Positions 1 to 64,000 of a stretch of DNA of 64,000 bases are shown here, piece by piece. The stretch is from Burkholderia stabilis (lineage in GTDB: Bacteria; Pseudomonadota; Gammaproteobacteria; Burkholderiales; Burkholderiaceae), in contig NZ_CP016443.1 of the NCBI RefSeq assembly GCF_001742165.1, forward strand, positions 3,038,001 to 3,102,000. The letters run 5' to 3'. The notes under the pieces are model-generated. The model saw only the letters and a program-made list of their open reading frames with translations. It was not told the origin of the DNA and did no database searches. The translations under genes were made by a program, and so were the position numbers. How positions within the stretch are numbered: the first letter of the stretch is position 1; every line of letters starts with the position of its first letter.

Positions 1-2091
1 GCGCGCGACGTTGTCGCTCGTCACACTGAACGTGTAGTTGTCGGCCTTCGGAATATCGAGCGCGCCGGTCCAGCGGATCGCATAGTTCGTCGTATTCATC
101 CCCTTCGACGCATCGGGCGAGTCGGTGCCGCGCTCGGTGTTCAGGTCGAAGTCGACCAGCGGCGTGATCGACGAGAACACCGGCGTCGTGAACGTCGTGT
201 CGTTGTAGTACGTCGCATTGAACACGCGCAGCCGCGAGCTGAATGCGCTCGCGAGCGCCTGAACCTCGGCCGTGCTCCACGGATGGCCGTCGGGGTAGAG
301 CGTGCCCTGGAACGGCGTCGCCGGTTCGACGGTCGCCGGAGCGGATGCCGTCTGCCCCCAGTGGAAGCGCGTGTTCGTGCGGCCGATCATCAGTTCCCAC
401 ACGAGGAAGCCCGTCTTGCCGCCGTAGGTGCTCGCGATGCCGGCCATCGTCTGTCCCGCCTGGCCGCCCGGCCAGCCGCGCTGCAGGGTTTCGGAGTTCA
501 GGCTGTCGAGCAGGCTCGGCGGCAGCGAGTAGTCGGGCGTCGTCGCGTTGATCGCGTACGGATGGAACGCATGGAAGTCCGAGAAGTAGTCGCCTTCGGG
601 TTCCTGCACGTTCGGCGAATTGATCGGCTGCGTCGCGCCGGCATTCAGGATCGCGATGCGCGCGTCGTTCATCATCAGCGCGCGCGTCGGCTGCAGTGCG
701 CCGTTGCCGCTGCAACCGGGCTCGTTCATCGGTTCCCAGTACAGGATGCGCGGGTCGTTGCGGTGCGCGGACACGAAATCGGCGATGTAGCGCTGCAGGT
801 CCTGCTTGTACGTGGTTGAAGCGCCCGCTGCGATCGGCTGCAGGTACTGCTGCTCGACCGACTGCCCGGGCGACTGCACCCAGCGGCTGTTGTGCACGCC
901 GAAGATCGGCGCGGCCTGCGGGCCGTAGGCCGGATCGACGTGCCAGCAATCGTCGTAGAAGATCGGCGCGACCTTGAGGCCGTGGCGCGCGGCGATGTCG
1001 AGCAGGCTGTCGAACTTCGCGAGGAACGCGTCGCGATCGTTGACCCAGTTCAGATAATGCAGGTACACGGTGATCGTGTTCATGCCGTACGTCTGCGCGT
1101 AGTCGAGCTCGCGGTCGACGGTCGCCGGATCGTAGTTCTCCCAGAAATCGATCGCGTTGACGGCATTCCACGGGTTGTACACGGCGCCGACCACGCGCGA
1201 GAAGTCCCACGTTTTCGGCGCGACGTCCGGGTAGCGGCTCACGGTCACGTTCGCGAACGCGACGCTCGCGCCGAAGCGGCGCAGGCCGAACGCACCCGCG
1301 CGCAGCGCGGTCGTCAGGCCGCTCGTCGCGTCGTTGATGCTGATCACCTGCGCGCCGTCGAGATACACGTCGATCGCGTTGTTGCGCGTGACCGCCTTCA
1401 GGTGATGCGTGCTGCCCGCGACGACCGCGGGCGCCGGGTAGTCGATGAAGTCCGTCCAGTTGTTCTGTTCGCGGCCGACCTGCACCACGTGCCGCACCGC
1501 GTCGAGCCCGATGTAGTAGCCGGTTAGCGCGTCGGTGCCGACGGTCGGATTCGTCACGTGCACGATGAAACCCGCGTTCGCGGTGGTCGCGCCCGGCGCG
1601 GGCGCGCCGATGGTGACGTCCGCTTCATAGGACGCGTGACCGTACGCCGGATGCTGCGCGTTCGTGACGAGCTTCGCGCCGTCCGTGCTCGTGCCGTCGA
1701 TCCGGATCGTGTTCCCGCCGCCGCTCGTCCATGCCGGGCCGTAGGTGTCGAAATCGGCGAGCGTCAGCGTTTGCGTGTCGGTGGCCACGGGCGGCGCCGG
1801 CGGCGCGTAGGGCGGGACGCCGCGCGCGGAGATGCGCAGCGCGGGCGTCGGCCCGGGCAAGCCGAGCGTGACGGGCTGGTTCGGGAAATGAGACGGGCCG
1901 CCGTGCGCGATGTTCATGATGTCGGTGGAAGCGGCGGCATTGGCGGCGGCGCTGTCGCTCGATGCGGCGCCGACGGACGCGCGCGCGGCGAGCGCGGAAG
2001 CCGACGGCGCGGAAGAATCATCGCCGCCGCATGACGCGAGCAGCACGACGACCGCCAGCGCGGCGGGCTTGAGACGAGACGTGATAGTCAT
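1..2091 (-). CDS. secreted glycoside hydrolase lipoprotein (GH5-like, PA14 at C-terminus), partial
   Basis: Reads leftwards and runs off the window at base 1, so 697 codons are seen and the C-terminus is missing. It starts with a basic, hydrophobic signal ending in a lipobox (LLASC, Cys at about residue 21), so it is probably an outer-membrane or periplasmic lipoprotein. A low-complexity Ala/Ser linker follows, then a beta-sandwich resembling the LamG/DUF1080 type, then a TIM-barrel-like catalytic region with a WEPMNEP acid/base motif near residue 455 and a VWE nucleophile motif near residue 565. The visible end (TNYAIRWTG..YTFSVTSD) is the start of a PA14 domain. Family knowledge suggests attack on a plant or microbial polysaccharide. 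The substrate is not deducible; the neighbouring galactofuranose-type importer and aldose epimerase point to galactose- or arabinose-containing glycans. Confidence 0.8.
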   Translation of the reverse strand, partial: MTITSRLKPAALAVVVLLASCGGDDSSAPSASALAARASVGAASSDSAAANAAASTDIMNIAHGGPSHFPNQPVTLGLPGPTPALRISARGVPPYAPPAPPVATDTQTLTLADFDTYGPAWTSGGGNTIRIDGTSTDGAKLVTNAQHPAYGHASYEADVTIGAPAPGATTANAGFIVHVTNPTVGTDALTGYYIGLDAVRHVVQVGREQNNWTDFIDYPAPAVVAGSTHHLKAVTRNNAIDVYLDGAQVISINDATSGLTTALRAGAFGLRRFGASVAFANVTVSRYPDVAPKTWDFSRVVGAVYNPWNAVNAIDFWENYDPATVDRELDYAQTYGMNTITVYLHYLNWVNDRDAFLAKFDSLLDIAARHGLKVAPIFYDDCWHVDPAYGPQAAPIFGVHNSRWVQSPGQSVEQQYLQPIAAGASTTYKQDLQRYIADFVSAHRNDPRILYWEPMNEPGCSGNGALQPTRALMMNDARIAILNAGATQPINSPNVQEPEGDYFSDFHAFHPYAINATTPDYSLPPSLLDSLNSETLQRGWPGGQAGQTMAGIASTYGGKTGFLVWELMIGRTNTRFHWGQTASAPATVEPATPFQGTLYPDGHPWSTAEVQALASAFSSRLRVFNATYYNDTTFTTPVFSSITPLVDFDLNTERGTDSPDASKGMNTTNYAIRWTGALDIPKADNYTFSVTSDNVAR

Positions 2092-2502
2092 TCTGGACTC
2101 CGGATGAATGGGGAGAAGCGGACGACTGGTGACTCGATGCGGATGAAGCGTGTGTCCGGACGGGATGCGTCGCGGAACGGTAGGCGTGTGTGATGTGCGG
2201 ACGGTCGCGGAGCGGGCAGCGCGGCGGGTACGCGCGCATTCGCTTCCGGTCACCGTCTCGTCGTGCTGCCGTGTCGCGGCTCGGGGTTCTGCCCGACGCC
2301 GAGGCAAGTATAGAAATGCTTTGAAATTATTACTAATAATTTAGCGATGGTGTTTACCCTGAAGAATACGCGGGCAGGCGATGCGGGGCGATCGATGGCA
2401 GGGATGGGATGGCAAGCGGCGCGGCGTCCGCATGGAAAATCGCGCGAGCGGCGAACGTGCCGCTCGGTGTTCAGGAAGGAGGGGGCCTCGGCTGCTACGT
2501 AT
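2092..2502. other. 411-bp intergenic region upstream of the glycoside hydrolase
   Basis: No convincing gene is seen. The part near 2310-2345 is strikingly AT-rich compared with its surroundings and holds a perfect inverted repeat, listed separately. The remainder is GC-rich leader for the leftward hydrolase gene and the 3' flank of the lacI-type gene. Confidence 0.6.
2324..2342. promoter_or_regulatory. AT-rich perfect inverted repeat, candidate operator
   Basis: AAATTATT, a 3-base spacer, then AATAATTT: 8-bp arms with no mismatch inside GC-rich DNA. It lies about 230 bp upstream of the glycoside hydrolase start. Related AT-rich repeats precede the aldose epimerase (3728-3749) and the ABC importer (4821-4842). 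A binding site for the LacI-type regulator encoded at 2503-3576 is an inference. Confidence 0.45.
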
Positions 2503-3576
2503 TCAGGCGCTCGCCGATTGCGCGGCCGTCGTCTCGACCGTCCGCACCGATCCGCGCTCGACCAGCGGCCCGTCGAGCTTGATCGCGCGCCGGCGCACCG
2601 GCATCCCGACCGCGCGGTTCTGCTCCTCCTGCAGCAGGATCTCGACCGCCCAGCGGCCGAGCTCGTAGTTCGGCAGCACGATCGTCGACAGCGGCGGGTG
2701 CGTGTGTCGCGCGATTTCCTGGTCGTCGTAGCCGAGCACCGAGATGTCGTCGGGCACGCGCAGCCCGAGATGCTTGACGGCCTCGATCGCGCCGAGCGCC
2801 ATCAGGTCGTTCGCGCAGAAGATCGCGGTGGGCGGGTGCGGCTCGCGCAGCAGCGACAGCGTCTGCTCGAAGCCGGTGTCGGAGCCCCAGTCGCCGTCGC
2901 GCACGAGTTCCGGCGCGAACGGGATGTCGGCCGTTGCGAGCGCGGTGCGATAACCCTTCAGGCGGTCCTTCGCGGCGTCCTGCCACGGTTCGCCGTTGAT
3001 GTAGCCGATGCGCCGGTGGCCCGCGCGCAGCAGATATTCGGTGGCCGCATGCCCGCCCGCGACTTCGGCCGGCACGATCGACGACAGCCCGCTTTCGGCC
3101 GTATAGCAGTTGAGCAGCACGGCCGGCACGCGCAGCAGCTCGGACGGCAGCGTGACCTTGCGCGTATAGACGGTCGCATAGACCACGCCGAGCAGGTTCG
3201 GCATCGCGAGCACCGAGTCGAGCACCTGGCGCTCGATGTCGACGTTGCCGTGCGTCGAGTACACCGCGAGGATCTTGCCGTTCGCGTAGGCCGCGTCGCG
3301 CGCGCCGTCGATGTTGACGACCGGGTGCGGGCTCGTCGAGATTTCGTCGGCGAGATAGACGATCAGGTCGCGCTCGCCGCCGTGCGTCATCGTCACTTCG
3401 CGCGGCAGGAAACGGTAGCCGAGCTCGTGCGCGACCTTCAGCACCTTTTCGCGCGTGGCGTCCGAGAATTTCGTGCCCGCCGCGTTGTTCAGCACGAGGG
3501 AGACGGTGGATTGCGACACGCCGGCAAGCTTGGCGATGTCGGTCATCGTGGGGCGACGTTGAGTAGAGCGTTTCAC
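2503..3576 (-). CDS. LacI-family transcriptional regulator
   Basis: 357 residues, the normal LacI length. The N-terminus carries the family helix-turn-helix (TMTDIAKLAGVSQSTVSLVLN, about residues 10-30) and the hinge helix segment, followed by a periplasmic-binding-protein-like effector domain with the typical endings VLGYDDQEIARHTHPPLSTI. The first codon is GTG at 3576; an ATG ten codons later is possible. It is flanked by the sugar hydrolase on one side and by the epimerase and ABC importer on the other, so it is probably the local repressor responding to an imported sugar. Which sugar cannot be read from the sequence. Confidence 0.9.
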   Translation of the reverse strand: MKRSTQRRPTMTDIAKLAGVSQSTVSLVLNNAAGTKFSDATREKVLKVAHELGYRFLPREVTMTHGGERDLIVYLADEISTSPHPVVNIDGARDAAYANGKILAVYSTHGNVDIERQVLDSVLAMPNLLGVVYATVYTRKVTLPSELLRVPAVLLNCYTAESGLSSIVPAEVAGGHAATEYLLRAGHRRIGYINGEPWQDAAKDRLKGYRTALATADIPFAPELVRDGDWGSDTGFEQTLSLLREPHPPTAIFCANDLMALGAIEAVKHLGLRVPDDISVLGYDDQEIARHTHPPLSTIVLPNYELGRWAVEILLQEEQNRAVGMPVRRRAIKLDGPLVERGSVRTVETTAAQSASA

Positions 3577-3727
3577 GGTAGGGAGCGCGGTCCGGCCTCG
3601 GCAGGATGAACAAATAAAGTGGGCAATAAACAGCGGGTCGGATCAATCTGACCCGACGGTAACATCGGCCAATCGGGCCGGCAATCAAGCATTACGCGGG
3701 CTCCGTCATGGTGCCGATGTCTCGGAT

Positions 3728-3749
3728 AATAATATCAACAAATATTATT
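3728..3749. promoter_or_regulatory. AT-rich perfect inverted repeat, candidate LacI operator
   Basis: AATAATAT, spacer CAACAA, ATATTATT: two perfect 8-bp arms, in the divergent spacer between the lacI-type gene and the aldose epimerase. It could act on both promoters. TAATAATAT at its left half recurs at 4832-4840. Confidence 0.5.
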
Positions 3750-3850
3750 GACCACGCGCGCCGCGTCGTGCCATGCTTTGCCGCACATGCCCGCGGCCGG
3801 GCGCTGCACGGATGGCCGGCGGGATCGTCAGCTTCGTCCCGGGATGATCG

Positions 3851-4780
3851 ATGCCGATGGGAACCCCCCGCAACGCCGACCTGATCGAACTCGCCAGTGG
3901 CGCGACCCGCGTGTGCGTCGCGCCGCTGGCCGGCGGATCGATCGCCGCGTACTACGAAGTTGCGCCCGACGGCCCGCTGCACTGGTTCCGGCCGGCCACC
4001 GGCGCGGCGCTCGCGAGCGGCGATCCGCTCGGCATGGCGAGCTTCCCGCTGTTTCCGTACTGCAACCGCATCCGCGACGCGAAGTTCGACTTCGACGGTC
4101 GCACGATCGACTTGTCCGGCCCGGACGATGCGCATCGTCACGCGCTGCACGGCCACGGCTGGCGGCGCCCGTGGCAGGTCGAACGGCTCGGCGAGACGCA
4201 GCTCGACCTGCATTTCGAGCATCGCCCCGACCCTGGCCGCACGGGCGACTGGCCGTTCCACTACGAGGCGCGCCAGGCGATCCGGCTCGACGGCAATGCG
4301 CTGTCGATCACACTCTTTGCGCGCAACCTCGGCGCGTCGCCGATGCCGTTCGGCATGGGCCATCACCCGTATTACGTGAGAACGCCGCACACCGTCGTGA
4401 GGGCGCGCGTCGACGCAATGTGGCACGCCGATGCGGACGTGCTGCCGATTCGCGTCGGCGCTCATCCAGCCGTCGACGCGCTACGCAACGGCATGCCGGT
4501 CGATGCGTTCGATCTCGACAACAATTTCGTCGGCTGGGCGCGCGAGGCCGCGGTGATCTGGCCGGAGCGCGGGCGGCAGGTCGTGCTGCAAGCCGAGCAG
4601 CCGTTCGACCAGCTCGTCGTGTTCGCGCCCGCCGGCGCCGACCTGCTGTGCGTCGAGCCCGTCACCAACACGACGGACAGCTTCAATGCGAAAGAACCCG
4701 CGTCGCTCGTCGGCGGCTGCGTGCTCGCGCCGGGCGAGTCGCTGCAGGCGACGTTGCGCTGGACGCCGGGCCCCGCCTGA
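3851..4780 (+). CDS. aldose 1-epimerase
   Basis: 309 residues, matching the GalM/YphB-like fold. It interconverts alpha and beta anomers of free aldoses in the cytoplasm. Seen motifs: FPLFPYCNRIRDAKF near residue 60, the H-x-LHGHGW segment (about residues 97-103) containing a conserved catalytic-site His, GMGHHPYY (about 170-177) with the second His pair, and CVEPVTNTTDSFN near the C-terminus with the conserved Glu. Expressed away from the lacI-type gene and followed after 129 bp by the ABC importer, so it probably prepares sugar taken up by that importer. Start chosen at the ATG directly before the GTPRNADLIELA segment. Confidence 0.88.
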   Translation: MPMGTPRNADLIELASGATRVCVAPLAGGSIAAYYEVAPDGPLHWFRPATGAALASGDPLGMASFPLFPYCNRIRDAKFDFDGRTIDLSGPDDAHRHALHGHGWRRPWQVERLGETQLDLHFEHRPDPGRTGDWPFHYEARQAIRLDGNALSITLFARNLGASPMPFGMGHHPYYVRTPHTVVRARVDAMWHADADVLPIRVGAHPAVDALRNGMPVDAFDLDNNFVGWAREAAVIWPERGRQVVLQAEQPFDQLVVFAPAGADLLCVEPVTNTTDSFNAKEPASLVGGCVLAPGESLQATLRWTPGPA

Positions 4781-4820
4781 CGGGTTCGGCGGTACGGGAT
4801 TATCCCGAGTCGGGCAGGTG

Positions 4821-4842
4821 ATAATATCGAGTAATAATATTA
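4821..4842. promoter_or_regulatory. AT-rich repeat before the ABC importer, candidate LacI operator
   Basis: TAATAT (4822-4827) and ATATTA (4837-4842) form an inverted repeat around a 9-base spacer, and TAATAATAT at 4832-4840 repeats the half-site seen at 3727-3735. It sits about 70 bp before the substrate-binding-protein gene, where an operator or promoter -10 region would be expected. Confidence 0.45.
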
Positions 4843-4909
4843 GTTCGTGAGGCCGACGCCGAACGTGCGTCACGCGAGTGCGGGCCGAACACAACATGTG
4901 GAGACGATG

Positions 4910-5935
4910 ATGCCGAGCCGTGGAAAGCTGCAACGTATCGTGGTGACGATGGGGGTGACGCTGGGCTGCGTCGCGATCGCGCATGCGCAGGACAACGCGC
5001 AGAAGGTCGGGTCCAGCTCCGCGCAGACCTGCACGAATCCGAAGCCGGGCAGTGTGAAGCTGACCGATCTCGTGGTCGGCTTCTCGCAGTCGGAGAACGA
5101 GCAGAACCCGTTCCGCGCGACCGAAACCGCGTCGGTGCGCGCGGCGGCGAAGGCGGCCGGCGTCAAGCGGCTGCTGTATACGAATGCGAACGCGAACCAG
5201 GCAAAGCAGGTCGCCGATATCGAAAGCATGATCAACCAGGGCGCGCAGGCGCTGATCGTCGCGCCGAACGATTCGACCGGCCTGCAGCCCGCGCTTGCTC
5301 AGGCGCGCGCGAAGGGCATTCCGGTCGTGACGATCGACCGGCAGACGGCCGGCACGCCGTGCCAGGATTTCATCACGTTCCTCGGTTCCGACTTCTTCCG
5401 GCAAGGGCAACGCGCCGCGCAGGCGCTCGCCGATGCGACGGGCGGCCGCGCGACGATCGCCGAGATCCAGGGCGGCTACGGCAACACCGTCGAGAGCCAG
5501 CGCACCGACGGCTTCGCCGACGGCCTGAAGAAATTCCCGAACATGAAGATCGTCGCATCGCAAACGGCGAACTGGTCGGCCACCGAAGCGCAGAAGGTGA
5601 TGGAGCAGGTGCTGCTCGCGCATCCCGACGTGAATGCCGTCTACGCGCAGGCCGACACGATGGCGCTCGGTGCGATGACTGCATTGCGGCAGGCCGGCAA
5701 GCAGCGCGGCGTGACGGTCGTGTCGATCGACGGCACCAAGGACTTCGTCACCGCGATCGCGAACGGGTCGGCGGCTGCCAGCGTCGAGACGAATCCGCGC
5801 TTCGGCCCGCTCGCGTTCAAGTCGCTCGAAGCGTGGTTCGCCGGCAAGCCGGTCGCGCAGAAGCAGATCATGGACGACGCGCTGTACGACAAGGCCAACG
5901 CGAAGCATTCGCTCGAAGCGAACCTCGTCTACTGA
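4910..5935 (+). CDS. sugar ABC transporter substrate-binding protein (YtfQ-like)
   Basis: 341 residues. A signal peptide ends near AHA|QDN at about residue 26, so it is periplasmic. The mature N-terminus contains VGFSQSENEQNPFRATET, which parallels the VGFSQ..RAAET region of E. coli YtfQ, the galactofuranose-binding protein. Later motifs typical of the ribose/galactose-binding class are VTIDRQ, FLGSDFF, AEIQGGYGN and VVSIDGTKDF. ATG 4907 and 4910 are adjacent; 4910 is preferred because GGAG at 4900-4903 is then six bases away. It is the first gene of a four-gene importer operon. Specificity for galactofuranose, arabinose or another sugar is inference. Confidence 0.88.
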   Translation: MPSRGKLQRIVVTMGVTLGCVAIAHAQDNAQKVGSSSAQTCTNPKPGSVKLTDLVVGFSQSENEQNPFRATETASVRAAAKAAGVKRLLYTNANANQAKQVADIESMINQGAQALIVAPNDSTGLQPALAQARAKGIPVVTIDRQTAGTPCQDFITFLGSDFFRQGQRAAQALADATGGRATIAEIQGGYGNTVESQRTDGFADGLKKFPNMKIVASQTANWSATEAQKVMEQVLLAHPDVNAVYAQADTMALGAMTALRQAGKQRGVTVVSIDGTKDFVTAIANGSAAASVETNPRFGPLAFKSLEAWFAGKPVAQKQIMDDALYDKANAKHSLEANLVY

Positions 5936-5975
5936 CCTGACCGGCAACCGCGAAAACGCGAACGCGAGGCGCGCG

Positions 5976-7541
5976 ATGGACGCAAGGTTTCCCGCCGGAC
6001 CCGCAGCGACCGATGGCGCGGATGGTGCCGACAGCAAGCCGGTCGTGCTCGACACGCGCGGCGTCGGCAAGACGTTCGGCGTCGTGCGCGCGCTCGCCGG
6101 CGTGTCGCTGACGCTGCGCGCGGGCGAGGTGCACGGGCTGATGGGCGAGAACGGCGCCGGCAAGTCGACGCTGATCAAGATCCTCACCGGCTTTCACCAG
6201 CCCGATTCGGGCGAGATCCGCGTCGACGGCGCGCCCGTGTCGTTCGACAGCCCGCGTGCCGCGCAGCGCGCGGGCATTTGCGCGGTCTACCAGGAAATCA
6301 ACCTGATCCCCGAACGCAGCGTGGCCGAGAACATCTTCCTCGGTCACGAGCCGCGCCGTTTCGGCCCGTGGATCGACCGGCGCGAGATGCTGGCGCGCAC
6401 GCGCGAGATCGTCGAGCGCTATGGGCTTTCGGTCGATCCGGCGGACAAGGTCGGCGCGCTCGGGCTCGGCCAGCAGCAGATGGTGTCGATCGCGCGCGGC
6501 GTGTCGCTCGGTGCGCGCGTGCTGATCCTCGACGAGCCGACGTCCGCGTTGAGCGGCGCGGAAGTGGAAGTGCTGTTCGGCGTCGTCGGCCAGTTGCGCG
6601 CGGCGGGCATCGCGATCGTGCTGGTGAGCCACCGGCTGTCCGAGTGCTACCGGATGTGCGACCGGCTCACGGTGCTGCGCGACGGCGCGGTGGTGCGCAG
6701 CGATACGCCCGACCGGCTGCCGCGCATGGCGCTGATATCGGCGATGCTCGGCCGCGAGGTCGGCGCGCACGGCCCGCGCGAACAGGCGGAGGCCGCCGCT
6801 GCCGATACGACGCAGACGCCGGCGCTCGCCGTCGACGGTTTGCGCTGGGGCACGCGCTTGCGCGACGTGTCGTTCCGCGTCGCGCCGAAGGAAATCGTCG
6901 GGCTCGCGGGCCTGCTCGGCGCGGGCCGCACCGAAACGTTCAAGGCCGTGTTCGGCGCGCAGCAGCCGGACGGCGGCGCGGTGCGCGTCGGCGGCCGCGC
7001 GCTCGACGGTGCGGACCCGGCGAAAGCGATTCGCGCAGGGCTCGCGTTCCTGTCCGAAGACCGCCGCTCGGAAGGCATTTTCTCGAAGCTGTCGGTGCGC
7101 GAGAACATCGTCGTCTGCGTGCTGCCGCGCATCGCGCGGTTCGGCTTCATTTCCGTGCGCAAGCAGGAGGCGCTCGTCGAGCGCTACATCCGCGAGCTGG
7201 GCATCAAGACGTCGCACGCTGGCGCGCCGATCTCGACGCTGTCCGGCGGCAACCAGCAGAAGGCGCTGATCGCGCGCTGCCTGTCCACCGAGCCGTCGGT
7301 GCTGCTGCTCGACGATCCGACGCGCGGCATCGACGTCGGCGCGAAGGCGGAAGTGCACGATCTCGTCAAACGGCTCGCCGACGCGGGGCTCGCGGTGGTC
7401 GCGACGTCGTCGGAGATGGAAGAACTGCTCGAGCTGGCCGACCGGCTCGTGATCCTGCATGAAGGCGCGACGAGCGGCGAGCTGGCGACGCGCGGCGCGA
7501 GCCCCGACGACGTGACCGCGCTGCTCGCGAACCAGGCGTAG
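5976..7541 (+). CDS. sugar ABC transporter ATP-binding protein (duplicated, YtfR/RbsA-like)
   Basis: 521 residues with two nucleotide-binding halves. The first has Walker A GENGAGKST at about residues 57-65, signature LGLGQQQMVSIARG and Walker B VLILDEPTSAL. The second has the degenerate P-loop usual for this subfamily (GLAGLLGAGRTE), signature LSGGNQQKALIAR and LLLDDPTRGIDVG. It powers import through the two permeases that follow. Lies 40 bp after the binding-protein gene and 33 bp before the first permease gene, consistent with one transcript. Confidence 0.93.
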   Translation: MDARFPAGPAATDGADGADSKPVVLDTRGVGKTFGVVRALAGVSLTLRAGEVHGLMGENGAGKSTLIKILTGFHQPDSGEIRVDGAPVSFDSPRAAQRAGICAVYQEINLIPERSVAENIFLGHEPRRFGPWIDRREMLARTREIVERYGLSVDPADKVGALGLGQQQMVSIARGVSLGARVLILDEPTSALSGAEVEVLFGVVGQLRAAGIAIVLVSHRLSECYRMCDRLTVLRDGAVVRSDTPDRLPRMALISAMLGREVGAHGPREQAEAAAADTTQTPALAVDGLRWGTRLRDVSFRVAPKEIVGLAGLLGAGRTETFKAVFGAQQPDGGAVRVGGRALDGADPAKAIRAGLAFLSEDRRSEGIFSKLSVRENIVVCVLPRIARFGFISVRKQEALVERYIRELGIKTSHAGAPISTLSGGNQQKALIARCLSTEPSVLLLDDPTRGIDVGAKAEVHDLVKRLADAGLAVVATSSEMEELLELADRLVILHEGATSGELATRGASPDDVTALLANQA

Positions 7542-7574
7542 CGCGCCGGACATCGACACGAGGATGAGGAAAGC

Positions 7575-8552
7575 GTGAATCTAGCCAACCTGATGAGCGG
7601 ACCCGACGATGCGCGCCGCACGTCGCGCCGCTCGCTTTTCGCGCAGGCGCGCGACCACAGCGTGTATCTCGCGTTCATCGCGCTCGCCGTGTTCAACCTG
7701 GTCGTCACACCGGGTTTCTCGAATCCGCTCGCCGCGCGCAGCCTGCTGTTCCAGGCCGCGCCGATCGTGCTGATCGCGCTCGGGCAGAACCTCGCGATCG
7801 CGACGCGCGGGATCGACCTGTCGGTCGGCTCGGTGATGGCGCTGTCGAGCGCGATGATCGCCGTGTGTCTGCCGCATGGAACGGGCGCTGCGTTTGCCGC
7901 GGCGATCGCGATCGGGCTGGCGGTCGGCCTCTTCAACGGCGGGCTCGTCGCGCGGCTCGGCATCGATCCGCTGATCTCCGGGCTTGCGCTGCTCGTCGCC
8001 GCGCGCGGGCTCGCGCAAGCGCTGCTCGGCGGCTCGCGCGTGAGCCTGCCGCCATCCGACGCGTTCGATTTCATCGGCATCGGCACGCTCGCGGGGCTGC
8101 CGGTCGTGATGCTGATCGCGCTGGTATGTGCGGCGATCGTGTTCTTCGTCGTGCGCAATACGACCTTCGGGCGCTATACGATCCTCGTCGGCGCGAGCCG
8201 CGATGCCGCGCATCTCGCGGGCGTGCCGGTGCGGCGCACGCTGCTCGCGGTCTATGCGGCGAGCGGCGCGCTGGCCGGGCTCGCCGGCCTGTTCGCGACC
8301 GCGCGGCTCGGCGCGGGCGATCCGAACTACGTGGGCGTGAACTTCGAACTCGACGCGATCGCCGCGTCGGTGATCGGCGGCACGCCGCTGTCCGGCGGGC
8401 GCGTGTCGATCGTCGGCACCGTGTTCGGCGTGCTGCTGCTGCAACTGCTCGATGCCAGCTTCATCATGAACAACATCAGCTACACCTATGCGCAGATCCT
8501 GAAGGCCGCGTTCATTCTCGGCGCGCTGTACCTGCAGCGCTCGGGAGCCTGA
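7575..8552 (+). CDS. sugar ABC transporter permease (YtfT-like)
   Basis: 325 residues with about eight to ten hydrophobic segments and the BPD_transp_2 family motifs GIDLSVGSVMALS and GGTPLSGGRVSIVGTVFG. Start is a GTG at 7575 preceded by GAGGA at 7566-7570; no in-frame ATG lies nearby. It ends one base before the start of the second permease, so translation is probably coupled. The pair forms the inner-membrane channel. Confidence 0.92.
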   Translation: MNLANLMSGPDDARRTSRRSLFAQARDHSVYLAFIALAVFNLVVTPGFSNPLAARSLLFQAAPIVLIALGQNLAIATRGIDLSVGSVMALSSAMIAVCLPHGTGAAFAAAIAIGLAVGLFNGGLVARLGIDPLISGLALLVAARGLAQALLGGSRVSLPPSDAFDFIGIGTLAGLPVVMLIALVCAAIVFFVVRNTTFGRYTILVGASRDAAHLAGVPVRRTLLAVYAASGALAGLAGLFATARLGAGDPNYVGVNFELDAIAASVIGGTPLSGGRVSIVGTVFGVLLLQLLDASFIMNNISYTYAQILKAAFILGALYLQRSGA

Positions 8553-8553
8553 C

Positions 8554-9549
8554 ATGTCGAGCACGCCGATTTCCACGCACACCGCGCCCGACGCGAGCCG
8601 CGCCCGCCGCGCGCAGTTCGTCCGCCTCGTGCAGGCGCGCGGCGCGATCGCGATCCTCGTGCTCGTCTGCCTGATCGCCGGCCGCGTGTTCCCGCATTTC
8701 CTGAGCGCGCCGAACCTGCTCGATATCGTCGCGGCCGCGGCATTCGTCGCGCTGATCACGATCGGGCAGAGCTTCGTGATCATCCTCGGCGGGTTCGACC
8801 TGTCGGTTGGCTCGCTGGTCGGGCTCGGCACCGTGATCGCCGCGTATGCGGCGCCTTACGGATGGGGCGCCGCGCTGGCCGCGCCCGTGTGCGCGGGGCT
8901 GGTCGTCGGGCTCGCGAATGGCTGGTTGATCGCGCGTGCGCGGATGGCGCCTTTCATAGTCACGCTGGCCGCGCTGCTCGGGTTGAAAGGGCTGTCGCTC
9001 GTGCTCGCGAGCCAGGACATGCTGATCGCCAACCCCGGTTTCTTCGCGACGATCGCGAACGGTTCGCTGTTCGGCGTCGGCAATCTCGTGTGGATCGTCG
9101 TCGTCGCGTATCTCGTCGCCGCGTTCGTGCTGAATCACACGCGCTACGGCGCGGGCGTGTTCGCGATCGGCGGCAACGAGGAGGCCGCGCGCATGCTCGG
9201 CGTGAACGTCGAAGGGCTCAAGATCGTCACGTACGGATTGAGCGGCGCGTTGGCCGGGCTGGCCGGCGCGCTGCTCGCATCGCGGCTCGATTCGGGGCTG
9301 CCGGGCGCGGGCAACAGCTACGAGTTGCAGTCGATCGCGGCGGCCGTGATCGGCGGCGTGCTGCTGACCGGCGGCGTCGGCACCTTGTTCGGCCCGCTCG
9401 CGGGCGTGCTGTTGCTTGGCGTGATCGAGAACGTGATCAACCAGGTCGGAACGCTGAGCCCGTACTATCAGAATCTCGCGAGCGGCGCGTTCCTGCTGCT
9501 CGCGGTGATCGCGCAGACGCTGCTGACCGGCAAGCGGCGCAAGCGATAA
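8554..9549 (+). CDS. sugar ABC transporter permease (YjfF-like)
   Basis: 331 residues, hydrophobic, same family as the preceding permease with motifs GGFDLSVGSLVGLG and GGVLLTGGVGTLFGPLAG. ATG 8554 follows the previous stop after one base. A second, different permease is a feature of the YtfQRT-YjfF type of importer, whereas ribose importers use a homodimer. This supports the Ytf assignment. Confidence 0.92.
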   Translation: MSSTPISTHTAPDASRARRAQFVRLVQARGAIAILVLVCLIAGRVFPHFLSAPNLLDIVAAAAFVALITIGQSFVIILGGFDLSVGSLVGLGTVIAAYAAPYGWGAALAAPVCAGLVVGLANGWLIARARMAPFIVTLAALLGLKGLSLVLASQDMLIANPGFFATIANGSLFGVGNLVWIVVVAYLVAAFVLNHTRYGAGVFAIGGNEEAARMLGVNVEGLKIVTYGLSGALAGLAGALLASRLDSGLPGAGNSYELQSIAAAVIGGVLLTGGVGTLFGPLAGVLLLGVIENVINQVGTLSPYYQNLASGAFLLLAVIAQTLLTGKRRKR

Positions 9550-9632
9550 ACGACGGAGGCTGCGGCGCGCCGCTGCAAACTGGAACGCTAAATGCTTGTC
9601 ACGCGTGATCCTTTCGATGAGGGAACATCGCG

Positions 9633-10067
9633 ATGAGCACGCCGACCACCACCCGTTTTTCCCACGTGAAGCCGCAGGACACCGCCTATCAAGGCGAAGG
9701 CCTGCGTGACTTCTTCCTGTACCGCGATCTCGGCATCGCCGCCGCGACCAACGGCAAGGTCGTCGCGCAGCTCGTCAGGGCGAATCATGCACCGGCCGCG
9801 GGCACCGGCTGGCACCGTCACGAGGCCGACTTCCATATCGTCATCATGCTGAAGGGCTGGGCGCGCTTCATGTACGGCGAGCAGGAAACGCTGGTGTCCG
9901 CCGGCGATTGCGTGCATCAGGCGCCGGGGATCGTCCACTACCTGTTCGACTACTCGCCGGACATGGAGTACCTGGAGATCGTCGGGCCGGCCGATTTCAA
10001 GTCGATCGATGTCGAAGGGCCGTGCGCGGTGCCCATGCCGACGCCGTGGGGCGACGCGGGGGCGTAG
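9633..10067 (+). CDS. cupin-domain protein
   Basis: 144 residues, a single small beta-barrel. Cupin motif 1 is seen as GWHRHEADFHIVIMLKGWA and motif 2 as GDCVHQAPGIVHYLFDYS, with His, His, Glu and His candidates for a metal site. GAGGG lies shortly before the ATG. It stands 83 bp behind the importer operon and is closed by a strong terminator. Function could be sugar isomerisation, dioxygenation or ligand sensing; no specific reaction can be assigned. Confidence 0.82.
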   Translation: MSTPTTTRFSHVKPQDTAYQGEGLRDFFLYRDLGIAAATNGKVVAQLVRANHAPAAGTGWHRHEADFHIVIMLKGWARFMYGEQETLVSAGDCVHQAPGIVHYLFDYSPDMEYLEIVGPADFKSIDVEGPCAVPMPTPWGDAGA

Positions 10068-10110
10068 CTGCCCGACGTCCCGGCGCGCCTCGCGCGCATG
10101 CTTGCGACAG

Positions 10111-10134
10111 ACCGCCTTCGGGCGGTTTTTCTTT
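10111..10134 (+). terminator. intrinsic terminator after the cupin gene
   Basis: ACCGCC-TTCG-GGCGGT stem with a stable UUCG tetraloop followed by TTTTCTTT. Confidence 0.85.
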
Positions 10135-10390
10135 GGTCGTGTGTGATGGCTTCTGCCGGCGCCGGTAACAACGACCGGTTTCCATTCCTGGCCGGTTCAT
10201 TCGAATTCCGAAGGGTTTCAGAAGTGAAAGATTCGAAAGCCTGAAAGGGTGTTTTGTCAGCTTCGCGTGACGGATTGTTACGCGCTGTCAAAGATCGTCA
10301 ATTGCGGGCAAGCGCGGTGCACGGCACGTCGGCGGCCGGCGTTAAGGAGGTACCAGCCGGATCACCGGTTGTCCTACCCAGGAGAATGTC
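10135..10390. other. intergenic region with orphan Shine-Dalgarno-like stretch
   Basis: With the terminator before it, 323 bp lie without a gene. TTAAGGAGGT at 10342-10351 is a perfect complement of the 16S rRNA 3' end but no start codon follows at a usable distance. The normal ribosome site of the next gene is AGGAGA just before 10391. The region probably contains the promoter and leader of that small gene. Confidence 0.5.
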
Positions 10391-10528
10391 ATGACCCGCA
10401 TCGCCAAGATCCTGACCGCCGCGGCCGTCGCCTGCGCCGTTCTTGCGCCGACGCTTGCCGAAGCTCACTCGCACCGCGTGTGCCACTTCGATCACCACCA
10501 CCACCGCGTGTGCCGCTGGGTGCACTAA
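10391..10528 (+). CDS. HHHH-motif secreted micropeptide
   Basis: 45 codons. A cleavable signal peptide of about 25 residues (ending LAEA) is followed by a 20-residue mature peptide with two RVC motifs (HRVCHF, HRVCRW) flanking four consecutive His. AGGAGA lies before the ATG. Small proteins with this HHHH motif are annotated in Burkholderia without known function. The His and Cys content suggests metal or redox binding in the periplasm; that is inference. Stands 65 bp before another small exported protein and may share its transcript. Confidence 0.75.
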   Translation: MTRIAKILTAAAVACAVLAPTLAEAHSHRVCHFDHHHHRVCRWVH

Positions 10529-10593
10529 TCAACGCGACATTCCCGGCGTAGGCCCGGGACGCTTTCGCCATTCAGGCCAATCAGGAGAGGAAG

Positions 10594-11064
10594 ATGAAAA
10601 AGACGATGTTGATCGCCGCGCTGGTCGCCGGCATGGGACTGTCGATCGGTGCATTCGCGCAGGTTCCGGCCAGCGCGCCGGCCGGCACGACCGGTCTGTG
10701 CAAGGACGGTTCGTTCTACTCGGGCGCATCGAAGAAGGGCGCATGTGCGGGCCATAAGGGCGTGAAGACCTGGTACGGCGCGTCGTCGGCGGCGGCAGCC
10801 AGCGCGCCGGCCGCGATGGCGCCGGCGACGGCGGCTTCCGCTGCCGCCGCGTCGGGCGCCGCGCCCGCGAAGAGCGCACCGGCGACGACCGCCGCTGCGG
10901 CGCCGGGCGGCGGCCCGGGCAAGGTGTGGGCGAACGACAGCACGAAGGTCTATCACTGCTCGACCGACAAGTACTACGGCAAGACCAAGCACGGCAGCTA
11001 CATGTCGGAAGCCGACGCGAAGGCGAAGGGCTACCACGCGTCGCACGGCAAGGCCTGCTCGTAA
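10594..11064 (+). CDS. exported DUF3761-like small protein
   Basis: 156 residues with signal peptide ending GAFA|QVP. The mature part has two short cysteine-bearing modules joined by an Ala/Pro-rich linker (about residues 60-115). Module one, LCKDGSFYSG..KGACAGHKGV, matches the DUF3761 pattern; module two, VYHCSTDKYYGKTKHGSYM..GKAC, is a pattern common in exported beta- and gammaproteobacterial proteins of unknown role. AGGAGAGG precedes the ATG. Probably periplasmic or outer-surface; function unknown. Confidence 0.8.
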   Translation: MKKTMLIAALVAGMGLSIGAFAQVPASAPAGTTGLCKDGSFYSGASKKGACAGHKGVKTWYGASSAAAASAPAAMAPATAASAAAASGAAPAKSAPATTAAAAPGGGPGKVWANDSTKVYHCSTDKYYGKTKHGSYMSEADAKAKGYHASHGKACS

Positions 11065-11127
11065 TGCCGGGCCGGGCGCGCGGGTTCAATCGCGCGCTCG
11101 CCGCCTGAAGGCCATCTGTCGTCAATC

Positions 11128-11152
11128 TCGCCCCGCCATCATGGCGGGGCGA
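11128..11152. terminator. bidirectional terminator hairpin
   Basis: TCGCCCCGCCAT and ATGGCGGGGCGA are perfect 12-base arms around one base, followed by TTCATTTG. It lies between the convergent DUF3761-like and PHA depolymerase genes. Confidence 0.75.
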
Positions 11153-11190
11153 TTCATTTGCAACGCCGGCGCTTGCGTCGCAGCGCGGGC

Positions 11191-12549
11191 TCAGTGGGCG
11201 TGATGCGATGGCGGCGTCGTGGCCGCCGCGTCGTGCCCGGTTGCGCGTGCATCGAGCAGCGCGCGCAGCGTCACATAGTGCGTGCCGTTCGCGTTGCCTT
11301 GCGCATCCACGGTGCGGTCGTACGGCTCGTTGTCGTGGATCGTCGCGCGCACGATCGGATAGATCTGCGTTTCCCAGCGGCTGCCGTTGAACACGCCGTA
11401 ATGGCCCGCGCCCGTCTGCACGTGGTGGGTCTTCAGATACGGCGGCAACCCCGAACACAGTTCCTGCGCGGCGACCGTCTGGCCGACCGCGCAGATATCG
11501 TCCTTCTCACCTTCGATCGTCAGCAGCGCGGTGCGGTGGATCGCAGCCGGTTCGACGAGCCTGTCGCCGACCGTCAGCTCGCCGCGCGCGAGCGCGTATT
11601 GCTGGAAAACCTTCTCGACCGTCTCCAGATAGAACTCCGCGGTGAGGTCGGCCGTCGCGAAGTATTCGTCGTAGAAGTGCCGCAACGTGTCGGCTTTCGC
11701 GGGGTCGCCTTTCGCGCGCTCGTAATACAGGTCGGCGAACGACGCCGCATGCCGGTCGGGGTTCATCGACATGAACGCGCCGACCTGCACGAACCCCGGA
11801 TATACGCACCGCTGCGCGCCGACGAAACCTGCCGGCACGACGCTGATCAGGTTTTTCGCGAACCATTCGATCGGCTGGCTCGTCGCGAGCGCGTTGACCT
11901 TCGTCGGGTTCACGCGGCAGTCGATCGGGCCGGCCATCAGCGTCAGGCTCGCGGGTTGCGCGGGATCGCCGCCGGCCGCCATCAGCGCGACCGCCGCGAG
12001 CGCGGCGACCGTCGGCTGACAGATCGCGAGCACGTGCGCGTCCGGGCCGATGTGGCGAATGAAATCGATCACGTGCGTCACGTATTCGTCGAAACCGAAG
12101 CGGCCGGCCGTCAGCGGGATGTCGCGCGGGTTGTGCCAGTCGGTGATGTACACGTCGTGGTCGGCGAGCATCGTGTGCACCGTGCCGCGCAACAGCGTCG
12201 CGAAATGCCCGGACATCGGCGCGACGATCAGCACGCGCGGCTGGCGCGCGACCGGCCGCGCCTTGCGGAAATGCAGCAGCGTGGCGAACGGCGTCGCCGC
12301 CGCGGCTTCCTCGACGATCGGCACCGTTTCCCCTTCGACGACGATCGACGCGATGCCGAACGGCGGGCGCCGATGCGAGAACGCACAGCATTCGAGCAGT
12401 TCGCACAGCGCGTCGAGCATGCGGCCGGTTGGCGTGGCGGTGGACGGCGGCCAGAGCGACATCGTCGCGCGTGCGGTCGCGGCCCATGCGCGCGCCGGGC
12501 GAAGGCATTCCGCAGACCATTGGTAAAACGGATAGGCAAGCAGGTTCAT
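11191..12549 (-). CDS. phaZ: intracellular polyhydroxyalkanoate depolymerase
   Basis: 452 residues, an alpha/beta-hydrolase of the intracellular PHB depolymerase family that mobilises amorphous polyhydroxybutyrate granules. Seen: N-terminal Y-x-FYQW segment typical of PhaZ, LIVAPMSGHFATLLRGTV, the DWHNPRDIPLTAGRFGFDEY block, and VLAICQPTVAAL, where the family nucleophile is Cys in a lipase-box-like site rather than Ser. The C-terminal GAGHYGVFNG supplies the catalytic His. ATG 12549 is the start of the recognised N-terminal segment. No other PHA gene is adjacent. Confidence 0.92.
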   Translation of the reverse strand: MNLLAYPFYQWSAECLRPARAWAATARATMSLWPPSTATPTGRMLDALCELLECCAFSHRRPPFGIASIVVEGETVPIVEEAAAATPFATLLHFRKARPVARQPRVLIVAPMSGHFATLLRGTVHTMLADHDVYITDWHNPRDIPLTAGRFGFDEYVTHVIDFIRHIGPDAHVLAICQPTVAALAAVALMAAGGDPAQPASLTLMAGPIDCRVNPTKVNALATSQPIEWFAKNLISVVPAGFVGAQRCVYPGFVQVGAFMSMNPDRHAASFADLYYERAKGDPAKADTLRHFYDEYFATADLTAEFYLETVEKVFQQYALARGELTVGDRLVEPAAIHRTALLTIEGEKDDICAVGQTVAAQELCSGLPPYLKTHHVQTGAGHYGVFNGSRWETQIYPIVRATIHDNEPYDRTVDAQGNANGTHYVTLRALLDARATGHDAAATTPPSHHAH

Positions 12550-12594
12550 GACCGTCGCTCATTGCGCCGCGTTGCATTGAACGAGGCAAGCCGT

Positions 12595-12615
12595 GTGCCA
12601 GCATGCGGCTGGCAC
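12595..12615. repeat. perfect inverted repeat upstream of phaZ
   Basis: GTGCCAGC, 5-base loop, GCTGGCAC, located 46-66 bp before the phaZ start. It can be an operator or a hairpin in the phaZ leader. No decision is possible from sequence. Confidence 0.4.
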
Positions 12616-12838
12616 GCGCGTTGCACGCGGTTCGGGAACGCGGCGGCGCAGGCGGCACGCGACGACCGGCAGCCCGACGCGATGCGTTGCGAAGCCGGTC
12701 TCGCGTGTGGTTCGTGCCGCGACATCGTGCAGCGCTGCGCCATTCCGGCGAATGCGCCGCACGAGCGTGGTGCGGATGACGCGACGCGGCGTCCGATTTC
12801 GGTGCAGGGGCACGAACGGCATCCAGCAGGGGAGCGAC

Positions 12839-13501
12839 ATGGAATCCACCGGACAGACGACGCTGACCATCAGCAGCCGCAATTACTCGTCGTGGTCGAT
12901 GCGCGGCTGGCTGCTCGCGAAACTGAGCGGGCTCGCGTTCGAGGCCGTGAGCGTGCCGATCGACGCCGCGTCACGCGCCGAATTGCTGTTGCTGTCGCCG
13001 TCGATTCTCGTGCCGTGCCTCACGCATGACGGCAACCGCGTGTGGGATACGCTCGCGATCGCCGAATACCTGAACGAGATCCGGCCCGACGCGGGATTGT
13101 TGCCCAGGGACAGGCACGCGCGCGCGCATTGCCGGTCGATCTGCGGCGAGATGCATTCCGGCTTCAGCGCGTTGCGCTCCGCGTTGCCGATGAACCTGCG
13201 CGCGCATTTCCCCGGCTTCAGGATCTGGTCGCGCGCGCAGCACGACATCGAGCGGATCGTGACGATCTGGCGCGAGTGCCTCGCGCAATACGGCGGCCCC
13301 TGGCTGTTCGGTGCGGAGATCGGCATCGCCGACGCGATGTATGCGCCGGTCGTCACGCGTTTTCTCACCTACGACGTGAAGCTCGAACCGGATATCGCCG
13401 AATACTGCATGCGCGTGCTCGCGCATCCGTTCGTCGCCGAGTGGATCGACGCGGCGAAAGCCGAGCACGAAGACATCGACGAACTCGACATGGAGTTTTG
13501 A
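12839..13501 (+). CDS. glutathione S-transferase family protein
   Basis: 220 residues. Thioredoxin-like N-terminal domain starts LTISSRNYSSWSMRGWLLAK with the candidate catalytic Ser in SSWS, followed by ILVPCLTHDGNRVWDTLAIAEYL, the cis-Pro and glutathione gamma-Glu recognition segment; helical C-terminal domain follows. AGGGGAGCG precedes ATG 12839; an upstream in-frame start at 12593 lacks this. Stands alone, divergent from phaZ. Substrate unknown. Confidence 0.88.
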   Translation: MESTGQTTLTISSRNYSSWSMRGWLLAKLSGLAFEAVSVPIDAASRAELLLLSPSILVPCLTHDGNRVWDTLAIAEYLNEIRPDAGLLPRDRHARAHCRSICGEMHSGFSALRSALPMNLRAHFPGFRIWSRAQHDIERIVTIWRECLAQYGGPWLFGAEIGIADAMYAPVVTRFLTYDVKLEPDIAEYCMRVLAHPFVAEWIDAAKAEHEDIDELDMEF

Positions 13502-13724
13502 CGCGTGCTTTCAATTTCACTACATGCGCATGCATCGAAACGAACTTTCGATGCGGCCGCGTGACCCGCAAACGTTTCACCTTGATTTCGGTTCGAAACG
13601 AGTGCGAATGCCCTAAAGGATGTTGAGCCCGATGACGTAAACGGGTCACGGGGATGACTCGTGACCGCATGCTTTCGACATGCGGCGCGCAGTCCGCAAC
13701 ATTCAGCGCAGCAGGGGAATCGAC

Positions 13725-14969
13725 TTGAATCGTCAGCAATCGTGGACGCGTACGGCGGCGCCCGGAGAAATCATTTACTCCGAGGGTTTCGCGGGGGAGC
13801 CCGTCATCTTTCTGATTACCGACGGCAAGGTCGAGCTGTCCACGCGATGCGAGGACAAGCGCGTGATCGTCGCGACGCTCGGCCGCGGCGAGTTCTTCGG
13901 CGAATCGGCGTTGCTCGCCGCCGAGCCGCGCGCGCATACCGCGAAGGCGCTTTCATTCTGTCAGCTCACGGTCGTGCCGGCCGGCATGCTCGACGAGGAA
14001 ATCGAGCGCGTGTCGGCGTTGCTGCGCCATATCGTGCGAACGATGATTCGGCGCGTGAAGCGCAAGGACGACCAGCTCGCGACCTACACGCATGCCGACT
14101 TCATGCCGGGCGTGCTGTCGTATGCGCACGTGCTCGCGCTGATGGCCGGCGCCGATGCGCGCGACGCCGGCGACGCGTGGGCGCGCCGGCCGATGCAGGC
14201 GCATGCATCGGAGGTGTCGGTGCCGCTCGCGGAAGTGATCCGCAAATGCCGCGCGATTGCCGGCCATTCGCGGCCGCACGTGCTCGCGATGCTGCGACGC
14301 ATGGAGAAGCTCAACCTCGTCACGATCGAAGCCGCGCAGGCCGACCTTGCGGGTAGTGCGAGCGACTACGCGGCTTCGTCGGATGCGCGCCAGGTCGTGA
14401 CGTTCGACGCCGCGCGCGTGATCGATCGCGCGCAACAGGTTGCCGATCACGATCTCGACCTGTCGATCAACAGCGAACTCGAGCTGATCGAGCTGGCCGA
14501 TCTCGAATCGTTGATCGGCGTCGAGAAGACGCTGCTGCTCAACAAGCTGTCGCACGGCGAGATTGCCGAGGAAGTGTTCGCGTTCCGCAAATCGAAGGTG
14601 CTCAGTTACGTCGAGCAAAAGGGCGTCGCGTACTTCTCGCGGCGCAACGCGCGCCGCGGCGGCGACGTGCAGGCGCTGGCGGATCTCGTGTGGGTCGACC
14701 AGCGCACGCTGTTCGACGTCATCAGCGCATTCGATACGTACGATCTCGCGAAGCTGATCGCGAACCTCGACGATCGCGCGGTGGCCGACAAGCTGTTTTC
14801 CGTGATGACCGAGGCGCGGCGCAACGAGGTGTCGTGGGTGATGCGCCGCGAGCTCAAGCTCGATCCGGTCGAGATCGAGGACATCGAGCGGCGCGTGCTG
14901 GATGCCGTTCGTGCGGCCAAGGCGCCCGTAACGGGCGCTGCGTCAGTCCCGTCGGCAACGGATGCGTGA
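13725..14969 (+). CDS. cyclic-nucleotide-binding / winged-helix / FliG-C-like fusion protein
   Basis: 414 residues from a TTG at 13725, chosen because AGGGG lies seven bases before it; an in-frame ATG at 13680 is the alternative. Residues ~5-120 form a CRP-type cyclic nucleotide-binding domain (GEIIYSEGF, VIFLITDGKVELS, GRGEFFGESALL). Residues ~190-215 look like the CRP winged helix (IAGHSRPHVLAMLRRMEKLNLV). Residues ~310-400 resemble the FliG C-terminal motor domain (LVWVDQRTLFDVISAFDTYDLAKLI, VADKLFSVMTEARRNEV, then ELKLDPVEIEDIERRVLDAVR). MotA- and MotB-like genes follow directly. No other flagellar gene is near, so this is probably not the flagellar rotor protein. The whole architecture is unusual and its role unknown. 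Confidence 0.8.
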   Translation: MNRQQSWTRTAAPGEIIYSEGFAGEPVIFLITDGKVELSTRCEDKRVIVATLGRGEFFGESALLAAEPRAHTAKALSFCQLTVVPAGMLDEEIERVSALLRHIVRTMIRRVKRKDDQLATYTHADFMPGVLSYAHVLALMAGADARDAGDAWARRPMQAHASEVSVPLAEVIRKCRAIAGHSRPHVLAMLRRMEKLNLVTIEAAQADLAGSASDYAASSDARQVVTFDAARVIDRAQQVADHDLDLSINSELELIELADLESLIGVEKTLLLNKLSHGEIAEEVFAFRKSKVLSYVEQKGVAYFSRRNARRGGDVQALADLVWVDQRTLFDVISAFDTYDLAKLIANLDDRAVADKLFSVMTEARRNEVSWVMRRELKLDPVEIEDIERRVLDAVRAAKAPVTGAASVPSATDA

Positions 14970-14985
14970 CACGAGGAGGCGGCGT

Positions 14986-15750
14986 ATGGATCTGTTGACC
15001 CTGGCCGGCGTGGTGCTCGGCGGCGCGGCGATCGTGTTCGGTTTCGCGCTCGAAGGCGGGCATTTCACGATGCTGTTCCAGTTCGAGGCGCTCGTCATCG
15101 TGCTCGGCGGCACGCTCGGCGCGGTGATGATCCAGAACACCTCGGCGCGCTTCTTCGACGCGGTGAAGCAGTTGCGGCTCGCGTTCGTGCGGGCGCGCGA
15201 GGTCGATCGCAAGAACCTGTCCGACCTGCTCGAATGGGGCGACCGCGCGAAGCTCGACGGGCTGCTCGTGTTCGAATCGATGGACGTGAGCGGTATCCAT
15301 CCGTTCGCGCGACGCGGGCTCGAACTGCTCGCGAACGGCGTGTCGACCGCCGTGCTCGAGGACGCCCTGCAGCGCGAACTCGATGCCTACGAGCGCAGCC
15401 GCCTGGCCGCCGCGCGCGTGTGGCAGCAGGCCGGCGGTTATGCGCCGACGTTCGGCATTCTCGGCTCGGTGCTCGGGCTCGTGCAGGTGACGAGCCACAT
15501 TCTCGAACCGGCGCAGCTCGGGCCGGGCATCGCGGTCGCGTTCATCGCGACACTGTACGGGCTGGCGTTCGCGAACCTCGTGTTCCTGCCGCTGTACGGC
15601 AAGCTGCGCGCGCAGATCGACAGCGAGCTGCGGTTCCGCAAGCTGTATCTCGACGGATTGCTCGCGATTTCGCGCAAGGAGTCGCCGCATACGATCGAAA
15701 CGCGCCTGACCGGCGACGTGCGCGGGCGCGCGGCGGAGTCGCTTGCGTGA
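14986..15750 (+). CDS. MotA/MotC-like stator protein
   Basis: 254 residues, closer to the MotC/PomA length than to E. coli MotA (295). Starts MDLLTLAGVVLGGAAIVFGFALEGGH with the first membrane pair, a cytoplasmic loop, then APTFGILGSVLGLVQV and IAVAFIATLYGLAFANLVFLP, which contain the two conserved prolines of the ion channel. GAGGAGG at 14973-14979 gives an excellent ribosome site for ATG 14986, 16 bp behind the fusion gene. Together with the next product it should form a proton- or sodium-driven stator in the inner membrane. Confidence 0.9.
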   Translation: MDLLTLAGVVLGGAAIVFGFALEGGHFTMLFQFEALVIVLGGTLGAVMIQNTSARFFDAVKQLRLAFVRAREVDRKNLSDLLEWGDRAKLDGLLVFESMDVSGIHPFARRGLELLANGVSTAVLEDALQRELDAYERSRLAAARVWQQAGGYAPTFGILGSVLGLVQVTSHILEPAQLGPGIAVAFIATLYGLAFANLVFLPLYGKLRAQIDSELRFRKLYLDGLLAISRKESPHTIETRLTGDVRGRAAESLA

Positions 15751-15798
15751 TGCGTGTGCGCCTTTGCCTTTGCCTTACGACGCCCCCGGGTTCTCTGC

Positions 15799-16464
15799 AT
15801 GACCGCTCGAACTGACGGCGCATCCGCTGCCGATCGCGACGACGACGAAGCCGAAGGCGCGCAGTCGGGCCGCTGGCTGATCTCGTACGCGGATCTCATC
15901 ACGACGCTGATGGTGCTGTTTCTCGCGCTGTACGTGCTGCAGCTCGCGAAATACAACGCGCTCGACGCGCGCTACCAGACGCTCTCGCGACACGCAGTTG
16001 GCGCTTCAGGCGCGACTGCCGTCGCGTCCGATCGCATGCCGCCGTGGGTCGCGTTGCTCGATTCGTTGAAGGCGAACGGACGAATCTCGCTCGTCAAAGC
16101 GCCGCATGGCGTTGAGATCGGCATCGACGCGAAGATCCTGTTCAATGTCGGCGATGCGCGCTTGCTGCCCGACTCGGCCCCCGTGCTGAACCAGATCGCA
16201 CAGGCGCTGAGCGCGCACGTGACCGGCGACATTCTCGTCGAAGGGCACACCGACAGCGTGCCGATCGCGAATGCGAAGTACGAATCGAACTGGGAGCTTT
16301 CGTCGGCGCGCGCGGGGAGTGTCGTGCGTTACCTGACCGAGCGCGGCGTCGCGCCGCATCGGCTCGCGGCGATCGGCCGGGCCGATACGCAGCCGCTCGT
16401 GGCAGGCGACGATGCCGCCGCGCGCGCGCGAAACCGGCGTGTCACGATCTTCGTCGCATACTGA
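15799..16464 (+). CDS. MotB/MotD-like OmpA-domain stator protein
   Basis: 221 residues from ATG 15799; a GTG at 15754 in frame would add 15 residues. After a polar N-terminus comes WLISYADLITTLMVLFLALYVL, a single membrane helix with the essential ion-carrying aspartate at residue 32. The C-terminal OmpA/MotB peptidoglycan-binding domain has VEGHTDSVPIANAKYESNWELSSARA and ARNRRVTIFV. It should anchor the MotA-like protein to the cell wall. Overlap and spacing show the three genes form one transcript. Confidence 0.9.
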   Translation: MTARTDGASAADRDDDEAEGAQSGRWLISYADLITTLMVLFLALYVLQLAKYNALDARYQTLSRHAVGASGATAVASDRMPPWVALLDSLKANGRISLVKAPHGVEIGIDAKILFNVGDARLLPDSAPVLNQIAQALSAHVTGDILVEGHTDSVPIANAKYESNWELSSARAGSVVRYLTERGVAPHRLAAIGRADTQPLVAGDDAAARARNRRVTIFVAY

Positions 16465-16622
16465 TTTGCACCGATCCCGCCGGTATGGGCGCCCGCATAT
16501 GCCCGCCTGTCAACAACATAACGAATCTCGCATGATTGGTATCTGAAATCAGCGATGTGCTTCCGCGCCCGCATGCCGATAACCCAAGCTGGCTCAGACC
16601 GAGCGGTTATCGAGGGTTCCCC

Positions 16623-18485
16623 ATGCATCTCTGGCGCAAGCTTTCCATACAGAACAAGCTGATTCTCAGCATGACGAGTTGCCTGCTCGTGTTCGTCGCG
16701 ATTTCGAGCGGCCTGAGCATCCGTCTGATCGGCAACGCGGTGCGCGATCGCGTCGTCCGCGAAGAGTTGCCGACCGCCGTGAACGGCATTCGCGCCGACG
16801 TGCAGCGGCAGATGGCCGGCCCGATCGCCGCGTCGCGCATTCTCGCGCGCGATGCGTTCCTGCTGCAATGGGAAGCCGACGGCGAACCCGACGCCGGCAC
16901 GCGCAATTGGATCCAGCTCGCGAAGAACGTGAAGGACGAGCAGAAGGCGGCGTCCGTGCAGTGGGTGTCGGTGAAGAGCGGCAACTACTACAACGAAGCC
17001 GGCCTGCAGCGGAAGGTGACCGACAAGGATCAGTGGCTGACCGGCTTCCTGTCCTCCGGCAAGGCGTTCGACGTGAACATGGATCGCGAGGTCACGCTCG
17101 GCGGCTACATGATGTTCATCAACAGCCGCGTGGAACTCGACGGCGTGCCGATCGGCGCGGCCTGCATGAGCCTGTCCGTCGATGCGCTCGCGAAGGGCAT
17201 CGCCGCTTACCGGATCGGCGAGACCGGGTTCGCCTTTCTCGTGCGTCCCGACGGCGCGATCATGATGCATCGGGATACCGCGCTGATCGACGGCAAGCAT
17301 TTCCTGAAGGACCAGCCGGGGCTGCCGGGCGATGCGTCGTCGACGCTGCTGGCCGGCAAGCCGTATGCGTACCTGAGCTACAACGGCGACGGCGGCGCGC
17401 GGTTCATCGCGACGTCGTTCATTCCGGAGCTGAATGCGTATGTCGTCGTCGAGGTGCCGGAGGCGGAGCTGCTCGGGCCCGTGACGCGCGCGATCCGCAG
17501 CGCGGCGCTGGTCGCGGCGGTGGTTGGCCTCGGTGTCGCGCTGATCGTGATCTGGCTGGTCGGGCGCGCGATTGCCGCGCCGATCCGGCGCGCGGCGACG
17601 CTGCTGTCGCAGATCGCCAGCGGCCAGGGCGACCTGACGCGCCGCATGACGGTCGAGAGCGAGGACGAGATCGGGCAGTTGTCGGATGCGTTCAACCGGT
17701 TCGTGTCGTCGCTGTCGACGCTCGTTCACAGGATTCGCGCGGCTTCCGCGTCGATCGCGACTGGCTCGGCGCAGATTGCTTCGGGGAACGCGGATCTGAG
17801 CGAACGTACCGAAGGGCAGTCGAGCAACCTGGAGCGGACGGCTTCGTCGATGGAAGAGATCACGGCTGTGGTGCGCAACAACACCGAGACGGCGACGACG
17901 GCCGCGAAGATGATTAATGGTGCGTCGGATACGGCGGCGCGCGGCGGGCAGGTGGTGGGAGAGGTTGTGAGCACGATGGAGGAGATCAGCGACGCGTCAC
18001 AGCGGATTTCCGAAATCATCGTGATGATCGACAGTATTTCGTTTCAGACGAATATTCTGGCGTTGAATGCTGCGGTGGAGGCGGCGCGGGCCGGGGAGCA
18101 GGGGCGCGGGTTTGCGGTGGTGGCTTCGGAGGTGCGGAATCTGGCGCAGCGGAGTGCGCAGGCGGCGAAGGAGATCAAGGCGCTGATCGAGCATAGCGCG
18201 GGGACGGTGAATACCGGGTCGCGGCTGGTCAGCGAGGCGGGGAGGGTGATGAGCGACGTCGTTTCGCAGGTGCAGGGTGTGAGCGCGATGATGAGCGAGA
18301 TTGCCGAGGCTAGTCTGGAGCAGAGTGCCGGGATCGATCAGATCGGGGATGCGGTGCAGTCGCTGGATCAGATGACGCAGCAGAATGCGGCTTTGGTCGA
18401 GGAAAGCGCGGCGGCAGCGGCGAGTTTGAAGCAGCAGGCGGCGGAATTGACCAAGCTGGTGTCGGCTTTTAAGGTGGATGAGTAA
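16623..18485 (+). CDS. methyl-accepting chemotaxis protein
   Basis: 620 residues from ATG 16623, which has GAGGG upstream and opens [28 protein letters not shown], the first membrane helix. A periplasmic Cache-like sensor domain of about 260 residues follows, then a second helix ([20 protein letters not shown]), a HAMP domain, and a signalling domain with the hairpin motif [21 protein letters not shown]. It ends LVSAFKVDE without a CheR-tethering pentapeptide. Codon use shifts at about 17.75 kb towards G- and T-ending codons, as if the signalling part were recombined. Lies 158 bp behind the MotB-like gene, so it may serve that system. Confidence 0.93.
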
Positions 18486-18522
18486 AGTCTGCGTTGCGTT
18501 TTAGAATGAGGCGTTTCTGAGG

Positions 18523-18555
18523 AACGGCTGCCGTGGGGTCACGGCAGCCGTTTTT
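18523..18555 (+). terminator. intrinsic terminator after the chemoreceptor
   Basis: AACGGCTGCCGTG-GGGT-CACGGCAGCCGTT, perfect 13-base arms with a 4-base loop and a run of five T at the 3' side. Confidence 0.92.
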
Positions 18556-18588
18556 GCATTTCGACACGGTTTCGGGGGGCATTGGAGA

Positions 18589-19377
18589 ATGAAAAGCATT
18601 TCCAAACTGAAAGCCGGGGTGGGGGCGGTTGTGCTTCTCGCTTTGGTCGCTGTGGTCGGGGCGAAAGTCGTTACGTCGCCGACTGATTCCTATCTCGCGG
18701 ATCGGAAGAAGGCTGCCGAGGCAGTTAATACCGCTCGGATGGAAGATCGGGCGGATCTGGACAAGAAATACACCGCCGAGTTGAATGCGAAGCTGGTAAA
18801 GCTTGTCGGGGCGGTCAAGGCGAGGGGGTTTTCCGGGAAGGTCGGGAGTAACGTTCAGAGCGTTATCGCCGATGACGGGATGATGCCCGGGCCTGATGGG
18901 CTGTTCCTCAAATCTGATGACGGGAAGGTGAGTCTTCTTGTTACAACGGTGCCGTTTTTGAAGGCTTGGGTGAAGACGGCGGATACGGGGCTTAAGCCGA
19001 CGGACGATGTTGCCGTTATCTTCGATAACGAGACGTTCTATACCGATGTGTTCAGTGATGACGCTGCTGCGTTTCGGTTCGCTGAGTTGCCGGTGAAACG
19101 GAAGCCGGCGGATGCTGTGGTGAAGGCGTTGCTGCTCGGGGAAAGCCAGGATGGGGTGCCGGAGGGGCCGAATACGTTGGCTGTCTTTGTCGGACTGGGG
19201 CAGCGGGTTTATATCCTCTGGAAGGTGGTGACGATCTCGGGTTTTGTCGACTGTCGCGCAGGGCGGGTGGCCGAGGAGCAGCGGCAGGCGTGTTTCGCGA
19301 AGCACCTTACCGGGCAGAGCGGTTATTCGAGGCTTATGTTCGAAGTGCAAGAAATGGTGGATGACGTTATTCAATAA
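18589..19377 (+). CDS. hypothetical membrane-anchored protein
   Basis: 262 residues, not recognised. A single N-terminal hydrophobic helix (VVLLALVAVVGAKVV) suggests an inner-membrane anchor with a periplasmic body, or an uncleaved signal. A charged, probably helical stretch (about residues 38-70) follows, and two Cys near the C-terminus (VDCRAG, QACFAK) could form a disulfide. Wobble positions use many GGG, GTT and GCG codons, unlike the C-rich genes upstream, which may reflect recent acquisition at the edge of the island that follows. It has its own position behind a terminator. Confidence 0.65.
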   Translation: MKSISKLKAGVGAVVLLALVAVVGAKVVTSPTDSYLADRKKAAEAVNTARMEDRADLDKKYTAELNAKLVKLVGAVKARGFSGKVGSNVQSVIADDGMMPGPDGLFLKSDDGKVSLLVTTVPFLKAWVKTADTGLKPTDDVAVIFDNETFYTDVFSDDAAAFRFAELPVKRKPADAVVKALLLGESQDGVPEGPNTLAVFVGLGQRVYILWKVVTISGFVDCRAGRVAEEQRQACFAKHLTGQSGYSRLMFEVQEMVDDVIQ

Positions 19378-19384
19378 GACGTAA

Positions 19385-19633
19385 GGCGATCGAAAACTTG
19401 TATCGCATCTCAGGCGAGAGCGGTCCACCGGTCTCGCAAAAGCCAAGAAAGCACAGTTTCGGCGTCTGCACGGAAAGTTCATCTGCGAGCGCTGCAAGTT
19501 GGATCCTGTTGCTGTATTCGGAACAGAACATGCGGAAGCTTGTATCGAAGTTCATCACTCGACAATTCACGTGTATAAGGCTGGACTAGACCAAACAGAC
19601 AGCGTCAGATCGTCTGACTCAGTTCGGCCATGA
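19385..19633 (+). pseudogene. HNH endonuclease remnant
   Basis: An open stretch without a start codon reads AKKAQFRRLHGKFICERC, then KLDPVAVFGTEHAEACIEVHHS. The CxxC zinc knuckle and EVHH active-site core are those of HNH endonucleases of restriction-type systems, but the usual upstream domain and the downstream LxxL..N..L..CxxCH part are absent. A neighbouring frame (GESGPPVSQK) seems to hold a further piece, so a frameshift is likely. Marks the left border of a lower-GC island. Confidence 0.5.
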
Positions 19634-20158
19634 GCAGCCATCACACGCGCATCAAGCGATGACCGTTATAGGCAGCTGATTGCAGTCGGTCGTCGGAGCA
19701 TGCTTCGACGGCAGTTGTCGCTATGCAGCGGCCAACTGCGGCGCGTTCGCGAATCGGGGAGTAAACCAAAAGCAGACGGTCTGCGGTGAGAACTCTCCGC
19801 CAAACGTTGGATGCCTGAAGGGATCGGTGCCACGAAACATGGGGTGGGGCAGCAGCGTTGGGCTTGGGAGAACCTCGGCGGGCTCAAGCCAAGCAACGGA
19901 AATCGGTATCCTGCGTTACAAATCCCTGGAGCAGGGTCCCGCGCCCGGTAATCGTGACGTGACTTCTAGCCTCGGGTTACCGAGACACAAATGTCAGACA
20001 TGTGGTAGCCTCGAGCGCCAGTCAACGCGACGCCATTTTTGGGCTGCGAGCGAGCATCAAGACCGCATTTGACCCTACGCCACGCCGTACTGACGCGCAG
20101 GACTTGATACTCTACTGTGGCCCACGTGGGCAACTTATTTTTGGGCAGTAGACTAGGC
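19634..20158. other. degenerate intergenic DNA at island edge
   Basis: About 525 bp with no convincing coding frame on either strand and mixed composition. Looks like eroded fragments between the HNH remnant and the metallophosphoesterase gene. It presumably holds the promoter of the following pair, but no clear -10/-35 could be chosen. Confidence 0.5.
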
Positions 20159-21685
20159 ATGGTTACCTTTCTACATATCTCCGATCTCCATCGTGACTCT
20201 GGCAGTGGGCTCACCACCCGCTCACTTCTCGAATCCCTTCGCCTTGATCGGGAGCGCTACATCGCCGAAGGTCTGCCCCAACCAGATATCGCAATCGTCA
20301 GCGGCGACATCGTCTACGGTGTAACAAAGGACGATTCGAGTAGCGATGCGGCGTTGAGGGCTCAGTATGACGAGGCGTATAGCTTTCTAGTTGACCTCTC
20401 CGATTTATTCTTCTCGGGCAACCGGGATCGCATCGTCATAGTGCCGGGCAACCACGACATCAGCCACCCTCATGTTCTTAGAAGCACAGTTCCGGAGGAC
20501 ATTCCGACAGACGGAGTCCGACGCAAACTGATTGCGAGGCAACTTGGAGAAGATGAGTCGCTTTGGAGGTGGGTCTGGGCTGACTTTTCTCTTCGTAGGA
20601 TTTCGGATCGGAATGAATATGCGGAACGACTGAAGCCCTTCGCTATATTTTACGACTCGTTCTACGAGGGTCGCCGCAGGTTTTCGCTTGAACCGTCTCA
20701 ACAACTCTCGTTGCACGACTTCCCTGAGCTGGGTGTTGTCGTAGCGGGACTGTCCAGCTGCTGCGACAACGGCCTTTTCAATCGGTGCGGCAGGATCCAC
20801 CCTGATTGCATTGCCGGCGCGACTCGCGATGTCGCAGACTTAGTGCGGCTTGGACGTATTTCGATCGCCGTGTGGCATCACAACCTCGCCGGAGGCCCGA
20901 AAGATTCAGACTATGTCGAGGCTGAATTTTTGCAGAGCCTGATGGACGGAGGCTTCGCGCTGGGTTTTCACGGCCATCAGCATCGACCTCAGTTCATCGA
21001 GCACCGCTTCACTGCTGACAACGAGAAAGCAATTGCGGTGATCAGCGCAGGAACGTTATGCGGAGGTCCTCGTACACTCCCATCGGGCCGGATGCGGGCC
21101 TATAACCTTGTCTGTGTCGACACGGCAACGGGCCAATGCTCGCTGCACGTTCGAGACATGAAAAACTCTAATTTCAGCTCGCCTGTTTGGGGGCCAGCGA
21201 ACGTTCCGGAGTTCGGAGGTTCATCGATGTCTTTCGAGTTGAAGATTTCACCAAATGCGAGGCGTCCAGTTCTCATGGATGTGCCGCCTGTCCAAAACGG
21301 CGGTGACGAGTCCGGTCAGGCAGCGCAGGTAGCGGTCAACGAAAAGCTCGCGCTTGAAGCGGCGAGTGAAGCAGTCCGGTTGTTAAGGGGCGGCAAGGCT
21401 CAGCCTGCGATTGAAATCGTTCTGCCATATCTATCGAACCCCCTCGCCCGCCGAGTCGCCGTAGAGGCGCTCCTTGAACTCGACAAGTGGGAAGACATTG
21501 AGCGGCTTTGCAGCCCTCCGCAGTCGAACGCTGAACTCATTGCATTGATGGAAGCGCAATATCAGCTTGGCCATCGACCACAGCTGCGTGCGCTGATCGA
21601 ATCTGAAACCGTCACCATGAATCAAGATGCCGCTGTTCGACAAAGCGTTGATCAAGCCCGCGCACGACTGGGAGGAGGCCGCTAA
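20159..21685 (+). CDS. calcineurin-like metallophosphoesterase with helical C-terminal repeats
   Basis: 508 residues from ATG 20159; an upstream GTG at 20117 is possible. All metallophosphatase motifs are present: DLH (D9, H11), GDIVYG (G49-D50), VPGNHDIS, WHHN and GFHGHQH, so a two-metal active site should be intact. After about residue 370 the chain becomes Ala/Leu-rich and helical (LALEAASEAVRLLRGGKAQPAIEIVLPYL...), resembling TPR-type repeats for protein contact. The stop codon TAA abuts the ATG of the Hsp90-like gene and GGAGGAGG lies just before it, so the two are translationally coupled. In this island setting a nucleotide- or nucleic-acid-directed defence role is a reasonable but unproven idea. 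Confidence 0.85.
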   Translation: MVTFLHISDLHRDSGSGLTTRSLLESLRLDRERYIAEGLPQPDIAIVSGDIVYGVTKDDSSSDAALRAQYDEAYSFLVDLSDLFFSGNRDRIVIVPGNHDISHPHVLRSTVPEDIPTDGVRRKLIARQLGEDESLWRWVWADFSLRRISDRNEYAERLKPFAIFYDSFYEGRRRFSLEPSQQLSLHDFPELGVVVAGLSSCCDNGLFNRCGRIHPDCIAGATRDVADLVRLGRISIAVWHHNLAGGPKDSDYVEAEFLQSLMDGGFALGFHGHQHRPQFIEHRFTADNEKAIAVISAGTLCGGPRTLPSGRMRAYNLVCVDTATGQCSLHVRDMKNSNFSSPVWGPANVPEFGGSSMSFELKISPNARRPVLMDVPPVQNGGDESGQAAQVAVNEKLALEAASEAVRLLRGGKAQPAIEIVLPYLSNPLARRVAVEALLELDKWEDIERLCSPPQSNAELIALMEAQYQLGHRPQLRALIESETVTMNQDAAVRQSVDQARARLGGGR

Positions 21686-22271
21686 ATGACACAAATTGCA
21701 TTCCAAGTCGATACGTCCCGTGTTTTGGAGATTCTTTCCAAGCAGATCTACGATTCTCCCTACGCGATGGCGCGAGAGAACGTGCAGAACGCGTACGACG
21801 CTGTTCTCATGCGTGCAAACCGAGAGCAAAAATCTCCTTCCGAGTATCAGATCGTTATCACAGCACGGCCCGACCAGATCGAGATCTCGGACCAAGGCAT
21901 CGGTATGACCGAAAAAGTTCTACGAGAGAACTTCTGGCGCGCTGGATCTTCAGGGAAGAACAATGATGCCGCTCGCGCAGCAGGTGTCATCGGAACATTT
22001 GGCATCGGTGCAATGGCCAACTTCGGTGTCTGTGATCGTTTGCAGATCGATACTCGTGCGATGGATCAGGCCACAGGCATCCGTACCTTCGCCCTCAAGA
22101 GTCAGCTGTCCATCGGTCAGGATTGCATCTCGCTGGAAAATCTTGATTCGTCCATCGAAGTTGGGACGAAGCTCACCGCACAAATCAGCCCGACGTCACC
22201 TATCAACGTCCAGGCTTTGCGGAACTACCTAGCGCCGTTCGTTCGGTTCCTCACGGTTCCCGTATTGCTAA
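21686..22271 (+). pseudogene. Hsp90-like (GHKL) ATPase, N-terminal part, interrupted by IS
   Basis: N-terminal 195 codons of an Hsp90-type ATPase. The Bergerat fold is visible: N-box RENVQNAYDAV (about residues 30-40), ISDQGIGM (about 67-74) and GTFGIGAMA (about 103-111). Reading continues into an IS5-family element and stops at 22342. Removing 22272-23185 and one copy of TAA restores an exact frame (VPVLLNGELLSQQ) with the downstream piece, giving a protein of about 706 residues. So the gene was intact until the insertion. A truncated ATPase domain could still be made. Confidence 0.85.
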
Positions 22272-22280
22272 GAGACGGTT

Positions 22281-22748
22281 TCATAAAGACTGATCGGCCC
22301 GCCGAAGGGTATTCCAGCAGATCAGACAGCAACCGAGTTTGAGGAACGCGCCGTGAATGTCTGCACGGCGCTCGAAACGAATACGGAGACGACGGAAGTG
22401 ATGCAGCCAGGCATGCGTGCGTTCGACGACCCAGCGATATTTGCCAAGGCCGCTGCCATGTTCGGTACGGCGCTTGGCGATCACTGGCTCGATACCGCGA
22501 TCGCGCAACGCGCGCCGATGTCGCTCGGAGTCGTAACCGCGATCCGCGTAGACCACACGCGGCCGCTGCAATGGGTGGCCACGCAATCCGCGGATCGGCG
22601 GAATCGCGTCGATCAGCGGCAGCAATTGCGTGACGTCGTTGACGTTCGCGCCGGTCAGGATCGCGGCGAGCGGCGTACCGTTGGCGTCGGTGACGATGTG
22701 GTGCTTGGAACCGGGTCGCGCGCGATCGGTGGGGTTTGGCCCAGTTTT
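22281..22748 (-). CDS. IS5-family transposase, second ORF (by -1 frameshift)
   Basis: About 155 codons in the -1 frame, reading TGPNPTDRARPGSKHHIVTDANGTPLA and then RVVYADRGYDS (second Asp) and YRWVVERTHAWL (Glu), the DDE transposase core. There is no good start codon, so it is made as a fusion with the first ORF through slippage at the A-run. Confidence 0.85.
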   Translation of the reverse strand, partial: KTGPNPTDRARPGSKHHIVTDANGTPLAAILTGANVNDVTQLLPLIDAIPPIRGLRGHPLQRPRVVYADRGYDSERHRRALRDRGIEPVIAKRRTEHGSGLGKYRWVVERTHAWLHHFRRLRIRFERRADIHGAFLKLGCCLICWNTLRRADQSL

Positions 22749-23098
22749 TGGCCTGCCCCAACGGCGCGAATCGATGATGAATCGACGGCGGCTCGTGAGA
22801 AGTCGATCTGGTCCGCTGCGCGCAGCTTTGCGAGCAGTAGCTCGTGCAAGCGATCCCAGACACCGGCTGCTTGCCAATCGCGCAGCCGGCGCCAACATGT
22901 CACGCCCGAGCCGCATCCCATCTCGGCCGGCAGGTCGCGCCAGCGTAGTCCGGTCTTGAGAACGAACAGGATGCCGGTCAGCGCGGCGCGATTCGAAACA
23001 GGCAGGCGGCCCGGGTTCTTCTCGCGCCGCGGCTTGGGTGGCGGCAGTAACGGCTCGATCAGTGTCCACAATTCATCGTCGATGATCGGCTTGGCCAT
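22655..23098 (-). CDS. IS5-family transposase, first ORF
   Basis: 147 codons, starting MAKPIIDDELWTLIEPLLPP, the DUF4096-type N-terminal domain of IS5 transposases, with the first catalytic Asp in RAAVDSSSIR. It runs past the shift point to an out-of-frame end. A -1 slip on the five A residues (complement of 22746-22750) would join it to the second ORF, giving the full DDE enzyme. Confidence 0.85.
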   Translation of the reverse strand: MAKPIIDDELWTLIEPLLPPPKPRREKNPGRLPVSNRAALTGILFVLKTGLRWRDLPAEMGCGSGVTCWRRLRDWQAAGVWDRLHELLLAKLRAADQIDFSRAAVDSSSIRAVGAGQKLGQTPPIARDPVPSTTSSPTPTVRRSPRS

Positions 23099-23188
23099 CT
23101 CCTCAGTCTCGGTTGTTCCGATGCCTGAGGTTAACAGCTCACCGCGAAAGTTAACAGCCCCACGGGGCCTTTTTGAAACCGTCTCTAA

Positions 23189-24723
23189 ACGGGGAATTGC
23201 TTAGCCAACAAGACGTCAGATCTGCTGCGGGCATCGGAGCGAATTGGAGAGCCCTCGACACAAAGCAACTGAACACAGGACGGTTTGCTTTCGAGGCGTG
23301 CGTGCTGGTTGATGGCAATCAGGTGGCAGTCGTTATCGACAAGCTAATGATCGACGGAGAGGCGAGTCCTGGTGGAGCGTGGCTTAGGAACGGGGCCGGT
23401 CAGGTGATGGGGCTCCGATCGAGATTCGGTCTCGCACCAATTCCGCTCCCGACTCACTATCAGCTGGGCGGCTTTGCTGATCTGCCCTTCCTTCTGCCGA
23501 CCGCGGGGCGCGAGGCTCTTACTCGCGAGTCAATCCAAGAAGCGACTCAACTTATTTCTCCGATTGAATCCGCTCTCACGGAAGCACTAAAGGACACTGA
23601 TCTGGCTGACACCCTCCAAGCGTTTCAGCAACACCTCATCCAGATCGGGCGGATCGATTGGGCGGGACGTGTGAGCATTCAACTAAGCCCAGGGGATCAG
23701 CGGATGGAGTTGGGAAAGCTTCGAGACGACCATCCAGGAGTCGAGCTTCACTGGTACACCGGGACTGATAGTGATCAAATCAACACCTTCGCCAGCGAGG
23801 ACTCTCCGTTGATCCGCGTAAGTCAGACGAATCCTCGTCGGGAAATTCAGCAACGCTATCTGAGAGACGTCCTTCGATTGCCGGAGGTACCGAACGTGGT
23901 CAGCATTGTCGAGACTTACGATCCTAGAGACTTGTCGTTCGACGAAGTGACTCTCATGCTGGCAATAGCGAGGGTTCTGAGGGTCGACTATCTAATTGAC
24001 GACATCGATCTCAAGTGGGTCAAGCTCAGTCACGGTGTGCCGATGCTGACCGAAATGACAGCTGAGAAACTGACGCTCAAGATATCGAGGACTTGGAGCG
24101 CGGTTCAAGCCGTCATCCAGGTCATAGCATCAACGCCGGAAGTGGCGGAGGGCATGACAAGGGACTTTGTGCGGGTGCACGTTTACGAACGCATCAAAGA
24201 ATTCGTTCCATCGTCTCAAAGAGCTGGGCTTGATGCCTTGCAAAAGACTCTCGCAAGGAGGCGTGAACTCTATCGACTGGAAGTCGATGACAAGGGAGAA
24301 CTCGAGCCGCTCTTGGCCGAATATCTTGCGGGTCATGTGCAGTTCATAGAGGTACTCAACGCCGCAACACGCGTCAGCGCCGGTCATACACAACGTGTCA
24401 GCAGTGACACCGTCGGCACGGTCGAGAACGCTCTGAATGACGTGGTCAACGCAAAGGTCGAACCTCAGGTCGTTCGCATCATCTCGGCACCCGAGTCCGG
24501 TTCTCCAATACTTCGAACAGACACTGAACTCAGAGAACGGCTGCTAACGACCGAGAGGGAAATTCTGCAGCTCAACAATCATCGCGTATTCCTCGCACTC
24601 TCTGACAGACTGTTCCAGCTTGAGCGAGAGTTCTTCACCTTCCCTCATTCAACACAAGTTGCCTGGGCGGGAAGGCGAATCGTCTATCTGTTCGGCTTGT
24701 CGCACTCCTCCGAAAACCTGTGA
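23189..24723 (+). pseudogene. Hsp90-like ATPase, C-terminal part, 3' end set by a second IS
   Basis: About 511 codons in frame with the N-terminal piece once the IS5 element is removed (NGELLSQQDVRSAAG...). It has Hsp90 middle-domain-like character but no motif recognised with certainty; a helical region with many Arg/Glu occupies the last 200 residues. The stop codon TGA at 24721-24723 is the first three bases of the IS3-family element, so the natural C-terminus may be lost. It should be regarded as a broken gene, although its long undegraded frame indicates recent inactivation. Confidence 0.75.
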
Positions 24724-24788
24724 CCTGCTCCCCGTAAACCGGGCCAGTCGGAATCTAGTAAAGTCCGTTTTCGGAGAGGAAGACGGAC

Positions 24789-25052
24789 ATGAAGAAGCGC
24801 TTTTCGGAAGAACAGATCATCGGCTTCCTGAAGGAAGCGGAGGCGGGCCTGCCGGTGAAGGAGCTGTGCAGGAAGCATGGGTTCAGTGACGCCTCGTTCT
24901 ACACGTGGCGCGCGAAGTTCGGCGGCATGGAGGTGTCGGAAGCCCGTCGGCTCAAGGAGCTGGAAGCCGAGAACGCGAGGCTGAAGAAGCTGCTGGCCGA
25001 GGCGATGCTCGATATGGAAGCCCTGAAGGTGGTCGTGAAGGGAAAGCCCTGA
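24789..25052 (+). CDS. IS3-family transposase orfA
   Basis: 87 codons: helix-turn-helix MKKRFSEEQIIGFLKEAEAGLPVKELCRKHGFSDASFYTW followed by a leucine-zipper-like coiled coil (RRLKELEAENARLKKLLAEAML). Binds the IS ends. Starts at the ATG after GAGAGGAAG. Confidence 0.9.
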   Translation: MKKRFSEEQIIGFLKEAEAGLPVKELCRKHGFSDASFYTWRAKFGGMEVSEARRLKELEAENARLKKLLAEAMLDMEALKVVVKGKP

Positions 25053-25906
25053 GCCCGCAGGCCAGGCGCGAGGCGGTCGCGGCGATTCGGCAGAAGGTCA
25101 ATGTCTCCGAGCGCCGTGCCTGCCGGCTTGTCGGGCTTTCGCGCAGCGTGCTGCATTATGAAGCGCAGCCGGACCACGAGAATGAGGCGCTCAAGGCGCG
25201 CCTCATCGAGCTGGGGCACCAGAGGCGGCGTTTCGGCTATCGGCGGCTACACGCGCTGCTGGCGCGCGAAGGAAGGCACGTAAACCACAAGCGCGTGCAC
25301 CGGCTGTATCGCGAGGCCGGACTGGCCGTGCGGCGCCGGCGACGGCGCCACGGCGTGATGGTCGAGCGCGAGCAGCTGGCTTTGCCGAGTACGCCGAACG
25401 AGGTGTGGTCCCTCGATTTCGTGATGGACGCATTGTCCAACGGGCGTCGCCTGAAGTGCCTGACCATTGTCGACGACTTCACCAAGGAAGCGGTCGAGAT
25501 CGTGGTGGACCACGGCATCTCGGGTCGGTATGTGACGCGCGTGCTGGACCGGGTGGCGCGCTTCAGGGGCTACCCGAAAGCGTTGCGCACGGACCAGGGA
25601 CCCGAATTCACGAGCCGCGCGCTGGACCAGTGGGCCTACGCCAACGGCGTGACGTTGAAATTGATTCAGGCGGGCAAGCCGACGCAGAATGCGTACATCG
25701 AGTCGTTCAATGGCAAGTTTCGTGACGAGTGTCTGAACGAGCACTGGTTCACGACGCTCGCCCACGCCCGGGCCGTGGTGTCGGCATGGCGCCGGGACTA
25801 CAACGAGGCACGGCCGCACAGCGCATTGAACTACCAGTCGCCGGCCGAATTCGCGGCGAAGCATCCGGCACCAGTAGGCGCTCCTGTCTTGCAGGAGCAT
25901 GTTTGA
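25043..25906 (+). CDS. IS3-family transposase orfB (integrase core, frameshift product)
   Basis: About 287 codons in the -1 frame relative to orfA, beginning around AAA GCC CTG at the end of orfA. HTH_21 region (FGYRRLHALL) and rve core with DDE residues in WSLDFVMD, RTDQGPEF and YIESFNGKFRDE. No deletions or stops are seen, so the element may be active. Confidence 0.9.
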   Translation, partial: KALSPQARREAVAAIRQKVNVSERRACRLVGLSRSVLHYEAQPDHENEALKARLIELGHQRRRFGYRRLHALLAREGRHVNHKRVHRLYREAGLAVRRRRRRHGVMVEREQLALPSTPNEVWSLDFVMDALSNGRRLKCLTIVDDFTKEAVEIVVDHGISGRYVTRVLDRVARFRGYPKALRTDQGPEFTSRALDQWAYANGVTLKLIQAGKPTQNAYIESFNGKFRDECLNEHWFTTLAHARAVVSAWRRDYNEARPHSALNYQSPAEFAAKHPAPVGAPVLQEHV

Positions 25907-25989
25907 ACAGGACTTTACTAGAAGCTCCGTGGCCCTATCGAAGGGGCAGGTCAGGACGAGCGCATCCGCTGCGCTTTCAACCCAGGCGC

Positions 25990-28089
25990 TCATGCTATGT
26001 CATCTCCAGGGTAGCCGCTGCTGCCGGTGTCCGGCGGGCACAGGCGTGATTCGAGCCAATGCAAACCTTCAGCAATATAGCTAGGTACAGTCCATTCCTC
26101 GGCGTACGCCAATATGTCCATGGCAAAGTCGGTCTTCTTGAAGCTGTCCGAGCGGATTCGATCATAGACGTCCTGATAAGCGTCGTTGAGAGTGGCAGGA
26201 ATGGGAATGCCGATCGAGAGCCTGCCGGAACGGAACAGCCCAAAATTCTCGTAGACAATTGCCTCCTCCAAGGTGCGCGGGCGAAGCGTCTGCGTGACTG
26301 AGCCGTCGGTCACTAGGACATCCGTCTGGAACGCGATGCAACGGTCCTTTCCGACATGCCGTTTATCGCGTTGGGTCAAAGCCATCAGGCCAGCTATGGT
26401 TGTTTGATCACAGAATTTCTTGAGGGATGCGTTGGAAGTCCGTGCACCGGCAACATCTGCCCGGCAGGCGCTCGGATAGCCTGTGGGCGTAACTGAATCG
26501 AGATCGGTGATGACGAGATAAGGGATTCGAAGAAAGCTAAGCAGGCCCTCGAAGCGGTGGCCGTAGGCACCACCCACCTCCAGAACCGTGAGATATGTGG
26601 TCCGCAGCCGCGTTGCGGCACTTTCGATCATAGCGGGCATAAGCAGTTTTTCGACAGCGCCCTCGACAAGAACAGTCGCATCGGCAAAGAACAAATCGCA
26701 GTGGGTCAAACGTAGATAGCGTTTAAGGAAAGCCAGCGACTCTGAGGGGGACACGAGCTTACCATCGATCGTTTCTGCTTCAGGTTGGAACGCACGAAGA
26801 CTGCTGACTTCGGACGCGTTTCGGATCCCGATCGCGGCGGTCTCTCCTTTGGTATGGCTGCGCCGAAAATAGCGAACCTTTTCGAAATCCACTGCCTCCA
26901 TGATGTGCGAGGAGTGGGTGGTGACGACTAGCTGCGGCACAAGATCGGGCTCGCCCGATGCCTCGGCAGACTGGTTGATTACTTGCCAAATATTGGAGAT
27001 AAAGGTCTGTTGGACTTGTGCGTGGAGGTGAACTTCGGGCTCCTCGATGAAGATCAGCAAGGTAAGCGGTCTATTCTCGACGGTCATCACCCATTGAGAA
27101 TGAAAATGCCTAGCTTGAATGGCCATGTAGATGAGGTTTTTGAAGCCGAGGCCATTGTATAGCTCGGGAAGCTCATGCTGTCGGTTCGGGTCGACGTAGA
27201 GCAACTCCGTGCTTCCGCGCAATGCGGTTTCCGGACTAAGGGATGAGACGATTCGCAGTTCACGATCATTAATTGACGGGACTCCGAGGCGCTTGATAAG
27301 ACTAATCAGCGGTTCAAATTGTTTTGCGTAGTGATCGGTCAGTTGTTTGTTGTTTTCGTCGATCACACTGTGCGCATCGGCTGCGGGGCCAGCCTGTTCG
27401 AGATTCTTTCGGTAAAAGGCCGAAAACGCGGATGACAGCCGGTTGCTTCGGCTACTGTCGTCGTCGTTGATGTTGCGCTGAGCGTCGACGAATTCTACCT
27501 TTATAAGATGCTTTAGAAGCCGCTTGCCTTCCTCTGAGTCAAGTTCGTCGGCCATGATCTCAGGCGGAGCTCCAGTCTCAGATTGCTCGTCAAGCGAAAA
27601 ATAGCGGGTCGTGCAGTGGCGTCCAAGATTCCCTTCGAGAGCCAGATATTGCGATAGCGCCTTGACACGTGTCCCATCCTTCTGTTTTGGATAGGCGGCA
27701 TCATAACTCTCGCGCAGTTTCTTTACGTCTGCGATTTCATAGGACAGTCGGATACCGACTCGGGTGAAATCCGATAGCTTGGGAAGCAGCGTGAAAACCC
27801 TACCGAAGGCGATGCTTTCCGGATCTATGGAGAACCATAGATCAAGACTAATTTTAGGAAGTCGCTCTGCATCTCCGGTGGTGATAAATGCATCAAAATC
27901 GATCATCCGTGCAACCGAGAAATCGTGTATCTTGAAATCACGTCCCCCGAGGAAGCAGCGAAATATTGCAGTGGCAGACGTCTTGCCGCTATTGTTTGGT
28001 CCAACAAAGATTGTTTCGCGCTCTTCGATGTCAATTTTAACATCCTCGAGTCGCCTAAAATTTCGTATGGCGATGCCGCTGATCTTCAT
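25990..28089 (-). CDS. OLD-family ATP-dependent endonuclease (AAA + TOPRIM)
   Basis: 699 residues. N-terminal SMC-like ATPase: IRNFRRLEDVKI, Walker A GPNNSGKTS at about 30-38, and Walker B LLIFIEEPEVHLHAQ with the downstream TTHSSHIM switch His. C-terminal TOPRIM nuclease: VLVEGAVEKLLMPAMI supplies the metal-binding Glu and YLVITDLDSVTP the DxD. This is the OLD (overcoming lysogenization defect) arrangement also found in Gabija GajA. No UvrD-type helicase (GajB) is adjacent, so it resembles the single-gene class 1 type, or its partner was lost beside the IS3 element 36 bp from its 3' end. AAGG lies before the ATG. Probable phage-defence gene. Confidence 0.88.
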   Translation of the reverse strand: MKISGIAIRNFRRLEDVKIDIEERETIFVGPNNSGKTSATAIFRCFLGGRDFKIHDFSVARMIDFDAFITTGDAERLPKISLDLWFSIDPESIAFGRVFTLLPKLSDFTRVGIRLSYEIADVKKLRESYDAAYPKQKDGTRVKALSQYLALEGNLGRHCTTRYFSLDEQSETGAPPEIMADELDSEEGKRLLKHLIKVEFVDAQRNINDDDSSRSNRLSSAFSAFYRKNLEQAGPAADAHSVIDENNKQLTDHYAKQFEPLISLIKRLGVPSINDRELRIVSSLSPETALRGSTELLYVDPNRQHELPELYNGLGFKNLIYMAIQARHFHSQWVMTVENRPLTLLIFIEEPEVHLHAQVQQTFISNIWQVINQSAEASGEPDLVPQLVVTTHSSHIMEAVDFEKVRYFRRSHTKGETAAIGIRNASEVSSLRAFQPEAETIDGKLVSPSESLAFLKRYLRLTHCDLFFADATVLVEGAVEKLLMPAMIESAATRLRTTYLTVLEVGGAYGHRFEGLLSFLRIPYLVITDLDSVTPTGYPSACRADVAGARTSNASLKKFCDQTTIAGLMALTQRDKRHVGKDRCIAFQTDVLVTDGSVTQTLRPRTLEEAIVYENFGLFRSGRLSIGIPIPATLNDAYQDVYDRIRSDSFKKTDFAMDILAYAEEWTVPSYIAEGLHWLESRLCPPDTGSSGYPGDDIA

Positions 28090-28653
28090 AAATCAACCTT
28101 TAAACACGTAAATCGACAAAAATCGCCCATGCTGCGATCTATCGTTCACTATCGATGAAATTAAGGTGGCAACCAGTTGGATGAGCAGAGACTACCTTGA
28201 TCGAAGGATGGTCATCATGCGTGTGGCAAATGTGCCGTATTGGGTGGTAATCAAGATGTGATCCCCGGTTTATTGTATTGACTAGCAGTGTGCCATTATT
28301 CGATTGGTTGGCGCAATAAGATAAATCGTTATTGACACATTGTATTCGAGTCGTGGATCCGTGGAGAATTACAGATCGGTCCGCCAGTTTTTGAGATTAG
28401 AAGGGCACAAGGATCGCCAAATTACTGACCTGCAACATGAGCCCATATCACGCGCGCCCCTATACCTAACAGCCAGTCCCCCTCAATTCCCCATTTCTGA
28501 GATGCCAGCGCGACTACACTGGTCATGAAGCCTTGCTTCTCGCCCATCGGAGTAGTCCGCAGCACCCTTCGCCCCGATGGTCGAAAGAAATCGTCTTGCC
28601 CAACAAGACACAGCGAAGGGGAGAAATAAGAGGGGAAATCCAAGGCAACAAAA
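28090..28653. other. AT-rich intergenic region of the island
   Basis: 564 bp with no supported gene. The first 300 bp are AT-rich and must hold the promoter of the leftward OLD-family gene. The rest rises in GC and precedes the hairpin leader of the SymE-like gene. Several short frames on both strands have no ribosome site or recognisable domain. Confidence 0.5.
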
Positions 28654-28691
28654 AGCGCGGGCCGTATGGGCTGCAACCCATACGACCCGCT
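28654..28691 (+). promoter_or_regulatory. strong hairpin in the leader of the SymE-like gene
   Basis: GGGCCGTATGGG, loop CTGCAA, CCCATACGACCC, extended on both sides by AGCGC and GCT. The only imperfection is a G-U-type change and one bulge. It lies 32 bp before the ATG. SymE toxins are controlled by an antisense RNA over the 5' leader, so this may be the control element or the terminator hairpin of such an RNA read from the other strand. That is inference. Confidence 0.5.
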
Positions 28692-28722
28692 GACCACAAC
28701 CAACTCGTCACAGGAGTCGGAA

Positions 28723-29019
28723 ATGGCTGACGCCAATATTAAGTCACGTCGCAAGAAGAACAAACCGGTAGATATGAAGAAGATGTTTGAGTTGGTCCTC
28801 CGCAACTACCCGGACCTTCCCAAGCGTGGCTGGCCGTATCTGCCATGGATGCAGGCCATTGATATCGACTTCAAGATCTTTGGATTCCAACCGGGCGACC
28901 GTGTCTACCTCAGCGTGAACTACGACACGCGGCAAATAACGATCACGCCAGACCACAGCCAGCTTGCGCTGCGAGAGCAGCCGTACCATGACGAGGACCG
29001 GCAAGACCCGTTTGCTTAA
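28723..29019 (+). CDS. SymE-like type I toxin (SpoVT/AbrB-like fold)
   Basis: 98 residues from ATG 28723, chosen because AGGAG lies six bases before it. A basic N-terminus (KSRRKKNKPVD) is followed by LPWMQAIDIDFKIFGFQPGDRVYLSVNYDTRQITITPD, which matches the SymE pattern of a tryptophan/leucine turn, GF-x-PGD-x-V and a final I-x-ITP strand. SymE of E. coli is an SOS-induced toxic RNA-binding or nucleoid-condensing protein. Here the island position next to an OLD-type nuclease suits a toxin or defence accessory. A plain AbrB-like antitoxin fold cannot be ruled out. Confidence 0.65.
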   Translation: MADANIKSRRKKNKPVDMKKMFELVLRNYPDLPKRGWPYLPWMQAIDIDFKIFGFQPGDRVYLSVNYDTRQITITPDHSQLALREQPYHDEDRQDPFA

Positions 29020-29264
29020 AGCTCAAGCGCCGCTTGATGCGGCGCGCGCGAACTGACTCCAGGTTTTGCACGAACGCGACTGACCGCCGGGGCGTTATCG
29101 CCCTGGCCATCGCCGCGAATGTTGCGATTCGCACCGACAGCCACCTTCAACAATTGTCACGATCGCATCGCGTGTGCCAAAGCGATCGAACGGATTCGCT
29201 TCACTCGAAGGCATCCGGATTCAACCGACGGCCCGAATGTCCGCAAGAATTCGCGAACGACGCC

Positions 29265-30505
29265 TCAACGCCCACCGTCCCGCGCTTTCACGACCTTCCC
29301 ACGCTGAAGCACAAACGCAACCTGCTCACCTTCACCCGAAACGACGCCGATATCATCGAGCGGGTTTCCATCGAGCACGGCCATATCGGCGATCGCACCA
29401 GCGGCAACAACCCCCAGTTGCCCAGCCATGTTGACGATCTCCGCCGCCACAGTCGTCGCTGACCTGAGCGCTTCCAGATTCCCGAGCACTTCCGCCCGAA
29501 TCCGAAACTCGCCGGACTGAAACGTGTGCATTTCCCCAAGCAGATCCGACCCGAACCCCATCTTCACACCGGCCTTCGAATAAATCTCCAGCGATTCTCG
29601 TCCCTTCTGCTGCACGGAAGCCACCTTCGCAACGGAGTCAGCCGGCATCCCGAACTCCGCGCCATGTTTGGCAAGTGCGTCATAAGTCACAAGCGTAGGC
29701 ACCACAAACGCCCCATGCTCATGCATAAGCTTCGCCGCCGCCTCGTCCACAAGATTCCCGTGCTCGATCGTCCTCACGCCACATCGCACAGCCCGCGCAA
29801 TCGCCCGCCCCGTATACGCATGCGCCATCACATAAGTATTCGCGGCTTCAGCCTCATCAACGATCGCCCGAATCTCATCCTCCGAATACTGCGTGTTCGC
29901 AATCGGATCGGTCGGCGAAGCAACCCCACCTGAAGCCATGATCTTGATCTGCGTCGCGCCTTTCTGAATCTCCTCACGCACGGCGAGCCTTACCCCTTCA
30001 ACCCCATCCACCACCCGCGCAATCGCCCCCGTCCTGAAACAGCAAGAGCAGGGCTCCAGCAAATCCCCCGAGGCCGAAAATCCCCGTGCCCGCCGGTCTG
30101 CGACAACGCTTTCCCCGACGGAAAAATCCTCGGCCCTGAAACCAGCCCCGTCTCGACCGCCTGCATCAACGCCCAATCCGCGCCACCCGCATCCCGCACG
30201 CTGGTAAACCCACGCGACAACATCGCATCGAGAATCGGCAACGACCGAATCGCCGCGAGAATATTCGGCTGCGTTGCATTCGCCCCGAGATTCGCATTCG
30301 AAGCCAGCACATGCACATGGCAATCGATGAACCCCGGCATCACGGTCTTGCCACGCACATCGATCACCTGCGCATTCGGCAAATCCACCGGCCGATCGGT
30401 GACTTCGACGATCCGCTCGCCTTCGATCACGACATGATGATGTTCGAGCAACACGCCTCGTTCGAGGTCGAGGACGTTGCCGCCTTGAAGCACGGTAATG
30501 GTCAT
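29265..30505 (-). pseudogene. metal-dependent amidohydrolase, frameshifted
   Basis: Reads as two frames of one protein of about 413 residues. The first (30505 to about 30066) has MTITVLQGGNVLDLERGVLL, the metal motif DCHVHV and RGFTSVRDAGG; the second (to 29265) has QIKIMASGG with the bridging Lys, MAHAYT, IEHGNLVD, GFGSDLLG and the usual DMAVLDGNPLDDI tail. The join RPRG/DLLEPCSCC needs one more G in the run at 30065-30069 (read as C on the plus strand). It is therefore either a one-base deletion or a sequencing error. The family comprises prolidase/imidazolonepropionase-like hydrolases; the substrate is unknown. Twelve bp behind the transporter gene, so one operon. Confidence 0.85.
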
Positions 30506-30517
30506 GGAGAAATATCC

Positions 30518-31834
30518 TTATCGAGTCATGGAGGCAGCGAGCTTCGCATCCTTCACGAAACGCGTTCCGACGAAGCTGACGGCCGCCGCGAGGATCACGT
30601 AGAAGGCGGGCGCCATGTTGCTGCCCGTGCGGGCGATGAGCCACGTGATCAGGAACGGCGCGAACCCGCCGAAGATCGTCACCGCGAAGTTGTACGCAAC
30701 GGAAAGCCCGGTCGACAGCACCTTGGTCGGGAACAGCTCCGCGAACGCCGCGAGGATGGGCCCCGTATAGGTCGCGATCAGCACGCCGAACACGGCCTGA
30801 AACACGATCAGCGACGTGAACCCGGGCGCATGGTTGATCCACGCGAACATCGGCCACGTGAGCACGAGGATCGCGAGCGCCGAGCCGGACAGGAACACGC
30901 GCCGTCCCCACACGTCGGCGAGCCGGCCGACGATCGGCGAGCAGCACATGATCATCAGCCCGCCGACCATGCCGGCCGCGAAGCCGGTCGATTGCGGCAG
31001 ATGCAGCGTGCGTACGGAATAGGTCGGCATGTAGAACAGCAGCACGTAGGTGCAGACGGTCCACAGGATGACCATCGAAAAACTCGCGAACGTTTCGCGC
31101 GGGTAGGTGGACAGCACTTCCTTCAGCGGCGAGCTTTCCTTCGCCTGCGATTCGACGGCGCTGAACGCGGGCGTCTCGTCGATATGGCTGCGGATGAAGT
31201 AGCCAACCGGCCCGACGATGATCCCGAGCAGGAACGGCAGCCGCCAGCCCCAGCTATGCAGCGCCTGTGTGTCGAGCGACGTCGTGACGAACGTGCCGGT
31301 CGCGGCGCCGAGCAGCACTGCGAAGCCGATGCTCGACTGGATCCAGCTCGAGTAATACGCGCGCTTCTCCGGCGGCGCGTATTCGGTGAGGAACGCGGTG
31401 GCGCCGCCCATTTCGCCGCCGGCCGAGAAGCCTTGCAGCAGCCGCGCGACGACGATCAGCAGAGGCGCGGCGATGCCGGCCTGTTCGTAGGTCGGCGCGA
31501 TCCCGATGAGCGCCGTGCCGGCAGCCATCAGCAGAATGGTGAGCGACAGCGCGGCCTTGCGCCCGACCTTGTCGGCATAGACGCCGAGCACGATGCCGCC
31601 CACCGGCCGCATGAAGAAACCGACGCCGAACGTCGCGACGGTGAGCAGCACGGAAGTGAGTTCGTTGCCGGTCGGAAAGAACAGCTTAGCGATGATGACC
31701 GCGAAGAAGCTGTAGACGGTGAAGTCGAACCATTCGAGACCGTTGCCGATCACGGTCGCGACGATGGCGCGACGGCGTTGCTGCGCCGCCGCATCGACGG
31801 CAGGCGCGGCGCGCGGGGAAAGCGTTCCTTGCAT
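30518..31834 (-). CDS. MFS transporter, metabolite:H+ symporter type
   Basis: 438 residues, 12 hydrophobic segments. The MHS-subfamily signature appears as NGLEWFDFTVYSFFA near residue 30 and as DKVGRKAALSLTI, followed by RLLQGFSAGGEMGGATAFLTEYAP, typical of citrate, shikimate and proline/betaine symporters. Sits directly upstream of the amidohydrolase gene and probably imports its substrate. A LysR-type gene lies just upstream on the same strand. Confidence 0.9.
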   Translation of the reverse strand: MQGTLSPRAAPAVDAAAQQRRRAIVATVIGNGLEWFDFTVYSFFAVIIAKLFFPTGNELTSVLLTVATFGVGFFMRPVGGIVLGVYADKVGRKAALSLTILLMAAGTALIGIAPTYEQAGIAAPLLIVVARLLQGFSAGGEMGGATAFLTEYAPPEKRAYYSSWIQSSIGFAVLLGAATGTFVTTSLDTQALHSWGWRLPFLLGIIVGPVGYFIRSHIDETPAFSAVESQAKESSPLKEVLSTYPRETFASFSMVILWTVCTYVLLFYMPTYSVRTLHLPQSTGFAAGMVGGLMIMCCSPIVGRLADVWGRRVFLSGSALAILVLTWPMFAWINHAPGFTSLIVFQAVFGVLIATYTGPILAAFAELFPTKVLSTGLSVAYNFAVTIFGGFAPFLITWLIARTGSNMAPAFYVILAAAVSFVGTRFVKDAKLAASMTR

Positions 31835-31957
31835 GGTCTCTTCCTTTGTCAGAAGACGGGACGGCTGCCCCGCGTGAATCCCATGCTAAGGACAGCCGGA
31901 ATTTTTTCTGAAACGAAAGATTCGCATGCACGCATGCGCTGCACGCATGCGTCGCGC

Positions 31958-32869
31958 TCAGGGCGCGGTCTGCTTCTCCGCCTGTTCGAACAGCCAGCGC
32001 GTGAACAGGCGGGCGGCCTGGTTCTGCGCGCGGTCGTTGGGCGAGATCACGTAATAGCCGCCGCCGTGGCTCGCGGACGCTTCCGTCACGCGCACGAGCA
32101 GGCCGGCTTCGATGCATGCGTCGATCATGTAGCGCCAGCCGAGCGACACGCCCTGGCCGAGAATCGTCATCTGCACGATCTGCGGATAGGAGTTGATCGT
32201 GATGTTCTGCGGCTGCGCCTTCTGCCGGTCGACGTCGTTCATGTCGAACCACTCGGACCACGACATCCATTGGCGCTGCCCATCCTCGAGGCGCAACAGC
32301 GTTTCGTTCGCGAGATCGGCCGCGTCGAGCGTGCGGCCGGCGAGATAGCCGGGCGCGCAGACGGGAAAGACTTCCTCGTCGAACAGCCGGCGCGCGGTGT
32401 ATTCGGCCGGTGCTTGCTGGCGCACGTAGTAGACGCCGACGTCGAATTCCGCCGGCGACATCGACGCAAGCCCGTCGCGCACGATCAGGCGCAGCTTGAT
32501 GTTCGGATATGCGGTGCGAAAGTCCGGCAGCCGCGGCGTGAGCCACAGCAGCGCGACGCCGGACGAGCATGCGATCGTCAGTTCGAGGTCGCCGTACGGC
32601 TTCATCACGTCGTGCGTGGCTTCCGCGCATTGCGTGAGCAGGTGGTGGACCTGCGCCGCGTATTGCTCGCCGGCGATCGTCAGCCGCAGCGAACGGTGTT
32701 CGCGAACGAACAGCGAGCGGCCGAGGAATTCCTCGAGCTGCTGGATCTGGCGGCTGATTGCGCTTTGGGTGAGATGCAGTTCGGCGGCGGCTTTCGTGAA
32801 GCTCGCGTGTCGCACGGCGGCTTCGAACGCGACGAGGCACTGAAGGGGCGGCAGAGGCGTGATGCGCAT
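31958..32869 (-). CDS. LysR-family regulator (GcvA-like)
   Basis: 303 residues from the ATG at 32869 (MRITPLPPLQCLVAFEAAVRHASFTKAAAELHLTQSAISRQIQQLE), the usual start of GcvA-type proteins; a longer frame upstream is not supported. Helix-turn-helix at about residues 20-45, then the LysR effector domain. The nearest targets are the transporter and amidohydrolase genes in the same direction, 123 bp downstream. Confidence 0.9.
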   Translation of the reverse strand: MRITPLPPLQCLVAFEAAVRHASFTKAAAELHLTQSAISRQIQQLEEFLGRSLFVREHRSLRLTIAGEQYAAQVHHLLTQCAEATHDVMKPYGDLELTIACSSGVALLWLTPRLPDFRTAYPNIKLRLIVRDGLASMSPAEFDVGVYYVRQQAPAEYTARRLFDEEVFPVCAPGYLAGRTLDAADLANETLLRLEDGQRQWMSWSEWFDMNDVDRQKAQPQNITINSYPQIVQMTILGQGVSLGWRYMIDACIEAGLLVRVTEASASHGGGYYVISPNDRAQNQAARLFTRWLFEQAEKQTAP

Positions 32870-33051
32870 GGCGGGCAGGGAGTCGAGGATGCTGCCGACA
32901 TGATACGGGCGGATCGAAAGGAAATCACAAGGCGGGAAGGGCGCGGCCGGCCACCGTATTCGTGCGAAGATTGAGCGCAACGCGAGCGCGGCTGCGACTG
33001 CGATTGCGCCGGCCGAACGCTTGTCCCTTCTCTTTCCATCCCGCCAAACCC

Positions 33052-33954
33052 ATGGACCGCTTCGAAAGCATGTCTGTGTTCGTCGAGATCGTCAGCACCG
33101 GCAGTCTGACCACGGCGGCCGAGCGGCTCGGTTTGTCGCCGAGCATGGTCGGCAAGCATCTGAACGCGCTCGAAGCGCGTCTCGGTGTGAAGCTGCTTCA
33201 CCGCACCACACGGCGTCATCACCTGACCGAGGCGGGCGCGCTGTATCTGGAGCGTTGCCGCGACATCCTCGACCGGGTCGAGACGGCCGACGATGCGGCG
33301 TCGGCGCTCGGCGGCGATCCGGCCGGCCAACTGCGTATCGCGGCGCCGATCTCGTTCGGCGTCACGCAGCTCGCGCCGGCCGTCGCCGCTTTCCTCGCGC
33401 AGTATCCGCGTGTCGATATCGAACTCGTGCTGACGGACGCGGCGGTCGATCCGGTCGGCGACGGTATCGACCTCGCGTTCCGCATCGGGCCGCTGGCCGA
33501 TTCGTCGCTCGTCGCGCGGCCGTTGCAGTCGTATTACCGGATGGTCGTCTGCGCGGCGCCGGATTATCTCGCGCGGCGCGGGATACCCGCCGCGCCGCCG
33601 GATCTGCTGAATCACGATTGCCTGGGCCATACACGATGGGGGCCGCGCCATCCGTGGCGATTCGACGGACCCGACGGGCCGATCGAAGTCCCCGTCGCCT
33701 ACCGGTTGCGGGTCGACAGCGGCCCCGCGCTACGCGAGGCTGCGCTGGCCGGCGGCGGCGTGATCCTGCAGCCGCTCGGCCTGGTCAAGGCCGATCTCGA
33801 CGCCGGCCGGCTGCGTCTCCTGTTGGCCGAATACACGTCGCACGGTCGCGATTTCTACCTGCTCTACGCGCGCGATACCGGTGCGCCGGCCAAGCTCCGC
33901 GCGTTCATCGGGTTCGCGCTGGCGCATTTTGCGGTTCCGGCGTCGAAGCCTTGA
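33052..33954 (+). CDS. LysR-family regulator (DsdC/CrgA-like branch)
   Basis: 300 residues starting MDRFESMSVFVEIVSTGSLTTAAERLGLSPSMVGKHLNALEARLGVKLLHRTTRR, typical of the large YafC/DsdC-like LysR group. Divergent from the previous LysR gene with 182 bp between. Its 3' end overlaps by 50 bp the convergent carboxymuconolactone-decarboxylase-like gene, which may be its target. Confidence 0.9.
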   Translation: MDRFESMSVFVEIVSTGSLTTAAERLGLSPSMVGKHLNALEARLGVKLLHRTTRRHHLTEAGALYLERCRDILDRVETADDAASALGGDPAGQLRIAAPISFGVTQLAPAVAAFLAQYPRVDIELVLTDAAVDPVGDGIDLAFRIGPLADSSLVARPLQSYYRMVVCAAPDYLARRGIPAAPPDLLNHDCLGHTRWGPRHPWRFDGPDGPIEVPVAYRLRVDSGPALREAALAGGGVILQPLGLVKADLDAGRLRLLLAEYTSHGRDFYLLYARDTGAPAKLRAFIGFALAHFAVPASKP

Positions 33955-34359
33955 GCCCGTTGGCGTCAGGCGACGCGGCAAAAACTTCCGCCACGACGCC
34001 CAGTGCGTTGTTCACGGCGGCGCCGCCTGCGTAGAACAACGTCTGCAGGATCGTCTCGACGATCTGCTCTCGCGTCGCACCCGCGACCAGCGCGGCCTCG
34101 ACGTGCGCGCGCAATTGCGGCAACGCGTACCCGAGCGTCACGCAACTGGCGATCACGACCAGTTCGCGCGTTGCCAGGTCGAGCCCGGGCCGGTCGAGCA
34201 CGCCGGCGAACGCCCACTGCATCGTCATCGTCAGGAAGTCCGGGCAGAGGGTTTCGCGCGATTCGGCGAGATCCTTGCCGCTGTGCGCGCCGTGCAGGCG
34301 CTCGAACAAGGCGAGACCGCGGGCATAGGTATCGTCGCGGGGAGAAGGGGCTGCGTCAT
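33905..34359 (-). CDS. carboxymuconolactone decarboxylase family protein, possible 5' frameshift
   Basis: The coding frame contains LATRELVVIASCVTLGYALPQLRAHVEAALVAGATREQIVETILQTLFYAG, the AhpD/CMD core, and the segment DDTYARGLALFERLHGAH usual near the start of gamma-carboxymuconolactone-decarboxylase-like proteins. That frame stays open to 34561 without a good start. The ATG at 34359 with GAGG six bases before it opens MTQPL in another frame; one extra C in the run at 34347-34350 would give MTQPPSPRDDTYARG. So the gene probably starts at 34359 and carries a one-base deletion or a sequencing error. The C-terminal 50 bp overlap the convergent LysR gene. Confidence 0.75.
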
Positions 34360-34578
34360 CGTTGACCTCGTCGTGAAGGGCCGAAATGCCGGCGGACAGA
34401 CGCAGTGTGGCGGGACGGCCCGCATTGAAAAACACCGGTTCGGTCGGTTCATTTCCCACCGGGAGTGTGGAATGCGGGCGGCCGCGGCCGGCGATTCGCG
34501 GCAGTTCGACGGGGGCACTCGTCGCTGCGCCGCATTCGTGCGAAGATCGACCGAAAATCACACTCGCCCGAGCACGAC

Positions 34579-35040
34579 GTGACCCGATCGAACCCTGAGA
34601 GCAAACCGGCGGCCGGCCACCCGCCGTGGATGGCCATCGCGCTGGCCGAACTCGGCATCCGCCGCCATCCGGCCGGCAGCATCAACCCGCGCATCGTCGA
34701 ATACAACGACCAGACGAACCTGGTCGGCTACGACGACAAGATTTCCTGGTGCTCGTCATTCGTCAACTGGTGCATGACGCACGCCGGCATTCGCGGCACG
34801 GGCTCCGCGCTCGCGCGTTCGTGGCTCGAATGGGGCAGGCCGCTCGAGCGCCCGGTCTACGGCTGCATCGCGATCCTCACGCGCGACGATCCCGCGAGCT
34901 GGAAAGGGCACGTCGGGTTCTACCTGCGTCACGACGACGAGCACGTGCATCTGTTCGGCGGCAATCAACTGGAAGAAGTGCGCGAGCTGGCATACCCGCT
35001 GAACGAAGTGATCGGCTACCGCTGGCCCGACGCCCGATAA
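34579..35040 (+). CDS. TIGR02594-type CHAP/NlpC-like protein
   Basis: 153 residues from GTG 34579. PPWMAIALAELGIRRHPAGSINPRIVEY followed by ISWCSSFVNWCM (candidate catalytic Cys), SWLEWGRP, GHVGFYLRHDDEHVHLFGGNQ (His) matches the TIGR02594 family of small peptidase-fold proteins, often found with phage lysis or cell-wall functions. No signal peptide is seen. Divergent from the CMD-like gene. Role uncertain. Confidence 0.8.
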   Translation: MTRSNPESKPAAGHPPWMAIALAELGIRRHPAGSINPRIVEYNDQTNLVGYDDKISWCSSFVNWCMTHAGIRGTGSALARSWLEWGRPLERPVYGCIAILTRDDPASWKGHVGFYLRHDDEHVHLFGGNQLEEVRELAYPLNEVIGYRWPDAR

Positions 35041-35133
35041 CCGCGCCGCCACGGCGCACACGAAACGACGAACGCCGCGTTTTGATTGCGTTGTCGTCGG
35101 TCAAATGTCCGGGATCGTGCGGCTGACGAGCGG

Positions 35134-35161
35134 GGCGCCGGCAAACGTTGAAGCCGGCGCC
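35134..35161. terminator. hairpin between convergent genes
   Basis: GGCGCCGGC, 10-base loop, GCCGGCGCC: perfect 9-base arms between the TIGR02594-type gene and the efflux outer-membrane gene. No T-run follows on either side. Confidence 0.5.
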
Positions 35162-35176
35162 GTATCGCCATCCCAC

Positions 35177-36613
35177 CTAGTTCTTTGCGACAGTCTCCAC
35201 CTCCGGCCCACCCGCCGCCTCATTCCTGCTCCACCCGCCCCCAAGCGACCGATAAAGCGCCACCGCCGCCAGCGCATGCTCGCGCTTGACCTGATTGAGC
35301 GAATCCGAATCCCGCAGATACACCTCCTGCGCCGACAGCACATCCAGAAAATCCGTCGCGCCGCCTTTATAAAGCTGGTTCGCCAACCCGAGCGCCTTGT
35401 CCGACGCGGTAAGCGCGCTGTCGAGCCTGCGCGTCGCTTCATCGGCGCTGACGAGATTCGCGCGCGCATCCTCGACTTCACGCAGCGCCTGCAGCATCGT
35501 CTGCCGTAACCCGAGTTCCGATTCGCGCATCCGGCTTTCGCTTTGCGCGATATCGGCCGTGATGCGTCCCGCGTTGAAGATCGGGCTCGTCGCGCTCAAT
35601 GCCGCGCTGAACAGGTTGTCGGTCAACGTCGGCAACCCGAGATACGACGCCGCGAGAATCCCGTCCGTCAGGTTCAGCGAAAATTTCGGATACCGCTCGG
35701 CTTTCGCGACCCCCACTTGCGCCGCGCGCCTTTCGACCTGCGCATAAGCGGTCAGCACGTCGGGCCGCCGCAACAACGCCTGCGAAGGCAACGTCCCCGG
35801 CGCACCAACCGGCGGCGCGGGAATCTCGCCCGCCTGCGCGAGCACGAGCCGATCGACGGATTCAGGTGTGCGCCCCGAATACACGGCGATCAGATTGAGC
35901 TGATGCGCGATCTGCGCCTGCGTCGGCGGAATCCGCGCTTCGAGCGCATCGAGCTGGTTCTGCGCACGCGTGACGTCGAGTTCCGTCGACAGCCCGAACG
36001 CCTGCCGCTTGCGCGTGAGTTCGAGCGCGTGCTGCCGGATCTTCGCGTTGTCCTGCAGGATCTTCAGTTCCTGCTGCGCCCAGCGCAGGTCGACATACGC
36101 GGATGCCGCATCGGCCGCGAGCGCGAGCCGCATCGCGTCTTCCGCATGTTTCTGCCCGACCAATTCGGCCTGCGCGGCGAGCAGGTCGAGCCGTTCACCG
36201 CCGAACACGTCGGGCGACCAGCTCAGCGCGAGCCCGGCACCGGCCTGCCGCACGTAACCGAGCGGCGGCGGCGTGTTCTGGCGTGCGTCGGCCGCGTGCG
36301 CGGTCGCGTCGAGTTCGGGCAGCAGCACCGCGCGCTTCTGCACGGTCAGCGCCTGCGCCTGCTTCACGCGTTCGGCGGCGGCCTGCAGATCGAGGTTGCC
36401 GTCGAGCACGGCCGCGATCAGCCGGTCGAGCACGGGATCGTGGAATTGCGCCCACCAGGCGGCGGCGTCGATGTCCGCGCGCGGCACGTCGGCATCCCAT
36501 GCGGCCGGTGCGAGCGTTTGAACCGAATCGTGCAGTGCCGGATGCTGCGCGGGCTGCACGGCACAGCCGGCGGCGAATGCACTGACGGCCAGCGCAACGA
36601 GTAGCTTTTTCAT
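35177..36613 (-). CDS. efflux outer-membrane lipoprotein (NodT/OprM-type)
   Basis: 478 residues. Signal with lipobox AAGC (Cys17), then two outer-membrane-efflux repeats with long amphipathic helices; PEIDATAHAA-type and RRPDVLTAYAQVERRAAQVGVAKAERYP motifs are characteristic of TolC-like lipoproteins of the NodT group. Last gene of the efflux operon, 19 bp behind the MFS pump gene, so it completes a tripartite channel. Confidence 0.93.
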   Translation of the reverse strand: MKKLLVALAVSAFAAGCAVQPAQHPALHDSVQTLAPAAWDADVPRADIDAAAWWAQFHDPVLDRLIAAVLDGNLDLQAAAERVKQAQALTVQKRAVLLPELDATAHAADARQNTPPPLGYVRQAGAGLALSWSPDVFGGERLDLLAAQAELVGQKHAEDAMRLALAADAASAYVDLRWAQQELKILQDNAKIRQHALELTRKRQAFGLSTELDVTRAQNQLDALEARIPPTQAQIAHQLNLIAVYSGRTPESVDRLVLAQAGEIPAPPVGAPGTLPSQALLRRPDVLTAYAQVERRAAQVGVAKAERYPKFSLNLTDGILAASYLGLPTLTDNLFSAALSATSPIFNAGRITADIAQSESRMRESELGLRQTMLQALREVEDARANLVSADEATRRLDSALTASDKALGLANQLYKGGATDFLDVLSAQEVYLRDSDSLNQVKREHALAAVALYRSLGGGWSRNEAAGGPEVETVAKN

Positions 36614-36632
36614 GATGATGATGACCTCAGCG

Positions 36633-38207
36633 TCAGTGCGCGTCCGGCGGCGGCGCGTTCAGGGTGATGGGTTTGGAAAACACGACGGCGATCAGCGCGA
36701 CGACGAAGCACAGCGACAGCGCGTAGTACGCATCCGCATAGGTGAGCGTCAGCGCTTCGCGGTAGATCAGGCGATGCAGGTTCGCGAGCCCGGCCTGCGC
36801 GGTATTCAGCGTATTGCCGGCGACGGACGCCCAGTACGCGGCCTGATGGTCGAGCAGCGATGCGACTTGCGGCTCGCCGGCGCTCACGTGTTCGTTCAGG
36901 CGCAGGTAGTGGAAGTTCAGCCGGTCGTTGAGCATCGTCGCGCTCACCGCGATGCCGATCGCACCGCCGAGATTGCGCATCAGGTTGAACAGGCCGCTCG
37001 CCGATTTCAGCCGCGACTGCGGCAGCGAGCCGAGCGCCATCGTCACGATCGGCGGCACGCTGAATTGCTGGCCGATGCCGCGCAGCGCCTGCGGCAACAG
37101 CAGCTCCTGCCAGCCCCAGTCGTGCGTGATCGGCGTGTACAGGTAGCAGCCGAGGCCGAAGCAGATCAGCCCGAACACGAGCAGCGCGCGCATGCTGAAG
37201 TAGCGTGCGGCGAACGCATACGCGCAGAGCGCGAGCAACTGGAACGCGCCGACCGACAGCAGCGCGATGCCGATCTGCAGCGAGCTGAACGCGCGCACCT
37301 GGGAAAGAAACAGCGGCGTCAGGAACACGGTCACGAAAATCCCGATGCCGGTCACGAACGACAGCAGGCTGCCGATCCCGAAGTTGCGCACGGCGAGCGC
37401 GCGCAGGTCGACGATCGGGTCTTCGGCGGTCAGCGCATGCACGATGAACAGGAAGCCGCAGATGCCGGACACCCACGCGCAGATGACGATCGCGTCGTCG
37501 CCGAACCAGTTCTTGCGCGGGCCTTCCTCCAGCACGTATTCGAGGCAGCCGAGGAAGCCGGACATCAGCACGATGCCGAGATAGTCGCCGCGCTTGATGA
37601 GGCCGGGATCGGGTTCGTCGATGTGCACGTAGCGCGGCACGAGCGCGGCCACGGCGATGCCGGGCACGAGGTTCAGGTAGAACAGCCAGTGCCACGACCA
37701 TTGGTCGGTGATCCAGCCGCCGATCACCGGGCCGATCGCCGGCGCGAGCGACGCGAGCGCGCCGATGGTGGTCGACGCGATCAACCGCTGCTTGCCGGGG
37801 AACAGCACGAACGCGGTGGTGAACACGGTCGGGATCATCGCGGCGCCGAGCGCGCCCTGCAGCCCGCGGAACAGGATCATCGAGTTGATGTCCCACGCGA
37901 GCCCGCACAGCATGCTCGTGATCGTGAAGCCGACGGCCGACGCGACGAACAGCCAGCGCGTCGACATCACCTTCGACAGCCAGCCCGACATCGGGATCAC
38001 GATGATCTCGGCGATCAGGTAGGCCGTCTGCACCCACGACAGCTCGTCCTGGCTCGCGGACAGCCCGCCGCCGATGTCGCGCAGCGACGACGCGACGATC
38101 TGGATGTCGAGCGTCGCCATGAAGAAGCCGACGCACATCAGTGCGAACGCGAATACGCGCTGCCGGGTCGGTTGCGACGCGGGGTCGCCGGAAAACGCGG
38201 TAGTCAT
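36633..38207 (-). CDS. emrB: DHA2-family MFS drug efflux pump (EmrB-type)
   Basis: 524 residues with 14 predicted membrane segments. Motif C-type GPVIGGWITDQWSWHWLFYLNLVPG and the N-terminal LDIQIVASSLRDIGGGLSASQDELSWVQTAYLIAEIIVIPMSGWLS are diagnostic of the EmrB/QacA group. Partner of the adjacent HlyD-type adaptor. Exports hydrophobic or aromatic compounds with proton antiport; the substrate here is unknown. Confidence 0.93.
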   Translation of the reverse strand: MTTAFSGDPASQPTRQRVFAFALMCVGFFMATLDIQIVASSLRDIGGGLSASQDELSWVQTAYLIAEIIVIPMSGWLSKVMSTRWLFVASAVGFTITSMLCGLAWDINSMILFRGLQGALGAAMIPTVFTTAFVLFPGKQRLIASTTIGALASLAPAIGPVIGGWITDQWSWHWLFYLNLVPGIAVAALVPRYVHIDEPDPGLIKRGDYLGIVLMSGFLGCLEYVLEEGPRKNWFGDDAIVICAWVSGICGFLFIVHALTAEDPIVDLRALAVRNFGIGSLLSFVTGIGIFVTVFLTPLFLSQVRAFSSLQIGIALLSVGAFQLLALCAYAFAARYFSMRALLVFGLICFGLGCYLYTPITHDWGWQELLLPQALRGIGQQFSVPPIVTMALGSLPQSRLKSASGLFNLMRNLGGAIGIAVSATMLNDRLNFHYLRLNEHVSAGEPQVASLLDHQAAYWASVAGNTLNTAQAGLANLHRLIYREALTLTYADAYYALSLCFVVALIAVVFSKPITLNAPPPDAH

Positions 38208-38220
38208 CGTCGGCTCCCGC

Positions 38221-39315
38221 TCAGTTCGCGTGATCGGTGTGCACGGTCACGACCGCGGACAGGCCGGGGCGCAGCACGTGCTCGAGGCCCGGCTGCGGAT
38301 CGAGATGCACGCGCACGGGCACGCGCTGGACGATCTTCGTGAAGTTGCCGGTCGCGTTCTCCGGCGGCAGCACGCTGAAGGTCGCGCCGGTCGCGGGCGC
38401 GACGCTGTCGACGCGGCCGTGCAGGCGCGTGCTCGACGCGTCGAGCGACACGTCGACGCGATCGCCCGCGCGCATCTTGCGCAGCTGGTCCTCCTTGAAG
38501 TTCGCGTCGATCCACAGCCCCGACGCGGGCACGACCGTCAGCAGCGGCACGCCGACGTTCGCGAGCATGCCGACGCGGCCGGTACGATTGCCGACATAAC
38601 CGTCGACCGGCGAGCGGATCGTCGTGTATTCGACGTTGAGCGCGGCGACGCGCTGCGCGGCAAGCGCGGTGTTCACGCGGGCGCGCGCATCGGCGAGCTG
38701 CGCGCCGAGCACGTCGAGCTGCCGCTTCGCCGCGAGCAGCGCGGCGTCGCTGCGGTCGACGGCCGCGCCGGCCTTCGAATAGTCGGCGTCTGCGCGCTCG
38801 ACGATCTGGTTCGACACCGCGTCCGATTTCACGAGCTCGCGGTAGCGCACGCGGTCCGACGCGGCACGCGTCAGTTCGGCCGACGAGGCGTTCTTGTCCG
38901 CCGCGTGCTGGCCGATCACCGCGTATTGCAGTTGCTGCTTCGCTTCCAGTTCGGCCACGGCGGAGCGCGCACTGTCGACTTCGGCGCTGGCCTGCGCGAG
39001 CTTCGCATCGTAGTCGCGCGCATCGAGTTGCACGAGCACGTCGCCGGCTTTCACGCGCTGGTTGTCGGTGACGAGAATCCGGTCGACGAAGCCGTTGACC
39101 TTCGGCGCGAGCACCGTCACGTCGCCGCCGACGTACGCGTCGTCGGTGCTTTCCTGGACGCGCAGCACGAACAGCCAGTCGAGCGCGGCGGCGACCACGA
39201 CGACGACGACGGCGCCCACCGCGATGCGCATCCACGGCACGCGGCGTTGCTGCTTCGCGGGCCGGTCGGTTGTGGCCGCTTCACGGGAAGCAGCGGTTTG
39301 GGTCGTTTCCATCAA
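38221..39315 (-). CDS. emrA: HlyD/EmrA-type membrane fusion protein
   Basis: 364 residues: a cytoplasmic N-terminus, one membrane helix (IAVGAVVVVVVAAALDWLFVL), biotinyl-lipoyl-like halves (VLAPKVNGFVDRILV and RSPVDGYVGNRTGRVG) separated by a long coiled coil, then a beta-barrel. Bridges the EmrB-type pump and the outer-membrane factor. First gene of the three-gene transport block; a MarR-type site lies immediately upstream at 39321-39340. Confidence 0.93.
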   Translation of the reverse strand: MMETTQTAASREAATTDRPAKQQRRVPWMRIAVGAVVVVVVAAALDWLFVLRVQESTDDAYVGGDVTVLAPKVNGFVDRILVTDNQRVKAGDVLVQLDARDYDAKLAQASAEVDSARSAVAELEAKQQLQYAVIGQHAADKNASSAELTRAASDRVRYRELVKSDAVSNQIVERADADYSKAGAAVDRSDAALLAAKRQLDVLGAQLADARARVNTALAAQRVAALNVEYTTIRSPVDGYVGNRTGRVGMLANVGVPLLTVVPASGLWIDANFKEDQLRKMRAGDRVDVSLDASSTRLHGRVDSVAPATGATFSVLPPENATGNFTKIVQRVPVRVHLDPQPGLEHVLRPGLSAVVTVHTDHAN

Positions 39316-39320
39316 TTCAC

Positions 39321-39340
39321 CTATGTATATGCACTTATTG
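39321..39340. promoter_or_regulatory. candidate MarR operator upstream of emrA
   Basis: CTATGTATATGCACTTATTG. It matches the sites at 39801-39820 and 40921-40940 at about three quarters of positions, sharing the core TATGNATATGCAC. It lies 6 bp before the adaptor start, where a repressor would block transcription or initiation. Confidence 0.6.
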
Positions 39341-39376
39341 AGACGATCGGCGACGCATCGTCGATCGGGGAAGGGG

Positions 39377-39808
39377 CTAGCGTTCCGGCAGGTTGTGCGT
39401 GATCCGGAACAGTTCGTCTCTCAAGCGGGCCGCCTGCGTTGGTCCGAATCGCCGTTCGAACGCTTCCTGGGCGGCGAGCCAGTGCACATGCGCGTCGGCG
39501 ATCTTCGTTTCGCCGTCCGCGGTCAGCGCGAACGTCTGGCGGCGGCATGGCGGCTCGATCCGGCCCGTCACCAGCGCCGCGCCGACGAGCGGCTTGAGCG
39601 CGCGCAGCAGCGCGGTGCGCTCGATCACCAGCACGGACGACAGCGCCGCCATCGTCTGGTGCGGCCGGTCGCGCAGCAGCGCGAGAATGCTGTACTGCGA
39701 CGGCGTGACGCCCGCCCGCGACAGGTAACGCTCGTAGAACTGCGAGATCCGGCGGGCGGCCTGGCGGACCGCGAAGCAATCGTCATCGGTGAGCGTGGTC
39801 TTGTGCAT
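39377..39808 (-). CDS. MarR-family repressor of the efflux operon
   Basis: 143 residues from ATG 39808; a GTG two codons earlier is possible. Winged helix: VRQAARRISQFYERYLSRAGVTPSQYSILALLRDRPHQTMAALSSVLVIERTALLRALKPLV, with the wing around GRIEPPCRRQTFALTADGE. It is a close paralogue of the MarR gene at 40951-41379. It precedes the efflux genes on the same strand. The operator-like palindrome at 39801-39820 overlaps its own start, implying autorepression. Confidence 0.9.
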   Translation of the reverse strand: MHKTTLTDDDCFAVRQAARRISQFYERYLSRAGVTPSQYSILALLRDRPHQTMAALSSVLVIERTALLRALKPLVGAALVTGRIEPPCRRQTFALTADGETKIADAHVHWLAAQEAFERRFGPTQAARLRDELFRITHNLPER

Positions 39809-39820
39809 GTGCACATGTTA
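39801..39820. promoter_or_regulatory. candidate MarR operator overlapping marR start
   Basis: TTGTGCATGTGCACATGTTA; its centre CATGTGCACATG (39806-39817) is a perfect 12-bp palindrome. Aligns without gaps to the sites at 39321 and 40921. Confidence 0.6.
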
Positions 39821-39916
39821 GGGCGCGGGGCAGGGTGAAGCGATGGCCGGGGATGGATCAAACTGGTGTCGCGGCTGTACCAATCGGCGGCAGATTGGTG
39901 CAGATGGGCTGCCGGA

Positions 39917-40837
39917 TCAGGCCGCCGCCGGCACGATCCAGCCTTCGCGGTCGCAATAGGCGGCCGTGTAGTCGATGAACGCCTTGACCTTGGCGGGCAG
40001 CAGCGCGCGGTTCGCGTACGCGAGCTTGATCTCGACGAACGCGTCGACGAGATCGGCGCCTTCCAGCAACTGCACGAGCGCGCCCGATGCGAGTTCGGCT
40101 TCGACGAGCGTTCTCGGCACGACGCCGATGCCGAAGTCGTGCATCACCATTTCGCGGTTGAAAACGGGGCTGTTCGACGAGATGTCGAAGCGAAACGGCA
40201 CGGTCAGCGTGTTGCCGTCGACGCGGAACGACAGCGCGGGCCGGCGCAGCGACGGCGATATCGGCACGAACGGATGATCGGCGAGGTCGGCCGGCGTCTC
40301 GGGGCGCGTATGTGCGCTCAGATACGCGGGCGTCGCGACGATCACGACCGGAATGCGCTCGACCAGCCGCACGACGGTCGATTCGCTCGTCAGCATGTAC
40401 GGCACGACGATGCCGATGTCGTAGCCTTCGCCGACGAGATCGACCGGGCGTTCGGTCAGCGTGACGTCGAGGCGCACTTTCGGATGCGCGGACTTGAAGC
40501 CGGCGATCAGCGGCACGAGCCGGTTGAGGGCGGCCGTCGTGTGCGCGACGAGGCGCAGCAGGCCTTCGGGCTCGCGCGTCTGCGCCTGCGCTTGCACTTC
40601 GAGCGCGTCGAGCTCGTCCAGCACGGCCGCGCAGCGCTCGTAGATGCGCTCGGCCGTTTCGGTCAGCGACACCTGGCGCGTGGTCCGGTGCAGCAGCCGG
40701 CTGCCGAAGCGCGCTTCCAGATCCGCGACCGCACGCGACACGACGGGCCGCGCGAGGCCGTGCATGTCGGCGGCGCGCGTGAAGCTGCGCATCTCCACCA
40801 CCGACCGGAAAATCCGCAGCTTGTCGATGTAGTCCAT
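39917..40837 (-). CDS. LysR-family regulator
   Basis: 306 residues. Starts MDYIDKLRIFRSVVEMRSFTRAADMHGLARPVVSRAVADLEARFGSRLLHRTTR, the standard winged helix of the large LysR subgroup, and continues into an effector-binding domain. It lies between two paralogous MarR genes, divergent from the second, with the 40921-40940 site in the shared spacer. Target unknown; the MarR gene or the efflux operon are likely. Confidence 0.9.
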   Translation of the reverse strand: MDYIDKLRIFRSVVEMRSFTRAADMHGLARPVVSRAVADLEARFGSRLLHRTTRQVSLTETAERIYERCAAVLDELDALEVQAQAQTREPEGLLRLVAHTTAALNRLVPLIAGFKSAHPKVRLDVTLTERPVDLVGEGYDIGIVVPYMLTSESTVVRLVERIPVVIVATPAYLSAHTRPETPADLADHPFVPISPSLRRPALSFRVDGNTLTVPFRFDISSNSPVFNREMVMHDFGIGVVPRTLVEAELASGALVQLLEGADLVDAFVEIKLAYANRALLPAKVKAFIDYTAAYCDREGWIVPAAA

Positions 40838-40920
40838 GTCCGTCTCCTTGACGCGATGACGGGGCGCCGGAAGCGCCCGGCCGGCCCGCCGGCCTCGTTA
40901 CGGCGGAGTGTACATTGACT

Positions 40921-40940
40921 TTATGCATATGCACATATAA
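40921..40940. promoter_or_regulatory. candidate MarR operator upstream of the second marR gene
   Basis: TTATGCATATGCACATATAA, AT-rich inside GC-rich DNA, in the divergent spacer between the LysR and MarR genes. It agrees with the site at 39801 in 16 of 20 positions. Confidence 0.6.
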
Positions 40941-40950
40941 ATTCCGGAGC

Positions 40951-41379
40951 ATGAACGACAACCCGATTGCCCAAGCGTGCAATTGCCTCGCGCTGCGTCA
41001 GGCAGCACGATTCGTCACGCAACTGTACGAGCGCCATCTGGCCACGGTCGGCGTCACGCCAGCGCAGTTTTCGATCATGGCGAACCTGGCGCACCGGCCC
41101 GGCCTGCTGATGAGCGAACTCGCCGAGACGCTCGTGATGGACCGCACGACGCTGCTGCGCGCGCTGAAGCCGCTGCAACGCGACGGTTTCGTCGCGACGG
41201 CCGCGTCCGAACACGATGCGCGCGCGCATGCGCTGAGCCTCACGAAGCTCGGCGAGCACACCTATGCACAGGCGAAAATCGCGTGGCAGGCCGCACAGGA
41301 CGAATTCGAGACGCAGTTCGGCCAGGGGCGCGCGAAGGCGCTGCGCGACGAGCTGTTCAGCTTGACGGCGCAGCGCTAG
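40951..41379 (+). CDS. MarR-family regulator, paralogue
   Basis: 142 residues from ATG 40951 (MNDNPIAQACNCLALRQAARFVTQLYERHLATVGVTPAQFSIMANLA). Winged helix LLMSELAETLVMDRTTLLRALKPLQRDGFV and wing EHDARAHALSLT. The sequence shares the pattern LRQAAR-x-(V/I)-x-x-(L/F)YERxL with the MarR at 39377-39808, so the two arose by duplication. The Cys pair near residue 10-11 could sense oxidants. GGAG is very close to the ATG, so the exact start is uncertain. Confidence 0.88.
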   Translation: MNDNPIAQACNCLALRQAARFVTQLYERHLATVGVTPAQFSIMANLAHRPGLLMSELAETLVMDRTTLLRALKPLQRDGFVATAASEHDARAHALSLTKLGEHTYAQAKIAWQAAQDEFETQFGQGRAKALRDELFSLTAQR

Positions 41380-41583
41380 GCGGGCGGCCAAACTGGCGCG
41401 GAATTCGAGCCATCGATTGCTTGAAGCGGGTCGAAGCGCTGGACGCGGTTCAATCCGGATCGGAAATTGGTCTGTAAATCACCCGGATTGATGGCGATCT
41501 GGACAGTTTTTATTTCCAGTTGTAGAGTCCTCTGACGGATTTCACGGGCCGGCGCCGCCGGAACGAGTCATGAGGAGCAATCG

Positions 41584-42831
41584 ATGCTGCAGTTGAGCGA
41601 CCGCGACGGCGCGATGTTGCGGGGAGATTTCGGCGAGGGCGTCGCGCGCGCGATGCGGATCGTCGCGCGTACGGCGCAAGTGATGTCCGCGCCGCATTTG
41701 ATCGACATTACGTCCGCGCATATCGACGGCTGTCTTTATCACGGGCAGACCAGTCTCGATTTCGTCGAGTACTTCGTCGATACCGGCGCGAAGGTCGCGG
41801 TGCCGACCACGCTGAACGTCGGGTCGCTCGACCTGATCCATCCCGAGCTGTACCACGGCGACCGCACGATCCAGCGCGACGCGCAGCGCCTGATGGACGC
41901 GCATCTGCAACTCGGCTGCGAATCGAGCTTCACGTGCGCGCCGTACCAGTTGAAGAGCCGTCCCGCGAAAGGCGAACAGATTGCGTGGGCCGAATCCAAT
42001 GCGATCGTGTTCGCGAACTCGGTGCTCGGCGCGCGCACGAGCCGGTACGGCGATTTTCTCGATCTGGCCGCCGCGATCACCGGGCGCGCGCCATATGCGG
42101 GGCTGCACGTCGAAGCGAACCGCGCCGCGCGGATCGTGTTCAACGCGCCGGATTTCAGCCGCCTGCCGTCGCGCGACATCTATTTCGCGGCACTGGGTTT
42201 GCTGGTTGGCAAGATCGCGGGCGCGGTCGTGCCGGCGATCGTCGGGCTGCCGGCGGACACCACCGAAGACGAGCTCAAGGCGCTCGGCGCGGCCGCCGCA
42301 TCGAGCGGGGCCGTTGCGCTGTTCCATGCGGTCGGCGTGACGCCCGAAGCGCCGACGCTCGATGCCGCATTGCACGGACGCGCGGCGCAGCGCACGGTCG
42401 ATGTCGCGATGGCCGATCTCGACGAGATTCGCCGCACGCTGAACCACGGCGCGGCCGGCGACGCACTCGTCGCGGTGGCGCTCGGCACGCCGCATTTCTC
42501 GCTGGCCGAATTCCGCACGCTCGACGCGCTGCTCGACGCATTCGACGGCAAGCCGGCGTGCGATTTCTACGTGAACACGAGCCGGTTCATCCTGTGGGAA
42601 CTCGATGAAGCCGGCCTCGCGAGCAAATTCGCCGCGCGCGGCATCCAGATCGTCGTCGATACCTGCACGTACATCACGCCCGTGATGAAGCAGTTGTCGG
42701 GGCTGGTGATGACCAATTCGGGGAAGTGGGCATCGTATGCGCCCGCGAACATCGGTGTCACGGTGGCGTACGGCAGCATGCGCGAATGCGTGCGATCGGC
42801 GTACGAAGGAAAGGTGCGATTCGATGACTGA
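41584..42831 (+). CDS. aconitase X large subunit (cis-3-hydroxy-L-proline dehydratase)
   Basis: 415 residues of the AcnX/DUF521 family: LSDRDGAMLRGDFGEGVARAMRIV at the start, then SAHIDGCLYHG, TTLNVGSLDLIHP, GCESSFTCAPYQ, WAESNAIVFANSVLGARTSRYGDFLDL and YVNTSRFILWE and DTCTYITPV. Cysteines in CAPY and DTCTY are positioned to bind the Fe-S cluster. In the two-subunit bacterial form the enzyme dehydrates cis-3-hydroxy-L-proline to a pyrroline carboxylate. The small subunit gene overlaps its end by 8 bp. Other hydroxyproline genes are not adjacent. Confidence 0.9.
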   Translation: MLQLSDRDGAMLRGDFGEGVARAMRIVARTAQVMSAPHLIDITSAHIDGCLYHGQTSLDFVEYFVDTGAKVAVPTTLNVGSLDLIHPELYHGDRTIQRDAQRLMDAHLQLGCESSFTCAPYQLKSRPAKGEQIAWAESNAIVFANSVLGARTSRYGDFLDLAAAITGRAPYAGLHVEANRAARIVFNAPDFSRLPSRDIYFAALGLLVGKIAGAVVPAIVGLPADTTEDELKALGAAAASSGAVALFHAVGVTPEAPTLDAALHGRAAQRTVDVAMADLDEIRRTLNHGAAGDALVAVALGTPHFSLAEFRTLDALLDAFDGKPACDFYVNTSRFILWELDEAGLASKFAARGIQIVVDTCTYITPVMKQLSGLVMTNSGKWASYAPANIGVTVAYGSMRECVRSAYEGKVRFDD

Positions 42832-43273
42832 GGCGACGGGCAAGCAACTGACGGGCGACACGCTCGTGCCGGGCAGCGTGTGTGCGCGCGCGTTCGTGCT
42901 CGACAAGCCGCTCAGCTTCTGGGGCGGCTACGACTCGGGCGCGGGAAAGATCGTCGATCGCGGGCATCCGCAGGCCGGCGCGAGTCTCGCCGGCAAGGTG
43001 ATGGTGATGCCGCACGCGAAGGGGTCGAGCTCGAGCAGCAGCGTGCTCGCGGAAGCCGTACGCAACGGCACGGGGCCGGTCGGGATCGTGCTGAAGGAGC
43101 GCGACCTGATCATCTCGATCGGCGCGATCGTCGCGGCCGAGCTGTATGCGATCGCGGTGCCGGTCGTGTGCGTGACCGATGACGTCTACGACGCGATCGT
43201 CGCCGCCACGGGCGACGTGCGGATCGACGCGGGCGACGGGGACGGCGGCGCGCGGATCTACGTCGATCGCTGA
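42824..43273 (+). CDS. aconitase X small (swivel) subunit, DUF126
   Basis: 149 residues. DTLVPGSVCARAFVLDKPLSFWGGYDSGAGKIVDRGHPQAGASLAGKVMVMPHAKGSSSSS is the AcnX swivelling-domain pattern with the substrate-binding serine run, followed by GPVGIVLKERDLIISIGAIVA. ATG 42824 lies inside the end of the large-subunit gene, so translation is coupled. The poly-Ser run of six is encoded by AGC/TCG mixtures and is a family feature. Confidence 0.9.
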   Translation: MTEATGKQLTGDTLVPGSVCARAFVLDKPLSFWGGYDSGAGKIVDRGHPQAGASLAGKVMVMPHAKGSSSSSSVLAEAVRNGTGPVGIVLKERDLIISIGAIVAAELYAIAVPVVCVTDDVYDAIVAATGDVRIDAGDGDGGARIYVDR

Positions 43274-43292
43274 CGCATCGCGCGCGGTTCGA

Positions 43293-43895
43293 TCAGATGA
43301 AGCGGATGTGCCGCGTATCGCCGGGCGCGATCGACAGCGCACGGCTGGCGGCATTCATCTCGCGTTTGCCGCCCGGCTGCGCGAGCCGCCGGATCTCGGG
43401 CCACACGATCACGCCGAACACGATACGCAGGATCGTGCTCAGCACGAAGAGGCCGATCGCGCCTGCGCCGAACCACGCGAACATGTCGAGCATCCCGTCC
43501 GTGCGGCGCGACACCGCGGACATGATGCCGGCGACGAACACCATGGTGACCAGCAGGAACAGCGTCACGAACACATCGGTTCGGGCCCCGGCGACCTTCG
43601 CGGGGCGAACCAGATAAAGCGAACCGTCTGTCACGTTGCGGATGCCGTAGATGGCCGGGCGATCCCGGCATTCGGTATAGGCGACGCTCAGCCGGTCGCC
43701 CGCGACGATGAACAGGTTCCGCGTGCCGTCCGTTCTGAGCGTGAGGGGGGCGTCGAGCGTATCGAGCTGCAGCGCGATTTCCTCGATGCTTTGCGTGGTC
43801 ATGCCCAGGTTGTTGCTCCAGACCTTCGTATTGATCGTCTTCTGGCTGATGGACGTCACGCAGCCGGACGCAATCTGCATCGAACGATCGGTCAT
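43293..43895 (-). CDS. unknown membrane protein B
   Basis: 200 residues from ATG 43895 with GGAG upstream. About 90 polar N-terminal residues (IASGCVTSISQKTINTKVWSNN, containing SIEEIALQLDTLD) precede two hydrophobic helices (VFVTLFLLVTMVFVAGIM and MFAWFGAGAIGLFVLSTILRIVFGVIVW). The N-terminal part looks like a small beta domain (LFIVAGDRLSVAY). Not recognised. Overlaps the preceding gene by 4 bp (ATGA), so the two proteins are made together and probably interact. Confidence 0.7.
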   Translation of the reverse strand: MTDRSMQIASGCVTSISQKTINTKVWSNNLGMTTQSIEEIALQLDTLDAPLTLRTDGTRNLFIVAGDRLSVAYTECRDRPAIYGIRNVTDGSLYLVRPAKVAGARTDVFVTLFLLVTMVFVAGIMSAVSRRTDGMLDMFAWFGAGAIGLFVLSTILRIVFGVIVWPEIRRLAQPGGKREMNAASRALSIAPGDTRHIRFI

Positions 43896-44437
43896 GCGTT
43901 GCTCCGTTGCGCCGTGAAACTGGCAGGCTCGTATTGCCATTTTTCCTGGGCTTCGCGCCGTTGAGGCTGGAACATCAGATCGGACAGGCCAGCGATCGCG
44001 AGCAGCGTGCCCAGCAGGCTGATGATGCTCGCGACCACCGCCAGTGCGGTGACGAACGCCCAGGCCGATTTGAATGCCGCTGCACCGATCAGCAGGCTCA
44101 GCATGAGGATGATCGACGCCCACGCGAGCAGCGACAGGTTGCGGTCCTTTTGTTTGAGCGCATCGTAAGGCGCGATCGCGAGATCGTTGCTTCTGATCCA
44201 TGCGATTCGACGGCGCCCTCGATCGTCGAAGGTGCATGCGTGCACCGCCATCCCGGGTTTCAACCGATCGATCTGCTTGAACGCTTCTGCGTCGATATCG
44301 TCGGCGGCGATGAAATAGCAGGCGCCCTGCATCGTCAGGCGATAAAGCGGCACCTTCTCGATATCGGTCGCGATACGGACGAGGTTCGTATCGATACGAT
44401 CGATCGTCGACTCGATCAGGGTGGTGTGATTGGGCAT
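43892..44437 (-). CDS. unknown membrane protein A
   Basis: 181 residues. N-terminal soluble part of about 95 residues (ACYFIAADDIDAEAFKQIDRLKPGMAVHACTFDDRGRRRIAWIRSND is beta-rich), then two hydrophobic helices around LSLLAWASIILMLSLLIGAAAF and FVTALAVVASIISLLGTLLAIAGL. It parallels protein B: soluble sensor-like front, two helices behind. No family recognised. Begins the two-gene unit. Confidence 0.7.
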   Translation of the reverse strand: MPNHTTLIESTIDRIDTNLVRIATDIEKVPLYRLTMQGACYFIAADDIDAEAFKQIDRLKPGMAVHACTFDDRGRRRIAWIRSNDLAIAPYDALKQKDRNLSLLAWASIILMLSLLIGAAAFKSAWAFVTALAVVASIISLLGTLLAIAGLSDLMFQPQRREAQEKWQYEPASFTAQRSNA

Positions 44438-44495
44438 GGGGCGGGGGAGTGCGCCGATCGGCGCCGCTTTGGCGTGGCATTGATCATACCGATGA

Positions 44496-47726
<3,231 letters not shown>

Positions 47727-47835
47727 TCGACGGCCGCCCGATGATGCGGCGGCGCGTGGCCACGATCGCACACGCCGTATCGGAAATCGGCGCCAGCGCG
47801 GGCGCGGCGCGACCGGAGTGCCGCGCCGGTTACCG

Positions 47836-48246
47836 TCACTCCATCTCGGCGCGTTGCGTCTCGGTTTCTTCCGCTTCGAGCATCGCCTTGACGATCAGGT
47901 AGACGGCGGGGAGGTCGTCGTCGTCGCGTTTCCAGTCGACGGCTTCCTCGGTGTCCGCCGCGACGAGCCGGCTGTCGCGCAGCCGGATGAACGCATCGAC
48001 GACGGTCGGGTCGTTGCGGTTCAGGAAGCCGGTATTCGAGAAAGCCAGCTCTTCGACGTTCAACAGCGCCTCCCAGCTCATCGTACGGACCGCGGCCGGA
48101 TGGCTGCGCCGCCGCAGGCCAAGCGCCCGCTGCGCGGGACCGCCGACGACACGCTGTAGATCGACGACCGCCCGCTGCGCGGCGCGCTCGAAGTGAAGGG
48201 GATTGAAGCCAGGTTGCTCGGGATCGAATGCGGATGACTGGAACAT
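47836..48246 (-). CDS. small unknown protein, probably SOS-regulated
   Basis: 136 residues, no family recognised. The middle is basic (ALGLRRRSHPAAVR), the C-terminal half acidic (DTEEAVDWKRDDDDLPAVYLIVKAMLEAEETETQRAEME) and probably helical. No signal peptide or membrane segment. GAGG lies five bases before ATG 48246, supporting a real gene. A near-consensus LexA box stands 63 bp upstream. Charge pattern fits a small DNA- or protein-binding regulator, for example an inhibitor or a toxin-antitoxin type factor, but this is speculation. Confidence 0.65.
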   Translation of the reverse strand: MFQSSAFDPEQPGFNPLHFERAAQRAVVDLQRVVGGPAQRALGLRRRSHPAAVRTMSWEALLNVEELAFSNTGFLNRNDPTVVDAFIRLRDSRLVAADTEEAVDWKRDDDDLPAVYLIVKAMLEAEETETQRAEME

Positions 48247-48308
48247 GGTCGCCTCACAAAAGTCCGTCCGTCATTGGGTGACGGAATTCGGGTCAAATGG
48301 TGCAAAAG

Positions 48309-48328
48309 TACTGTAAATATATACAGTG
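48309..48328. promoter_or_regulatory. LexA (SOS) box
   Basis: TACTGTAAATATATACAGTG: CTGT, eight AT-only bases, ACAG, matching the E. coli-type LexA consensus at 18 of 20 positions. The beta- and gammaproteobacterial LexA share this motif. On the minus strand TATATT within it could be the -10 of the gene at 47836-48246. Confidence 0.82.
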
Positions 48329-48435
48329 TTCGGGGCGGTTTCAAGCTCCGGATGAAAAATCTTGCGGGCGGGGAGCGGCGGCGTCGGGAAAGCGGCAGAC
48401 GCCGGTTTGCGTCGAATGCGTCGGTCGCGTGCCGC

Positions 48436-49329
48436 CTACACCGATGCCGCGATGGTTTCGCGCAGCCAGCGGTGCGCCGGATCGCGATGTACGCGCTCGT
48501 GCCACAGCATCGACATTTCGTAGCCGGGCACGTCGACGGGCGCGTCGACGACCCGCAGCGCCGGCGTGTCGCGCGCGAGCCGCTCGGGCAGCATCGCGAC
48601 GAGATCGGTGCTGGCGACCACCGACATCACGAACAGGAAATGCGGGACCGACAGCACGACGCGGCGTGTGACGCCGGCTTGCGCGAGCGCGTCGTCCGTC
48701 ACACCGAAGAAACCGCCGCCGTCGGGTGACACGATCACATGCTCGAGCGTGCAGAACTGCGCGAGCGTCGGCCGCCGTTTCAGCTTCGGGTGCCCCGCGC
48801 GGCCGACCAGCACGTAGCGTTCGACGAACAGCGGCAGACGCCGCATCCCTTCCGGCGAGCCCTCGGTCGTATGGAACGCGAGGTCGATGCCGTTTCGCTC
48901 CGCATCCTGTTCGATGCGCGGCGGCACGAGTTCGACGACGGCGAGCCGCGTACCGGGCGCGGCCGAGCGCAGCGTATTCAACGCGGGCAGCATGATCGTC
49001 GATTCGCCGTAGTCGGTTGCGGCCACGCGCCACGTGTTCGTCGCGGTTGCGGGATCGAAAGGCGTGGCGCGGAGCACGGCGCGCTCGACGGCTTCGAGCG
49101 CCTCCCGCAGCGGCTCGCGCAGCGCTTCCGCGCGCGCGGTCGGTCGCATCCCGCGCGGCCCCGGCAGCAGCAGCGGATCGCCGAACACGTCGCGCAGCTT
49201 CTGCAATTGCACGCTGACCGACGGCTGCGACATGTTCAGCTTTTCGGCGGCGCGTGTGACGTTGTGCTCGGCGAGCAGCACGTCCAGCGTCACGAGCAGG
49301 TTCAGATCTAGTCGCCTGAAATTGTTCAT
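48436..49329 (-). CDS. LysR-family regulator (NodD/PcpR-like)
   Basis: 297 residues: MNNFRRLDLNLLVTLDVLLAEHNVTRAAEKLNMSQPSVSVQLQKLRDVFGDPLLLPGPRGMRPTARA is the winged helix typical of the NodD/NahR/LinR branch. Divergent from the flavodoxin-fold quinone reductase gene with 86 bp between, so it probably controls that gene in response to quinone-like or aromatic signals. Confidence 0.92.
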   Translation of the reverse strand: MNNFRRLDLNLLVTLDVLLAEHNVTRAAEKLNMSQPSVSVQLQKLRDVFGDPLLLPGPRGMRPTARAEALREPLREALEAVERAVLRATPFDPATATNTWRVAATDYGESTIMLPALNTLRSAAPGTRLAVVELVPPRIEQDAERNGIDLAFHTTEGSPEGMRRLPLFVERYVLVGRAGHPKLKRRPTLAQFCTLEHVIVSPDGGGFFGVTDDALAQAGVTRRVVLSVPHFLFVMSVVASTDLVAMLPERLARDTPALRVVDAPVDVPGYEMSMLWHERVHRDPAHRWLRETIAASV

Positions 49330-49415
49330 CGCTATACCTGGAATTTCAGAAATTCATTTCAAATATACCGCTGGCGCCGGCATCCTGCAGTCATTCAATT
49401 CACGGAGTACCGAAA

Positions 49416-50195
49416 ATGAATGTGCTGATCGTTTATGCCCATCCCGAGCCGCGTTCGCTGAACGGCGCACTGCGCGACTTCGCCGTCGAGCATCTCGAAG
49501 CGGGCGGCCATGCGGTGCAGGTGACCGACCTGTATGCGATGAACTGGAAGCCCGTGCTCGATGAAAACGACGTGACGGACCGCGAACCCGACGCACGTTT
49601 CGATCCGTCGCTCGATTCGAAGCGTGCGTTCGCGGCGGGCACGCAGAGCGAAGACATCGCGCGCGAGCAGGACAAGCTGAAGTGGGCCGACGCGGTGATC
49701 CTGCAGTTTCCGCTGTGGTGGTTCTCGATGCCGGCGATCATGAAGGGCTGGGTGGAGCGCGTGTATGCGTACGGGTTTGCGTACGGGGTCGGCGAGCATT
49801 CCGATACGCACTGGGGCAGCCGCTATGGCGAAGGTTCGTTTGCAGGTAAGCGGGCGATGGTGGTCGTTACGGCAGGCGGGTGGGAGTCGCACTACAGTGC
49901 GCGCGGCATCAACGGGCCGATCGACGACGTGCTGTTCCCGATCCAGCACGGCATTCTGTATTACCCCGGCTTCGACGTGCTGCCGCCGTTCGTGATCTAC
50001 CGGACGGGAAAGATGAACGACGCGCGCTTCGATGAAACACGTGCGGCGCTCGGCAAGCGTCTCGATGATCTGTGGACCACGCAGCCGATTCCGTTCCGGC
50101 GGCAGAATGCGGGCGATTACGAGATTCCGGCGCTGACGCTGAAGGCGGGGATTGCGCCGGAGAAGGCGGGGTTTGCGGCGCATCTGGTTGCATGA
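49416..50195 (+). CDS. NAD(P)H:quinone oxidoreductase (NQO1/KefF family)
   Basis: 259 residues, flavodoxin-like fold: VLIVYAHPEPRSLNGAL (FMN phosphate loop), DLYAMNWKPVL, LQFPLWWFSMPAIMKGWVERVY, and VVVTAGGWESHYSARGING. Two-electron reduction of quinones with FAD or FMN. It is divergent from a LysR gene and separated by a terminator from the catechol genes; it might protect from quinones formed during catechol breakdown, which is inference. Confidence 0.9.
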   Translation: MNVLIVYAHPEPRSLNGALRDFAVEHLEAGGHAVQVTDLYAMNWKPVLDENDVTDREPDARFDPSLDSKRAFAAGTQSEDIAREQDKLKWADAVILQFPLWWFSMPAIMKGWVERVYAYGFAYGVGEHSDTHWGSRYGEGSFAGKRAMVVVTAGGWESHYSARGINGPIDDVLFPIQHGILYYPGFDVLPPFVIYRTGKMNDARFDETRAALGKRLDDLWTTQPIPFRRQNAGDYEIPALTLKAGIAPEKAGFAAHLVA

Positions 50196-50250
50196 CGCGT
50201 GCCGCGCATCGCGAAGCGCGGCAACACCGGCAACCGGCGAATGCCAAGCA

Positions 50251-50294
50251 ACACGGGCGGCCTGCGAAAAATCGCCTGCCGCCCGTGTCGTTTT
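50251..50294. terminator. terminator between quinone reductase and catC
   Basis: ACACGGGCGGC and GCCGCCCGTGT form 11-base perfect outer arms; an inner GCGA-AAAA-TCGC stem lies between, with TTTTG on the plus-strand 3' side. It serves the convergent genes. Confidence 0.75.
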
Positions 50295-50332
50295 GCTCGC
50301 GGCTGTTCGATGACGACCGCGATTCGCATTAC

Positions 50333-50623
50333 TTACCGATCGTCTTCCCGCACCGACGAAGGATGCCGGCACAGCGCCCGCACCTCGAGCTCCATATACG
50401 GGAACAACGGCAACTGACTCAGCAGGTCATGCAACTGCTGCACGCTCTCGACATCGAAAATACTGACGTTCGCATACCGCCCCGCGATCCGCCACAGATG
50501 CCGCCAGATCCCTTCGTTCATCAACCGCTGGCACATCGCCTTTTCTTCCGCCTTCAGCGTCGCCGCCTTGACCGGATCCATGTCCGCCGGCAGACGGACG
50601 GTCATTTCCACATGAAACAGCAT
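50333..50623 (-). CDS. catC: muconolactone delta-isomerase
   Basis: 96 residues, the standard length. MLFHVEMTVRLPADM, KAEEKAMCQRLM, GIWRHLWRIAGRYANVSIFDVESVQQLHDLLSQLPLFPYM is the CatC pattern. Converts muconolactone to beta-ketoadipate enol-lactone in the cytoplasm. Last gene of catB-catA-catC, 43 bp after catA. Confidence 0.95.
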   Translation of the reverse strand: MLFHVEMTVRLPADMDPVKAATLKAEEKAMCQRLMNEGIWRHLWRIAGRYANVSIFDVESVQQLHDLLSQLPLFPYMELEVRALCRHPSSVREDDR

Positions 50624-50666
50624 TCTGCACTCCTTGCGTTATCGGTTCGTCGAACGGGAAGGCCGC

Positions 50667-51569
50667 TCAGGCTTGCGCGCGGGCCCGCTCGACTTCGCTC
50701 GCCGGCACGTCCTGCTTTTCCTTGAGCAGCGAGAAATCGAAGTCGATCAGCGCGAACTGCCCGTCGACGCCATACGGCTTGCCTTCCGCGCCTTCGGCCT
50801 GCCTGACGGCCGGGATCAGCCCTTCGCGCGTCGCGAATGCGAAGTCGTCCCACAGATGCGGATCGCCTTCGATGTTGATCTGCGTCGTCAGCTTACGATA
50901 TCCGTCCGCGGAAACGAAGAAGTGGATGTGTGCCGGGCGATGGCCGTGGCGGCCGAGCTGGTCGAGCAGTTGCTCGGTCTTGCTGCCCGGCGGCACGCTG
51001 TAGCCGACCGGCAGCACGCTGCGGAAGCTGTAGCGGCCTTCGGCATCGGTGCGGATCGAGCGGCGCAGATTGAACGCGGGCTGCGATTGATCGAAGTACG
51101 AGTAGTTGCCCAGATGATTCGCGTGCCATACCTCGACGAGCGCGTTCGCGATCGGTGCGCCGTCGCTGCCGAGCACCTGGCCGCGCATGATGAGCGTCTG
51201 GCCCGGATCGGTGCCGTCGTCGAGGCGCGCGTGGCCGGCCGATTCCGGCGCGCCCGCGACGTACAGCGGGCCCTCGATCGTGCGCGGCGTGCCGCCCTGG
51301 ATGCCGGCCTTTTCCTCGGCCTCGTCCATCCGTACGTCGAGGAAGCGCTCGAGGCCGAGGCCCGCGGCGATCAGCCCGAATTCGCGGCCGGCTTCGTTCA
51401 GGTAGTTCAGCGCCGTCCAGAACTCGCTCGGCTGCACGTCGAAGTCCTCGATCGTGTAGCAGATGTCCTTCACGATCCGGTTGACGATCGCGCGCACGCG
51501 CGGGTTGCCGGGTTTCTCGGCGGCATCGTCGAAGGTCTTCAGCAGTGCGTCGATGGCTTGCTTGTTCAT
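50667..51569 (-). CDS. catA: catechol 1,2-dioxygenase
   Basis: 300 residues from ATG 51569 with GGAG before it. N-terminal helical dimerisation domain, then the intradiol dioxygenase fold: EGPLYVAGAPES, VEVWHANHLGNYSYFD and RSVLPVGYSVPP with the tyrosine ligands, GRHGHRPAHIHFFVSADGY with two His ligands of Fe(III). Opens catechol to cis,cis-muconate. An in-frame extension to 51761 is spurious. 32 bp after catB. Confidence 0.96.
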   Translation of the reverse strand: MNKQAIDALLKTFDDAAEKPGNPRVRAIVNRIVKDICYTIEDFDVQPSEFWTALNYLNEAGREFGLIAAGLGLERFLDVRMDEAEEKAGIQGGTPRTIEGPLYVAGAPESAGHARLDDGTDPGQTLIMRGQVLGSDGAPIANALVEVWHANHLGNYSYFDQSQPAFNLRRSIRTDAEGRYSFRSVLPVGYSVPPGSKTEQLLDQLGRHGHRPAHIHFFVSADGYRKLTTQINIEGDPHLWDDFAFATREGLIPAVRQAEGAEGKPYGVDGQFALIDFDFSLLKEKQDVPASEVERARAQA

Positions 51570-51601
51570 CTGTGTCTCCGGTTTCGGTTGTCGTGTGGGG
51601 A

Positions 51602-52735
51602 TCAGCGGGCGTCGCGTCGCATCCGTTCGATGCGTGCCCAGTCGAAGGTGATGCCGAGGCCGGGCGTTGCCGGCAGATGCAGCTTGAAATCCTGGTAACG
51701 CAGCGGCTCGACGAGGATTTCCTCTGTGAGCAGCAGCGGGCCGAACAGCTCCGTGCCCCATTTCAGCGAATCGAACGTGCTGAACAGTTGCGCGGATGCC
51801 ATCGTGCCGGCCGCGCCCTCGAGCATCGTGCCGCCGTACAGTTCGATGCCGGCCGCCGCCGCGATCGACGCGACGCTCGCCGCGCCCTGCAGGCCGCCCG
51901 ATTGGGCGATCTTCACCGCGAACACGTCGGCTGAGCGATCCTGCGCGAGCGCGAACGCATCGACCGGGCCGTGCAGCGCTTCATCGGCCATGATCGGTAC
52001 CTGCGCGAGCTGCGTGAGGCGTTTCAGCCCCGCGCGGTTGGTCGCGGCGATCGGCTGCTCGACGAGGCTCACGCCAGCTTCCGCGAGCCGCGCGCCGGCC
52101 CAGATCGCGTCGGTTTCGGTCCACGCCTGGTTCACGTCGACGCGCACGTCGCCGCGATCGCCGAGCGCGCGTTTGATCGCGACGACGTGCGCGACATCGT
52201 CGGCGACCGCGTTCGAGCCGATCTTCAGCTTGAACGCGCGGTGACGGCGCGCGTCGAGCATCGCCTCGGCTTCCGCGATGTCGCGTTGCGTGTCGCCGCT
52301 CGCGAGCGTCCAGGCGACATCCACCGCGTCGGTCCTGCGGCCGCCGAACAGCTCGGACAACGGCACGCCGAGACGGCGCGCCTGCGCGTCGAACAGAGCG
52401 GTTTCGATCGCGCACTTGGCAAAACGGTTGCCCTGGAACAGCTTGCGCGCCCGCGCCATTGCGGCGCCCGGACGCGTTGCATCCATGCCTTGCAGCAGCG
52501 GCGCGAAATAGGTGTCGATGTTGACCTTGATGCTTTCGGGGCTCTCCTCGCCATACGCGAGGCCGCCGATGGTCGTCGCTTCGCCGACGCCTTCGATACC
52601 GTCCGTGCATCGAACACGGACCAGCACGAGGGTCTGGCAATTCATCGTCGCGACCGACAATTTGTGGGGCCTGATCGTGGGCACATCGACGAGCAGCGTC
52701 TCGATGCGCTCGATGGTGGCGGCAGTTGCTATCAT
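51602..52735 (-). CDS. catB: muconate cycloisomerase
   Basis: 377 residues from ATG 52735, preceded by AGGAGG. Enolase superfamily: capping domain start RIETLLVDVPTIRPHKLSVATM, catalytic FKLKIGS lysine, metal ligands in DVNQAW, VEQPI and MADEAL, and the acid/base lysine in FAVKIAQSGG. Lactonises cis,cis-muconate to muconolactone. First gene of the catBAC unit and divergent from catR. Confidence 0.96.
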   Translation of the reverse strand: MIATAATIERIETLLVDVPTIRPHKLSVATMNCQTLVLVRVRCTDGIEGVGEATTIGGLAYGEESPESIKVNIDTYFAPLLQGMDATRPGAAMARARKLFQGNRFAKCAIETALFDAQARRLGVPLSELFGGRRTDAVDVAWTLASGDTQRDIAEAEAMLDARRHRAFKLKIGSNAVADDVAHVVAIKRALGDRGDVRVDVNQAWTETDAIWAGARLAEAGVSLVEQPIAATNRAGLKRLTQLAQVPIMADEALHGPVDAFALAQDRSADVFAVKIAQSGGLQGAASVASIAAAAGIELYGGTMLEGAAGTMASAQLFSTFDSLKWGTELFGPLLLTEEILVEPLRYQDFKLHLPATPGLGITFDWARIERMRRDAR

Positions 52736-52807
52736 GCGATTCCTCCTGTTGGTGCACATGGTAGGAATTCCCGCCCGGCGTCGTCCAACACTCTTTCCGA
52801 CTACTTC

Positions 52808-52824
52808 CATACCTTTGAGGCATG
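52808..52824. promoter_or_regulatory. candidate CatR binding site
   Basis: CATACC-TTTGA-GGCATG, an imperfect inverted repeat (one mismatch) of the T-N11-A LysR kind and close to the ATAC-N7-GTAT sites of CatR/BenM proteins. It overlaps the catR ribosome site in the 91-bp divergent spacer. Confidence 0.5.
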
Positions 52825-52826
52825 AA

Positions 52827-53717
52827 ATGGAATTGCGTCAGCTCCGCTACTTCATCGCCGTCGCCGAGGAAATGAACATCACGCGGGCGGCCGAGCGGCT
52901 GCACATGACGCAGCCGCCGCTGAGCCGCCAGCTCCAGGCGATCGAGGACGAAATCGGGTTGCCGCTGTTCGAGCGTGGCGCGCGGCCGCTGAAGCTGACG
53001 GATGCGGGGCGCGTGTTCTATGCGCAGGCGAAGCGCCTGGTCGACCAGGCCGACGAGCTCGGCCCGCTGACCCGGCGGCTCGCGCAACTGTCGGAGCGGA
53101 TCGTGATCGGCTTCGTGCCGTCGACGCTGTACGGCGCGCTGCCGGACGTGATCCGCGCGTTCCGCGAGGCACAGCCGGGCGTCGAGCTGTCGCTGATCGA
53201 AATGTTCACGCTCGAACAGCTCGGCGCGTTGAAGGGTGGGCGGATCGACGTGGGGTTCGGCCGGCTGCGTTTCGACGACGACCAGCTCGTGCGCGAGGCG
53301 CTGATCGAGGAAAAGCTGATCGCGGCGCTGCCGGTCGGGCATCCGCTCGCCGATCCCGGCCGGCCGCTGACGCTCGCCGATATCGCGAACGAAACGATGA
53401 TCGTGTATCCGAGCACGCCGCGGCCGAGCTTCGCGGATCAGCAACTGTCCGCGCTGCGCGATGGCGCGCTGGTGCCGGCGGCCGTCCATGAGGTGCGCGA
53501 GCTGCAGACGGCGCTCGGGCTGGTCGCCGCGCAGGTCGGCGTGTCGCTGGTGCCGGAGAGCGTGGAGGGCGTGCGTGTGAAGGGCGTCGTCTACCGGCGG
53601 CTGCCGGAGCCGGCAGCGACGTCGCCGATCATCATGAGCCGCCGGCTGCACGGCGAAAGTGCCGCGACGGCCGCGTTCTGCGCGATCGCGCGGGAGATGT
53701 TCGCGCCGACCGCGTGA
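52827..53717 (+). CDS. catR: LysR-family activator of the catechol genes
   Basis: 296 residues. MELRQLRYFIAVAEEMNITRAAERLHMTQPPLSRQLQAIEDEIGLPLFERGARPLKLT is the CatR/BenM/CatM helix-turn-helix, and the effector domain has the IGFVPSTLYGALPDVIRAFRE segment of muconate-responsive members. GAGG seven bases before ATG 52827 sets the start. Divergent from catB, the classic arrangement; cis,cis-muconate is the expected inducer. Confidence 0.93.
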   Translation: MELRQLRYFIAVAEEMNITRAAERLHMTQPPLSRQLQAIEDEIGLPLFERGARPLKLTDAGRVFYAQAKRLVDQADELGPLTRRLAQLSERIVIGFVPSTLYGALPDVIRAFREAQPGVELSLIEMFTLEQLGALKGGRIDVGFGRLRFDDDQLVREALIEEKLIAALPVGHPLADPGRPLTLADIANETMIVYPSTPRPSFADQQLSALRDGALVPAAVHEVRELQTALGLVAAQVGVSLVPESVEGVRVKGVVYRRLPEPAATSPIIMSRRLHGESAATAAFCAIAREMFAPTA

Positions 53718-53843
53718 GCGGCGCCTGTTTCGCCGGATCTGTAACCGACTGTCAATTTCAGTATGACCGCCCGAGTGGCGGAATGCGTCGACGCCGTGCC
53801 CTGGCCGGCGGGCAAGTCCGGCGGAGGCGATACCTCGATGGGC

Positions 53844-54809
53844 TTACCGTTTCCCTTCGAGGGTCTCCGACGGCGACTCCCCGAACTTTTCCCGATACGC
53901 GATCGCGAATCGTCCCAGGTGGGTAAACCCGCAATCGAGCGCGACATCGGCGATCCGCTGGTGCGACGCCGTGCCGCGCAGCAGTTCGCGCGCATGGTCG
54001 AGCCGCGTCGCGCGCAGGTATTGCATCGGGCTCATCCCGCGAAACTGCACGAACGCGTCGCGCAGCGTGCGCTCCGGCACGTCGGCGGCGCGGACGATAT
54101 CGGCGAGTTGCAGCGGCTGCGCGTAGTGCGCGCTCACGAACTCCTGCGCGCGCCGCACGAAGCCGGGCGCCGGGTCGCGGTGCGACGCGCGCAGCAACGA
54201 CGGCGGGTGGCCTTCGATCAGCAGGTCGATCAGCAGGTGCTCGAGCTGCGACGCGACGCGCGGGCTTGCGTTCGCGCGTTCGAGCAGTTCGGGCGAACGC
54301 GCGACGAGCATCAGCTGCTGGCGCCACGCGGCGAGCGCGGCGTCGCTGATGTGCAGCACGGGGTCGAGCGTCGCGCGCGGATCGCCGGCCAGCGAGCCGA
54401 CGGTCGCCGCGTCGATGCGCAGCACGAATTGCTCGCAGTCGGCCGACAGCACCGCGTCGAAACGTTCGCCGGGCGCACACAGCACGCCCGTCTGGCCGTC
54501 GACGCCGAGCTGCCGGCCCATTACGCGGACCTCGGCCTGGCCGGACAGGCAGAACATCAGCAGGTAGTAGCCGTCGACCGCGTCGACCTGCACGCGCATT
54601 GCGTCGCCGAACGCGATCGCGCCGATCCCGAGGCCGCCGAGCCGGACGAAATCCATATGCGACGCGCCGCGCACGCGGCCGCTCGGCAGCAGCGCGTGCG
54701 GCTGCATCACGCGCGAGATTCGCTCGCGCGTCTCGTCGAGATCGCGGGATTCGAACAGCCGGTGCGCGCGCAGCGCGAGCGGCTCGAACGACGTTGGGGA
54801 CATGGGCAT
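53844..54809 (-). CDS. andR: AraC/XylS-family regulator of anthranilate dioxygenase (AndR-like)
   Basis: About 321 residues from ATG 54809, with GAGG before it; ATG 54803 and the far upstream 54884 are alternatives. N-terminal XylS-like sensor domain (AraC_binding_2: [37 protein letters not shown]), C-terminal double helix-turn-helix ([43 protein letters not shown] and [26 protein letters not shown]). Divergent from andAc. By position and family it is the AndR counterpart that activates the and genes with anthranilate. Confidence 0.88.
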
Positions 54810-54903
54810 CAGCCTCGTTGGGGACGCCGCGCTTCGATCCGGGGAATGGGGCGCGACCGGACGCGGCGTCGTGTGTGCAGCCATGCTAGCTCAGAAATCC
54901 GCC

Positions 54904-54938
54904 GAAAGTGGATACTGCGCCGCCGCAATCGCACTTTC
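54904..54938. promoter_or_regulatory. inverted repeat in the andR-andAc spacer
   Basis: GAAAGTG (54904-54910) and CACTTTC (54932-54938), perfect 7-bp arms 21 bp apart; the neighbouring bases (GCCGAAAGTGGATA, CACTTTCCGGATA) also repeat GGATA directly. A plausible AraC-type activator site about 80-110 bp before andAc. Confidence 0.4.
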
Positions 54939-55014
54939 CGGATAGACGGCGAATATTAGCCTTTCAAAAATGGACTCCATCTTGTTAATGCAACGGATCA
55001 ACAAGGAGTCCGAC

Positions 55015-56286
55015 ATGGAGCAGACAGAATCGCCCGTCATGTTCGCCGCACGCAACGACGCGTCCGACGTGACCTTTCCGCACGACGACGGCTCGCGCGT
55101 GCCGTACAAGGTGTTCAGCTCGCAAGCCGTCTACGAGCGCGAGCAGGAACGCATCTTCCGCGGGCCGACGTGGAACTTCGTCGCGCTGGAAGCGGAAATT
55201 CCGAACGCCGGCGACTTCAAGAGCACGTTCGTCGGCGACACGCCGGTGGTCGTCACGCGCGCCGAGGACGGCACGCTTTCCGCGTGGGTGAACCGTTGCG
55301 CGCACCGCGGCGCGCAGGTGTGCCGCAAGTCGCGCGGCAACGCGAGCTCGCATACCTGCGTCTATCACCAGTGGAGCTTCGACAACGCGGGCAACCTGCT
55401 CGGCGTGCCGTTCCGGCGCGGCCAGAAGGGGATGACCGGGATGCCGGCCGACTTCGACCCGAAGCAGCACGGGCTGCGCAAGCTGCGCGTCGACAGCTAT
55501 CGCGGGCTCGTGTTCGCGACCTTCAGCGACGACGTGATGCCGCTGCCCGACTATCTCGGCGAGCAGATGCGCCCGTGGATCGACCGGATCTTCCACAAGC
55601 CGATCGAGTATCTCGGCTGTACGCGCCAGTATTCGAAGTCGAACTGGAAGCTGTACATGGAGAACGTGAAGGACCCGTATCACGCGAGCATGCTGCACCT
55701 GTTCCACACGACCTTCAACATCTTCCGCGTCGGGATGAAGGCGCGCTCGATTCCGGACGCGAACCACGGGCTGCACAGCATCATCACGGTGACGAAGACG
55801 GGCGACGACACGTCGGCCGCGTACAAGCAGCAGAACATCCGTTCGTTCGACGAGGGCTTTCATCTCGAAGACGAATCGATCCTCGATCTCGTGTCGGAAT
55901 ACGACGAGGACTGCACGAACCATATCCAGCCGATCTTCCCGCAGCTCGTGATCCAGCAGATCCACAACACGCTGGTCGCGCGGCAGATCCTGCCGAAAGG
56001 CCCCGACAACTTCGAGCTGATCTTCCACTTCTTCGGTTACGCGGACGACACGCCCGAGCTGCGCGCGCTGCGCATCAAGCAGGCGAACCTCGTCGGGCCG
56101 GCCGGCTATATCTCGATGGAAGACACCGAGGCGACCGAGCTCGTGCAGCGCGGCACGGTGCGCGACGGCGACGCGACGTCGGTGATCGAGATGTCGCGCG
56201 GCAATCCGGACCAGCAGGACACGGTGATCACCGAAAGCCTGATCCGCAAGTTCTGGGTCGGCTACCAGAAACTGATGGGCTATTGA
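55015..56286 (+). CDS. andAc: anthranilate 1,2-dioxygenase large (oxygenase alpha) subunit
   Basis: 423 residues from ATG 55015 (AAGGAG seven bases before); an ATG at 54970 is less likely. Rieske centre in CAHRGAQVC...CVYHQW (CxH...CxxH), catalytic iron region NVKDPYHASMLHLFHTTF with the two His and Asp-205-type link. It fits the Rieske non-haem oxygenase family; the neighbouring small subunit, ferredoxin and reductase genes and AraC regulator reproduce the order andAcAdAbAa of the three-component anthranilate dioxygenase of B. cepacia. The enzyme turns anthranilate into catechol with release of CO2 and ammonia. Confidence 0.92.
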   Translation: MEQTESPVMFAARNDASDVTFPHDDGSRVPYKVFSSQAVYEREQERIFRGPTWNFVALEAEIPNAGDFKSTFVGDTPVVVTRAEDGTLSAWVNRCAHRGAQVCRKSRGNASSHTCVYHQWSFDNAGNLLGVPFRRGQKGMTGMPADFDPKQHGLRKLRVDSYRGLVFATFSDDVMPLPDYLGEQMRPWIDRIFHKPIEYLGCTRQYSKSNWKLYMENVKDPYHASMLHLFHTTFNIFRVGMKARSIPDANHGLHSIITVTKTGDDTSAAYKQQNIRSFDEGFHLEDESILDLVSEYDEDCTNHIQPIFPQLVIQQIHNTLVARQILPKGPDNFELIFHFFGYADDTPELRALRIKQANLVGPAGYISMEDTEATELVQRGTVRDGDATSVIEMSRGNPDQQDTVITESLIRKFWVGYQKLMGY

Positions 56287-56300
56287 GGCAGGAGCGCGAA

Positions 56301-56777
56301 ATGACGGAAGACATGAAGACGTGGTTCGAGATTTACATGCTCCAGAACCGCTATATCGGGCACCTCGACAACAACCGGCTCGAACACTGGCCGGAAATGT
56401 TCACCGAGGATTGCACGTACGAGATCGTGCCGAAGGAGAACGCGGATCTCGGCTTGCCGGTCGGGATCGTCCACTGCACGAACCAGCGGATGCTGCGCGA
56501 CCGCGTGGTGTCGCTGCGGCACGCGAACATCTTCGAGGAGCACACGTACCGGCACATGACGTCGGGCCTGACGATCGTCGCCGAACGCGACGGCGAGATC
56601 GACACCGAGAGCAACTACGTCGTGGTGCAGACGCGCAGCAACGGCGAATCGAACGTGTACCAGGCCGGCAAGTATTACGACACGGTCGTGCGCACGCCCG
56701 ACGGGCTGCGCTACAAGACCAAGCGCGTGATTTACGACACGTCGCGCGTGCAGACGCTGCTCGCGACCCCGATCTGA
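56301..56777 (+). CDS. andAd: anthranilate 1,2-dioxygenase small (beta) subunit
   Basis: 158 residues, ring-hydroxylating beta-subunit fold (NTF2-like): FEIYMLQNRYIGHLDNNRLEHWPEMFTEDCTYEIVPKEN, RMLRDRVVSLRHANIFEEHTYRHMTSG, SNVYQAGKYYDTVV. No catalytic residues of its own; it builds the alpha3beta3 hexamer. 14 bp after andAc with GGAG upstream. Confidence 0.93.
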   Translation: MTEDMKTWFEIYMLQNRYIGHLDNNRLEHWPEMFTEDCTYEIVPKENADLGLPVGIVHCTNQRMLRDRVVSLRHANIFEEHTYRHMTSGLTIVAERDGEIDTESNYVVVQTRSNGESNVYQAGKYYDTVVRTPDGLRYKTKRVIYDTSRVQTLLATPI

Positions 56778-56794
56778 CGAAGCAAGGAAACGAC

Positions 56795-57121
56795 ATGACC
56801 GAAGCAACGCTGGCCGAGTGGCATCCGCTCGGCGCATTCGACGAATTCTCCGAAGACGAACCGGCGGCGCGCGTCGCCGGCCAGAAGCCGATCGCCGTGT
56901 TCCGGATCGGCGACGAGCTGTTCGCGATGCACGACCTCTGTACGCACGGCCACGCGCGGCTGTCCGAAGGCTATGTGGAGGACGGCTGCGTCGAATGCCC
57001 GCTGCACCAGGGGCTGATCGACATCCGTACCGGCGCGCCGAAATGCGCGCCGATCACCGAGCCGGTGCGGACCTATCCGATCCGGATCGTCGACGGGCAG
57101 GTGGAAGTCAATGTCGGCTGA
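56795..57121 (+). CDS. andAb: anthranilate dioxygenase Rieske ferredoxin
   Basis: 108 residues with one Rieske site, CTHGHARLSEG...CPLHQG, and a bound position at DIRTGAPKCAPITEPVRTYP. Shuttles electrons from the reductase to the oxygenase. Starts 17 bp after andAd behind AAGGAAA; its end overlaps andAa by 11 bp. Confidence 0.94.
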   Translation: MTEATLAEWHPLGAFDEFSEDEPAARVAGQKPIAVFRIGDELFAMHDLCTHGHARLSEGYVEDGCVECPLHQGLIDIRTGAPKCAPITEPVRTYPIRIVDGQVEVNVG

Positions 57122-58331
57122 CCCGTTCGTGATCGTCGGCGCGGGCCATGCGGCGCGGCGCACGGCCGAAGCGCTGCGCGAGCGCGATGCCGATGCGCGC
57201 ATCGTGATGATCGGCGCGGAGCGCGAGCTGCCGTACGACCGGCCCGCGTTGTCGAAGGATGCGCTGCTGACCGACGGCGGCGAACAGCGTGCGTTCGTGC
57301 GCGATGCGGTGTGGTACGACGCGCAGCGCATCGAGCTGCGGCTCGGCACGCGTGTCGACGCGATCGAGCGCAATGCGCAGCGCGTGCGGCTCGACGACGG
57401 CGCTGCGCTGCCTTATGCGCGACTCGTGCTCGCGACGGGTTCGCGGGTGCGCACGTTCGGCGGCGCGATCGACGAAGGTATCGAGCCGCATTACGTGCGC
57501 ACGGTGGCCGATGCGCGTGCGTTGCGCGCGCAACTGGTGCCGGGCCGCCGCGTAGCGGTGCTTGGCGGCGGCTTCATCGGCCTTGAAGTGGCGGCCGCGG
57601 CGCGCCAGCTCGGTTGCGACGTGACGGTGATCGACCCGGCGCCGCGCTTGCTGCAGCGTGCGTTGCCGGAAGTCGTCGGCGCGTATGCGCGTGAATTGCA
57701 CGACGCGCGCGGCGTGGTCTTTCAGATGGCGACGCTGCCGCGCGCGATCCGTCGTGGGCCGGCGGGCGGGGCGATCGTCGAGACCGATCGCGGCGACGTG
57801 CAGGCCGACATCGTCGTGGTCGGCATCGGCGTGGTGCCGAATGTCGAGCTGGCGCAGGCGGCCGGGCTCGATGTCGACAACGGGATACGCGTCGACGCGG
57901 GCTGCCGCACGGCCGATCCCGCGATCTTCGCGGCGGGCGAGGTGACGATGCATTTCAATCCGCTGCTCGGGCGTCATGTGCGGATCGAATCGTGGCAGGT
58001 TGCCGAAAACCAGCCGGCCGTCGCGGCCGCGAACATGCTCGGCGCGGACGACGCTTATGCCGAGCTGCCGTGGCTGTGGTCCGATCAGTACGACTGCAAC
58101 CTGCAGATGCTCGGGCTGTTCGGCAGCGAACGCACGATCGTCGTGCGCGGCGATCCGGCGAGCGGGCCGTTCACCGTGTTCGGGCTGGGCGACGACGGCA
58201 GGATCGTCGCGGTGGCCGCGGCGAACCTGGGGCGCGACATCGGCGCATCGCGCCGGCTGATCGCGGCGGGGGCCGTGCCCGATCCGGTGAAGCTTGCCGA
58301 TCCGGCGGTGAACCTGAAAGCCTTCCTGTAA
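57111..58331 (+). CDS. andAa: anthranilate dioxygenase ferredoxin reductase
   Basis: 406 residues, FAD/NADH reductase of the class III (BphA4-like) type: FVIVGAGHAARRTAEALRE (FAD), VAVLGGGFIGLEVAAAARQLG (NADH), ADIVVVGIGVVPNVELA and DPAIFAAGEVT, with the C-terminal reductase domain (ESWQVAENQPAVAAANML). Translation overlaps andAb by 11 bp. Last gene of the and operon, ended by a hairpin. Confidence 0.94.
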   Translation: MSADPFVIVGAGHAARRTAEALRERDADARIVMIGAERELPYDRPALSKDALLTDGGEQRAFVRDAVWYDAQRIELRLGTRVDAIERNAQRVRLDDGAALPYARLVLATGSRVRTFGGAIDEGIEPHYVRTVADARALRAQLVPGRRVAVLGGGFIGLEVAAAARQLGCDVTVIDPAPRLLQRALPEVVGAYARELHDARGVVFQMATLPRAIRRGPAGGAIVETDRGDVQADIVVVGIGVVPNVELAQAAGLDVDNGIRVDAGCRTADPAIFAAGEVTMHFNPLLGRHVRIESWQVAENQPAVAAANMLGADDAYAELPWLWSDQYDCNLQMLGLFGSERTIVVRGDPASGPFTVFGLGDDGRIVAVAAANLGRDIGASRRLIAAGAVPDPVKLADPAVNLKAFL

Positions 58332-58340
58332 CGCCGAAAG

Positions 58341-58372
58341 CGCCGCGCGGCCGATCGTCCGGCCGCGCGGCG
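58341..58372. terminator. hairpin between andAa and the DUF1177 gene
   Basis: CGCCGCGCGGCCG, 6-base loop, CGGCCGCGCGGCG: perfect 13-base arms 10 bp after the andAa stop and before the convergent gene. Lacks a T-run but is very stable. Confidence 0.65.
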
Positions 58373-58382
58373 TCCGGCGTCG

Positions 58383-59342
58383 TTATGCGGCCTTGCCGTA
58401 GCCCTGGAACACGCTCAGGTCCGGATACACGTTGCGGATCTTGCGCCATTCGTTCGCGTCGTAGAACTCGCACGCGCCGGCCGTGAAGCGCTTCGCGACT
58501 TCGACCGAGAAGCGTACGGCTTCGGCGAGATCGACTTCGTGGCTCGCGCTCGAATCGCTGCCGCCGACGACGGCGCGTGCAGTGATCGCAACGCCGACGA
58601 CGGGCTTATCGGTGCCGACGTGCGGCTGCATGATGCTGTTGAAGTGCGACAGCCCGTTGTCGTACGGCGTGATGTCCTGCAGCGAGATCGGGAACGTGAC
58701 GGCCGGCATGCCGGTCGTCGATTCCATGATCGAAACGAGATCGGGCGCCATCCGCAGGATGTAACCCTGCATTGCGGTCGGCGACAGCGCAAAGCCGCGC
58801 TGCTTGACGATCCGGTTGCCCTTCGACGCATCGAGCGACAGGATCGCGTCCATGTCGGGCGTCACTTCGTAGCGGTTCATCGTCGCCGACGAAACCGGCA
58901 TCCCCATGAACGGCACGCCGTTGTTCTCGCTCATCGACACGTCGGTCGACAGGTGCGTCGTGACGACCACGTCGCCGGGCAGCACGTCGCCGTTCGCCTT
59001 CATCTGCGCGAGTTTCAGCGCAGCCGCGAGCGAGCCGATCGGGCCATCTGCGTCCGACACCATCCCGAACTTCGCGGGCCGCGCGCCGATCGCGCCGTTG
59101 CGGCCGACGATGCCGAGCGTGCGCGCATCGCCGCCGGCCGTCTTGCCGCGCGTGCCGGGGATCACGATCCGGATGAAATCGGTGGTCTTCGTCGTGTCTT
59201 CCGGCGGTTCGTTGTTGACCGTGGTGACCTCGACCGTCACGCCGTGTGTTGCATAGGGCGCGAACAGCGCGGCGATGTGCTGCCCGTTGACGGTCGCGCC
59301 GTCGAGCGCGTCGAAAATGACGAGGGTCTGTTTCAGTGCCAT
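58383..59342 (-). CDS. DUF1177-family protein
   Basis: 319 residues of a conserved family of unknown function: KQTLVIFDALDGATVNGQHIAALF, FIRIVIPGTRGKTAGGDARTLGIVGRNGAIGARP, VVVTTHLSTDVS, DAILSLDASKGNRIVKQRGFALSPTAMQGYILR, ISLQDITPYDNGLSHFNSIMQPH and a C-terminal ASHEVDLAEAVRFSVEVAK. Conserved His and Asp residues suggest a metal-dependent hydrolase-like enzyme; this is not established. Cytoplasmic, no signal. Ends the minus-strand cluster with porin, peptidase E, aminotransferase and OPT transporter. Confidence 0.85.
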   Translation of the reverse strand: MALKQTLVIFDALDGATVNGQHIAALFAPYATHGVTVEVTTVNNEPPEDTTKTTDFIRIVIPGTRGKTAGGDARTLGIVGRNGAIGARPAKFGMVSDADGPIGSLAAALKLAQMKANGDVLPGDVVVTTHLSTDVSMSENNGVPFMGMPVSSATMNRYEVTPDMDAILSLDASKGNRIVKQRGFALSPTAMQGYILRMAPDLVSIMESTTGMPAVTFPISLQDITPYDNGLSHFNSIMQPHVGTDKPVVGVAITARAVVGGSDSSASHEVDLAEAVRFSVEVAKRFTAGACEFYDANEWRKIRNVYPDLSVFQGYGKAA

Positions 59343-59421
59343 CGAATGCCTCTTGATTCAGGTTGCCGATGCGGCGGTCGTGCGCCGCGCCGCGGGCCGC
59401 ATCGGTCGAATGCGCGGTGGA

Positions 59422-60567
59422 TCAGAAGAAGTGCCGCAGGCCGAGCAGCACGGAAAGCTGCTCGTTGCGGCCGTTGAGTGCGGTGCCGTGCGCGGCGGCC
59501 GCATTGGTCGTCGTGTTGCCGAACAGGCCCGACCAGCCGCCGCGTGTCCATTCGTAGGAGGTCGCGACGTACACGTCGGTGCGCTTGCTGAGGCTGTAGT
59601 CGGCGACGCCGTACACGGTGCTGCGCGCGCCGTTGAAGCCGTCGGCGAGCGTGCGGTTGTACATCCCCGCGACGACGAAGTTCCACACGGGCGTCGCGCG
59701 CCAGCTCGCACCGACCGTGAAGAAGTCGTCGCGGCGATGCGAGTCGAACACCGAGTTGATCGTGACGGCGGCGGTCGGCGAGCCGGACGCCATGCTCGTG
59801 ATCGACGCCGTGTCGGTGCCGCCGTTCGACGAATCGAAGCCGGCGTCGCGATCGCTGTGCAGGTAGTTCGCGAACACGTTCACGCTGCCGATCGCGGCCT
59901 TCGCGCCGGCGAGGTAGATCCGCGCGCGGCGGCTTTGCGTGTCGCGCGTCTGCTGCGCGTCGCCGATCACCGTGACCGGGCCCGATTCGTACTTGAGCCC
60001 GAGCGACATCGACGAGCGTGCGCGCGTGTCGCCCGCGATCCCGCCGAACGCATACTCGGCGATCACCTGCATCGGCCCGTAGGTGCCGGTGTAGCTGACC
60101 GCGTTGTCGTAGCGCTGACCGACGAGGTAGACCTGCCATGAATTGGTCGGCGCGGCGCCCACGCCCAGTGGATCGACGTAGTACAGCATCGTGTTGCCGG
60201 TCGTGTACTGCCGGCCGAGCGCGAGCTCGCCCCAACGCTCGTGACCGAGCTTCACGAATGCTTGCCGGCCGAACAACTGACCCTGCTGGTCGAGCTTGCC
60301 GTTGTTCGCGAGAAAGCCGTTTTCCAGCGTGAAGCCGGCTTTCCAGCCGTCGCCGAGCGCTTCATTGCCTTTCAGTCCGAAGCGGCTGCCGGACAGGAAA
60401 CCCTCGTTGCCTTGCTGCAGGCCGATCGTGCGATCGCCGGACGGGTTGGTGTGCGTCTGATACCCGATCGCGACGTCGATGACGCCGTACAGCGTCACGG
60501 TGGACTGTGCGTGCGCGACGCCTGTCGCGCCGGCCAACAGCGCGAGTCCGGCAAGCTGCTTCTTCAT
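59422..60567 (-). CDS. general porin (Burkholderia OpcP/Omp38 type)
   Basis: 381 residues with signal peptide ending GVAHAQ, then STVTLYGVIDVAIGYQTHTNPSG at the first strand, alternating-strand composition with KYESGPVTVIGDAQ and ASYEWTRGGWSGLFG near the end, and a terminal LRHFF. It forms a trimeric 16-strand barrel in the outer membrane. Embedded between peptidase E and DUF1177 genes, so it is probably a dedicated entry pore for that pathway's substrate. Confidence 0.93.
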   Translation of the reverse strand: MKKQLAGLALLAGATGVAHAQSTVTLYGVIDVAIGYQTHTNPSGDRTIGLQQGNEGFLSGSRFGLKGNEALGDGWKAGFTLENGFLANNGKLDQQGQLFGRQAFVKLGHERWGELALGRQYTTGNTMLYYVDPLGVGAAPTNSWQVYLVGQRYDNAVSYTGTYGPMQVIAEYAFGGIAGDTRARSSMSLGLKYESGPVTVIGDAQQTRDTQSRRARIYLAGAKAAIGSVNVFANYLHSDRDAGFDSSNGGTDTASITSMASGSPTAAVTINSVFDSHRRDDFFTVGASWRATPVWNFVVAGMYNRTLADGFNGARSTVYGVADYSLSKRTDVYVATSYEWTRGGWSGLFGNTTTNAAAAHGTALNGRNEQLSVLLGLRHFF

Positions 60568-60621
60568 GAAAAGGTCTCCTAACCTGTATGGAACTGTTTT
60601 TTTAAAAGTCGCGCCCGGCGC

Positions 60622-61377
60622 TTATTGCCGGAAAGCCAGCCACTGGTCGATGCCGGCCGGGCCCGTGATCGATGCGAGCGGGAAGGTCGCGTTTTCCGCG
60701 AGCGTGCGCACGTCGGTCTTGCTCGCGAAATGCAGCGCGCCGCGCTCGCCGAGCACGGTGCCCGTCGTGCCGTCGGACAGCAGCGCCGACCCTTCGGGCA
60801 GCGCGAATACCTGCTCGGGCGCGTTGATGTCGAGGAATTCGCCGAGGCGTTCCTCGCGGCTCTCGCCGTTGTGGCCGACCGGCTTGCCGCTGATGAAGTG
60901 CGGGTTGATCTGGAACGGCACGAGACCGAGCGCGCGCAGCGTCTGCGGCTGCACGATCGGCATGTCGTTGGTCGTGCGGATCGTCGGGCACGCGACGTTG
61001 CTGCCCGCGCTCCAGCCGACATACGGCACGCCCGCATGCACGCGCGCGCGGATCGCATCGACGATGTTCGCGTCGTACATGCGCTTGAGCAGCGCGAACG
61101 TGTTGCCGCCGCCGACTGCGATCGCGTTGGCGTTCTCGATCGTCTTGCGCGGATCGGCGCTGTGATGCAGCGATTCGAGCGCGTAGCCCAGTTTCTCGAA
61201 CACCGGCTTCACGATGCCTTCGTAGGTGTCGAAGCTGAACGACACGCCGGCATACGGGACGAAGACGATCTTGCGCGCTTCGTGGCGGAACAGCGCGTGG
61301 ATCTGTTCGGTCGCGTGTTCGAGATAGCCGAGCGCGTCCTTGCGGGAGCTGCTCATCAGCAGAAAGCGTTGGGTCAT
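60622..61377 (-). CDS. pepE: peptidase E (alpha-aspartyl dipeptidase, family S51)
   Basis: 251 residues. GGGNTFALLKRMYDANIVDAIRARVHAGVPYVGWSAGSNVACPTIRTTNDMPIVQP is the S51 core with the nucleophile Ser in GWSAGSNV; NPHF and the following HNGESREERLGEFLD also match. PepE releases N-terminal aspartate from dipeptides. A salvage role for Asp-X dipeptides would fit the neighbouring OPT transporter and porin. Confidence 0.92.
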   Translation of the reverse strand: MTQRFLLMSSSRKDALGYLEHATEQIHALFRHEARKIVFVPYAGVSFSFDTYEGIVKPVFEKLGYALESLHHSADPRKTIENANAIAVGGGNTFALLKRMYDANIVDAIRARVHAGVPYVGWSAGSNVACPTIRTTNDMPIVQPQTLRALGLVPFQINPHFISGKPVGHNGESREERLGEFLDINAPEQVFALPEGSALLSDGTTGTVLGERGALHFASKTDVRTLAENATFPLASITGPAGIDQWLAFRQ

Positions 61378-61408
61378 GGTGGCTCCTGTATCGGTAGTCG
61401 GGGAGGGG

Positions 61409-62593
61409 TCAGCGGGCCGCCGCGCGGATCAGCTCGGCGACACGGTCGATTTCTTCGCGGGTGTTGAAGTAGTGCAGCGACACGCGCGCCATCGTCGCGA
61501 CGCCGTAGCGCGCGAGGATCGCGTCGGCCATGAAGTTGCCGGCTTCGATGATGCAGTGCTGCGTTTCGAGCGCCGCGACGATCGTCGCGGGATCGATGCC
61601 GCGCAGGTTGAACGGCACGATGCCGATGCGGCGTGACGCATCGCGCGGGCCGTACAGCTCGAAGCCCGGCAGCGTCGCGAAGCGCTCGACCGCGTAGGCG
61701 GTCAGGTCGCGCACGCGTGCCTCGATCTGCGCGACGCCGATGCGCTGCGCATAGTCGAGCGCGGCGCCGAGGCCGAGGATCGCCGGCACGATCGGGCAGC
61801 CGGCTTCGAAGCGCTTCGCGCCGGCGACGAACGACAGCGCGCCGGTCGTGCGGTCGTATGCGCCGTTCCACCAGCCCGCGAGCACTGGTTCGAGCGCATC
61901 GATGTGCTCGCGCCGAACATAAAGGAAGCCCGAGCCTTCGGTGGCGCGCAGCGCCTTGCGTCCGCAACCGGCGAGGAAATCGCAGCCGAGCGCGCACACG
62001 TCGGTCTCGACCATGCCGACGCTCTGCGACGCGTTGACGAGCGACAGCACACCGTTTGCACGGGCAACCGCGCACAATGCGGCGGCGTCCTGCAGCGCGC
62101 CCGACGAGTTCGGCACGTGCGAGAACGTGAGCAGGCGCGTGCGCGGTGTGATCGCCTGCGCGAACGCGTCCGGCGACAGCAATCCTTCCTCGTTCGCGGC
62201 GATCATCTTCACGACGATGCCGTGTGTCGTTTCGAGCCGCTTCCATGGCAGCAGGTTGCTGAGCATTTCGGTATCGGCGACGAGCACTTCGTCGCCCGGC
62301 TGCCAGCGCAACCCCTGCGCGACGATCGAGATCGCCTCGGTCGCGTTCTTCGTGAACGCGATTTCGTCGGCCTGCGCGCCGAGGAACGCAGCGAGCTGCG
62401 TGCGCACGGCATCGACGCGCGCATAGGTGGCCTTGCGGAACGCGGGCAGGTAGATGCCGACGCGGCCGGTGTCGCGCAGATAGTCGTTGACGATATCGAG
62501 CACGGGCTCGGGCGGCAGCGACGCGGCGGCCGTATCGAGGTAGATCGTCGATGCGGTCAGCGGCGTATCGGCGCGGATTGCAGTGATGTCCAT
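61409..62593 (-). CDS. PLP-dependent aminotransferase class V-fold enzyme
   Basis: 394 residues: YLDTAAASLPPEPVLDIVNDYLRD, FTKNATEAISIVAQGL, HVPNSSGALQDAAALCAVA, GVLSLVNASQSVGMVETDVCALGCDFLAGCGRKALRATEGSGFLYVR with the PLP lysine in GCGRK. Belongs to the cysteine-desulfurase/isopenicillin-N-epimerase-like group, which act as lyases or epimerases. No Cys desulfurase loop is obvious. 25 bp behind the OPT gene and 32 bp before pepE, so same operon. Confidence 0.87.
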   Translation of the reverse strand: MDITAIRADTPLTASTIYLDTAAASLPPEPVLDIVNDYLRDTGRVGIYLPAFRKATYARVDAVRTQLAAFLGAQADEIAFTKNATEAISIVAQGLRWQPGDEVLVADTEMLSNLLPWKRLETTHGIVVKMIAANEEGLLSPDAFAQAITPRTRLLTFSHVPNSSGALQDAAALCAVARANGVLSLVNASQSVGMVETDVCALGCDFLAGCGRKALRATEGSGFLYVRREHIDALEPVLAGWWNGAYDRTTGALSFVAGAKRFEAGCPIVPAILGLGAALDYAQRIGVAQIEARVRDLTAYAVERFATLPGFELYGPRDASRRIGIVPFNLRGIDPATIVAALETQHCIIEAGNFMADAILARYGVATMARVSLHYFNTREEIDRVAELIRAAAR

Positions 62594-62617
62594 CTGAAGT
62601 CCTGTCGGTGAAACGGA

Positions 62618-64000
62618 TTACTTGAGCTTGATGAGCGAGCGCGTGAAGCTGAAGAGCGCATCGCCCGCGATCACGCCGCCCGCGAACGCGCTCATCTCGG
62701 CGATGTCGCGTTCGCCGCGCGTGCGCAGCAGGATGAAGCGGATCGCGAGGCCGAACAGCACCGCGAAGCCCGCGAGCGGCGACGTGAGCAGCATGCCGGT
62801 CGACAGCAGCACGCCGAGCTGCCGCTTCGCGCCGCCGAGCCACTGCAGCAGCGCGCCGGGCACGGCCCAGATCGCGAGGTCGCGCGCGATGTCCCACGAC
62901 GAACCGGCCTTGATCGACGCGGCATAGACGCGATCGACCGGCGGCAGCATGTCGCGGCTGAAGAAGCCGTGGTGGAACAGCACGACCACGATGCCCGCGA
63001 CGACGAACCCGAGCGTCGCCGCGAGGAACTGCTGGCGGCGGCCGGCCATTTCGAGCGCCGGGTCCTGGCCCGAACCGCGCAGCAGGAAGCCGGTTTTGAG
63101 GTCGTAGCCCATGTCGGCGAACGCCGGGCCGGTCGCGGCGGAGAAGCCGACCAGCACCGCGAGCGCGGGCGCGGGGAAGCCGATCAGGATGCCGATCGTC
63201 AGCGTGATCAGCGCGACCGCGAAGGCCGGGAACCAGCCCGAGTGCATCGCCGCGATGCCGACGATCAGCTCGTGGATGTACGCCGAGAACGCCGCATACA
63301 GCACGAACACGATCAGCATGCCGGTCGACATCTCGGAGAAGCCGCCGGTGCAGCCGACGATCACGAGCGCGATCAGCATGTAGACGACGTAGCCGAGGCC
63401 GAGGATGCGGCCCGCGCGAAGCGGCGACACGTCGCCGGTGCCGGCTTCGTCGACCGGCGCGCGTCGTGCGCGTCGGATCTCGGACGACACCTGCAGCATC
63501 GCGACGATGCCCGCGCCGATCATCACGCCGTGCGGGATGTAGGCCTTCGCGATGTCGACGCCCGTCAGCGCGACCGAGTAGCCGCGGATCAGCAGGCCGA
63601 GGCCGAACATCGTCAGCGCGGCCAGGTTGCCGAGGAACGCCGCGCCGAACGCGGACATCGGAATGCCGAGCCACGCGCCGGCCACGCCGACCGCGACGCC
63701 GATCCCGAGGAACGCGGCCTTGCGCCCGCCGCGGTCGCCGGCCCAGATCGCTTCGGCGGTCGCGACGCCCGACGGCCAGCTGCCCGTCGCCGGGAAGATC
63801 CGGCTGCCGAACAGCAGGTACAGCATCGTGCCGTCGACGAGCATCGCGGCGAGCGCGCCGATCAGCATCGGCGTCGCGAGTTCGGGCATGCCCATCGCGT
63901 ACGGCACGCCGATCGGGATCATCAGCGAGTTCGCCGCGCCGAACGTGGCCGACGAAATGGCCGTCTGCACGAGGTTCTGGCGTTCGAGCACGCGAAAGCG
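62618..64000 (-). CDS. OPT/YSL-family oligopeptide transporter, partial (N-terminus outside window)
   Basis: Over 460 residues seen, continuing upstream past base 64000 without a stop; an internal GTG at 63991 is not the natural start, since family members have further N-terminal membrane helices. About twelve or more hydrophobic segments, with FGAANSLMIPIGVPYAMGMP, ATGSWPSGVATAEAIWAG, GFSAATGPAFADMGYDLKTGFLLRG and IRFILLRTRGERDIAEMSAFAGGVIAGDAL typical of the bacterial OPT branch. Imports small peptides or metal-chelates across the inner membrane. First visible gene of the peptide-type cluster. Confidence 0.88.
   Translation of the reverse strand, partial: RFRVLERQNLVQTAISSATFGAANSLMIPIGVPYAMGMPELATPMLIGALAAMLVDGTMLYLLFGSRIFPATGSWPSGVATAEAIWAGDRGGRKAAFLGIGVAVGVAGAWLGIPMSAFGAAFLGNLAALTMFGLGLLIRGYSVALTGVDIAKAYIPHGVMIGAGIVAMLQVSSEIRRARRAPVDEAGTGDVSPLRAGRILGLGYVVYMLIALVIVGCTGGFSEMSTGMLIVFVLYAAFSAYIHELIVGIAAMHSGWFPAFAVALITLTIGILIGFPAPALAVLVGFSAATGPAFADMGYDLKTGFLLRGSGQDPALEMAGRRQQFLAATLGFVVAGIVVVLFHHGFFSRDMLPPVDRVYAASIKAGSSWDIARDLAIWAVPGALLQWLGGAKRQLGVLLSTGMLLTSPLAGFAVLFGLAIRFILLRTRGERDIAEMSAFAGGVIAGDALFSFTRSLIKLK

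What the first reader, a model, noticed from the sequence alone, without database searches (positions are those of the whole stretch)
20159..24723. Metallophosphoesterase translationally coupled to an Hsp90-like ATPase: candidate two-gene defence system
The metallophosphoesterase has all five metal motifs and a helical repeat tail; its stop codon touches the ATG of a GHKL/Hsp90-like ATPase with complete Bergerat motifs. The pair sits in a lower-GC island with an OLD nuclease, an HNH remnant, a SymE-like toxin and IS elements, which is the usual company of phage-defence genes. I could not match the pair to a named defence system. Function is inference.
Basis: partly seen in the sequence, partly recalled or inferred. 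Interest (0 to 1): 0.75.

Follow-up and report, generated by a model that had tools for sequence, protein, structure and literature searches.

The report
Phosphodiesterase–Hsp90 gene pair, probable phage defence
Distantly related bacteria carry two touching genes, a phosphate-cutting enzyme and an Hsp90-like chaperone, often near anti-phage genes, which suggests an undescribed immune system; the copy in this genome has been broken by jumping DNA.

Summary
The pair is real. A metallophosphoesterase (MPE, 20159-21685) is followed by an Hsp90-like ATPase whose ATG touches its stop. The window's ATPase is broken: an IS402-like element splits it after codon 195, an IS407-like element cuts it after codon 706 (the apparent stop at 24723 is the element's first bases), and the last 62 codons are absent.

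Best reading: an undescribed two-gene defence system in which an Hsp90-type clamp controls a phosphodiesterase effector. The genetics is strong; trigger, substrate and phenotype are unknown.

The parts
20159..21685 (+). Metallophosphoesterase (508 aa): PF00149 domain and a C-terminal helical tail; departs from the family at residue 205
   Evidence: PF00149 E 1.6e-9; ligands present; residue 205 differs from P0001 and is invariant in 43 aligned relatives; model of homologue P0020, pLDDT 92
21686..22270 (+). Hsp90-like ATPase, N-terminal piece (codons 1-195, Bergerat fold)
   Evidence: PF13589 E 4.4e-9; NF010683 HSP90 family 7.3e-26, below cut-off; tblastn of P0121
22272..23185 (-). IS402-like (IS5 family) insertion element splitting the ATPase; TAA on both sides
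   Evidence: ends read; 99.9% match to a record annotated IS5-like element IS402 family (H15)
23186..24720 (+). Hsp90-like ATPase, middle and C-terminal piece (to codon 706); last 62 codons absent
   Evidence: tblastn of P0121 finds nothing after residue 706; the listed homologues of this piece are mostly 768-aa-sized ATPases
24721..25953 (+). IS407-like (IS3 family) insertion element; its first three bases form the apparent stop codon at 24721-24723; flanks do not match
   Evidence: ends read; matches to elements annotated IS3 family, one of them IS407 (H9-H13)
25990..28089 (-). Neighbour: OLD/GajA-type ATPase-TOPRIM gene (not part of the pair)
   Evidence: PF13175, PF20469; PADLOC GajA 1.6e-211
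16536..18485 (+). Left flank of the hotspot: methyl-accepting chemotaxis protein (name recalled from its sequence, no family search made)
   Evidence: found left of the same right flank in 20 of 20 Burkholderia regions fetched
29265..30505 (-). Right flank of the hotspot: amidohydrolase-like gene (name recalled, no family search made)

Best explanation
An undescribed two-gene anti-phage system. Shown by comparison: the two genes form one conserved unit with overlapping or touching reading frames and no fixed third partner. Shown by modelling only: the second protein has the Hsp90 layout (ATPase and middle domains, less tightly the C-terminal domain) plus an extra C-terminal part; the first is a phosphodiesterase-type metallophosphoesterase with a helical tail. 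Inferred: the Hsp90-like dimer works as an ATP-driven clamp that senses a phage product or a hijacked or misfolded host protein, binds the MPE (perhaps through the tail), and releases or activates it; the MPE then hydrolyses a nucleotide, cyclic nucleotide or other phosphodiester and halts infection, probably by stopping the cell. The Hsp90 part would play the role that a NACHT/NB-ARC/STAND switch plays in related single-chain proteins. In this genome the system has been lost: the ATPase is cut twice and lacks its end.
For: Pairing: 29 loci have an unsplit MPE ORF above 250 bits; 27 of them have the ATPase directly downstream, L008 cannot be judged (contig end) and L015 has none; 4 further loci with a split MPE ORF have it too, giving 31 pairs. 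In these 31 the in-frame start codon nearest the MPE stop lies -14 to +14 nt from it, 15 of 31 with a 4-nt overlap. Reverse direction: 4 of 4 plasmid records and 3 of 3 viral loci with the ATPase have the MPE. Distances of the two proteins correlate over 26 pairs (Pearson 0.90, Spearman 0.77; best of 2000 permutations 0.29 Pearson), which shared host descent would also produce in part. Neighbour families are shared by at most 3 of 28 loci. Both active sites have invariant residues: 43 MPEs; 44 ATPases. Folds. Not the housekeeping Hsp90: 13 of 22 pair genomes also have an HtpG above the cut-off, and the pair ATPases score 46-80 bits against 371. Defence company: versus control 51; an annotated ABC three-component system beside the pair on a conjugative plasmid. 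The window's site is a hotspot with defence-model cargo. Of 6 larger MPE proteins scanned, 4 carry NB-ARC, NACHT, nSTAND6 or Roc. Precedent: MPE activity is essential in DS-8 and DS-9 (PMC13092281, section 7 read); GHKL ATPase activity is essential in VcSduA (PMC12137116, passages).
Against: No phage-protection data were found for any member. Nothing shows that the proteins touch. Substrate and trigger are unknown. Only 7 of 20 hand-picked large neighbours scanned singly matched PADLOC at 1e-20, and for 9 of the loci looked at there no chosen ORF matched. The recA control is not empty: it matched mad3 (2 members), type II methyltransferase, MzaA, MkoA, MkoC, mad8, pVip and PDC-S37 models. Model counts are inflated because one protein hits many models, and one search has no control. 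L015 has an MPE of this clade without the ATPase; 2 of 6 larger MPE proteins show no NTPase domain in Pfam (L061, L062). In the one chaperone-dependent bacterial NLR-like system looked at, deleting htpG had no effect (PMC12169576, passages). The window copy is broken, so it says nothing about function.
Confidence: 0.62

Rival explanations
1. Toxin plus dedicated chaperone-antitoxin: the MPE is toxic by itself and the Hsp90-like protein keeps it in an inactive state; loss of the ATPase or of ATP, for whatever reason, frees the toxin. Phage defence would be one outcome, maintenance of the mobile island another.
For: Two-gene operon with touching frames, accessory and mobile distribution including conjugative plasmids, no conserved third gene.
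Against: The ATPase is large and its motif residues are conserved in 44 aligned sequences, more like an active machine than a simple antitoxin. In the window the MPE frame is still open although the ATPase is destroyed, which a strongly toxic MPE would hardly allow; but its residue 205 is changed, so this is weak.
Confidence: 0.22
2. A stress or protein-quality module comparable to eukaryotic Hsp90 with protein phosphatase 5: the MPE dephosphorylates clients held by the Hsp90-like clamp; no immune role.
For: Hsp90-type model; Hsp90 complexes titled with PP5 are among the structural matches of the ATPase (8gae, 8gft). That PP5 is a calcineurin-like phosphatase with helical repeats is recalled.
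Against: Sporadic distribution (full-length MPE in 2 of 399 Burkholderiales genomes; ATPase in 1 of 369 genomes of the class), defence-model neighbours and hotspot location. The MPE resembles phosphodiesterases of the Rv0805/SMPDL3A type.
Confidence: 0.1
3. Defence against plasmids or other mobile elements, or competition between elements, rather than phage defence.
For: Present on conjugative megaplasmids and in three contigs of the viral collection, so some mobile elements carry it themselves.
Against: The neighbouring systems recognised are known mainly as anti-phage (names; their role recalled); carriage by mobile elements is common for anti-phage systems too (recalled).
Confidence: 0.15

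Closest known systems
DS-9 (DefensePredictor; NCBIfam NF053862, DS9_1_antiphage)
   Same: Two genes, the first with a metallophosphatase domain essential for defence (PMC13092281, section 7 read); best NCBIfam hit of the window's MPE, E 9.9e-14 over residues 3-299
   Different: 51 bits against a cut-off of 420; DS-9's second gene is a HAD phosphatase, not an Hsp90-like ATPase; the match starts only at model position 195 of 486
DS-8 (NCBIfam NF053861) and other MPE-STAND proteins
   Same: MPE coupled to an NTPase switch; 4 of 6 larger relatives of this MPE scanned carry NB-ARC, NACHT, nSTAND6 or Roc
   Different: One chain with a P-loop NTPase; here two genes and a Bergerat-fold Hsp90-like ATPase; 19 bits against a cut-off of 790
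VcSduA / Shedu with GHKL ATPase
   Same: GHKL ATPase on the same module as a hydrolase, ATPase activity essential (PMC12137116, passages)
   Different: There a nuclease (DUF4263) on the same chain; here a separate MPE and an Hsp90-type layout; no DUF4263 match in the window pieces or P0136
Hsp90 family (HtpG, TRAP1)
   Different: About 13-19% identity in those alignments, extra C-terminal region after about residue 540, NCBIfam HtpG cut-off not reached, fixed MPE partner
YydB (chain B of the integrative model 9a6c, titled YYDD-YYDB)
   Different: There modelled with YydD (recalled as an ABC-type ATPase of B. subtilis); partner here is Hsp90-like
Tiamat (PADLOC model TmtA; the link of the two names is recalled)
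   Same: Weak match limited to residues 13-121 of the N piece, E 8.5e-5
   Different: Model of 1655 positions, a single large protein; no whole-length match

Membership tests
DS-9 | NF053862 score at or above cut-off (420 bits) | tested here: not met
   51 bits
DS-9 | Second gene is a HAD-like phosphatase | tested here: not met
   second gene is HATPase_c_3/HSP90-like
DS-8 | MPE and NACHT on one chain; NF053861 above cut-off | tested here: not met
   19 bits against 790; no P-loop domain found in the window's MPE or ATPase pieces
Shedu with GHKL domain (VcSduA) | DUF4263 PD-(D/E)xK nuclease domain C-terminal to the ATPase | tested here: not met
   no such Pfam match in the two window pieces or in P0136
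Tiamat | Whole-length match to TmtA | tested here: not met
   match limited to 13-121 of the N piece and 31-135 of 1655 model positions; none for the second piece
ABC three-component systems | ABC-type ATPase and middle component as fixed partners of the MPE | tested here: not met
   fixed partner is the Hsp90-like ATPase; no further gene conserved; one pair lies 3.2 kb from such a system on a plasmid, on the other strand
Hsp90 family | Bergerat-fold motifs | tested here: met
   invariant columns in 44 sequences; present in the window N piece
Hsp90 family | N-terminal plus middle domain in Hsp90 arrangement | tested here: met
   Foldseek E 3.3e-21; VIA-align 4ivg 387 residues rmsd 4.9, 8eoa_B 384 residues rmsd 4.1; a predicted model
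Hsp90 family | C-terminal dimerisation domain | tested here: inconclusive
   alignments reach model residue 529-545 but with rmsd 7-9; residues 537-565 are modelled below pLDDT 50 and pTM is 0.58
Hsp90 family | HtpG equivalog cut-off (NF003555, 371 bits) | tested here: not met
   64 bits for the N piece; pair ATPases 46-80 bits
Metallophosphoesterase superfamily | PF00149 above cut-off and metal-binding motifs | tested here: met
   38.9 bits against 21.5; residues present
Anti-phage defence system (functional class) | Protects cells from phage | not testable with these tools
   needs an experiment
Anti-phage defence system (functional class) | Genomic association with known defence genes above a core-gene control | tested here: met
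   against 51; hotspot; counts are of models, not of proteins, and the control is not empty

The most novel reading that the evidence does not exclude
Prokaryotes built an immune receptor out of an Hsp90: a dedicated chaperone clamp that does not merely support an NLR-type sensor, as Hsp90 does in plants and animals, but takes the place of the NACHT/STAND switch and directly controls a phosphodiesterase of the SMPDL3A/Rv0805 type, sensing infection through a client protein.
Probability: 0.35. Interest if true: 0.87.

Novelty: new variant of a known kind. Interest (0 to 1): 0.62.

Why it matters
Hsp90 is tied to immune receptors in plants and animals (stated in PMC12169576, passages read), and the Hsp40-type chaperone DnaJ mediates phage sensing by a bacterial NLR-related protein (same paper; there htpG deletion had no effect). 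A widespread prokaryotic operon that couples an Hsp90-like machine to a phosphodiesterase would make the question of how chaperone and immune effector became linked directly testable in a two-gene system. It also adds one more partner to the metallophosphatases whose immune substrates are still unknown (DS-8, DS-9; PMC13092281).

Tried and rejected
Considered and rejected: (1) that 24723 is the natural end of the ATPase (one search shows 62 codons missing; the stop comes from the IS end). (2) Membership in DS-8, DS-9, Shedu, Tiamat or ABC three-component systems (Membership tests). (3) A conserved third gene: all-against-all comparison of 334 neighbour ORFs of 28 loci (E<=1e-8, coverage over 50%) gave no family in more than 3 loci. 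(4) A second copy of the pair in the genome: the own-genome search with P0136 gave only the two window pieces and one weak match on contig 1 (637-aa ORF, E 5.4e-10, probably the housekeeping HtpG). (5) Phage genomes: no MPE match in 50,697 records; ATPase matches there are 6, all partial (at most 40% of the query) and weak. (6) A named repeat in the helical tail: of 6 tails at E<=1 in Pfam, 4 gave one weak hit each (DUF7384, PhnG, HEAT_2, CBS; none above its cut-off) and 2 none; the MPE profile's one PDB sequence match (9sah_A, tail region, E 8.6e-6, no stretch passing on its own) was not followed. (7) The fold lists barely test ATPase residues beyond about 540 and MPE residues beyond about 365, so no statement is made about those folds.

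In one search the ATPase start was taken as the in-frame start codon nearest the MPE stop, which favours short distances. L014, L023 and L029 are in the pairing count but not in the neighbour count; L026 counts in both. L008 and L031 were not counted as pairs. Of 334 neighbour ORFs, the 195 within 5 kb and of at least 120 aa were scanned; of 155 recA-neighbour ORFs selected by the same limits, 126 were scanned, from 16 of the 20 control regions. The 20 hotspot regions are 20 of 27 clear matches outside the own genome; I left out 7, partly for short contigs. Tables show only the first 25 models. Supplementary tables of PMC13092281 could not be read here, so it stays open whether this pair is among its unvalidated predictions; its Fig. 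6F legend names an HATPase in a predicted system whose identity I could not check.
Full report
THE OBSERVATION. The MPE ORF and the touching ATPase start are as described. The MPE carries PF00149 and the expected metal-site residues. The first piece of the second gene carries HATPase_c_3 and its best NCBIfam matches are Hsp90 families, below their cut-offs. The first break is an IS402-like element (22272-23185, TAA on both sides); the second is an IS407-like element (24721-25953) whose first bases make the apparent stop codon, with unmatched flanks, so the last 62 codons have probably been deleted with the element (ends read, element names). The MPE frame is open, but residue 205, invariant in the 43 aligned relatives, is replaced. 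Intact copies of both genes exist elsewhere.

WHERE IT LIES. The genome is 8.5 Mb in 3 contigs; the genus is Burkholderia, judged from the P0121 cluster name and from the most similar records. The pair is accessory: 0 of the 36 other same-genus species sampled have a full-length MPE (one has a partial match); 2 of 399 genomes of the order do, the own one included (4 have any match); only the own one of 398 in the phylum sample (14 have any match, the other 13 partial and low); and 1 of 369 in the class sample has the ATPase at E<=1e-30, the own one. Searches scored only the best 2 to 4 candidates per genome.

THE SITE IS A HOTSPOT. The right flank was found in 30 of 61 Burkholderia genomes, 27 of them clear matches outside the own genome. 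I fetched 20 of these 27: in 20 of 20 the same chemotaxis-type gene lies on the left, with a gap of 0.44 to 14.4 kb (window 10.8 kb). In 18 of 20 the gap has a G+C content of 0.49-0.60; the other two are 0.67 (the 0.44-kb gap) and 0.66. The 77 ORFs of at least 170 aa in these gaps fall into 64 families, 57 of them singletons; one family, next to the chemotaxis gene, has 7 members. PADLOC models matched at E<=1e-15 include AriA, Old, GajA, UG5-nitrilase RT and PtuA (94 models from 77 ORFs, up to 7 members for a model; several of these models can match the same protein, and no control was run). In a further Burkholderia cenocepacia replicon the same flanks enclose different cargo. The window's other cargo includes an OLD/GajA-type gene.

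THE PAIR IS ONE UNIT. In 29 + 2 of them a roughly 770-aa ATPase follows the roughly 480-aa MPE; in at least five the MPE is split or an ORF is cut in the contig. Among the loci with an unsplit MPE above 250 bits (29), 27 have the ATPase, L008 cannot be judged (contig end) and L015 has no ATPase within 10 kb; L031 (203 bits, short contig) is a fusion to a DUF1045-like region; the remaining loci, at 138 bits or less, are more distant MPE proteins, many of them large, without the ATPase. In the 31 pairs the in-frame start codon nearest the MPE stop lies between 14 nt before and 14 nt after it; 15 have the 4-nt overlap. Anchoring on the ATPase instead, 4 of 4 plasmid records and 3 of 3 viral loci have the MPE beside it. 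Pairwise distances of the two proteins correlate (26 pairs; Pearson 0.90, Spearman 0.77; best of 2000 permutations 0.29). Hosts in the record titles include Pseudomonadota of several classes, Bacteroidota, Acidobacteria, Planctomycetota, Chloroflexota, Nitrospinae, Actinomycetota and, as a metagenome bin, the archaeon Methanoperedens (phylum names partly recalled). There is no conserved third gene.

KIN OF THE MPE. Larger relatives found in the same scans carry the MPE with NB-ARC, CHAT and TPR (L033), NACHT and HEAT (L044), Roc and WD40 (L038) or nSTAND6 (L002); two more (L061, L062) show only the MPE. The former recall DS-8, where the metallophosphatase and the NACHT ATPase are both essential (PMC13092281, section 7 read). 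Calcineurin-type domains had been listed among effectors of STAND systems (PMC8195603, passages). So the domain is a known immune effector type whose partner here is exchanged for an Hsp90-like machine.

NEIGHBOURS ELSEWHERE. At E<=1e-20, 131 and 64 neighbour ORFs hit 142 and 68 PADLOC models; 126 recA-neighbour ORFs from 16 regions of the same set of genomes hit 22, among them mad3, MTase_II, MzaA, MkoA, MkoC, mad8 and pVip. One protein can hit dozens of models (32 for one type I specificity subunit), so these are not counts of proteins. Twenty large neighbours scanned singly gave 7 with a hit: a GajA-like ATPase (L028), LmuB (L032), PglW (L050), an RdrB-like protein (L056), Dsr2 (L009), a type I specificity subunit (L021) and a DEDDh-nuclease domain (L003); 13 gave none. 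PtuA, PtuB, type I methyltransferase, SoFic and PD-Lambda-3 models are hit by ORFs of the same set whose loci I did not resolve. On a Pseudomonas aeruginosa conjugative plasmid the pair lies 3.2 kb from an annotated ABC three-component system.

HOW IT PROBABLY WORKS. See Best explanation. Steps shown: the unit, its conservation, conserved catalytic residues, defence company. Steps resting on models: both folds. Steps inferred: complex formation, sensing, effector activation, substrate, abortive outcome.

NOVELTY. PADLOC 2023 gives only weak partial hits for either protein; NCBIfam gives no match above a cut-off. Nine literature searches showed no paper on this pair in their listings; most subscription papers, preprints not in the library, and supplementary tables were out of reach. 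Papers seen: PMC13092281 (section 7 and passages), PMC12137116, PMC12169576, PMC8195603, PMC3710099 and PMC12839542 (passages), PMC10568477 (outline and abstract); the last three added nothing on the pair. I file it as a new variant of a known kind: an effector-plus-ATPase defence module of new composition.

Noticed in passing
window 16536-18485 to 29265-30505: A Burkholderia hotspot between a chemotaxis-type gene and an amidohydrolase-like gene: same flanks in 20 of 20 regions fetched, variable mostly low-GC cargo matching AriA, Old, GajA, UG5-nitrilase RT and PtuA models.
   Followed up: partly
window 25990-28089: OLD/GajA-type gene. The ORF list shows no ORF over 150 aa between it and the right flank, so a full-size helicase partner beside it is unlikely; GajB itself was not searched for.
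   Followed up: no
L031:2-2230: An MPE of this family fused to a C-terminal DUF1045 / 2H-phosphoesterase-like region in a Nitrospira MAG contig.
   Followed up: no
L033, L038, L044, L002: MPE domains in NLR-like proteins with NB-ARC, CHAT, TPR, NACHT, HEAT, Roc, WD40 or nSTAND6; four loci in one Moorena bouillonii genome.
   Followed up: partly
L149 (NZ_MT732187.1): Intact-looking pair on a 453-kb conjugative P. aeruginosa plasmid, 3.2 kb from an ABC three-component system; two other P. aeruginosa plasmids carry it too.
   Followed up: partly
   Followed up: partly
L015:9992-11107: MPE of this clade, too short (372 aa) to have the helical tail and without an ATPase match in the locus: possibly a lone derivative, which would fit the tail going with the ATPase.
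   Followed up: no
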